The notes beneath the pieces were generated by a model. The model searched no databases and was not told the origin of the DNA. It saw only the letters and a program-made list of their open reading frames with translations. Of a DNA stretch of 31,806 nucleotides, positions 1 to 31,806 are shown in pieces; the first letter of the stretch is position 1, and every line of letters begins with the position of its first letter. The DNA lies in IMG/VR virus record IMGVR_UViG_3300026078_000070, positions 1-31,806 of that record; one strand, 5' to 3'. Origin of the DNA: a virus. Position numbers and translations under genes: made by a program.

Positions 1-72
1 TTCATTCCGCGCAGCGTCGAAGACGTGGTGACGTGGTTTGATCGCGGCTGTCCGTGTGTGAAATATGTCTGA
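1..72 (+). CDS. C-terminal end of an unknown gene (partial)
   Basis: Frame 1 is open from the first base of the window and stops with TGA at 70-72, giving the last 23 residues of a protein that begins outside the window. The tail contains a Trp-Phe-Asp stretch and a Cys-Pro-Cys motif six residues before the end. Its stop overlaps the helicase start by 8 nt (ATGTCTGA), the same kind of junction that follows the primase gene, so it very probably belongs to the same replication operon. Too little is visible to assign a function. Confidence 0.6.
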   Translation, partial: FIPRSVEDVVTWFDRGCPCVKYV

Positions 73-1504
73 GGACTACATCCCCAGGCCGTATGCCGAG
101 CTGGCTACGAACTTCATACTGGACACCCAGCGCTGCGCTCTTTGGGCAAAGCCTGGCATGGGTAAGACGGCGATCGTTTACAGCGTGCTAGAGATCCTGC
201 GCCTGGCATCATCGCGCTTCTTCCCGGCGCTCGTGATTGCGCCGAAGAAAGTTTGCAACATAACATGGCCTGCCGAACAGCGCAAGTGGAAGCAGTTTGA
301 GCATTTGCGCGTCGTAAATATCGCAGGGGATGTTGACTGCCGGCGCATGGCGCTCCAGACTCCAGCTGACATTTACTTGGTGAACTTCGAAAACGTAACA
401 TGGCTCGTAAACCAATTTGGGAGTACTTGGCCCTTCAAGATCCTCATAGTCGACGAAGCGACGAAATTGAAGAATTTCCGCACGAAGCAGGGCGGGGTCC
501 GTGCCGGTGCCTTGGGTCGGATTGTGGACCATGTAGGGCGTTTGATCGAGCTGACCGGGACGCCAGCGCCGAATGGTCTGAAGGATCTTTGGGGCCAAGT
601 TTACTTCATCGATAAAGGGCACCGGCTGGGAGACAGTTACAATGCGTTCCTCAAGCGCTGGTTCATCAAAGAAGCTTACACACTCAAGATCATCCCCAAA
701 GCCAACGCCGAAGCCGAAATATATAAAAAACTCTCAGATTGCACTCTGGCGCTCCGCCCGGAGGATTGGTTCGATCTTAGAGCACCCGTTCATACTGTCC
801 GCACGGTTGAGCTGCCTGATGCTGCGCGTAAGCTCTACAACAAACTCGAACGCGACATGTTCGCCGAGCTGCAGGCTGAAGCGTCCAAGCACGAGATAAC
901 CGCCCCCATCGCACTGACTCTCACGACCAAGCTGTTACAAGTCGCTGGGGGTGCGGTGATTGACGTCGAGAAGCAATGGGCCAAGGTCCATGACGCCAAG
1001 CTCGACGAGCTGGAAGAGTTGATTGACGAGCTGAACGGCGAGAACGTTCTCGTGGTGTACAACTACGTTCACGAGTGGGAACGCTTCAAGGAGCGCTTCC
1101 CCCACGCGCGGCGGTTTGTCAACGAGAAAGATGAAGCCGACTGGAACGCCGGCAAAATCCCCTTCATGGCGATCCAACCGCAGTCAGGCGGTCACGGGAT
1201 AAGCTTGCAACATGGCGGCCGTTGCATTATCTTTTTTACCAATACCTTCAATTTGGAGCTTCGCCTCCAAGTGATCGAAAGATTGGGGCCGACTCGCCAG
1301 GCTCAATCAGGTTACGATAGGTCGGTCTTAGTATATGACATCGTCGCGTCGAACACAGTCGACGAAGAAGTGCTCTGCGCTCTGACCGAAAAAATGACCG
1401 TACAGGATGCACTCATGCTAGCTCGCTCGCGCCGCGGAACTCTCCATAGTGCCATTGGCACTAAAACCGACGAATTCGCAGACCTTCTCGGCGCCCTGGC
1501 GTGA
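65..1504 (+). CDS. SNF2-like superfamily 2 DNA helicase/translocase
   Basis: A 479-residue, two-lobe SF2 ATPase. Visible motifs, in order: Walker A GMGKT at residues 31-35; motif Ia VIAPKK near 57-62; a DEAT box (D130-T133) preceded by a hydrophobic strand; motif III LTGTPAPNG at 163-171; and, in the second lobe, a QSGGHGISLQ motif V followed by a QVIERLGPTRQ motif VI. This is the layout of small phage SNF2/DEAD-like helicases, which remodel DNA or clear it of bound protein during phage replication. It starts at ATG 65 inside the end of the upstream gene, and its TGA overlaps the GTG of the primase gene, so the two are translationally coupled. The exact substrate cannot be deduced. Confidence 0.88.
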   Translation: MSEDYIPRPYAELATNFILDTQRCALWAKPGMGKTAIVYSVLEILRLASSRFFPALVIAPKKVCNITWPAEQRKWKQFEHLRVVNIAGDVDCRRMALQTPADIYLVNFENVTWLVNQFGSTWPFKILIVDEATKLKNFRTKQGGVRAGALGRIVDHVGRLIELTGTPAPNGLKDLWGQVYFIDKGHRLGDSYNAFLKRWFIKEAYTLKIIPKANAEAEIYKKLSDCTLALRPEDWFDLRAPVHTVRTVELPDAARKLYNKLERDMFAELQAEASKHEITAPIALTLTTKLLQVAGGAVIDVEKQWAKVHDAKLDELEELIDELNGENVLVVYNYVHEWERFKERFPHARRFVNEKDEADWNAGKIPFMAIQPQSGGHGISLQHGGRCIIFFTNTFNLELRLQVIERLGPTRQAQSGYDRSVLVYDIVASNTVDEEVLCALTEKMTVQDALMLARSRRGTLHSAIGTKTDEFADLLGALA

Positions 1505-3876
1505 GCTTCGGCGAGTACGTCGAGCACGGCTGGGCACTGTGTCGCATCCGGCCTGGCACCAAGGCCCCGACGCCTGAGGGTTGGCAGCGCCAGGAAAATG
1601 CTGTACGCAGTCCACAGATTGCGTATAGCTTGCTGGCCGCAGGCCTAGTCCACGAGTGGAGCGGCACCTGTGCAATCGACATTGACGACTGGGATGTCGC
1701 CGAAGCATACCTTAAAACGCACGGTATCGACCTTAGTGCACTGTTTATGGCGCATGACGCGGTACAGCTCCTCAGCGGGAAGCTGGGTCGGGGGAAGCTC
1801 CTCTATCGCCTCGAAGTGCCGCTTCCGACGATCAAGCTGGCCCCGTATGAGGGTCCGGTTGACGAGCAGACGGGTAAGCCGAAGAAGTACAAGGCCCTGG
1901 AGCTGCGTTGTGCCGGCGCCCAGGACGTCCTGGCGCCGTCCATTCACCCAGAGCTGGGGACGCCGTATTTCTGGCAGTATGGCGATCCGGTCATGGGGCA
2001 CTGGTCGAACCTGCCGCCGCTGCCGGCTGCATTACGGGCGCTCTGGCAGACGCAGACTGGGGGCGCACCGTCGGCCAGCGATCCGGCCAAAGATGCCCGC
2101 GGGCTGAACCTGCGCGAGTTGGCCGAGCTGATTATCAAACGCGATCCCGACGACTACGAAGAATGGATCAAGATCGGCCAAATCCTTCACCATGAGACCC
2201 AAGGCTCGCGGGATGGGTTCCAGCTGTGGGATCGCTGGAGCCGCCAGAGCGATAAGTACAGCGATGCGAAGACACAGACGTGGACGCGCTGGAATGGCTT
2301 CGGGCAGAACGACGGGACCGCGCACGCCGCTACCGTAGGACAACTCATCCAAGAGCGCGTGGCGGCGCCCACTGAGTTTGCCCTTGCCGAGCCGGTACGC
2401 GATCCCGAGGAGCCTGAGGACACCGGCCCGACGCGAGAGATTGATGCCGTTCTGCGCCCGCGCGTGGTGTACCTGCTGGACCAGCGTCGGTACTATCACA
2501 AGCCGCTCCCCAAGGGGCACAAAGGGTATATGGCAGGGCTCGACGAAGTAGGTGCTCAGGCGCTTCAGGGCGAAGCGTTCGATGTGTTCTACACGCCATA
2601 CATGCCTATCCGTGAAGTGACTGTGACGGCGAAAGACGGTAGCAAGCGGACGCAGACGGTAGTCGAAGATCCGCGCAAATGCGTGAAGCAGAGCCGGCGC
2701 ATCGAAAAGGTGAACGGGATCGGCTTCCATCCCGGCGCCGGCCGAATCTTCGTCGAGGAGGACGGCAATAGGATGTACAACGAGTACTCTCCTGTGCAGG
2801 TTGAGCCGCTGCGCCCAAAGCCGCATGAACTGGACGCCTGGGCGTTCCTCTGCTCGCGGATCGAGGACGATACTTTTCGCAGCTGGTTGATGCGCTTTTT
2901 CGCGCACATGGTCGCCAAGCCCGGTGTAAAGATTCAGAGCGCTCCGCTGCTGGTTTCGGATACGCAGGGCACCGGGAAAACCACGTGGATGCAGACAATT
3001 CCCCAGCTGCTCCTGGGCGAGAAGTGGGTCAATGAGATCTCATCCGAACAGCTCGCCAAAACGTTCAACTCCTACCTGGCGCGCACGTGGTGGGTGACGA
3101 TAGAGGAGCTGAAGACGGACGGTCCACGCATGGATCGTATCGCCATTGCGAACAAAATGAAGCCCTGGATCACTAGCAAAACGATCCCCGTCGAGTTCAA
3201 GGGGCTCGACGTCTACAAGATCTACAACCGGGTGCAGCTTGGCGCCTCATCCAACTTCCGCGACACAATGCAGTTGGACAATAGCGACCGACGCTGGGGC
3301 GTCGGGCACGTCGTGGAGCACGCCATGACGGAGGCGGAGAAAAGCGGACTATTCAAAGACTTCCTAGATACTCCGCGGGCTCCCGGCGTTGTTCGTTGGC
3401 TCATTCAGCAAGAGAACCTAACCGGCTTTTCTCCAACAGCACTGCCGCCGTCGACCGCTGAAAAGCGCTCCATGGTGAGTTTTGGCTACGGTCAGTGGGA
3501 GACGAAAATCGCTGAGGCCATGGTGGACGGTACGACACCGTTTGACCGGGATGTCTTCGCGCTCGAGGATGTGCAGATGGTCCTGCGCAGCATGAACGCG
3601 GAGCTGTCCCGAAAGCGAGTAGGAACGCTGCTCACCCGCGCCCCGTTCAACGCCACGCGCAAGAGCACTGGCACCAAGGTCCTCTACTGCTGGCGCAACC
3701 AGAGTTTCTGGGAGACGCAGACATGCTATGCCTGGGCATCGCATCGCGAAACGGCAATTCGCCCGCTGGGTGCGCTGAGTGCCGCTGTTCCTGTTGCAAT
3801 TCGAGGCGCCGCGGGGGAAGATGAAACCTCCGAGGATACCGATTTTTCCGACCTACTAGGGGCTGTAAATGTCTGA
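1501..3876 (+). CDS. Primase-polymerase fused to SF3-type helicase
   Basis: A 791-residue fusion for replication priming and unwinding. The N-terminal 180 residues look like an archaeo-eukaryotic (Prim-Pol) primase: a DID acidic pair at D60/D62, a GRGK motif near residues 96-99 and the LELRCAGAQDVLAPSIHP block near 133-150. A middle segment (about 203-270, with EEWIKIGQILHHET and WSRQSDKYS) matches a PriCT-type primase C-terminal domain. The C-terminal half is a D5/DUF5906-type helicase: Walker A QGTGKT at 489-494, a Walker B-like WWVTIEE ending at E535/E536, sensor N585 and an arginine pair at 597/598. The start is GTG, overlapping the helicase stop (GTGA). It is probably the phage's main replicative primase-helicase. 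Confidence 0.9.
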   Translation: MSFGEYVEHGWALCRIRPGTKAPTPEGWQRQENAVRSPQIAYSLLAAGLVHEWSGTCAIDIDDWDVAEAYLKTHGIDLSALFMAHDAVQLLSGKLGRGKLLYRLEVPLPTIKLAPYEGPVDEQTGKPKKYKALELRCAGAQDVLAPSIHPELGTPYFWQYGDPVMGHWSNLPPLPAALRALWQTQTGGAPSASDPAKDARGLNLRELAELIIKRDPDDYEEWIKIGQILHHETQGSRDGFQLWDRWSRQSDKYSDAKTQTWTRWNGFGQNDGTAHAATVGQLIQERVAAPTEFALAEPVRDPEEPEDTGPTREIDAVLRPRVVYLLDQRRYYHKPLPKGHKGYMAGLDEVGAQALQGEAFDVFYTPYMPIREVTVTAKDGSKRTQTVVEDPRKCVKQSRRIEKVNGIGFHPGAGRIFVEEDGNRMYNEYSPVQVEPLRPKPHELDAWAFLCSRIEDDTFRSWLMRFFAHMVAKPGVKIQSAPLLVSDTQGTGKTTWMQTIPQLLLGEKWVNEISSEQLAKTFNSYLARTWWVTIEELKTDGPRMDRIAIANKMKPWITSKTIPVEFKGLDVYKIYNRVQLGASSNFRDTMQLDNSDRRWGVGHVVEHAMTEAEKSGLFKDFLDTPRAPGVVRWLIQQENLTGFSPTALPPSTAEKRSMVSFGYGQWETKIAEAMVDGTTPFDRDVFALEDVQMVLRSMNAELSRKRVGTLLTRAPFNATRKSTGTKVLYCWRNQSFWETQTCYAWASHRETAIRPLGALSAAVPVAIRGAAGEDETSEDTDFSDLLGAVNV

Positions 3877-4090
3877 TCAGATGCCGGAAGGCGTGACCAT
3901 AGACCGCACTGGCGACAAGCCAGTCCGCACCGACAACCGCAGCGTCATGAAGATGCTTCACGACGAGCTGGCTGCGCATTTCGGCGCCAAAGAGCCGACC
4001 GTAAACAGCGGTGGAAAGCGCATGGGGCTCGACGAGGCAGTTGATGAGGCTGTAAAAGGCGCCCCGGCGCCAGGCTCCGAAGAGTACTGA
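3869..4090 (+). CDS. Small hypothetical protein
   Basis: A 73-residue acidic protein with no membrane segment and no recognised domain. It has a conserved-looking core (SVMKMLHDELAAHFGAKEP) that could form an amphipathic helix. Its ATG lies inside the last codons of the primase-helicase gene with the 8-nt overlap ATGTCTGA, identical to the junction at 65-72. This supports real coupled translation. It sits between replication and lysis genes, and its role is unknown. Confidence 0.6.
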   Translation: MSDQMPEGVTIDRTGDKPVRTDNRSVMKMLHDELAAHFGAKEPTVNSGGKRMGLDEAVDEAVKGAPAPGSEEY

Positions 4091-4095
4091 GCTTG

Positions 4096-4644
4096 ATGCT
4101 TGATCCGATCCTGCGGCGGGATATCCAGCAGGCAGAGCGGTTGAAACTCACCGCGTACAAGGACACCAAGGGGTTCTGGACCATCGGCTGGGGGCACAAG
4201 TTGCCGAATCAGGATCATGGCGCCTGGAAAGGGTACACGTGGACTCAGGATATGGCGGACAGCGCTCTACAGGCGGACATCCTCGACGCCTGGAACCACG
4301 CGCAGAAGCTCCCCGAATGGTCGGCACTGGATACACGCGCACGGACCAACGCGCTAGTTGAGTTGGTCTTCAACATGGGTTGCAAAACATGGCTGGACTT
4401 CAAGGATACGAGGAGTGCGATTCGCCGTCAGGACTGGAAATGCGTCTCCGCCGAGCTGAAGGACTCGAAGTGGTACGGGGAAGTACATGCGACGAGAGCA
4501 GACCGGTTGCGCGATTATTTTCTGACGGGCTCCTATCCCCCATCGGTGGCCGGAAGTTTGCTGTATGCCTCCTCGTCATCGGCCTGGCCACATGGCTTTG
4601 TGCCCGCGGCTCGCTCGCTGGAGGATATTGGGTCACAGCCGTGA
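4096..4644 (+). CDS. Endolysin, T4-type lysozyme (GH24-like)
   Basis: A muramidase of about 182 residues that would cleave the glycan strands of peptidoglycan at the end of infection. The T4 lysozyme triad is visible near the N terminus: Glu in QQAER, Asp in YKDT, and Thr in the WTIGWGH strand, with E-to-D spacing of 9 residues as in the family. ATG 4096 is preferred over the adjacent TTG at 4093. There is no signal peptide, so it needs a holin for export. The lysozyme fold ends near the TGSYPP segment (about residue 150). The last 30 residues are low-complexity, and the DNA there also encodes the holin-like protein in another frame, so this tail may be a by-product of the overlap. Confidence 0.9.
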   Translation: MLDPILRRDIQQAERLKLTAYKDTKGFWTIGWGHKLPNQDHGAWKGYTWTQDMADSALQADILDAWNHAQKLPEWSALDTRARTNALVELVFNMGCKTWLDFKDTRSAIRRQDWKCVSAELKDSKWYGEVHATRADRLRDYFLTGSYPPSVAGSLLYASSSSAWPHGFVPAARSLEDIGSQP

Positions 4645-4706
4645 CGTTCGCGGCAGGGTTCTACAAGGCCGCCAACATCGTGGCGACACGGGACGCGCAG
4701 AAGTGA
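4470..4706 (+). CDS. Holin-like two-helix membrane protein
   Basis: A 78-residue protein in the frame next to the lysozyme, overlapping it by 175 nt. It contains a GGRKF motif followed by two hydrophobic helices (FAVCLLVIGLATWL and YWVTAVTFAAGFYKAANIV) and a short charged tail, the form of small phage holin-like proteins. The start chosen is GTG 4470 because AAGGA at 4459-4463 lies 6 nt upstream. An in-frame ATG at 4440 lacks such a site. Its TGA overlaps the next gene's GTG. It would make membrane lesions that release the lysozyme. The function is inferred from topology and position. Confidence 0.65.
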   Translation: MVRGSTCDESRPVARLFSDGLLSPIGGRKFAVCLLVIGLATWLCARGSLAGGYWVTAVTFAAGFYKAANIVATRDAQK

Positions 4707-4834
4707 AAACGGCTGCCGTAGGGCTCCTAATTCTGCTAACCCTCGTCGGCGTTGCATCCTGCGAAATTTCTATTTGGCGGGAATGTCGACAAGCTAATAG
4801 TTGGCTCTACTGTATGAGGTTAATGGATAAATGA
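4703..4834 (+). CDS. Small Cys-containing membrane or lipoprotein-like protein
   Basis: A 43-residue protein starting at a GTG that overlaps the holin-like gene's stop (GTGA) and ending in an ATGA overlap with the next gene. It has a Lys near the N terminus, a hydrophobic helix (VGLLILLTLVGVASC) and a short polar tail with two more Cys residues and aromatic residues. The VASC sequence at the helix end resembles a lipobox, so it may be a lipoprotein; otherwise it is a single-pass membrane protein. Proteins of this shape are common in phage lysis cassettes. The precise role is unknown. Confidence 0.6.
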   Translation: MKTAAVGLLILLTLVGVASCEISIWRECRQANSWLYCMRLMDK

Positions 4835-5049
4835 GCGATGAACCCCTCACATGTGTGTTTTTCGGTGGTCCACTTAACGGTCATGTCCGTTGCGTACCGG
4901 CGAATCAGTACGCGTACCACGCCCGCGCACTGTCGCCGGTAGCGATCCCGTTAACACTTGAACAGGCAATGGCAACTCCCGTAAAGGACGTTCCAATGCA
5001 CCGTTACGAACGAAAACCTGGCACCGCCGTGTTTGTTCACAAGTCATGA
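4831..5049 (+). CDS. Small hypothetical phage protein
   Basis: A 72-residue protein with the FFGGPLNGH motif near its N terminus, which recurs in small phage and bacterial proteins of unknown function. There is no membrane segment. It starts at an ATG overlapping the previous stop and ends in an ATGA overlap with the spanin gene, so it is co-translated with the lysis genes. Its role is not known. Confidence 0.65.
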   Translation: MSDEPLTCVFFGGPLNGHVRCVPANQYAYHARALSPVAIPLTLEQAMATPVKDVPMHRYERKPGTAVFVHKS

Positions 5050-5540
5050 CTGCGCTCGTCGCAATCGCCGCCCTCTGGGCGCGCATCCCAACAAAGGACA
5101 AACTGTATGGAGCTGCTATTCTTGCATGTCTGGTTGCTTTTGGTCTGTACACTCGGCATGAGCGTGCTGTGGGCGCAGCACAAGTTGCGGCAGCGCAGGC
5201 GAAAGCTGCAACAGCTCAAGCGGCACTTGCTACAGCTCGCACGGCAGCGGGACGAACGAATGCAACAACTGCTGAGGTGAGATATGTTTCGACGATCAAC
5301 GCTATTATTCCTGACAGCCCTCACTTGCTCGTGCTCGACTCCGAGGCCGCAGCTGCAGCAGTGTGTGCAGCAAGCGATCCCCCAGCAGGCCTTCCAGCCG
5401 CCGAAAGCTCAGTCGAGCGTTCGCGCGACATTGGCCCCGAACTCGACAAAATCGGCCGAGACAGCGACGCCCAAGTAGTTTTCCTCCAGAACCTTCTGAA
5501 ATCCTGCGTCGACATCGGCGCATGCAAGGTGACTAACTGA
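5046..5540 (+). CDS. Rz-like inner-membrane spanin
   Basis: A 164-residue protein with one N-terminal membrane helix (YGAAILACLVAFGLYT, about residues 21-36), a long Ala/Gln/Lys-rich coiled-coil stretch (about 43-75), and a C-terminal segment (IGPELDKIGRDSDAQVVFLQ) of the kind seen in phage Rz-like lysis proteins. It would span the periplasm from the inner membrane and, with an outer-membrane partner, fuse the membranes after lysozyme action. It starts in an ATGA overlap and its TGA shares a base with the next ATG. Two further ORFs lie wholly inside it in the +1 frame (5107-5280 and 5284-5478). Confidence 0.75.
   Translation: MTALVAIAALWARIPTKDKLYGAAILACLVAFGLYTRHERAVGAAQVAAAQAKAATAQAALATARTAAGRTNATTAEVRYVSTINAIIPDSPHLLVLDSEAAAAAVCAASDPPAGLPAAESSVERSRDIGPELDKIGRDSDAQVVFLQNLLKSCVDIGACKVTN
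5107..5280 (+). CDS. Nested ORF: one-helix, coiled-coil protein (possible second i-spanin)
   Basis: A 57-codon ORF in the +1 frame inside the Rz-like gene. It has AAAGGA at 5093-5098, 8 nt before the ATG. The product would have a strong membrane helix (LLFLHVWLLLVCTLGMSVLW) followed by a very basic, Gln/Leu-rich coiled coil (HKLRQRRRKLQQLKRHLLQL), which is the minimal design of an i-spanin. It stops 3 nt before the nested Rz1-like ATG in the same frame. The Gln/Arg-rich half could be a frame-shifted echo of the Ala-rich repeat in the outer frame, so coding is uncertain. Confidence 0.4.
   Translation: MELLFLHVWLLLVCTLGMSVLWAQHKLRQRRRKLQQLKRHLLQLARQRDERMQQLLR
5284..5478 (+). CDS. Nested Rz1-like outer-membrane lipoprotein spanin
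   Basis: A 64-residue ORF fully embedded in the +1 frame of the Rz-like gene, the classic lambda Rz/Rz1 arrangement. It has a signal-peptide-like start (MFRRSTLLFLTALTCSC), Cys residues at 15 and 17 as candidate lipidation sites (the lipobox is weak), then a Pro/Gln-rich mature part. GAGG at 5274-5277 (GAGGTGA) lies 6-7 nt upstream of the ATG. It would be anchored in the outer membrane and bind the inner-membrane spanin. Confidence 0.65.
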   Translation: MFRRSTLLFLTALTCSCSTPRPQLQQCVQQAIPQQAFQPPKAQSSVRATLAPNSTKSAETATPK

Positions 5541-6793
5541 TGCCTGCTCATATGTTGACAGATGACGAGCTACAAGAAGCGCTATCACTGTATGAGATCC
5601 ATGGAAGTCAACACAAATGCGCTGAAATTCTCGGAATCAGTCGGCCTACGTTTCAGCACCGACTGCGTCAAGCGAAGTTGCGAAATGCACAGAACAGGCT
5701 AAAGGAACCCGGTGAGCGCCCCATCCAGCCCGATACGCCAGAGGGTTTCGAGGTCCGTCAGATCAGCACCGGGTATGATGGTGAAGGCAATGTAACCGGG
5801 CAATGGGTCGGCAGTCGCCTCGAGGGGACCCATACCGAGACGGTGCCAGAAGGGCACATCGTCAAGGGGCTATCAACGCTGGTCGACGAGCAAGGCAAGA
5901 CTCGCGCCCAGTGGATCAAGACGGCAGTCGACACCAGCAAAGTCAAAACTGCCCTGGACGCCGCTATTGAAGCTGCGCTGGAGGCTCTGGAACCCTATCC
6001 CACAATCCCGGCCCCTTTGGGATATCTCGATGCGGATCTCCTGACGCTCTACACCATGACTGACTGTCACGTTGGCATGTTGGCCTGGGGCCTGGAGACC
6101 GGGGAGCCGTGGGACCTGGCTATCGCGGAAGAGTGTCTCACTAAGGCACTATTCCAGATGATTGACACTGCGCCGGCCAGCACTGTCGGACTGCTCAACC
6201 AGCTTGGCGACTTCCTGCACTTCGACAGCATGAAGCCAGTTACGGCCGAGCACGGGCATATCCTCGATGCTGACAGCCGATATCAGAAGGTCGTCAAGGT
6301 CGCCATCCGCATCATCCGGCGCGTGATTCAGTACATGCTGACCAAGCACGAGTCAGTATGGGTACTGCTCAACGAAGGCAACCACGATCCGGCCGGCAGC
6401 GTGTGGCAGCGTGAAATGTTCGCGATCCTCTTCGAGGAAAACCCGCGCGTACACATCGAAACCAGCCCCACGCCGTACGTCGTGAAAGAGTGGGGCATCA
6501 ACATGTTGGGGTTCCACCATGGCCACCTCGCCAAGAAAGAGAAACTGCCCTTGCTGTTCGCAGCCCGGTTTCCCGAAGTTTGGGGCCGTACGACAAACCG
6601 TCACGTGCATACCGGACATTATCACTGTATCGACGAGCAGGAACACCCAGGACTCACTGTCCTACAACATCCTACACTTGCGGCTCCCGACGCCTACGCT
6701 ACTCGCGGCGGTTGGATTTCTAAGCGCCAGGCTATGAGCATCACGTACCACCGAGAAAAGGGGCAGGTGGCGCGGGGCTATACGATCCCCTAA
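5540..6793 (+). CDS. HTH-containing calcineurin-like metallophosphoesterase
   Basis: A 417-residue protein. Residues 9-45 form a helix-turn-helix of the Fis/terminase-small type (HKCAEILGISRPTFQHRL). Residues 170-390 carry a complete two-metal phosphoesterase set: D175-C-H177, G223-D224, GNHD 280-283, H327/H329 and GHYH 359-362. Such proteins are predicted phosphatases or nucleases, and the HTH suggests action on DNA at specific sites. The ATG shares one base with the spanin stop (TGATG). It lies between lysis and nucleotide-metabolism genes. The actual substrate is unknown. Confidence 0.82.
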   Translation: MPAHMLTDDELQEALSLYEIHGSQHKCAEILGISRPTFQHRLRQAKLRNAQNRLKEPGERPIQPDTPEGFEVRQISTGYDGEGNVTGQWVGSRLEGTHTETVPEGHIVKGLSTLVDEQGKTRAQWIKTAVDTSKVKTALDAAIEAALEALEPYPTIPAPLGYLDADLLTLYTMTDCHVGMLAWGLETGEPWDLAIAEECLTKALFQMIDTAPASTVGLLNQLGDFLHFDSMKPVTAEHGHILDADSRYQKVVKVAIRIIRRVIQYMLTKHESVWVLLNEGNHDPAGSVWQREMFAILFEENPRVHIETSPTPYVVKEWGINMLGFHHGHLAKKEKLPLLFAARFPEVWGRTTNRHVHTGHYHCIDEQEHPGLTVLQHPTLAAPDAYATRGGWISKRQAMSITYHREKGQVARGYTIP

Positions 6794-6811
6794 CAGCGAG
6801 CACTTACCCAC

Positions 6812-7036
6812 TTGGCACAAACAAAACTTGGGTCTATAGCGGAAGCCTGGGCAAATATTGCCGTCGGGTTCAGTATAAACTACGTGGCGAATCTCTGTAT
6901 TTTCCCACTGTTTGGGATGCACATATCGCCGCTCAACAACTTCTATATGGGGTGCATCTACACCGTAATCTCTCTAGCACGCAGCTATGTGCTGCGGCGT
7001 TGGTTCAATGGCCTCAAGTTTGGAAACACAAAATGA
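6812..7036 (+). CDS. Small two-helix membrane protein
   Basis: A 74-residue protein with two hydrophobic helices (about residues 13-33 and 44-60) and a basic C terminus (YVLRRWFNGLKFG). It resembles a recurrent phage/proteobacterial family of small membrane proteins with an E-A-x-x-N-x-A-V-G-F/Y signature near the N terminus. The start is TTG 6812, since no ATG is in frame and homology-like sequence begins straight after it. Its TGA overlaps the ATG of the next gene. The function is unknown; a lysis-related or exclusion role is possible. Confidence 0.65.
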   Translation: MAQTKLGSIAEAWANIAVGFSINYVANLCIFPLFGMHISPLNNFYMGCIYTVISLARSYVLRRWFNGLKFGNTK

Positions 7037-7605
7037 AACTACCCACTGACCCCAAGGAGCGTAAGCAGCTCCAGCTCTACACGTTCATGTTCAACTATTT
7101 CCCGGATGCCTGGCTCGAGGTCGTCCGCATTGCGCGGCTCGGCAATGAACAACACAATCCCGGCGAGCCGCTACACTGGGCGCGCGGTAAGTCCACCGAC
7201 CAGATGAATGCAGCGTTCAATCACGTGTTTGACTACGGCACCGGCCAGCGCGTGGACTCAGATGGTGGCTACCATCTCGCCAAGGCAGTCTGGCGGCTAA
7301 TGGCGCAGTTGCAGCTCGACGTGGAGCAAGACCAGCGTGACCAGACGGTCCACTGGACGCCGAAGCCGGAACAATATCAGCACAAAGCCGCTGTCGGGGC
7401 TGACCTTACGTATCCGCTCCCGGCGGGCGCTGACGGCCTGGCGCGGGCGCTCCACGCGACTGCGCAAGCTGCAGCAAGTGGTCCATCACGGCGCGATGAT
7501 TCGCAGACGCCGTGGAATCTTGCTGATCGAGCCTTGCATGCAGACGGACCAACTCCTCCCGCGTGGCCACGGTTCCCGCAAGTGCGGCCACCCTCGAAGC
7601 TGTAG
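7033..7605 (+). CDS. dATP/dGTP diphosphohydrolase-like protein
   Basis: A 190-residue protein whose first 100 residues match the phage dATP/dGTP diphosphohydrolase N-terminal domain family: FNYFPDAWLEVVRIARLGNE, then QHNPGEPLHWARGKSTDQ (about 40-57), then a DSDGGYHLAKAVWRLMAQLQ helix. These are MazG-like all-alpha NTP pyrophosphohydrolase-type domains acting on purine deoxynucleotides. It starts in an ATGA overlap with the membrane-protein gene. Beyond about residue 125 the sequence is Ala/Pro/Arg-rich and lies antisense to the - strand gene 7406-7708, so the C-terminal third may be unstructured read-through. Confidence 0.65.
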   Translation: MKLPTDPKERKQLQLYTFMFNYFPDAWLEVVRIARLGNEQHNPGEPLHWARGKSTDQMNAAFNHVFDYGTGQRVDSDGGYHLAKAVWRLMAQLQLDVEQDQRDQTVHWTPKPEQYQHKAAVGADLTYPLPAGADGLARALHATAQAAASGPSRRDDSQTPWNLADRALHADGPTPPAWPRFPQVRPPSKL

Positions 7606-7708
7606 CCTCATCGCGAGCTTCATGCTTGCGCCAGATGATGCCGGCAAGGGCCGCGGCTGCAATCCAGCCGCGGCTCAGTAGGAGGTCTTGCAGCTCGCCG
7701 AGCCCCAT
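7406..7708 (-). CDS. Small membrane-anchored coiled-coil protein
   Basis: A 100-residue protein with one hydrophobic helix (GWIAAAALAGIIW, about residues 14-26), a charged helix with heptad-like spacing (about 30-80) and a Pro/Gly-rich end. It starts in a TAATG overlap with the preceding - strand gene, which supports coding. It is the last gene of the late cluster and overlaps the 3' end of the + strand diphosphohydrolase-like gene by 200 nt in antisense. The role is unknown; a virion-associated or lysis-accessory membrane protein would fit. Confidence 0.55.
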   Translation of the reverse strand: MGLGELQDLLLSRGWIAAAALAGIIWRKHEARDEATASRVAALAGTVATREELVRLHARLDQQDSTASANHRAVMDHLLQLAQSRGAPAPGRQRPPGADT

Positions 7709-8073
7709 TATGCGAACCCGATCTCGAGTTCAGCGTTCATGGTGATCGACGTCGCGCCGCCGGCGGAACCCGTCAAGAAGTCCGTAGAGTCGAGTTCCTC
7801 TTCGCCATACCAGTCCGCATGGCTGTTCGCCGGGATCGACTCGCCGGCAAAGGCGAACTCAGTGCCCGCTGCGCTGGCGCCAGTCGCGCCAATCCAAAAC
7901 GAGCAGGTAACCGCACTGGTCGATTTGTTCACGACGCGTAGATGGCGAAGGATGGCCCGAGGCTGCGTCAGCGTGACGCCGACGGGGCCGGAAAGCGACG
8001 TAATGGCGGCGTTCACGAGGTTCGTGACGCTCGTCGAAACGGCGCTGTTCACTTTGAATAGGCGATTTTCCAT
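7708..8073 (-). CDS. Hypothetical virion-associated beta-rich protein
   Basis: A 121-residue Ser/Thr/Ala/Gly-rich, beta-strand-predicted protein (for example VVNKSTSAVTCSFWIGATG and ITMNAELEIGFA) without charged clusters. This composition is typical of small structural or decoration proteins of phage tails. It starts 2 nt after the upstream stop with AGGA 7-8 nt before the ATG, and its TAA overlaps the next ATG. It lies just behind the tail-fibre gene, so a fibre-associated or chaperone role is plausible but unproven. Confidence 0.6.
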   Translation of the reverse strand: MENRLFKVNSAVSTSVTNLVNAAITSLSGPVGVTLTQPRAILRHLRVVNKSTSAVTCSFWIGATGASAAGTEFAFAGESIPANSHADWYGEEELDSTDFLTGSAGGATSITMNAELEIGFA

Positions 8074-8075
8074 AA

Positions 8076-8252
8076 CTATTCCTGCGGCGGGCTAGCATCC
8101 GCCTCCGTTGGGACTATTGTAAGATCACCTGAGGCCAAGCCGTCAAGCAATTCGTAGATGTCCGAAACGGCCTTGATCTGGTCGCGTCGGGCCGGAATGG
8201 TGATGTGCTCCACCATCTGTAAAAGCGCATTGGCAAATTCTTTCGAGTTCAT
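8076..8252 (-). CDS. Small hypothetical protein
   Basis: A 58-residue mainly helical acidic protein (EFANALLQMVEHITIPARRD core). The inner ATG at 8252 is preferred because it lies 10 nt after the tail-fibre stop; a longer in-frame version would run back into that gene. There is no motif that identifies it. It sits between the tail fibre and a beta-rich small protein. Confidence 0.5.
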   Translation of the reverse strand: MNSKEFANALLQMVEHITIPARRDQIKAVSDIYELLDGLASGDLTIVPTEADASPPQE

Positions 8253-8262
8253 TATGTAGTAC

Positions 8263-9999
8263 TCAGTTGGGGTAAAGGGGTATCCAGCGTTGCGTTCCAC
8301 CGACCGTCACGCCCAGCCAGGAAGCTGGGCCGCCGCTAGTGCTGCCCGGCTTATTGTTCGTGAAGCCTGATGGATTTTGGGTGCCCGTAGTGGGAGTTGC
8401 GTTGACCGTAAATGCTTCCACGTTGCTGATTAGAAACTTGATGGTGCTCGAGGTGATCGCCATGCTGGGGCCGCCAGAGCCGGTTGCATATATGTTAAGC
8501 GTGCCGTTGGCGCCGATTGCGGCATCAGTCGTGCTACCCGAGCCCACCCACCCGAGTACCGTACTCAATTGGACGACCGCAGTTGGAGTGCTGTTTTTAA
8601 CGATAAGGGCGTTTGCATCTCCGTTCACGTTCACTTTTCCAGTGAACGTGCTGGCGCCAGTTCCCAGGAACGTAAATGAATTGTTGTTAGTCGCGTTGCC
8701 AAGAGCGACGTCGGTCAGTGCAGCACCGGAGCGCGTGAATTGGAGTGCATGATTCGATGTAGTAGAGAGGTCGTCGGAAATTGTCTGTATGACGAACACA
8801 TTCCCGGATGCCAACTGTTCCCAGTACTTTGCATCGGCTGCGGAGCCTGTCGCTTTGAACGACAGAATAGGGAGAGTAGACGAGAGCAGCACTGAGTTTC
8901 GTAACAGGTCAGTAGACCCCGCACCGCCAGCGAATGTGAATTGCACTTCTGATGCAAACACAGAGCCGTTTGAACTCAGGTTCAAAATATCTTGGCGCGT
9001 AACCGACCCTTTCGGGCAAGCTGCGAATGTGAACTTTATCCCGTTCGCTGTGTCGCTGAAATTCTCTGTCGCAGCGATCGAGAAGTCAGCGGCGCTGTTA
9101 GTTGGCCCAGTTGTGCCGTATCCTCTCGAGCCCATCGACCAAAATATGTCGCCTGACAGTGTTGCTGTTGGGGCTGCCAATGTGCCGTTGGCGCGGAAAC
9201 AATGAAAGTTGTTCTGAAAAATACTTCCAGCGGCTCCGTATGAACTCATCCGAAATACTTGATTTGCGGTGTTGTCATTCACCAAATCGAACAGATGCGG
9301 CGCATCCGTGCCGCCGAGCGGGTTAGCGTTGACTACGTTGGTCCCGATGAGGATCGCGGTCCCCTCGGAATATGCAAACCGATGCTGGCGGCTCCATGTA
9401 GGAGTTGCACTGTTATCCAGAGGCGGCAGCACGCGCGGCCGTGGGCGAGCTTGGCGATACCCCGGAAAGCCGCTCGCCGTCGACGCTGTGCCGGCAGGGC
9501 CTTGCGCCCCAGTAGCGCCGCGTTCCCCCTGTGGCCCCCGGAAGCCTTGCTTGCCTCGAGGGCCAGGACGCAAGATGCTGATGCCATCGGCGCCGCGACT
9601 GCCAGCTGTACCATTTGCGCCAGGTGCTCCGGGTATTCCCGGCGGCCCGCGTCGACCAGCGCGGCCAGGTGGTCCCGGCCGGCTGGTGAAGTCGGTTGGA
9701 GGTTGAGTGATCCATGTCCCGTCAGGCAGACGCCGCACAATTCCAGCGGTGCTGAGATTCGCTACTTGAATGACGTTCGGCGGGATGGCTGCGAGCTGAT
9801 TCCAGAGAACAGTGGGCTGAGCGCTCTGCTTTGTTACACCGAGCGCAGCCGCAAGATTCTGTAAAGTAACAACGGTCTTGCCATCGCTGAAAAACAGATC
9901 CGTCCCGAACGTGGCGCCTTCGGTCGCCTGCGGGTTTAACAGAACACTGCGATTTTGGCTCCCGACGACGGGAACCTTGATTTTGTTGTTAATCGCCAC
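8263..9999 (-). CDS. Collagen-like tail fibre / receptor-binding protein
   Basis: A 578-residue protein starting at GTG 9999; residues further upstream belong to another reading of the preceding gene. Residues 1-100 form a virion-attachment-like region. Residues about 108-171 are Gly-X-Y collagen repeats (GPPGRAGRRGPPGIPGAPG and similar). Residues 200-560 are Ser/Thr/Asn-rich beta-structure, as in trimeric fibre shafts and tips. The C terminus ends with a compact WLGVTVGGTQRWIPLY motif. It would bind the host surface. It overlaps the upstream gene by 11 nt. No chaperone-type peptidase domain or obvious depolymerase motif was seen. Confidence 0.8.
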   Translation of the reverse strand: MAINNKIKVPVVGSQNRSVLLNPQATEGATFGTDLFFSDGKTVVTLQNLAAALGVTKQSAQPTVLWNQLAAIPPNVIQVANLSTAGIVRRLPDGTWITQPPTDFTSRPGPPGRAGRRGPPGIPGAPGANGTAGSRGADGISILRPGPRGKQGFRGPQGERGATGAQGPAGTASTASGFPGYRQARPRPRVLPPLDNSATPTWSRQHRFAYSEGTAILIGTNVVNANPLGGTDAPHLFDLVNDNTANQVFRMSSYGAAGSIFQNNFHCFRANGTLAAPTATLSGDIFWSMGSRGYGTTGPTNSAADFSIAATENFSDTANGIKFTFAACPKGSVTRQDILNLSSNGSVFASEVQFTFAGGAGSTDLLRNSVLLSSTLPILSFKATGSAADAKYWEQLASGNVFVIQTISDDLSTTSNHALQFTRSGAALTDVALGNATNNNSFTFLGTGASTFTGKVNVNGDANALIVKNSTPTAVVQLSTVLGWVGSGSTTDAAIGANGTLNIYATGSGGPSMAITSSTIKFLISNVEAFTVNATPTTGTQNPSGFTNNKPGSTSGGPASWLGVTVGGTQRWIPLYPN

Positions 10000-11998
10000 T
10001 GTCTTTGGCCTTCGGCTTTGAACGCTTCGCAACCGCGCCGCGATCTTTGCCGAACATCTCGCGCTGCCCTGGCTTGTACGCACGGCCCGGCGCCAGGGCC
10101 ATGCCAAGCGATTGGCGCGGCTCGATGTCGACCGTATCGCTTCGCGGGATAGCTGGCGCGGGGGCAGCCGTGCGCGCCGCGATGCCTTCCGGCACGCCCT
10201 GGCTGCGCACAGCCGCAACGTCGCTCAATGCTTCACCAAGACGACGCGGCGGCTCCTCGGCGAGCGCGAGGTCACCGGCCATGTGCGCTGGATCGACGCG
10301 AAACGGGATACCCTGCGGCGCAGAGGCCCCCATAGGAGACAGCGACAGACCCAGCGGCGCGGGCTTCTCGACTCCCGTGCTAAGCACGTCGGCCAATGGA
10401 ATGCCGCCTCTGTCGGCTCGTGGCGGCGTAATCGGGCCGTTGTCCGTCGCCAGAGTAAGGCCGCCCGTTGGGTCCGGCGGTCTCTCGCTAAGCGGCGGCT
10501 CCTGCGCGCGGCGGCCGAACGACGGCACGTAGCTTTGTTCGGTCGGGGTCATCTCCCGGCCAAACTTGGCGTTCTGGAAAGCCTCCGACATGGGGTTCAT
10601 GCCGGGCAGCTTTTTGATGCCCGCACCGATGAAATTGTGGACAGCTTGCAGCTTTGTGTGTACGCCTGGTCCGGTGTCGGCGCCGGGTAGTTTCGTCACT
10701 TCGGGGAGTTCGCGCGCCGCCGTTGCGATCACCTTCAGGTTGCCGGTTAGCAGCCCCGGATACTTGTCGTCGAGTGCCCGGAGCTGCTGGGCGTCTATCT
10801 GCCCCCCGCGGCCGATTGCATTCTGGATGTCGTAGGACTTGGCAAAATCTGTGCGCGCGCCTCGGTGTAGCGCCAAAGTCTGCGTGTCGCCCTGTGCGGT
10901 CAAATGACGCTCGGCCATGTCCTCGAGGGAGTCCGCCGCGCTGCGCGCCCCATTCTCACGAAGCCAGCTGACGTCTTTGATCCAGTCTTTTCCGGTGTAG
11001 CTGCCGCTTCCGATCTTGTTCACAATCCGGTCGACGTTGGTTCGCGCTTTCGGCGCCAGAGCGGTAGCCGGATTTTGATCTTCAACCAATGCGCTCAACT
11101 CATTCGCCGCTGCCGTGTCCGGCGGCATATAGCCGAGCTTCTCTGCAACAGTGTCGTACTTCGGGCCTGGCCCTTTGGCGCGGAAAGCCGCGGCGTCGTC
11201 CGCCGAGATTTTCGTCGCATTCGGCAGACCAATTTCCTTGCCAGCCAGCTTCGTCGTGACGATCTGATTCGCCTCGTTCGCGTCGCCCCGGATCGCAGTA
11301 GGTCCAACAATAGACTCCCGCGTTGTGCCAGGAACGCTTTCAGACGGGTTCGACGCCTTCACAACTGAGGGCGGGGCTTGGTAGCCTGCACCGCGCGCCG
11401 TCTCCAAGGGCGTCGCCGTGCTCGGCTTGGCGGCGCCTTCCACTAGGGCAGGAGACTTCGGCGCCTCGAGGCCGGTCGAAGTAAGCTTACTTCCGACCGA
11501 TTCGAGCGCCGCTGCGGCGGGCTCCGCAAACGGTGCCGCTGCCAGCGCTGCGCTGGCGCCGCGGCCTGCCGCTTCGATGTATGGGCGAGCGGCGCCGGTC
11601 TTCTCCAGGCCCGCATTCACTACCTCGCCGACCGGTTTCAGGATCTCCGCCTCTTTCGCAAGCCCCGCCTTCCCACTTTCCGTGTAGGGCTGAGCCGTGA
11701 ACGTCTCTTGTGTTTTCCGGCGGACATCTTCGGCGTTGACAGGCGCCCCCAGCGTCTGTGCCAAGCCCGCAACACCGCCCGCCACTGTGGCGGGTATCTG
11801 GGCCAGGGCGCCTGTTACATGGTGGTACAGGTCCTCAGCACCGCCCACAACCGGGTTATTGAGCAGTGTCGTCGGAGCGGCAGCCGGTGCGGCATCGAAT
11901 ACGAGTTTGCCGCGCTTGGCCGGCGCCGCGACAGGCGGAGCAGCCGGGGCCCCCGGCTCGATCGCGGGCAGGTTGTCATCGTCATACGAGAGCGGCAT
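9989..11998 (-). CDS. Large internal virion (ejection-type) protein
   Basis: A 669-residue Ala/Pro/Gly-rich protein with helical segments. The ATG at 11998 is chosen because it overlaps the upstream stop as TAATG, the pattern used by its neighbours; an in-frame ATG 5 codons earlier is less likely. The central region (about 200-450) looks globular (for example KDWIKDVSWLRENGARSAADSL). The ends are disordered, and the C terminus is strongly basic. Position and composition match the ejected core proteins of podoviruses. No lytic transglycosylase motif was recognised. Confidence 0.6.
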   Translation of the reverse strand: MPLSYDDDNLPAIEPGAPAAPPVAAPAKRGKLVFDAAPAAAPTTLLNNPVVGGAEDLYHHVTGALAQIPATVAGGVAGLAQTLGAPVNAEDVRRKTQETFTAQPYTESGKAGLAKEAEILKPVGEVVNAGLEKTGAARPYIEAAGRGASAALAAAPFAEPAAAALESVGSKLTSTGLEAPKSPALVEGAAKPSTATPLETARGAGYQAPPSVVKASNPSESVPGTTRESIVGPTAIRGDANEANQIVTTKLAGKEIGLPNATKISADDAAAFRAKGPGPKYDTVAEKLGYMPPDTAAANELSALVEDQNPATALAPKARTNVDRIVNKIGSGSYTGKDWIKDVSWLRENGARSAADSLEDMAERHLTAQGDTQTLALHRGARTDFAKSYDIQNAIGRGGQIDAQQLRALDDKYPGLLTGNLKVIATAARELPEVTKLPGADTGPGVHTKLQAVHNFIGAGIKKLPGMNPMSEAFQNAKFGREMTPTEQSYVPSFGRRAQEPPLSERPPDPTGGLTLATDNGPITPPRADRGGIPLADVLSTGVEKPAPLGLSLSPMGASAPQGIPFRVDPAHMAGDLALAEEPPRRLGEALSDVAAVRSQGVPEGIAARTAAPAPAIPRSDTVDIEPRQSLGMALAPGRAYKPGQREMFGKDRGAVAKRSKPKAKDSGD

Positions 11999-13458
11999 TA
12001 CTCTTCCGTCCAAGTGGCTGTCCGGCCACCCACGCTGACGCGGGTTCCATTCGGCACCTTGCCGCGCGCCACGGCCTCATTGAACTGCGCCTCATCTTTG
12101 AATGACATGGCGGGCGTCCCCGCCGTAGCAACGGGGGTAGTTGGCGCAGCGCCGGCAGGAGCGGGCGTAGTTGCCCCTGACGCACCCGGCGCTGCGCCGC
12201 CTGCTGGAAGCCCGAGGAACGAGCGAAATTTGTCGGCGATGGTCGGTTCCGGTGCTTTTGTCTTCGCAAGCGCGCTCTGAACATCTTCCACCGTGAACGG
12301 GATAGCCGTCTGGATTGCCTGGAGGTTCCGGTGCAACGCAGCTTTCTGAGTTGCATTGAGCGAAGCTGTATCGTCCCACGACTGCAAGCCGTTTTCCAGC
12401 ACTTGGCGAGCCTCTGCCAATTTCATGAAACGATTCGCAACTGTGTCGCCAGGAAGCAGTTTCACGCGCTCCATGGAGTCAACGTAGGCCTGATTCGCAA
12501 CGCGCCCTGAGTTGTCGACAATTGCGAGATTCTGCGACAAGCCGCTCAACATGGTGTTGAGGTTTTTGTCCTCTTCCGGCGTAACGGCCGTCGCCGCGTT
12601 GCGAACCAATGCCTCGACCGGCGTGTGACCTGCCTTCAGATCTGCGAATAGGCCGGCCGTTGAGTTGCTCGGAGCGCGTACGATATTCGCCAGGGCGGTC
12701 GCACCCTGAAGACCGGCGTTCATGGAGTTCTGGAAGTAGCGCGATGTCACCGCGCCCATGGGCTGCGGCGAGTTGGGGTCTTTCGGGCCGCCCGTTGTGA
12801 ATGTCGCGACGCGGTTCCCGTTTTCGTCTAATTTTGGACTGCCGTCTGGGTTCGTCGCCCACTGGTACGGAGTCGGCCCCTTACCGCCGCCGGGCATTTC
12901 GGCCTGCGCGTTGTGCAGATTGGCGGTGCCGTGCGCGGCGTCGGCTTGTGCCTGCATCAAGCCGGCTTTCGCCGGAATGAGTGCTTGCCCCAGGGGTGTG
13001 GTTGTGACGCCTTGCTCTGGATGCAGGATGTTGGTCGCAGCTTCGCCGGCCGCCGTCGGCCGAATGATGCCCGTTTCTTTACCCTCGGCCGCGAGATGCC
13101 GCGCCACAATCGCATCGGGAGTCGCCGGGTTTACGATTGTATTATACGAGCTGTTGAGCTGGTTTCCGTGAACGCCCGCTGTGAACTCTTCTGGTTTTAC
13201 GCCGGCCTGCGCCGCGAGGGCCAACGCCTGGCCGAGCTTCGACTGGCCTTCCGGGCTTGCATCCGGGGCTGCAGCAAACACTGATGTTGCATTGCCAATG
13301 TTACGCAGCGCCTCATTTTTCGCCAGGCGCTCTTGCGCCAAAGCAATGGCCGCTTGAGTATTGGCGCCGAGAGATTCGCCCTGCGCTTCTGCCACGGCAG
13401 CCGGCAGCACTCCGCCGCCAGTCAACGCCGCTCCGAGCTGATGAAAACCGCTTGCCAT
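11998..13458 (-). CDS. Internal virion / ejection-type protein
   Basis: A 486-residue Ala/Gln/Asn-rich, mostly helical protein starting in a TAATG overlap. It ends with a Pro/Ala linker followed by a small C-terminal module (SFKDEAQFNEAVARGKVPNG, then a VSVGGRTATW strand pair) that recurs at the C termini of phage virion proteins. It lies in the block of helical virion proteins after the tail hub, as in P22 gp7/gp20/gp16 or T7 gp14-16, so ejection into the host envelope during DNA delivery is the likely role. Confidence 0.6.
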   Translation of the reverse strand: MASGFHQLGAALTGGGVLPAAVAEAQGESLGANTQAAIALAQERLAKNEALRNIGNATSVFAAAPDASPEGQSKLGQALALAAQAGVKPEEFTAGVHGNQLNSSYNTIVNPATPDAIVARHLAAEGKETGIIRPTAAGEAATNILHPEQGVTTTPLGQALIPAKAGLMQAQADAAHGTANLHNAQAEMPGGGKGPTPYQWATNPDGSPKLDENGNRVATFTTGGPKDPNSPQPMGAVTSRYFQNSMNAGLQGATALANIVRAPSNSTAGLFADLKAGHTPVEALVRNAATAVTPEEDKNLNTMLSGLSQNLAIVDNSGRVANQAYVDSMERVKLLPGDTVANRFMKLAEARQVLENGLQSWDDTASLNATQKAALHRNLQAIQTAIPFTVEDVQSALAKTKAPEPTIADKFRSFLGLPAGGAAPGASGATTPAPAGAAPTTPVATAGTPAMSFKDEAQFNEAVARGKVPNGTRVSVGGRTATWTEE

Positions 13459-14150
13459 TACGCCACCGTCCCGGCGAGACTGCCCAAACCGTTATCGGCG
13501 TAGACGCCCGCTCCGCTTTTCGGAATCTTACCATACTTGCTCGCCCCGCCGCCCAGGCTGGGGCCGTACCCTTGCCCGGCACCGCTAAGGAAGTCGCCCG
13601 CCGCGCTGAGCCACGGATTTGCGCGAACTGCCTGCTCCTGCAATCGTGCAAGATTCGCCTGACGGCTCGAAGTGTCACTGATCAACCCCAGTTCGCTCGA
13701 GGCGCCGCCGAGCTGCAGATTGTTCTGCAACTGCGTGAGCTGTGGCGCATCCGTCGTCGACATCTGATCAGCCAAGGTACGTCCAAATTGCGTGTCGCTC
13801 TGCTGCGCGCTCGCCGCAGCGTCTGCATACGCTTTGCTGGCGCCGGCCACATTCGGCTGAGATGCATTTTGCGTCGGTGCAGCGCGGCGCAACGCCTCGA
13901 GGTATTGCGCCTGCTGTTTCTGCTTATTGGCCGCCAGGTTTTCTGTTTGCTGCGTGGCCGTATCTTTGATTGTCCTCTGGACGATCTGATTCGCCTGCTC
14001 GCGGTTTTGCCCCTGCTGTTTGATGCTGTCGGCCGCGATTCGATCCTGCCGGCGCAAGGCCTGATTCTGTGCATATGCATTGACGCCTGCACCTGCAGCG
14101 GAAGCTGCGCCCGCAACAAGCGCTCCAGTGCCAAGGGCGTAGCCGCTCAT
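13458..14150 (-). CDS. Internal virion / ejection-type protein with coiled coil
   Basis: A 230-residue protein. The N terminus is a small-residue hydrophobic segment (LGTGALVAGAASAAGAGV, about residues 6-23) that may insert in membranes. It is followed by a long Gln/Ala/Arg coiled-coil region (about 28-95) and a Gly-rich tail. It starts with an ATGA overlap and ends in a TAATG overlap. The architecture resembles small ejected virion proteins of podoviruses. The specific function is unknown. Confidence 0.6.
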   Translation of the reverse strand: MSGYALGTGALVAGAASAAGAGVNAYAQNQALRRQDRIAADSIKQQGQNREQANQIVQRTIKDTATQQTENLAANKQKQQAQYLEALRRAAPTQNASQPNVAGASKAYADAAASAQQSDTQFGRTLADQMSTTDAPQLTQLQNNLQLGGASSELGLISDTSSRQANLARLQEQAVRANPWLSAAGDFLSGAGQGYGPSLGGGASKYGKIPKSGAGVYADNGLGSLAGTVA

Positions 14151-14605
14151 ACTGTCAACTCCTTGAATCGCTCAACTACTCCCGCGCCGATACGGAATAC
14201 ATCTTCCGCAGGGTGGAATATGGAATCTTCCAGCTCGTCAATGTTCCGTGAATTCGTCGGGTTCGGATGATATGTCGAACCGTAGACATCCGTCAGTGCT
14301 TCGAATACCGTCTGAAAGTACGGCACTGTCATAACCTCAAACGGCGCCTCGACGAAACTCTGCATGTCTTCCGAAATAAGTCGAATGCGGCCAGAATCGA
14401 GCGTGACGCGATGCCCCAGTTTGTGGGCGCGGCCGATGAAGTACGTTCCACGTGGAACGAACATTTCTCGAATGTACCAGCCCGGCGTAAAGCGATGCGA
14501 TACGGGCATGTCCGCTTCACCGAGCCCCTTCTGACGGTAGAGATACGCCAGGGCGCCAAGCTTCTCTGGCCACGTGAGGTCGAGACGCTGCATGATCTCA
14601 CTCAT
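14147..14605 (-). CDS. Cupin-like protein in the ejection block
   Basis: A 152-residue protein. Residues about 35-120 read as a small jelly-roll: REMFVPRGTYFIGRAHKLGH, then SGRIRLISED, VEAPFEVMTVP and a final VYGSTYHPNPTN strand. This is the strand pattern of phage cupin proteins, in which the first strand carries PAGT/PRGT and the last carries HxN/HPT. Only one or two histidines remain, so metal binding is uncertain. It overlaps both neighbours by 4 nt (ATGA). It may be structural rather than catalytic. Confidence 0.55.
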   Translation of the reverse strand: MSEIMQRLDLTWPEKLGALAYLYRQKGLGEADMPVSHRFTPGWYIREMFVPRGTYFIGRAHKLGHRVTLDSGRIRLISEDMQSFVEAPFEVMTVPYFQTVFEALTDVYGSTYHPNPTNSRNIDELEDSIFHPAEDVFRIGAGVVERFKELTV

Positions 14606-15252
14606 CCCAAACTCCCCGGCGTCGACCCACCGCTGCCGCCAAGACTGCCCAGGCTGCCTGCAGGAGCGCCATACAGCGCTGCCCGCGCCGAGCCAGCGTA
14701 GACCCCGCGGCGAAGGGCCGCCGCTGTGTTCATATTCGTATAGTTCGTCGCCACATCCCCAAACACGTTTCCGAGGCCTTGCGCGGCATTGGTTGCTTGG
14801 GCGTTCCCAATATTGGCGCGCAGGCCGTTGGCGGTCTGAATAGCCGCGTCGCCGATGTCGCCGCCGCCCTGCGCCAAGCTGATCTCTTGCTGTCGCGTCG
14901 TCTCGTCGGCCGCCTGGAGCTTCGCTACGGAGCCTTGGACTTGCTGCTGGGCGTTGAGGGTGCCCCGCTGCATGTCTTGACTGAGGAGTTTCCCAGCATC
15001 AACAGCCGCCGAGCCTCCGGTGAGGCCAGATCGAGCGAGGGCGAACTTATTGTTCCGGCCCGCAATAGCCTGTTGTCGATTGAGTTCCGTCTGATACTGC
15101 CCCTCAAGGGCGCTTTTGTACTGGTCATATTGCGCTCCGCGGTTCGCGAACGCCGAATTGATGTTCTGAACGTTCTGTGCAATCTGGGCGGCACGCTGCG
15201 CCTCTTGCGCCTGAGCAGCTGCGGCTGCATTTCCCGTGCCACCGAAACACAT
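14602..15252 (-). CDS. T7 gp14-like internal virion protein
   Basis: A 216-residue protein starting at ATG 15252 (TAATG overlap with the preceding gene). Its Met-Cys start, Ala/Gln-rich helical N-terminal half (AAAAAQAQEAQRAAQIAQNV), long coiled coil and Gly/Ser tail match the general form of T7 gp14-like internal proteins, which are ejected first and help form the channel through the outer membrane. Similarity is by composition and gene order (directly after the gp13-like gene), not by clear motif. Confidence 0.6.
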   Translation of the reverse strand: MCFGGTGNAAAAAQAQEAQRAAQIAQNVQNINSAFANRGAQYDQYKSALEGQYQTELNRQQAIAGRNNKFALARSGLTGGSAAVDAGKLLSQDMQRGTLNAQQQVQGSVAKLQAADETTRQQEISLAQGGGDIGDAAIQTANGLRANIGNAQATNAAQGLGNVFGDVATNYTNMNTAAALRRGVYAGSARAALYGAPAGSLGSLGGSGGSTPGSLG

Positions 15253-15722
15253 TATGTTTTTTCCCCAGTGTAGACGTACATCGAAAACGGCTCGGCGCCG
15301 TACCCCGCCAGATCGGTCTCTTTGACAAAACCCAGTTTGACATACCATCGCTGAGCCAGCAACCGCCGGCTGAGGCACAGGACTTCGAAGCGCGTCGCGC
15401 CGAGAGCTTTAAAACTCTCCGCTAGCGTGTGCCCGGTAAGTAGTGAAATCTCCTTGCCAGAACGCTCCCAAGCATCCGATCTACAGAGCATATACAGCCG
15501 CCAAACGCCGGAAACTATGGGATACCCGCCAAGAATCGCCAACGCCTGATGCGTGTCCCCGTCCGCAATTGTGTAGCGCACCGCACCTTTCCATAATGTG
15601 GCCGCCACTTCGCTAGGGTCGATTGAATGCCCGACTGCGGCAATTTCATCCCGCTCATCCTGGCAAACCCCGTCGTATACGCCCAGAATGTCGAGCAAAG
15701 AAGCGCCGCGTAAATATGTCAT
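15252..15722 (-). CDS. GNAT-fold protein, T7 gp13-like
   Basis: A 156-residue protein starting at ATG 15722, overlapping the tail-hub stop (ATGA). The strand-helix pattern is that of a GNAT acetyltransferase fold (ALAILGGYPIVSGVWRLYML; FEVLCLSRRLLAQRWYVKLG; a GFVKETDL final turn), but the acetyl-CoA P-loop (Q/RxxGxG/A) is not evident. T7 gp13 has the same degenerate character and lies next to gp14, just as here. The role is probably in virion assembly rather than acetylation. Confidence 0.6.
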   Translation of the reverse strand: MTYLRGASLLDILGVYDGVCQDERDEIAAVGHSIDPSEVAATLWKGAVRYTIADGDTHQALAILGGYPIVSGVWRLYMLCRSDAWERSGKEISLLTGHTLAESFKALGATRFEVLCLSRRLLAQRWYVKLGFVKETDLAGYGAEPFSMYVYTGEKT

Positions 15723-18334
15723 ACGTTCGGATCCTGCGTTATGTAAACGTTGGTGGCTTCCCACTCCCAGGCCTGGCCCGCACTGAATGTCAGGGAAATC
15801 TGCAGGGACGGCGCCGTGAGGGGGATGGGGATCATACCCACTTCTGGCAGCGTGTCGCCATTTACCGTTATCCCGATCGTTTGTAGGGAAGAGTTCGTTT
15901 GATCAAAGCCAACTGCGATCGTTACGGCGCCCGTACACACTATGTCGAGACCATCGAGCGTCTTGTCTAACCCCACGACGCCGAAGTCGAGGAATGGCCA
16001 GACAATCTGGCCCGTGAAGGTCACATGCGTGTTGATGTCTACGATGTCATCGTAGAGTGCGTCCTCACTGAACTCCCACACGTGGTCGTTCTCCGTGCGC
16101 AGAAAAAGGACTCCGTTCTGCACAGTCCAGTCGATCATGTTCTCTGGGAACACATACCGAGACCAGCTCATGTCAGCTTGACCGCCATTGAGCGTCAGGA
16201 CAAATGCCTGTGGTCCAAAGAAAAGCATGTATTGCCCGGTGCCGGGATAGAACAGCCCACGCGGCTCGGAGCCGGCCTTGATCGCGGCTTTTACCAGTGG
16301 ATCAACTTGTTTGCCGAATTGGCCCGCCTGGAGGTTTGTGCTTGCCCCAGCGATGCCGAGCGATCGGATGCCAACTTGGGTCAGAAAGACAAAATCGTTT
16401 TGGCACGGCTGGCCCGCCTTCGGATAGTGAGAGCCCACAGGTGAGGCATCCAGCAGCGCCATGTTCGCCGGATCCTCATCAACCTGCCAGACTTGGTAAC
16501 CCAGACTGTTGAACGCGGCAAGATTGGACCGATAGAGACCGAGCATCTCGCACGGTTGCGAACCGTATGTGTTGAGGCCGAAGGGGATGAAACCTGCGTC
16601 ATTGTCACTCGTCCAGTCGAGGCAGTTGGTTGTCGCGCAGAACCGAATTATGTCGTCATCCGCGGCAAACACCTTGCTCGCGGCGATGGCAACTACCTTA
16701 CTATGCGGAGCTTCAGCCACGCTGCGGTCTGCGCACGTCCATGTCATGTTGCCGTCCGCCACGGTGTTACCGACCGTGGTCGGCCAAGTCGGCTCCGTGC
16801 TACCCGTCTTCATGATGGGCAGCGCTTCCCAAGTTATGATGGATGTTCCAATCGCTTCCCAGGTAACGGTATTGTCTACTACCGTGCCGCCTTCAACCGC
16901 CGGCCAGATTGGTTCCGTACTACCCGACGTTCCGACAGATGCTTGGATCGCTTCAAACAGGAATTGCGAAACCGATGCGGGGGTCTCCAAGTCCCAAGAC
17001 AGTAGATCCGCATAGCCAAAGCCCGGCGGATTGGTCCCGGTGGCAAATACGATCTCTGCTTTCACTTTCGTCGCATTGGCGGGCGCGTTGCCGGTCACAC
17101 TCGCTTCCCGATATCCAGAACCCTGTTGCGATGCTCCAGAGGTCCGGCTTATCAACGTCGAGCCGCTGTCATACCACGCCAAGTTCAAATGGATCGCCAA
17201 ATTGGCGCCGCTGTTGTTTGGATTCACTTGGCACTTTGCAGTGACGCTCTGCCCCGCCGTCACGGTGCCGAATGTCTGCATGCTGGCCGTGCTCGTCTGG
17301 TGATTGAGCGTAGCTTGCATGACGTGCGAGCCTTGATAGGCGTGCGTCGGGTCGATAATGATCGAGACGTTCGGATCGCCTGAAGGCGATGAGGAGTAAT
17401 CAAATCCTGTGTCGCCGGCCTCGAAGTCTCCGTTCGGAATGGCGTTGATAAACGCGCCCTGCCCCGTTCCAGGCCTAACTACTGCGCCTTTCTGATAGAA
17501 CGTTCCTGCCGCCCAAGTTGTAATCGTCGAATCTGCCGTCGGAGGTGGGGCGGTTGTCGTAGGTGCATTCAAGTTCGAAGTGAAAACGCCCGCATTTCCG
17601 TATCGATCTGTAATCGTTCGCCCCGGTATTGGCGTGGCGCTCGATGCACTTGTACTAGCCGCGCTCGACGTATCAAAATCGCCGAATTCCTGAATCTGCG
17701 CATTCTCAACAGCAGGCCATACCGGTTCCGTTGCCCCAGTGTGAGGTGAGTCTCCAAGTACGGCGATGGCTTTGAACATGTAGCCGTTATAAACCGTGGG
17801 CTCAAAAATATCGTTCACGGCTACAACGACATTCGGTTGCCAGAGAGGGTGCGGAGGTTCAAGACGGGTCGCGGCAAAGGCAAAACCGTTGTCGACAGTC
17901 GGTAGGATGTAAGTGCCAAGAAATTCAACAGTATTCGCCGTCCACGTGCCGCCGTCCTGCAGCCAGAAGTGCTGCACTGTTCCGTCGCTGAATTCTGCCA
18001 CCACATATAAAAAACCGAGGTACGGCGCTGCGAAATGAATGCGCGTAATCGTCGAGGCTCGGTTCTGGGGATTGCTCAGCACATGGTCTTCGTACCCTGT
18101 TGGGACAGTAACCGTGGTATCGCTGAAGACGTGGAAATCGCCTCCAAAAGCAACGAGCCCTTTTGTTCCCGTCAACGTCTGTCGGCGATATGTCCCAGGT
18201 CGAACGACAATCGTTTTACCCGCTGTGACATAAGCATTCACCAGATCATAGAGCGAGTTGCGCAGCGCTGCGCCCTTCGTGCGTAGCCGCGTGATGCCGC
18301 CCTGGATTACAGTCAGTGGGATCGGGGCCGTCAC
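15719..18334 (-). CDS. P22 gp10-like tail hub with inserted binding domains
   Basis: An 871-residue protein. GTG 18334 is chosen because it overlaps the upstream stop (GTGA). The C-terminal half reads like podovirus tail-hub/DNA-stabilisation proteins: SKVVAIAASKVFAADDDIIR, then LDWTSDND, LGLYRSNLAAFNSLGYQVWQ, GSHYPKAGQPCQNDFVFLTQ. The N-terminal half carries extra modules: three copies of a G(A/S)TEP-WP motif (near residues 200, 471 and 511) and a jelly-roll-like domain at about 299-450 (NGDFEAGDTGFDYSS, YQGSHVMQATL) resembling carbohydrate-binding modules. P22 gp10 is about 470 residues, so some 400 residues are additions. It closes the portal channel and may touch surface glycans. Confidence 0.7.
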   Translation of the reverse strand: MTAPIPLTVIQGGITRLRTKGAALRNSLYDLVNAYVTAGKTIVVRPGTYRRQTLTGTKGLVAFGGDFHVFSDTTVTVPTGYEDHVLSNPQNRASTITRIHFAAPYLGFLYVVAEFSDGTVQHFWLQDGGTWTANTVEFLGTYILPTVDNGFAFAATRLEPPHPLWQPNVVVAVNDIFEPTVYNGYMFKAIAVLGDSPHTGATEPVWPAVENAQIQEFGDFDTSSAASTSASSATPIPGRTITDRYGNAGVFTSNLNAPTTTAPPPTADSTITTWAAGTFYQKGAVVRPGTGQGAFINAIPNGDFEAGDTGFDYSSSPSGDPNVSIIIDPTHAYQGSHVMQATLNHQTSTASMQTFGTVTAGQSVTAKCQVNPNNSGANLAIHLNLAWYDSGSTLISRTSGASQQGSGYREASVTGNAPANATKVKAEIVFATGTNPPGFGYADLLSWDLETPASVSQFLFEAIQASVGTSGSTEPIWPAVEGGTVVDNTVTWEAIGTSIITWEALPIMKTGSTEPTWPTTVGNTVADGNMTWTCADRSVAEAPHSKVVAIAASKVFAADDDIIRFCATTNCLDWTSDNDAGFIPFGLNTYGSQPCEMLGLYRSNLAAFNSLGYQVWQVDEDPANMALLDASPVGSHYPKAGQPCQNDFVFLTQVGIRSLGIAGASTNLQAGQFGKQVDPLVKAAIKAGSEPRGLFYPGTGQYMLFFGPQAFVLTLNGGQADMSWSRYVFPENMIDWTVQNGVLFLRTENDHVWEFSEDALYDDIVDINTHVTFTGQIVWPFLDFGVVGLDKTLDGLDIVCTGAVTIAVGFDQTNSSLQTIGITVNGDTLPEVGMIPIPLTAPSLQISLTFSAGQAWEWEATNVYITQDPNV

Positions 18335-19683
18335 GCTTGCTGACTTCCTAGCGGCAGGAACCGCGGCGGAGTGGCCGGATTCTGAACGTACGTGCTCGGA
18401 ACATAGCGGTAGGTTCCGTGTTTTCGCGCCGTCAAATCTTGGATTCGCTGCGTCGCCTGGGCCATGCAACGCTCGGCATCCTGGCGCCCTTTCGCCGACT
18501 TCCAGTTGGCGATTGCGAAGAGAAGCACTGCTTCATCGTCGAATGTCGTCCGGTCATCGCCTTCACCATCCAAGGTGAATGGAGCCAATCCGATATCGCC
18601 TTTAATCCATAGGGTGTACGCCGCCTGCGGGGCCGGGAATACTTCGATACATGAGCGAATCTCATACCGCGTTGGCCAGCCGAAGTTGATGTTTGCGCGA
18701 GTGTAATAAACAGGGTCGATGCCTTCCACCAGGCGATACCATGCGCGGTTGAGGTCTTCAAAGCCGACCCAGGTTATGGCCAATGGGTCGAGTTTCAAAT
18801 TACAGCAATCCTCGCTGTCCGCCAGGCCGTAGTAACGTTGGCCGGGGACCATTGTCCATTTGAAAAATCGCTCTGTGCGCTGGGCTCGAAATTTGTAGTA
18901 GAGCTGTTTTTGCGCTGAGTATAGGTACTCAGCGAATTCTGCCGCCTGGCCTGCTGGCAGGTTCGAGGCCATCGCCGCGTAACCGCACTGCAACGCCATC
19001 CGCACCTTGAGTTGTCCGAGCGTGGCGTATGACGAGACGGTTTCGCATGCGCAGTTAAACCCGGCCGTCTCGCAGCCGGTTGTCACCGTTCGCGTGTTTG
19101 AATCAACCGTAGACCCATCGCTGAGATGCATTCGAATGAAGTATGTGAACTCCGTTTCGAAGCTGTTTGTCTGATCGGAGAAGACTAAAACATCTCCTTC
19201 GACAGTCCCAATGTTCGCACCGTCACGAAACACGTCGAACGATTCTATCGTTAAGCTTCCCAGGTTCGCCGTCGTCCATTCCAGCAGAATGCCCGAACCA
19301 TCAATGACCGTGGGCGTAGCCAGAGTCACCGTAGCTCCAAGGTCAACGCTAATGTTGGTTGGATCGCCGATGTTTAGCGTGTTGTAGATCGCAAGTTTCC
19401 CCGTCCACGTCCACGTTGAAACGCTGCCGACTACTGAGAATGTAGCATCAGCTGGTAGCAGTTCGGTATCTACAACAACCAGTCTGGCGATAGTGTTTTG
19501 AGTAACAACCGCATCAACGGCGAGCGCGAAATTTCCAGCGTCGTTTCCGATTGCGCTCCAGGCGGTGGCTGTTCCAATTGGAAGCAGGCTTCCGCTATCT
19601 ACAGTGCCCTGTACGCTTACAACGCCAGTATCTACACCGGCAGAGGTCCCCGTGAACGGAGTGATAAGGGCTGAATTACTCAT
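18331..19683 (-). CDS. Head-tail connector protein with Ig/FN3-like N-terminal domains
   Basis: A 450-residue protein in two parts. Residues about 1-205 are beta-rich Ig-like sequence, the second part resembling a fibronectin type III domain (GILLEWTTANLGSLTIESFD, VFRDG, TYFIRMHLSDGSTVDS). Residues about 215-450 form a helical/beta connector region (LGQLKVRMALQCGYAAMASN, FAEYLYSAQKQLYYKF, FDDEAVLLFAIANWKSAKG), as in podovirus proteins lying between portal and tail hub. It starts in an ATGA overlap with the 55-residue gene and ends in a GTGA overlap with the hub gene. Confidence 0.6.
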   Translation of the reverse strand: MSNSALITPFTGTSAGVDTGVVSVQGTVDSGSLLPIGTATAWSAIGNDAGNFALAVDAVVTQNTIARLVVVDTELLPADATFSVVGSVSTWTWTGKLAIYNTLNIGDPTNISVDLGATVTLATPTVIDGSGILLEWTTANLGSLTIESFDVFRDGANIGTVEGDVLVFSDQTNSFETEFTYFIRMHLSDGSTVDSNTRTVTTGCETAGFNCACETVSSYATLGQLKVRMALQCGYAAMASNLPAGQAAEFAEYLYSAQKQLYYKFRAQRTERFFKWTMVPGQRYYGLADSEDCCNLKLDPLAITWVGFEDLNRAWYRLVEGIDPVYYTRANINFGWPTRYEIRSCIEVFPAPQAAYTLWIKGDIGLAPFTLDGEGDDRTTFDDEAVLLFAIANWKSAKGRQDAERCMAQATQRIQDLTARKHGTYRYVPSTYVQNPATPPRFLPLGSQQA

Positions 19684-19847
19684 TTGCGTCCTGTCAAGGC
19701 TTTACCCAGGTCGCCGCCGCGCGTGACTGGAGCGACACCGGATTTCCGTGTTGCGTTGAAAATCTTTGCTGCGCTCGTCTTCGCCGCCTTCAAAGACTCG
19801 CCCTTGGCAACGAGCGAATCACGGATAGCTTCATATCGTGCCGGCAT
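19680..19847 (-). CDS. Small basic helical head/connector-associated protein
   Basis: A 55-residue Lys/Ala-rich protein (YEAIRDSLVAKGESLKAAKT, then AAKIFNATRK), a pattern seen in small phage proteins encoded next to capsid genes. ATG 19847 is fixed by AGGAG 8 nt upstream; a longer in-frame form would start inside the terminator hairpin. It ends in an ATGA overlap with the connector gene. It possibly binds nucleic acid, but the role is unknown. Confidence 0.6.
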   Translation of the reverse strand: MPARYEAIRDSLVAKGESLKAAKTSAAKIFNATRKSGVAPVTRGGDLGKALTGRK

Positions 19848-19867
19848 TGCGTCTGCTCCTAAAAAGT

Positions 19868-19889
19868 GCCGGGGAATCATCTCCCCGGC
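19868..19889 (-). terminator. Rho-independent terminator-like hairpin
   Basis: Perfect 8-bp stem GCCGGGGA / TCCCCGGC with a 6-nt loop. On the - strand it is followed by ACTTTTTA, a short U-tract. It lies between the stop of the 117-residue gene (19913) and the Shine-Dalgarno of the 55-residue gene, so it would end or attenuate capsid-block transcripts before the connector and tail genes. Confidence 0.7.
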
Positions 19890-19912
19890 GAGCACTCACC
19901 CACCACAGAAAC

Positions 19913-20266
19913 CTATGCGGTCGCCAAACCCAGCAAATCACTGCCGTCGACTGGCGCATCCGCCGTTGTCGCTTTCTCAATCTCCCGGCGCAGAGCGACA
20001 CGCCCTCCGCCGTGCTGGCCGTAAATCGTCGCGACGTACGCGATCCCGCGCGAACCATCTTCATTCTCGGAGCGCCCATACCGGCGCTCGAGACGGTCAA
20101 ATTCCTCTTCTGCACTCGGCGCATCGCGATTCACCACGATCTCGCCCAAGCGCTCGACGCTCTGGTGCATTGCCTCGAGAATCGGAATCTCCCACTCCGG
20201 GAAATCCCGGATAATTGTGTGCATTTCCGAGCGGACAACTTTGGCCTTGACGTATCGAATTCCCAT
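19913..20266 (-). CDS. Head-associated hypothetical protein
   Basis: A 117-residue protein starting at ATG 20266 with AGGAG 7 nt upstream. It opens with a basic strand (GIRYVKAKVVRSEMHTII), then FPEWEIPILEAMH and an acidic helical middle with many Arg-Glu pairs. It sits between the small capsid-like gene and the connector gene and is followed by a terminator hairpin. I recognise the general type as a podovirus protein near the capsid gene but cannot name a function. Confidence 0.65.
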   Translation of the reverse strand: MGIRYVKAKVVRSEMHTIIRDFPEWEIPILEAMHQSVERLGEIVVNRDAPSAEEEFDRLERRYGRSENEDGSRGIAYVATIYGQHGGGRVALRREIEKATTADAPVDGSDLLGLATA

Positions 20267-20296
20267 TATGTTTCTCCTGTGGTCTGTGGGTAGAAC

Positions 20297-20324
20297 CGGC
20301 GCCACCTGCGAACAAGTGGCGCCG
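20297..20324. terminator. Strong intergenic hairpin (no U-tract)
   Basis: Perfect 9-bp stem CGGCGCCAC / GTGGCGCCG with a 10-nt loop between the stop of the 124-residue gene and the start of the next. There is no T-run on either strand, so it may be an RNA-stability or attenuation structure rather than a true terminator. Confidence 0.5.
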
Positions 20325-20329
20325 TTGGT

Positions 20330-20704
20330 TTAGTTTCCGAGCAACGTTGCCTGAATGGCCCCCGCACCAGCGGTGCTGGACGAGACAACGTTCAAGCGCA
20401 TCAGCTGTCCGATGCTCTTGACGTTGAAGTAGGACGAGGCACTCTGTGCAACCGCCGTTCCGAACGCTGGGGCAATCGCGGCCCCCGTGTCGTCAACTGC
20501 GTCTGCGTAGGTCGAGCCGCCGTCCGTGCTCACCTGAAGGTGTGCCGTGGCGCTCGCTGCGCCAACGGCCCGAATGACTGCCACAGCGGAAGCGCCCTGG
20601 TTGAAGGGGGAGCGCGCTGTGGAAGCCGAGAAGTCCGTCGCCGTGCCCTGGGCCGAGGTAGCCGTGGCCGGGACGCTGACACTGGTCAAATTCAAAATAC
20701 GCAT
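20330..20704 (-). CDS. Small capsid decoration-like protein
   Basis: A 124-residue Ala/Ser/Thr/Val-rich, beta-strand protein with almost no charge (for example SAVAVIRAVGAASATAHLQV and STDGGSTYADAV). The composition and position directly after the major capsid gene fit a head decoration or head-fibre protein that stabilises the shell. AGGAG lies 7 nt upstream of the ATG. It is flanked on both sides by strong hairpins. The function is inferred from context. Confidence 0.6.
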   Translation of the reverse strand: MRILNLTSVSVPATATSAQGTATDFSASTARSPFNQGASAVAVIRAVGAASATAHLQVSTDGGSTYADAVDDTGAAIAPAFGTAVAQSASSYFNVKSIGQLMRLNVVSSSTAGAGAIQATLLGN

Positions 20705-20726
20705 GTCTGTTCTCCTGTGAAAGTTC

Positions 20727-20746
20727 GGGGCTCCTCGCGGAGCCCC
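20727..20746 (-). terminator. Hairpin after the major capsid gene
   Basis: Perfect 8-bp stem GGGGCTCC / GGAGCCCC with a 4-nt loop (TCGC), starting 6 nt after the capsid stop. On the - strand it is followed by GAACTTTC, a weak U-rich tail. It probably acts as a partial terminator or a 3'-end stabiliser, favouring high capsid mRNA levels. Confidence 0.55.
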
Positions 20747-20752
20747 TTGGGG

Positions 20753-21844
20753 TTAGCCAGCCAGAGCGAGAACCGCGTGAGCGTTCCGCTTGCCGGTGGT
20801 CAGCGCCGCTTTCGCAGTCAGACCGAAGTAATGCACATACCGGTCATACACGCGCGGCGGCCGACGCGAGATGAGCCAGTGGCCCTTTATTGGACGCAGC
20901 TTCAGGTGCTTCTTGTTGATGAAGTAAGCACGGGATTTCCACGTCACGGTTGGAGTGTCGAGCGTATCGATGGTGTCAAAGACCGGGTCCCAGATCAGCT
21001 CGACGCCCTTGAAGTACAGGCCCGTGCTGACCCCTGACCCAACGCCACCGTCGAGCTTGGTGCCCTTGGAGACGCCATCCGAGCCGCCCACGATCACCTG
21101 CCGCTGAATCGCGCCGCCCGGCGAGCCGGCTGCGGTGCGGTAGGCATCGATGAAGTCTTCACCGCACAGGATGAAGTCAGGAGCCTGACCGCCGACGCGG
21201 ATACAGGCACGCCAGGCCTTTTCCATAGCGAGCAGCAAACCGTTGCCGGTGCTGCCTACGGTCAGGTCAGCGTAGTTCCTCCACCAGCTGTTGGCCGACT
21301 GAGACGGGTCGATACCGCCGACCGTACCGACCGCAGGCGTCAGTGAGATCAGCGCGTCGAGGCCGGGGATGTCGGTCGCGGACTGCGAGCCGTCCCGATG
21401 CAGCATGATGTCGAAGTTCTCTTGGAAGCCCAGCTTCAGGGTCTCCATGTTCTCTTCGAGCAGGTTCGTCAACTGGACCTTCTCAGCATCGGTCGGAGTC
21501 GTGGACTTGTCGTCCGTCATCACGATACCGTTCTGAGTCAGTTCGTCTTCGTCCAGACCGAAACCGTCGTGGAAGCTGCCCCAGACGTACTTGGCCTGAT
21601 TCAGGGTCCGCTTGCGGTTGTAGGTGACCTGGGAGTCGCCGAAATAGGACTGGAAATTGCTATCGTTGCTGAAGCGCAGCTGCTCGACAACGTACTGCAG
21701 GCCGCCGCCGTATTCCTTCTTGCCGGCAACGAGCATCTCGATCAGGGGACGAACCGTATTGATGTTGTCAATCGGGTCGTTTTTGAGGAAGTAGTCAATG
21801 GCGGCTTTGGCGCCATATGTCAACTGTTCGGTCGTAAAAGGCAT
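20753..21844 (-). CDS. Major capsid protein
   Basis: A 363-residue soluble shell protein with the look of a phage HK97-fold coat protein: N-terminal helices (LTYGAKAAIDYFLKND), an extended-loop-like acidic segment (SFHDGFGLDEDELTQNGIVM) and a C-terminal part that places itself in lattices (GVELIWDPVFDTIDTL, then SRAYFINKKHLKLRPIKGHW). It follows portal and scaffold in order and is the only gene in the cluster with its own candidate promoter and a long leader. GGAG lies 8 nt upstream of the ATG. No protease-cleaved N-terminal propeptide is obvious. Confidence 0.8.
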   Translation of the reverse strand: MPFTTEQLTYGAKAAIDYFLKNDPIDNINTVRPLIEMLVAGKKEYGGGLQYVVEQLRFSNDSNFQSYFGDSQVTYNRKRTLNQAKYVWGSFHDGFGLDEDELTQNGIVMTDDKSTTPTDAEKVQLTNLLEENMETLKLGFQENFDIMLHRDGSQSATDIPGLDALISLTPAVGTVGGIDPSQSANSWWRNYADLTVGSTGNGLLLAMEKAWRACIRVGGQAPDFILCGEDFIDAYRTAAGSPGGAIQRQVIVGGSDGVSKGTKLDGGVGSGVSTGLYFKGVELIWDPVFDTIDTLDTPTVTWKSRAYFINKKHLKLRPIKGHWLISRRPPRVYDRYVHYFGLTAKAALTTGKRNAHAVLALAG

Positions 21845-21982
21845 GATTATGTCTCCAAAGGTTAAGGTAACTCCTTGCCTTTGAGACAGCGCGGTATCTC
21901 TTTTACGCGCCTACCGCATGCGAGTGCGGCTGACCGACCTAGAAGGCTAGCGCGGCCATAAAATCACATTATGTCGCGGGTG
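21845..21982 (-). promoter_or_regulatory. Capsid-gene leader region
   Basis: A 138-nt gap upstream of the capsid gene with no ORF. It contains a perfect 5-bp hairpin CCGCA / TGCGG (21914-21929, 6-nt loop), an AAGGAG about 30 nt upstream of the start and GGAG at the proper distance. Apart from the overlapping -10/-35 elements, no other signal is clear. Confidence 0.45.
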
Positions 21983-21986
21983 TCAA
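21958..21986 (-). promoter_or_regulatory. Candidate sigma70-type promoter for the capsid gene
   Basis: On the - strand a perfect TTGACA (21986-21981) is followed by a 17-nt spacer and TTTTAT (21963-21958; 4 of 6 matches to TATAAT). The -35 overlaps the stop codon of the upstream gene. Transcripts would start about 105 nt before the capsid ATG. Confidence 0.45.
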
Positions 21987-22747
21987 ACCTGAATTACGGG
22001 TTTGCCTTTAGATTCTTCACTCGACAGACTGACAATATTCCCTTCTGCGCATCGATCACCGCTAGAAAACTGGTATCCCCGTTCGGCGCGATACTGGGCC
22101 ACAGGCAGAGTTTCAAGCCGCCGGCGATAATCGGTAGGTTGGGATGCTCGGTGAGGCTCTGCAGGATCGAATTGCGGAAAGAAGTGCGTGAACGGTCCTG
22201 AGACAGGTCGGATGCGAGCCGTTCCGCAATTCTTGCGTAGTTCCAAAGCCCGTTGCTCTGCATACCAAGTTGGGCGCACGGCGCCGCTGGCGGGTCGAGG
22301 CATGCGCTGTTTCCGGTCGTTTGCGTCGGCGTCATGGAAGTAGTCTCGTCCGCTCGTCCACATGTCGATGCCAGTCACTATGACTGGGTTCCCGCCGAGC
22401 GTCGCTGCTACATGCACAGCCGTCAAGCCGCTGTTCCCCTCGAAACTGTACTCTGGTAAGCGGAAGTCCGCGTAAGAATGCTTGCTGATCAGCGGCACGC
22501 CCAAGGGCCTCAAATGATCGACCATCCATATCTTGAGGCCTGCATGGCGCTTGTCGACATGTACGATATAGTCGACGAGAAAGAGCTTCTGCAGCGTACC
22601 GTGCGAGTTTGCAGATATAACACATCGCGGAGTGACTCCTAGCTCGATGAGCTTCGGAAGATCCTGGCGAACGGATGGACCACCGCCAATCACCAAAATG
22701 GGCTGATCGTCGTACTGTCCGAAGAGATCTTTGATTGATTGGCTCAT
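21983..22747 (-). CDS. DUF115/Maf-like (MptE-like) Rossmann protein
   Basis: A 254-residue protein. Residues 16-26 give the ILVIGGGPS signature and are followed by VISANSHGTLQKLFLVDYIV, HVDKRHAGL and a second block NSGLTAVHVAATLGGNPVIVTGIDM. This order matches DUF115/MptE-like proteins, a family that includes the Maf transferases thought to glycosylate bacterial flagellin. It starts in an ATGA overlap with the metallopeptidase gene. Target and donor are unknown; virion or host glycan modification is a hypothesis. The last 60 residues are less conserved-looking. Confidence 0.6.
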   Translation of the reverse strand: MSQSIKDLFGQYDDQPILVIGGGPSVRQDLPKLIELGVTPRCVISANSHGTLQKLFLVDYIVHVDKRHAGLKIWMVDHLRPLGVPLISKHSYADFRLPEYSFEGNSGLTAVHVAATLGGNPVIVTGIDMWTSGRDYFHDADANDRKQRMPRPASGAVRPTWYAEQRALELRKNCGTARIRPVSGPFTHFFPQFDPAEPHRASQPTDYRRRLETLPVAQYRAERGYQFSSGDRCAEGNIVSLSSEESKGKPVIQV

Positions 22748-23028
22748 TCCGCCGATGCTAACACTTGCGCCAGAGCGGCGCCAACGCCGTCCACGAAACC
22801 CTCGTCAGTTGCCAGTTGATGGCCCAGCGTCCACAGGACTGCGTGCATGACCTCGTGCATAAAACTGTGCTGAACGAGAGAGGGCGGGTTATCCACGTTG
22901 ACCTTGATCGTCAGCGTCGCGAAACAGCAAACGCCGTTGCAGGCATCCCCGTCAACATCAAACACTCCGTGGACGTGCTCTACCGTCCACGGATGACCCA
23001 TCAGTTGGAAGCTTTTTGGAATTTCCAC
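22744..23028 (-). CDS. Phage zincin-type metallopeptidase
   Basis: A 94-residue protein starting at GTG 23028, with AGAGG about 10 nt upstream. It has a canonical HExxH motif (FMHEVMHAVLW; H58, E59, H62) and a downstream acidic ligand candidate E76 in DEGFVDG, the layout of small phage SprT/ImmA-like zincins. It is very short, a minimal catalytic helix pair plus an N-terminal beta-sheet (FQLMGHPWTVEHV). It lies between scaffold and capsid genes, so prohead processing is possible, though such proteins are often of unknown target. Confidence 0.72.
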   Translation of the reverse strand: MEIPKSFQLMGHPWTVEHVHGVFDVDGDACNGVCCFATLTIKVNVDNPPSLVQHSFMHEVMHAVLWTLGHQLATDEGFVDGVGAALAQVLASAE

Positions 23029-23104
23029 GACGAAGTGCCCTCTTCAGTTGCTCGGCGCGCGCTTTGAGCCACGCGCGCCGTTTGGCACATCCGCCGCAGC
23101 TCAT
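22958..23104 (-). CDS. CxxC mini-protein
   Basis: A 48-residue ORF whose ATG overlaps the scaffold stop (TGATG), filling a gap otherwise without a gene. It begins MSCGGCAKRRAWLKARAEQL: one CxxC pair followed by a basic helix, a pattern common in tiny phage proteins encoded in head clusters. It may bind zinc as a half-site dimer. The second half overlaps the metallopeptidase start by 71 nt in another frame and looks unstructured. Confidence 0.5.
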   Translation of the reverse strand: MSCGGCAKRRAWLKARAEQLKRALRRGNSKKLPTDGSSVDGRARPRSV

Positions 23105-24264
23105 CAGCCCCGCATTCCGTCTATGGCTGACGATAGCGCGTCCAAAGCCGAGCCGGGAGTCTTGACAGTTCCACCGCTCGGAGTAGACGGCCGAAGCGGC
23201 TGATTCTTCGGCTTATTTATTACCGGCGCTGCGGGCCGAGCCGCGGCAACTGGTGCAGCTTTCGGAACTACCTTGGTCTTCGCGTATTCCTCGAGGAACC
23301 GCGTTTTCCACTGCTTCGGTGGAAGTTTCCCCATCTCCGCTTTGAGCTTTGGCACAATGATTGCATACTTCGCCGCATACTGTGGGTCTGCCGCCGCCAG
23401 TTCATCGCCAAGGGCATCCAGCTCGGCCGAGGCGGCCTTGGCCTCCTGCTCCGTACTTTGAGCCGCTTGTGTCTCTTTGGCCCTTGCCGCAGCAATCGTA
23501 TCCGCGCGCTTCTTGCCGGCGCGGTGCATGGCAAGCTCAATCGCCGTCTCGCGCGTCATCGCGCCGGCGCGAATCCCGTCAATGAGATCCTGCTGACCGT
23601 CGAGCCAGTTCACTTCCGGCAATGGCTTGCCCATGCGAATCGCCAGGCCCTGCAGCTCACTCTGCAGCAGCTGGTAGGCCGCCTCGAGGCGAGCCGGGTC
23701 CTCAGAGTGAACCGCCCCCAAGTAGCCGACCATCGCACCGAATTCCTGGGGCGTGGCGCCGGTATCCATGATCGCGCCAATCATCGCGCCATTGTTCTCG
23801 GCAACTGAGCGCAGCGTCTTGACCTCATCGGCCAAAGAGCGGATTCTTTCCTGGGTCCGCGGCGCCAAACGCGCATCAATGGGGTCGTTCACATGGTCGG
23901 GCTGTTTACCGTCTTTGCCGGTCTTGTCCTCGGGCTTTTCTTCGCCCTCTTTCTTTTCGCCATCAGCCGCATTCTTCTTTTCGGCGCCTTCCTTGTCGGT
24001 GGCGCCCTCGCTGTCCTTTGCGTCTGCGCCCGCTTCCTTGCCTTTCTCTTTACCCTTACCGGTAACTGAGTCGATACCTGCGGTCAGGGCCTCGGCCAGA
24101 GATTTAGGACCCTCGTCGGCGGATCCCAGACTATCAGCGCCCCCCGATACGTCATCGGCCTGACTACCGGCAGCACCGGAGCTGTCTGTATCCAGTTCCG
24201 CAGTTGTGTCGGCGTCAGTCCCTTCAATTTCGGTCTCCGGGGTCTCGTCATTTTCATTTTCCAT
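23104..24264 (-). CDS. Capsid scaffolding protein
   Basis: A 386-residue protein with an acidic, low-complexity N terminus (about residues 1-125, Glu/Asp/Lys/Gly-rich), a helical centre with coiled-coil potential (RIRSLADEVKTLRSVAENNG; TQAAQSTEQEAKAASAELDA) and a Pro/Lys-rich C terminus. This composition and its place between portal and major capsid genes are those of podovirus scaffolds, which co-assemble with coat protein and leave or are degraded before packaging. The Shine-Dalgarno site is weak. It follows the portal stop by 18 nt. Confidence 0.75.
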   Translation of the reverse strand: MENENDETPETEIEGTDADTTAELDTDSSGAAGSQADDVSGGADSLGSADEGPKSLAEALTAGIDSVTGKGKEKGKEAGADAKDSEGATDKEGAEKKNAADGEKKEGEEKPEDKTGKDGKQPDHVNDPIDARLAPRTQERIRSLADEVKTLRSVAENNGAMIGAIMDTGATPQEFGAMVGYLGAVHSEDPARLEAAYQLLQSELQGLAIRMGKPLPEVNWLDGQQDLIDGIRAGAMTRETAIELAMHRAGKKRADTIAAARAKETQAAQSTEQEAKAASAELDALGDELAAADPQYAAKYAIIVPKLKAEMGKLPPKQWKTRFLEEYAKTKVVPKAAPVAAARPAAPVINKPKNQPLRPSTPSGGTVKTPGSALDALSSAIDGMRG

Positions 24265-24282
24265 GGTGGGTGTTGCTCGTCG

Positions 24283-26577
24283 TTACTTCGTTGGTGGAGG
24301 TCCTGCCCCAGCTGCCGGCTTCGGCGGCTCGAGCGTCAAGGGTGGCATCTTAACACCGGGTGCGAGATCTGTCGGCATGCCTGGAATTGCAGGGGCAGGT
24401 TGCCCCGGCGGGCCGCCCGGCGCGGCGTTGGGGTCGCCCTGCGGTCCCAGATCCCCACTCTGCTCCAAGAGCAGCTGAGCGTCTCCAGGCGGCAGCACTC
24501 CGGTTAGGGATACGTTCACTTTCACCTGTGGCGGCGCAGGCGGCGGAGGTGCTGGCGGTGTCGGTTCGCCTTTCGGAATGAACTCGTCGAGGTCCAATCG
24601 ATCGTCCATGCGCTTGAGCGTTTCGCGCAGAACCATGATCAATGCCTGCGCCAAACCTGGGTCAGTAATTTGCGCGTTCCGGATCTGTATGAGGCTCTTT
24701 TCCAGCAATGGCAGGATCGTAGCCCAGTTCGCCTTGTCAGCCGCCGTATTCGGCTTACCTGTCGTGCCGGCGTCGATATCAACTTCAACCATTGTCAGAA
24801 GGTCTTCGACATCCATCGATGGCACTTGGCCCGTTTCCGGGTCAACCGGAGGCGGCTCGCCGGTAATCGGATTCGGTTCTGGATTGTCGTTCGGGCCGAG
24901 CCAAAACGCATTTTTTCCGCAGACTCTCAATACCCAAGACAGTGGGCATTCCTGAATGGAGCACTCAGCGGTGTAGACTGCCAGGTCGTCCAAACCTTCC
25001 TCCAGGCTATCCCGGTCGCTGCCGGTACGGCTCTGAAAGCCCTGATGCTGAATGCTCGCCTCGGTGGCCGTCTTCGGCTCGTTGGCGGCCGTAGCCCCTT
25101 GCGACAGCGCCTCTTGAACGCCGCTGATGCGCTCCATGTCGGAAACAGTCGGCGCGGTGTCATACAACTGCTGATTGTAAGTTGGCAGCGGCTTTGGTGC
25201 GAACATGTTCTGTACAGGTGTATTCGCGACACCTTGCAGTGCAATATACTCACCGTCAACGCCCTGCTCGAGCTTTTTGGCCTCGTCCGGCGGCAGGCTG
25301 CCGGCGTTGAACAAGACACCGGGGCGTGAGCGCTGGCGGGTTAGAACCTGCGCCGAGCGCGTGCCGCTGTACTCGTCCTGCAGTTTACGCAAACGCCAGG
25401 GTAAGGACTGAGGGTGGCGTTGACCGTCGACCGGATAGAACCAGAGGCCAAAGAATGGATAGAACCTCTCCGTAGCCTGCGGGGGTGGGTATGGTTCGAC
25501 CGCCCATTTCTTCACGCCATCGACGATAGTCCTGACAAGTTGGTTTTTGCGATCCCATATTTCAATGATCTTCGCGAATGACGTTGGTTTGGCGCTGCCG
25601 CTCGGGGTCAAGCCTTGGCCTTCCGGCACGGTCTGCGTGTATTGGCCGATATCCTGCGTATTGTCGCCTAGAACCTGCTCCTCGCCATCGCCTTTGAGGG
25701 CAACATTGCGCTGGTAGTACTTGGCAACTTCCTTGATGTCGTCTTCTTTCAGCCGGTCGAAGCGGGACAACAGCGTGTCAGTGCGTACGTACATGTCGCA
25801 GCTAATCCAATCTGCGTCTGGGTAGTCCGTAACGTCGGAAACGTCCAGGGAGACTTGAATATCTTCTGAACGCACGAAGTCGCACATGAGGCCGTAGCCT
25901 TTCTGCTTCTGCTTTCGCGCTTCGAGGCCTTTCATTGACTCTTCAATGGCGAGCCTCTTTTGCTCGAGGTCTCCGCCATCGTCGTCTTCCGCCAATGCCT
26001 TTTTGTCGGCCTCGATGCGCTCAAGTTGGGCCTGGTATGTTGACAGCGACATCTCGATTTGGGGCGCCGGCTTCTGTTGAGTCAGGAACGTGCCCTTAAT
26101 CCAACCCATTCCAACAGTCAGCGCGGCGCGGACCCACTTCTTACCGGCCTTTTTGAGCTTGCCTTTCTTCCACAGTTCAGAGACGACGAGTTCTAGCGTC
26201 GCCGCGAACTTCGTCATCATCGCGTCAGGCTGACTGTCTACCTTCTGTGCGGGTCGTACACTGACATCTGGGTTTTGGGCGAACAGAAATGACACCAGAA
26301 TGTCGATGAAAGCGCCAATGAGGTTGGCGTCAGATGCCCAGTTAGGGTCAGCAAGCCCAGCTGCATACTTGCGATCACGCGCGTACTGAATGCGCGCCGC
26401 CTTGTCGAAAGCGCGAGCGGTCTTGTACTCACCTTGCCACTTTTTGACATCATCCAACTCCGCTTGGTCGTCACCTTTCTGGTCGGCCAGAGCTTTATCC
26501 ATTGCGCCGCGAGCACCAGAATTTAGTGCCTGGGCACTATCCTCGACATTGCCGAGCAGATCGCTTACATCGTCCAT
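24283..26577 (-). CDS. Portal protein (P22 type)
   Basis: A 764-residue protein, similar in length to the P22 portal (725). The N-terminal region is helical and acidic. The middle contains the wing/stem features seen in P22-type portals (FYPFFGLWFYPVDGQRHPQS; ISGVQEALSQGATAANEPKT, the ring-facing loop region). The C terminus has an extended Pro/Gln/Gly-rich tail (about residues 680-764) in place of a long barrel helix. It forms the dodecameric DNA gate at one vertex. Its ATG overlaps the previous gene's stop as TAATG. Confidence 0.85.
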   Translation of the reverse strand: MDDVSDLLGNVEDSAQALNSGARGAMDKALADQKGDDQAELDDVKKWQGEYKTARAFDKAARIQYARDRKYAAGLADPNWASDANLIGAFIDILVSFLFAQNPDVSVRPAQKVDSQPDAMMTKFAATLELVVSELWKKGKLKKAGKKWVRAALTVGMGWIKGTFLTQQKPAPQIEMSLSTYQAQLERIEADKKALAEDDDGGDLEQKRLAIEESMKGLEARKQKQKGYGLMCDFVRSEDIQVSLDVSDVTDYPDADWISCDMYVRTDTLLSRFDRLKEDDIKEVAKYYQRNVALKGDGEEQVLGDNTQDIGQYTQTVPEGQGLTPSGSAKPTSFAKIIEIWDRKNQLVRTIVDGVKKWAVEPYPPPQATERFYPFFGLWFYPVDGQRHPQSLPWRLRKLQDEYSGTRSAQVLTRQRSRPGVLFNAGSLPPDEAKKLEQGVDGEYIALQGVANTPVQNMFAPKPLPTYNQQLYDTAPTVSDMERISGVQEALSQGATAANEPKTATEASIQHQGFQSRTGSDRDSLEEGLDDLAVYTAECSIQECPLSWVLRVCGKNAFWLGPNDNPEPNPITGEPPPVDPETGQVPSMDVEDLLTMVEVDIDAGTTGKPNTAADKANWATILPLLEKSLIQIRNAQITDPGLAQALIMVLRETLKRMDDRLDLDEFIPKGEPTPPAPPPPAPPQVKVNVSLTGVLPPGDAQLLLEQSGDLGPQGDPNAAPGGPPGQPAPAIPGMPTDLAPGVKMPPLTLEPPKPAAGAGPPPTK

Positions 26578-26774
26578 TACTTGTTGGCCTTCTCAGCGGC
26601 AATACGTTGATATGCGTACTGGCGCGATTTCTTGACTTCAACGACGTCGTACTTCACGCCGCCTGGGTATTCTTTCTTGCCCTGGAGCAAAGTGGACAAC
26701 TTGCTTTCCGCGGTTGGGGCGGCAGCCATAGCTTTATGCAGCACCTCTTCATCAGAAACGTGGGTGGCTTTCAC
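26577..26774 (-). CDS. Small head-associated hypothetical protein
   Basis: A 65-residue basic protein starting at GTG 26774, directly after the upstream TGA, and ending in TAATG with the portal gene. It has an acidic helix (VSDEEVLHKAMAAA) and a short beta-hairpin-like end (GVKYDVVEVKKSRQYAY). It is encoded between two head genes and no domain is recognised. Confidence 0.55.
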   Translation of the reverse strand: MKATHVSDEEVLHKAMAAAPTAESKLSTLLQGKKEYPGGVKYDVVEVKKSRQYAYQRIAAEKANK

Positions 26775-27125
26775 TCAATCTTCCTCGGATGCCGAGGAGC
26801 CCGCCTTGACGCCGGCACTCACCGCATCAAACATGGACTTTCCGCTTTTCTGCTTGTTGGCTGCCATCTTCTTGAGCTGCAGTTCGACACGCCGGGACTT
26901 CTGGCCGTTCGCCCGGTCGCTTTCCTCCACGGAAATGACGTGACCGTGGGCGCCGACGTCGAACACGTCACCGACCTTCGGAGTATCGACGCCGAGCTTC
27001 GACAGCGCGTCGCCATCGAGCGTGATGCGATGGTTGTAACTGTACGGGTCCGGCTTGTATTTGCCAATCGAAGGACCGTCCAGCTCCTTCTTGCCTTGCT
27101 TCATCGACTTGAGATTTAAGGCCAT
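26775..27125 (-). CDS. Head-associated hypothetical protein
   Basis: A 116-residue protein taken from ATG 27125; an ATG 5 codons earlier (27140) is equally possible, as neither has a clear Shine-Dalgarno. A beta-rich core (YSYNHRITLDGDALSKLGVD, VFDVGAHGHVISVEESD, RRVELQLKKM) looks like a small barrel; the C terminus is Lys/Ser/Glu-rich. Its position just before the portal suggests a capsid-stabilising or portal-linked function, not proven. Confidence 0.6.
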   Translation of the reverse strand: MALNLKSMKQGKKELDGPSIGKYKPDPYSYNHRITLDGDALSKLGVDTPKVGDVFDVGAHGHVISVEESDRANGQKSRRVELQLKKMAANKQKSGKSMFDAVSAGVKAGSSASEED

Positions 27126-27265
27126 TTTACTACCGTGCATCGCTAGTTAAATTCAGGCCGGTTTAGCTTTATGGTGACCCCGCGGCCACCGGCCTTACAT
27201 CGCCGCAAGACGCCTCCACCGGAAGGTGAGGCGAACGGTAGCAACTCGGCAGGGATTATGCAAGA

Positions 27266-27345
27266 TGGGCGTGGCCCGGGGACTTGAACCCCGCGACGCT
27301 GGTGGCGGTTTCCCGTTAAGACAGCGTTGCCTACCTGGGGCCATC
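27266..27345 (-). tRNA. tRNA-like sequence with abnormal anticodon arm
   Basis: The 3' half is tRNA-grade: T-stem CGGGG / CCCCG around TTCAAGT, then an acceptor strand GGCCACG, a discriminator and encoded CCA. The 5' acceptor strand GATGGCC pairs in only 5 of 7 positions, and no 7-nt anticodon loop can be formed. Instead there is a 6-bp stem ACGCTG / CAGCGT with a 20-nt loop that itself contains a CGG-GAAA-CCG tetraloop hairpin. It is either a decayed tRNA (the 5' half is Leu-like) or a tRNA-like processing signal. It ends 2 nt from tRNA-Trp. Confidence 0.4.
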
Positions 27346-27347
27346 AC

Positions 27348-27421
27348 TGGCAGGGGTCCAAGGTGTCGAACCTTGCCGGCAGAGATTTGGAGTCTCGCCC
27401 ATCGCCCGGAAAGTGACCCCT
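27348..27421 (-). tRNA. tRNA-Trp (anticodon CCA)
   Basis: A 74-nt sequence with perfect 7-bp acceptor stem AGGGGTC / GACCCCT, G discriminator and encoded CCA, perfect T-arm CAAGG-TTCGACA-CCTTG and anticodon loop CTCCAAA (anticodon CCA) on a stem with 4 of 5 pairs. The AGGGG...CCCCTG ends are those of bacterial tRNA-Trp. The D-arm is poor (about 3 bp), so it may be diverged. It would supply Trp decoding during late expression. Confidence 0.65.
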
Positions 27422-27428
27422 TCTGCGG

Positions 27429-27466
27429 CCCACATCCTTGTGGGTGGAACTGGATCCATGGTTCCA
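27429..27466. repeat. Two adjacent palindromes
   Basis: CCCACA-TCCT-TGTGGG (27429-27444, perfect 6-bp stem) is immediately followed by TGGAAC / GTTCCA arms (27445-27466) around a TGGATCCA palindrome. There is no U-tract. They sit between the 68-residue gene and tRNA-Trp and may mark the end of the packaging-gene transcript or a processing site. Confidence 0.5.
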
Positions 27467-27506
27467 GACCGAATATAGACTTTATCAAATCTGGCACATT
27501 GTGCAA

Positions 27507-27713
27507 CTATATGTGCTCAAGTACCGCCAGTTTGAGCAGTCGGCAGACATCCTCGTACTGATCGCGAAACTGGCGCCGGTAGCGTCGACGTGTCGCCTTG
27601 GGCACCCAGCTTGGCGACCAGGCCCAGAGGGAGGGGCCGTCGCCCTCCTGGCGGTATAGCAAGACGATGCTCTCGGCCCGCGCTTGTTCGATCAGCTCGA
27701 CTGCACTAGACAT
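27507..27713 (-). CDS. Small hypothetical protein after large terminase
   Basis: A 68-residue basic protein starting at ATG 27713 with AAGG 6-7 nt upstream; it overlaps the terminase stop by 8 nt (ATGTCTAG). Helical N terminus (SSAVELIEQARAESIVLLY), a Trp-rich middle (SLWAWSPSW) and a very basic helix (RRRYRRQFRDQYEDVCRLLK). It may bind DNA or RNA. Not recognised otherwise. Confidence 0.6.
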   Translation of the reverse strand: MSSAVELIEQARAESIVLLYRQEGDGPSLWAWSPSWVPKATRRRYRRQFRDQYEDVCRLLKLAVLEHI

Positions 27714-29325
27714 ATCGCACCTTGGGTATGTCCTCTTCACCTTGGTACTCTACCCAATCCCCCGAGAACGGCACGAGAAGCTTCGGGTCGTCCTGCGGCG
27801 CCTGCCCGTTTTGCACTATGTCCTGTACCCGGCCGGCAAGACCTGCCGCGTCCGCGTGGTCATCCCACCTCGAGGCGGGCATTGTCGCGAGCTGCATGTA
27901 CATCTTCTCAGCGATCGGCGCGATCTTGCCGACGTTCGGCAGATGCACGATGCCCGTCGAGGCCAGAGCCTTGAACGAGGCACACTTGGCGACTTTATCC
28001 TCACCGGAATACATCGGAGTCAACACAACGCGCCATGCGCCGCGCTTGCGCATCGTTTTGTTAATGGACGGCGCGATGGAGTTATGTATGACGCCCTTTT
28101 CGTCGAACGCTTCGCGCACGGTGTTGTCGCGGCATAGTTGGAAAAACGCCGGGATAGACTTCTCAGTGTCTACTTGGCCCTCGAACGCATCCAGCATATA
28201 CCACTCGCCCAGGTAGTCGATGCCCCAGACGAAGAAGGCGCACCAATCGTTTTTCTGGTCCTCGGTAACAGCCCAGTCAGTCGTACAGAATCGGCGCATC
28301 ATGGAGGGCGGCGGCCAAGTGGAGGGGTCACCCCACTTGAACCAGTCGCGGTTCCAGGCCTCGTTGTTTATGGGCTTGGGCCGTTGCTGGTAGAGGGACC
28401 CCCATACGCGCGAACCATCGCGTCCGCCGCGATTCTCTGCCATTTGCCAATGTCTGGCAGGGTAGAACTCTGGCCAGATGTATTCACCGAGCTTGCGGCC
28501 AAGTGGGTCTGACAGAAGTTCGCATTTCGCTTGCAAACACAGCACGCGCCACACCTGGCCGTCTTTGCACAATATGTCACCGCTCTCGCCCTCCCATGTA
28601 TCTGGCAATATGTCGCCGGCCAAGTCGCGCTCATTCCAACGTGTCATAATCAAACCAACACCCGCGCCGGGCAGCAAGCGGCTGCTGATCGTCGCGGCGT
28701 ACTCTTCGCGCACTCGCTTCTGCCGAGCGTCGGAGTCTGCCTCTTCCTGATTCTTCGTCGGGTCGTCAATGAGAAAGAAATTCGCGCGCCGGCCCGTGAT
28801 GCCGCCCAAAATACCAGCAGCAACCAACTCTGAGCCGTTGGATAGGCCCCAGTCGCCAACGGCTTCGCGGACCAACTCGAGCCGCTCATCCCATACCTGA
28901 TACGTCTCATCCTTGCATATCGTCTGGATGCGTCGGCTCTGCACTTCTGCGATGTCATCCGCGTACCCCGTTATGATCCCGCGGTGATTCTTGAACTTCC
29001 CTAGTGCCCAGGCCGAGGCCACGTTGGCGTAACTCGACTTGGCACAGCCAGGAGGTGTAAACGTCATGGTCCGCGCATACGGCACGGTCATGGTGTACTC
29101 CATCTGGTCGAGGATGAGCGCGTGATGCTTCGCCATCAGCATCCGCGCCGGGCCTAGTATGTCCTCGTCGAGGTCCTCGATGGGCGGCACAGGGCAGAGC
29201 GGGATGTTGACTGACAGCGCGAAACTATGCAGATACATCTGCGCGCGCTGTCGTCTCAGCAGCTCAGCCGCGGCTGCCCGCTTGCGCTCCGCTACCGAGG
29301 CGTACTCGACAAACTCATCACTCAC
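27706..29325 (-). CDS. terL: Terminase large subunit
   Basis: A 539-residue packaging motor. ATPase domain: Walker A-like PPGCAKSS at 91-98, Walker B FFLIDDP with D187/D188, and the LIMTRWNERD coupling motif near 225-234. Nuclease domain: first acidic residue D350 in CTTDWAV and a C-terminal WDDHADAAG cluster (D488-D492). It cuts concatemeric DNA and drives it through the portal. The start is GTG 29325, overlapping the glycosyltransferase stop by 8 nt (GTGAGTGA). Confidence 0.93.
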   Translation of the reverse strand: MSDEFVEYASVAERKRAAAAELLRRQRAQMYLHSFALSVNIPLCPVPPIEDLDEDILGPARMLMAKHHALILDQMEYTMTVPYARTMTFTPPGCAKSSYANVASAWALGKFKNHRGIITGYADDIAEVQSRRIQTICKDETYQVWDERLELVREAVGDWGLSNGSELVAAGILGGITGRRANFFLIDDPTKNQEEADSDARQKRVREEYAATISSRLLPGAGVGLIMTRWNERDLAGDILPDTWEGESGDILCKDGQVWRVLCLQAKCELLSDPLGRKLGEYIWPEFYPARHWQMAENRGGRDGSRVWGSLYQQRPKPINNEAWNRDWFKWGDPSTWPPPSMMRRFCTTDWAVTEDQKNDWCAFFVWGIDYLGEWYMLDAFEGQVDTEKSIPAFFQLCRDNTVREAFDEKGVIHNSIAPSINKTMRKRGAWRVVLTPMYSGEDKVAKCASFKALASTGIVHLPNVGKIAPIAEKMYMQLATMPASRWDDHADAAGLAGRVQDIVQNGQAPQDDPKLLVPFSGDWVEYQGEEDIPKVRYV

Positions 29326-30172
29326 TGTCGCGCTGGTCCTGACTCACACCACCCAGCATCTCGGCCGCCGTGACGAGATCCGCCTTGAACACGTGGTCGC
29401 CCGTATGCGTCGTCTTCGTCCACCATGCGAGGTAGGTCTTAAACCCAACATCTGCGGCCCTGGAGCAAAACGCATAATCCTCTGTCAGCCACTCCCACTT
29501 CCCCGGCCGGTCGGCACTCTGCACGACTCGCGTGTTGCACAGGGGTGGGAAGTCCGGGCCGCCGGCAAGCTCCACCTTCGGCGTGCCGCGCGCCGCCAGA
29601 GTCTCGATCACAACTCGCTTGATGACGGTCAGGCCGAAGCCGACGCGTCTTACCGGAACCGCCTTCCGCTCGGTGAGGTCCACGTCATTGCCTGCTGCTC
29701 CTGTGTCGAATGTGAAGACTGCGCCGGCCAGTGCCAGTGCATCGGGCTGTGGATGCGGCGCCAGGGAGGCTTGGCGGGCCGCCCGTTGGATCGCCTCCCA
29801 GTCGTACTTCTTCTGACAGCACACGGCGCCGACAATGGGCAAGTCCGACTCGACCATATCCAGCACGTCCTGCGGGTCGAACCCCTGGTCGCTGTCGATG
29901 AAGATGAGGTCCGTGCCGTCGGTCTTGTACAGGAAGTCGCGCATCATCGTGGTCCGCGCGTGCGCGATACTCGAGTGTCCGATCAACCGGCTCGGCTCCA
30001 TCGGTATGCCGCGCTCCAGGCAGAGCTTCTGGAGTCCGAGCATGCTGCCGTAAAAATTGTCGTGGTAGCCGTGGTGTGCCGGGGTCGCGACGACCAGCCG
30101 ACGCGGCTTGTACATGGCGCCGATGTTAAACGGGCCGGTTGGGTCGAGTGGTTGCATGCCGTAGTTTGTCAT
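29318..30172 (-). CDS. GT-A-fold glycosyltransferase-like protein
   Basis: A 284-residue protein. Residues 24-100 form a nucleotide-sugar-binding half-domain ending in LIFIDSDQGF, with the DxD motif D93-S-D95. A second conserved block has RRVGFGLTVIKRVVIETLA (about 175-193), E231-D232 in LTEDYAF and a His pair in THTGDH (256/260), as in family-2-type GT-A enzymes. It lies between the putative small and large terminase genes in tight ATGA and 8-nt overlaps. It may transfer a sugar to a virion protein, DNA or host glycan; the target is unknown. Confidence 0.7.
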   Translation of the reverse strand: MTNYGMQPLDPTGPFNIGAMYKPRRLVVATPAHHGYHDNFYGSMLGLQKLCLERGIPMEPSRLIGHSSIAHARTTMMRDFLYKTDGTDLIFIDSDQGFDPQDVLDMVESDLPIVGAVCCQKKYDWEAIQRAARQASLAPHPQPDALALAGAVFTFDTGAAGNDVDLTERKAVPVRRVGFGLTVIKRVVIETLAARGTPKVELAGGPDFPPLCNTRVVQSADRPGKWEWLTEDYAFCSRAADVGFKTYLAWWTKTTHTGDHVFKADLVTAAEMLGGVSQDQRDSE

Positions 30173-30579
30173 TGGTCCGCCACTATTGTTTGTAGATCGC
30201 TCATTGAGTATTGCTTCATGTTGCCGCCCTTGTCCTTGACGTCGACGCTGATCGATTTCATCTTCGGTACGCTGAATTGCAGCAGCTCAATGAACAGCTC
30301 GATCGCATCGCGCGGGCGTGGCGCCACGATGAATTTGGAATCGTCGTATGGATCCTTGATGCCGTTGCCAATTTCCTGCAGCCAGCGCTGCACGTTGTCG
30401 ATGTTGCCGTTCACCAATTCGGAGACGCCGTAGCGAATCCGCGAGCGCGTCACTTTATCGATGGCCTGGGTGGGCATCGGTTTGACCGGGGCCGGGAGAT
30501 TGCCCATCAGCGAGCCGAGCATCACGTCTTCTTGGGACATCGTGATATTTCCATCTGTGTGAGCGTATTTTTGATCCAT
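30169..30579 (-). CDS. Putative terminase small subunit
   Basis: A 136-residue protein, or 123 if it starts at the in-frame ATG 30540; neither start has a strong Shine-Dalgarno. Core features: a helical block ELVNGNIDNVQRWLQEIGNG, then RPRDAIELFIELLQFSVPKM, the pattern (repeat helices followed by a leucine-rich oligomerisation segment ending in VPK) seen in several phage small terminases. It is the first gene of the late cluster, right before the large terminase group. No sharp HTH is visible, so the assignment rests on position plus pattern. Confidence 0.55.
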   Translation of the reverse strand: MDQKYAHTDGNITMSQEDVMLGSLMGNLPAPVKPMPTQAIDKVTRSRIRYGVSELVNGNIDNVQRWLQEIGNGIKDPYDDSKFIVAPRPRDAIELFIELLQFSVPKMKSISVDVKDKGGNMKQYSMSDLQTIVADQ

Positions 30580-30721
30580 ACACGTGAGGATATACGTCGG
30601 GCTTGAGGTTTGCCATAACCGTTGAGCCGATATTGGATTATGTTAAGTGAGATATAAAAAGCGGTGAGATTAGCGCGGTCGGCCCGGCGCCCCGCGAATC
30701 TAAGCCGGCCTTTTGCACAGC

Positions 30722-30734
30722 GGGGGTCTCCCCC
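30722..30734. repeat. GGGGG-TCT-CCCCC palindrome
   Basis: A perfect 5-bp G/C inverted repeat around TCT, about 140 bp upstream of the putative small terminase gene. Its location suggests a packaging-site element or terminator, but neither is shown. Confidence 0.4.
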
Positions 30735-30788
30735 TCCTTCCACGATTCGCAATTAGCCTGCCCTAGCACAGCTCGCGCGCCGCGTCAA

Positions 30789-30977
30789 GCGAAAAGCTGA
30801 TAGCTGCCTGGGCAGGCTGCATTATGCTCGGCGTAGGACGATTCCTACAGCCTGCATTATGGCGAATAGCGAGCCGCGATTTGACAATATAAATAGCTGG
30901 GAATTAATCGCGATGTGACAATATAAATCAGTTTGACAATATAATTCACTGTGGGTGAAACGCGAAAAGCTGATAGC
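30789..30977 (+). repeat. Direct repeat GCGAAAAGCTGATAGC (two copies)
   Basis: Identical 16-bp copies at 30789-30804 and 30962-30977 (start spacing 173 bp) bracket most of the TTGACAATATAA elements. Between them CTGCATTATG also occurs twice (30817-30826 and 30852-30861), with a perfect GTAGGA-CGAT-TCCTAC hairpin (30833-30848). Confidence 0.75.
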
Positions 30978-31049
30978 GGTTCGCTTGCTGGCCGGGCGAA
31001 AAGCCCTCAGCAATTAACCCTCCGTAATTAGCTCGAATTATATTGTCAA
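30875..31049. repeat. Iteron-like TTGACAATATAA elements (3 direct, 1 inverted)
   Basis: CGCGAT(T/G)TGACAATATAAAT occurs at 30875-30894 and 30909-30928. TTGACAATATAATTC at 30933-30947 has a perfect 15-bp inverted copy, GAATTATATTGTCAA, at 31035-31049. Spacings between TGACA cores are 34 and 18 bp. They read like binding sites for a replication initiator or repressor. Confidence 0.75.
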
Positions 31050-31132
31050 GCGCCACCCCAAGAACGCGCTCGCATCTATAAACGATCAACAGTCGCTCAA
31101 GCCGCTAACCCACTGAAACCAAAGCCCTTTAC

Positions 31133-31174
31133 TACTACTATTTATCTATTGATAGGTTGATTAATCTAGTAGTA
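31133..31174. repeat. Nested operator-like palindromes
   Basis: TACTACTA (31133-31140) and TAGTAGTA (31167-31174) are perfect inverted copies. Between them lie CTAT-TG-ATAG (31146-31155) and the perfect palindrome GATTAATC (31159-31166). They overlap the candidate early promoter, so they may be regulator-binding sites. Confidence 0.55.
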
Positions 31175-31178
31175 TTCT
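31149..31178 (+). promoter_or_regulatory. Candidate early promoter
   Basis: TTGATA (31149-31154, 5 of 6 to TTGACA), an 18-nt spacer and TATTCT (31173-31178, 4 of 6) on the + strand, in AT-rich DNA about 160 bp before the first early gene. It is a moderate match only. Confidence 0.35.
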
Positions 31179-31195
31179 TTAAAGCTCCGTAGCTA

Positions 31196-31219
31196 GCTGG
31201 CCGGTAACTTTTGGCCAGC
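31196..31219. repeat. Hairpin GCTGGCC / GGCCAGC
   Basis: A perfect 7-bp stem with a 10-nt loop downstream of the candidate early promoter. There is no U-tract, so it is more likely a leader-RNA structure or protein-binding site than a terminator. Confidence 0.5.
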
Positions 31220-31235
31220 GATACTTGGGACCGAT

Positions 31236-31329
31236 CTATAAAGAGCAGCTTTTTAACGTCTAAGCTATTGATTCTGCTACTTATAGTTCGGTTTTTTATC
31301 GATCCAACGACAATCCGACCTATAAAGAG
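31236..31329 (+). repeat. Direct repeat CTATAAAGAG (two copies)
   Basis: Copies at 31236-31245 and 31320-31329. The second provides the AGAGG ribosome-binding site of the first early gene; the first precedes no ORF. The repeat may be a duplicated leader or a TATAAA-type promoter element. Confidence 0.45.
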
Positions 31330-31335
31330 GTATTT

Positions 31336-31527
31336 ATGGCGAAGTTAAAAGACATGACCGAGGAACAGCGCGCTATTCTGTATGTGCGGACCAATAAGCA
31401 CATCCCAGGAGCGTTCAGTTACATGCTCGAACAGGGCTACCTAAAGCGCAATCCAGTGAGTAAGGAATGGCACTTAAACGACGCTGGGCACTTGTGGCTA
31501 GAGAAATGGGGAAATTGGAAACCGTGA
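31336..31527 (+). CDS. Small early hypothetical protein
   Basis: A 63-residue protein with a helical N terminus (TEEQRAILYVRTNKHIPG) and a small winged-helix-like C-terminal half (YMLEQGYLKRNPVSKEWHLN, then DAGHLWLEKWG). AGAGG lies 6-7 nt upstream of the ATG. As the first gene after the divergent control region it is a candidate early regulator or host take-over protein; DNA binding is only suggested by fold-like pattern. Confidence 0.65.
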   Translation: MAKLKDMTEEQRAILYVRTNKHIPGAFSYMLEQGYLKRNPVSKEWHLNDAGHLWLEKWGNWKP

Positions 31528-31619
31528 CGCACGTCTCTTTACCCAAGGCTCATCCTGGGGTATCGTCCTAATCACTCAAGCGGCACGGCCCGCAACGACT
31601 GACTAAGGAGCAGCGACAA
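31528..31619 (+). other. Short intergenic gap with imperfect hairpin
   Basis: A 92-nt gap. It contains CCC-A-AGG / CCT-G-GGG arms (about 31541-31558, one mismatch), without a U-tract, and the strong AAGGAG of the next gene at 31605-31610. No ORF. Confidence 0.35.
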
Positions 31620-31751
31620 ATGATCAGCATTACCGATACCCTCACAGGTGACGTGGATTGCTTCGACAGTATCGTTGAAGCACTGCGCGCATTCGGTCGC
31701 GCCAACCACGCATGCCGCCAGTCCAAGCGCTTCGCCATTGAGTTTCACTAG
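31620..31751 (+). CDS. Small early hypothetical protein
   Basis: A 43-residue ORF with an excellent ribosome-binding site (AAGGAG 9 nt before ATG 31620). The product has one helical stretch (CFDSIVEALRAFGRANHACR) and a basic C terminus. Its TAG lies within the AGGAG of the next gene. Function unknown; typical of tiny early phage genes. Confidence 0.55.
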   Translation: MISITDTLTGDVDCFDSIVEALRAFGRANHACRQSKRFAIEFH

Positions 31752-31761
31752 GAGCAGCGAC

Positions 31762-31806
31762 ATGAACTACTACGTAACGATCAGTTTCCTTGGCCTCGGC
31801 AACAAG
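31762..31806 (+). CDS. Early gene, 5' end only (partial)
   Basis: ATG 31762 is preceded by AGGAG (31750-31754) and opens a frame that continues to the window end, giving 15 residues starting MNYYVTISFLGLGN. The spacing and Shine-Dalgarno match the gene before it. Too short to classify. Confidence 0.5.
   Translation, partial: MNYYVTISFLGLGNK

Follow-up and report, generated by a model that had tools for sequence, protein, structure and literature searches.

A conserved cluster of short repeats in the divergent control region of an uncultured phage encoding a PrimPol-helicase, and its possible role as a replication origin

Introduction

The polymerase of phage NrS-1 starts DNA synthesis at TTTGGTTA or GTG (PMC8718748), and the two TTTGGTTA copies of the NrS-1 genome, one per strand, have been proposed as its origin (PMC7102993; PMC8718748). 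The pRN1 replicon requires a stem-loop for replication, and a stem-loop has also been proposed as the origin of Bordetella phage BIP-1; the domains of the BIP-1 replication protein follow the same order as those of the protein described here (PMC4234260). The alpha protein of P4 joins primase, helicase and winged helix as well, and the ori iterons of P4 provide it with repeated origin binding sites (PMC4234260).

We analyzed a viral contig of 31.8 kb (the whole stretch, hereafter the window), which is classed as linear and is probably a fragment; several relatives measure 44–48 kb, so that roughly a third of the genome is probably missing. Its left end carries a rightward replication module with an SNF2-type helicase (65–1504, plus strand), a PrimPol-helicase (1501–3876, plus strand), a lysozyme and an exonuclease, and its leftward structural genes include TerL (27706–29325), portal, major capsid protein and tail fibre. 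Relatives were collected via the major capsid protein and comprise the near-identical records L008, L009 and L022 and about 30 others. No cultured phage close to the window was found, and the sole match in a search of genome contigs was one short MAG contig.

As in NrS-1, PrimPol, PriCT_2/HBD and an NrS-1-like ring helicase are combined in one protein, and a few copies of a short word starting with TTTG lie on both strands at one genomic place. The word itself differs, being TTTGACAATATAA and not TTTGGTTA; the latter has no copies in the window or in the relatives examined, G018 excepted, and was rejected as the element. The window array also differs in consisting of four copies in non-coding DNA, which are putative sites only, and the window-type module adds an SNF2 helicase and a family A polymerase (seen in G005), whereas an NrS-1-type replicon would have the PrimPol as its sole replicative polymerase.

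With pRN1 and BIP-1 the window shares an AEP primase, an SF3-type helicase and a stem-loop of approximately 100 nt in which the loop diverges but the arms do not; a C-terminal winged helix like theirs is probable in the window protein from a moderate-confidence model. A related helicase gene is moreover common to BIP-1/BPP-1 and the window phage. In contrast to these systems, the stem-loop of the window lies in a divergent control region and not 3' of the primase gene, where no inverted repeats were found (3700–5100), and its arms are copies of the repeated element. The P4 primase differs in being of the Toprim type, and the P4 sequences are unrelated. Operators of the P1 C1 type are short, asymmetric sites that lie at irregular distances and point either way, as in the window array, but the window has no recognisable repressor gene, C1-like or other, the candidate r63 having only 63 aa.

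Organization of the repeat array

The array lies within the only large gene-free gap of the contig (30580–31335) bordered by the first leftward ORF (30169–30579, minus strand; 136 aa), which is TerS-like and holds the TerS position upstream of the TerL cluster, and by the first rightward ORF, r63 (31336–31527, plus strand; 63 aa), a candidate regulator. The divergent units described in an earlier, sequence-only reading are thus confirmed, with gene starts at 30579 and 31336. The 11-mer TGACAATATAA occurs four times in the contig, all within 168 bp of this region, and its reversed control does not occur in the window. Three copies of the element have the exact form TTGACAATATAA, namely copy 1 (30881–30892, plus strand, ATTTGACAATATAAATAGC), copy 3 (30933–30944, plus strand) and the inverted copy 4 (31038–31049, minus strand). 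Copy 2 (30915–30926, plus strand, GTGACAATATAAAT) contains GTGACAATATAA, with one mismatch to TTGACAATATAA, so that all four claimed elements were located. When up to two mismatches are allowed, the whole window holds 6 matches to TTGACAATATAA against 0.75 expected, a number reached by no shuffle.

Other repeats that had been described are present as well: an extended 20-bp pair differing by one base, CGCGAT(T/G)TGACAATATAAAT (95%); two identical 16-mers GCGAAAAGCTGATAGC, one at 30789–30804 (partly kept in G002) and one at 30962–30977 (eroded in both L008 and L009); together with the near-repeat CAG(G/C)CTGCATTATG, found at 30813 and 30848. The 6-bp hairpin can be read from the sequence as a dyad, GTAGGA/TCCTAC (30833–30848); it is flanked by the two CTGCATTATG copies (30817–30861, minus strand), which give leftward, -10-like CATAAT words. 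The dyad core is kept in G002, and CATTATG-type words are also found in G002 and G014. The inverted 15-bp pair is indeed perfect (30933–30947 and 31035–31049), but 87 nt and not 88 separate its arms. Likewise, the non-coding DNA is AT-rich only relative to this genome (approximately 48% G+C vs. 59%). An exact 16-mer search of viral contigs returned 98 matches, mostly chance, with more than one per stretch only in G002, and a search of Rfam gave a chance-level match only.

The start-to-start spacing of the direct copies is 34/18 in the window, 34/26 in L008 and 36/55 in G002. Because of this irregularity the label "iteron", used previously, fits poorly, and the regular, helically phased direct repeats of an iteron origin are seen in none of the three.

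Every element holds TTGACA and TATAA, and copies 2 and 3 would together give GTGACA-19-TATAAT, as might be expected of ordinary host sigma-70 promoters. We reject this explanation as very improbable: the spacer lengthens to 27 in L008, G002 lacks the pairing altogether, no scan match overlaps the array, and the hexamer spacing is neither 16–18 bp nor conserved, in agreement with the earlier remark that ordinary promoter spacing is lacking. The only sigma-70-like hexamer pair of the region, TTGATA-18-TATTCT (31149–31178, plus strand), matches at 9/12 positions, with 1.2 such pairs expected by chance. A conserved leftward promoter-like word, TTAACATAAT (30637–30646, minus strand), stands upstream of TerS; it was read by eye in G002, G005 and G009, with a variant in G015.

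The element also resembles the core of SP6-type promoters, GTGACACTATAG, and asymmetric, independent units in the same direction with variable spacing would suit promoters of a T7/SP6-type single-subunit RNA polymerase. We nevertheless reject these as the least probable explanation of all, as the element has no copies elsewhere in the genome. Neither the window, an incomplete genome, nor the relatives, including contigs of 44–48 kb, gave an RNA_pol (PF00940) match (T7 control, 1e-109), and tblastn with T7 RNA polymerase found no match.

Conservation of the elements in related phages

Absence of the repeats from similar phages had been named beforehand as the outcome that would refute the reading of the array; a search of relatives instead recovered the three direct copies of G002, in unchanged order, and a single copy in G005. 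L008 is approximately 98% identical to the window overall but diverges strongly past 30950 of the region, with insertions and deletions. Copies 1–3 are exact in L008, although copy 3 now starts 26 and not 18 positions after copy 2; of the inverted copy, L008 retains TTGACAATA. Between L008 6690–7059 and window 30946–31320, inside the control region, identity drops sharply from approximately 99% to low values, which suggests recombination or fast change of early control DNA.

In G002, whose TerL is 73% identical, the three direct copies align one-to-one with those of the window in a poorly conserved background, and the ortholog of copy 1 is identical over 19 bp; the inverted copy is absent. G005, for which the 12-mer was an a priori test, has one exact copy of the element at the equivalent place, within CGCGATTTGACAATATAA, which equals window copy 1 over 18 bp. 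The looser form TTDACAATAW was found in G000, G002, G005, G014 and G016, in each case confined to the divergent region, with 3, 3, 2, 2 and 1 occurrences in the five phages against approximately 0.02 or fewer expected in each. As this form was defined after part of these sequences had been seen, the matches in G014 and G016 are suggestive only. The second 16-mer and the fourth, inverted copy are unkept beyond close kin. Judged by these comparisons, the elements are real, evolutionarily constrained putative protein-binding sites.

Among more distant relatives other repeats occupy the equivalent place: TTGACAC-N-GTGTCAA-type dyads and TGCCGTCAGAG in G003, ACTTATACGCG in G009 and G015, TGCTACCG in G014 and GTAACCG in G016. 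Some of these lineage-specific repeats beat shuffles weakly. Unrelated repeats have taken the place of the element in G003, whose major capsid protein is approximately 79% identical, and also in G009 and G015. In the divergent region of G003 (L069; 1065–1160 and 1230–1460), still a close relative, TTGACACGGTGTCAA-type dyads and a strong nested hairpin, CTGACGGCACTTTGCCGTCAG (z -8.65), stand in place of the window's element. A control region that stays in place while each lineage carries a different repeat family is useful for following co-change of an initiator or regulator and its sites.

This replacement bears on whether the elements bind a host factor used by the phage, such as a nucleoid protein or the host initiator. 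The phages in which the motif recurs may have hosts in common, and nucleoid proteins typically bind in AT-rich surroundings. By eye, however, there is no match to a DnaA or IHF consensus, and since the motif is replaced in the close relatives G003, G009 and G015, a phage-encoded partner suits the data better; we consider a host factor unlikely.

AT-rich patch and stem-loop

The most AT-rich 60-bp patch of the contig (31128–31187, 0.75 AT, TACTACTACTA...TAGTAGTA) lies in the divergent region and is a candidate unwinding element, so that the array has the adjacent AT-rich region of an iteron origin. The 60–200-bp patch with the highest AT content falls in this region in all eight related contigs (8/8). 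The word TACTACTACTA (31129–31139; TAGTAGTAGTA on the other strand) resembles the DnaA-trio motif of bacterial origins; it is also found in L008 and partly in G002.

Copies 3 and 4 provide the 5' and 3' arms of a potential stem-loop of 126 nt (30931–31052) with a 15-bp perfect core and a structured loop (z -5.05, folded as single-stranded DNA); an inverted arm of 15 bp was reached by none of 400 shuffles. The outer stem is kept in both L008 and L009: L009 keeps the stem-loop, and L008 keeps 13 bp of the outer stem with a diverged loop. G014 has an independent 10-bp inverted pair, ATTTAACAAT/ATTGTTAAAT, equalled in 1 of 400 shuffles. The stem-loop of G002 was rejected as conservation of the inverted pair, as an inner hairpin accounts for its strength and the arm pairing element with element was no better than chance in the shuffle test. 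The best stem-loop reaches z ≤ -3.47 in 8/8 regions vs. 18% of 28 control segments, an excess that may in part be generic to regulatory DNA because the controls are mostly coding.

Candidate binding proteins

The replication protein of 791 aa contains Prim-Pol, PriCT_2 and DUF5906/VapE-like helicase domains, and its residues 419–601 match the C-terminal region of NrS-1 polymerase (PDB 6K9C, 6LRB; E 5e-8). Its C-terminus was modelled with moderate confidence as a probable winged helix; the best fold matches are winged-helix repressors, none of them significant. This protein is the candidate initiator. The C-terminal identity of the PrimPol to that of the window is 37% in G009, which lacks the motif, vs. 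39% in G005, which has it. As PrimPol similarity shows no correlation with the motif and does not predict it, the binder is inferred. Clustering of genes across whole genomes, meant to find a binder whose presence tracks the motif, yielded nothing clean, being swamped by shadow ORFs. The family A DNA polymerase of G005 is encoded in a part of the genome that is missing from the window.

The elements may instead be operators at which a small transcription factor of the phage, for instance r63, times leftward late and rightward early promoters; we hold this to be possible, though somewhat less probable than the origin discussed below. The array does lie between divergent units, with leftward CATAAT words close to copy 1, and irregular distances between sites are compatible with operators that act independently. 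The first gene downstream, r63, is predicted to encode a helix-helix-hairpin-helix mini winged helix (pLDDT 83; fold matches insignificant), and its only homologue outside the window lineage (39–40% identical) is in G002, whose array comes closest to that of the window. Homologues are missing, however, from G005, G014 and G016, which all keep the core motif, and r63 lies approximately 400 bp from the array. In addition, the array overlaps neither the sole sigma-70-like pair nor the conserved TTAACATAAT word, and the element is asymmetric, whereas small winged-helix repressors usually bind dyads.

A possible replication origin

We tentatively favor the reading of the array as recognition sites for a phage-encoded DNA-binding protein, most likely the core of a replication origin combined with a control region. 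Among single readings an origin ranks first, since sites, AT-rich patch and stem-loop occur together with a PrimPol whose known relatives use a specific word. The PrimPol-SF3-type helicase (1501–3876) would dock on the TTTGACAATATAA sites, the inverted pair formed by copies 3 and 4 would extrude as a stem-loop with one site per strand, and the adjacent AT-rich patch would melt. The PrimPol domain could then lay the first strand on each template, to be extended by other phage replication proteins, such as the family A polymerase seen in G005.

Against an origin stand the failure of PrimPol similarity to track the motif, the irregular spacing, the lack of conservation of the inverted copy and stem-loop in G002, and the absence of TTTGGTTA. 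Cumulative GC skew singled out the region in not all genomes and was set aside as evidence, being inconsistent and confounded by the divergent genes. AT-rich, dyad-rich DNA is equally expected of a promoter region, and a regulatory switch, which is a serious alternative, accounts almost equally well for most of the data; the region may serve both functions. Of the earlier proposal of an initiator-bound origin or a repressor switch, the origin is favored by the conserved elements, AT-richness, stem-loops and NrS-1-like PrimPol-helicase; of the parts listed there, the second 16-mer and, beyond the closest kin, the inverted copy lack conservation.

A bolder and rather doubtful extension would be that in this uncultured phage family the PrimPol-helicase starts DNA synthesis at a clustered, lineage-specific word of 12–15 bp on both strands of a melting stem-loop, the word being swapped between close relatives (TTTGACAATATAA, TTGACAC-dyads, ACTTATACG, TGCTACCG, GTAACCG) while the origin position stays fixed. 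If the origin reading itself is right, a group of uncultured PrimPol phages would gain a precisely placed origin, and the NrS-1 principle of a polymerase that self-starts at one defined word would reach a genome in which such words clearly cluster.

Other signals in the window and its relatives

A second repeat pair, CCGAT/CCTATAAAGAG, brackets the start of r63 (31231–31245 and 31315–31329), and the matching area of G002 contains GATCGATAAA words (TCGATAAA four times). After r63 there is a GTGAC(R)..GTCAC-type dyad, GTGACGCACGTCTC (31524–31537), and the early region of L009 has dyads of this type, GTGACACCCGTCAC, before two further early genes.

In five relatives a perfect sigma-54-type -24/-12 word, TGGCACGNNNNNTGCA, marks the beginning of the early unit, immediately ahead of the first or second gene: L068 (G005) at 7455, L071 (G009) at 43736, L072 (G014) at 17394, L070 (G015) at 37732 and L073 (G016) at 19739. 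These are five of eight exact matches among 18 records; the word is absent from the early-unit start of the window and G002. TGACAA...TTGTCA-type dyads lie just upstream of it in four of the five relatives and were not seen in G005; the GTGAC(R)..GTCAC dyads may be their counterpart in the window lineage. It would be unusual for the early genes of a phage to be controlled by host sigma-54, and a literature search for such control found nothing.

The window also encodes the N-terminal domain of a dATP/dGTP diphosphohydrolase (PF18909; 6952–7605). PurZ is absent from the ten records examined, which show no sign of a Z-genome, and the idea was dropped. Finally, the distant relatives L071 (G009; 1986–2060) and L072 (G014; 2822–2896) carry a leftward tRNA-Trp(CCA) gene at the junction of structural unit and control region.
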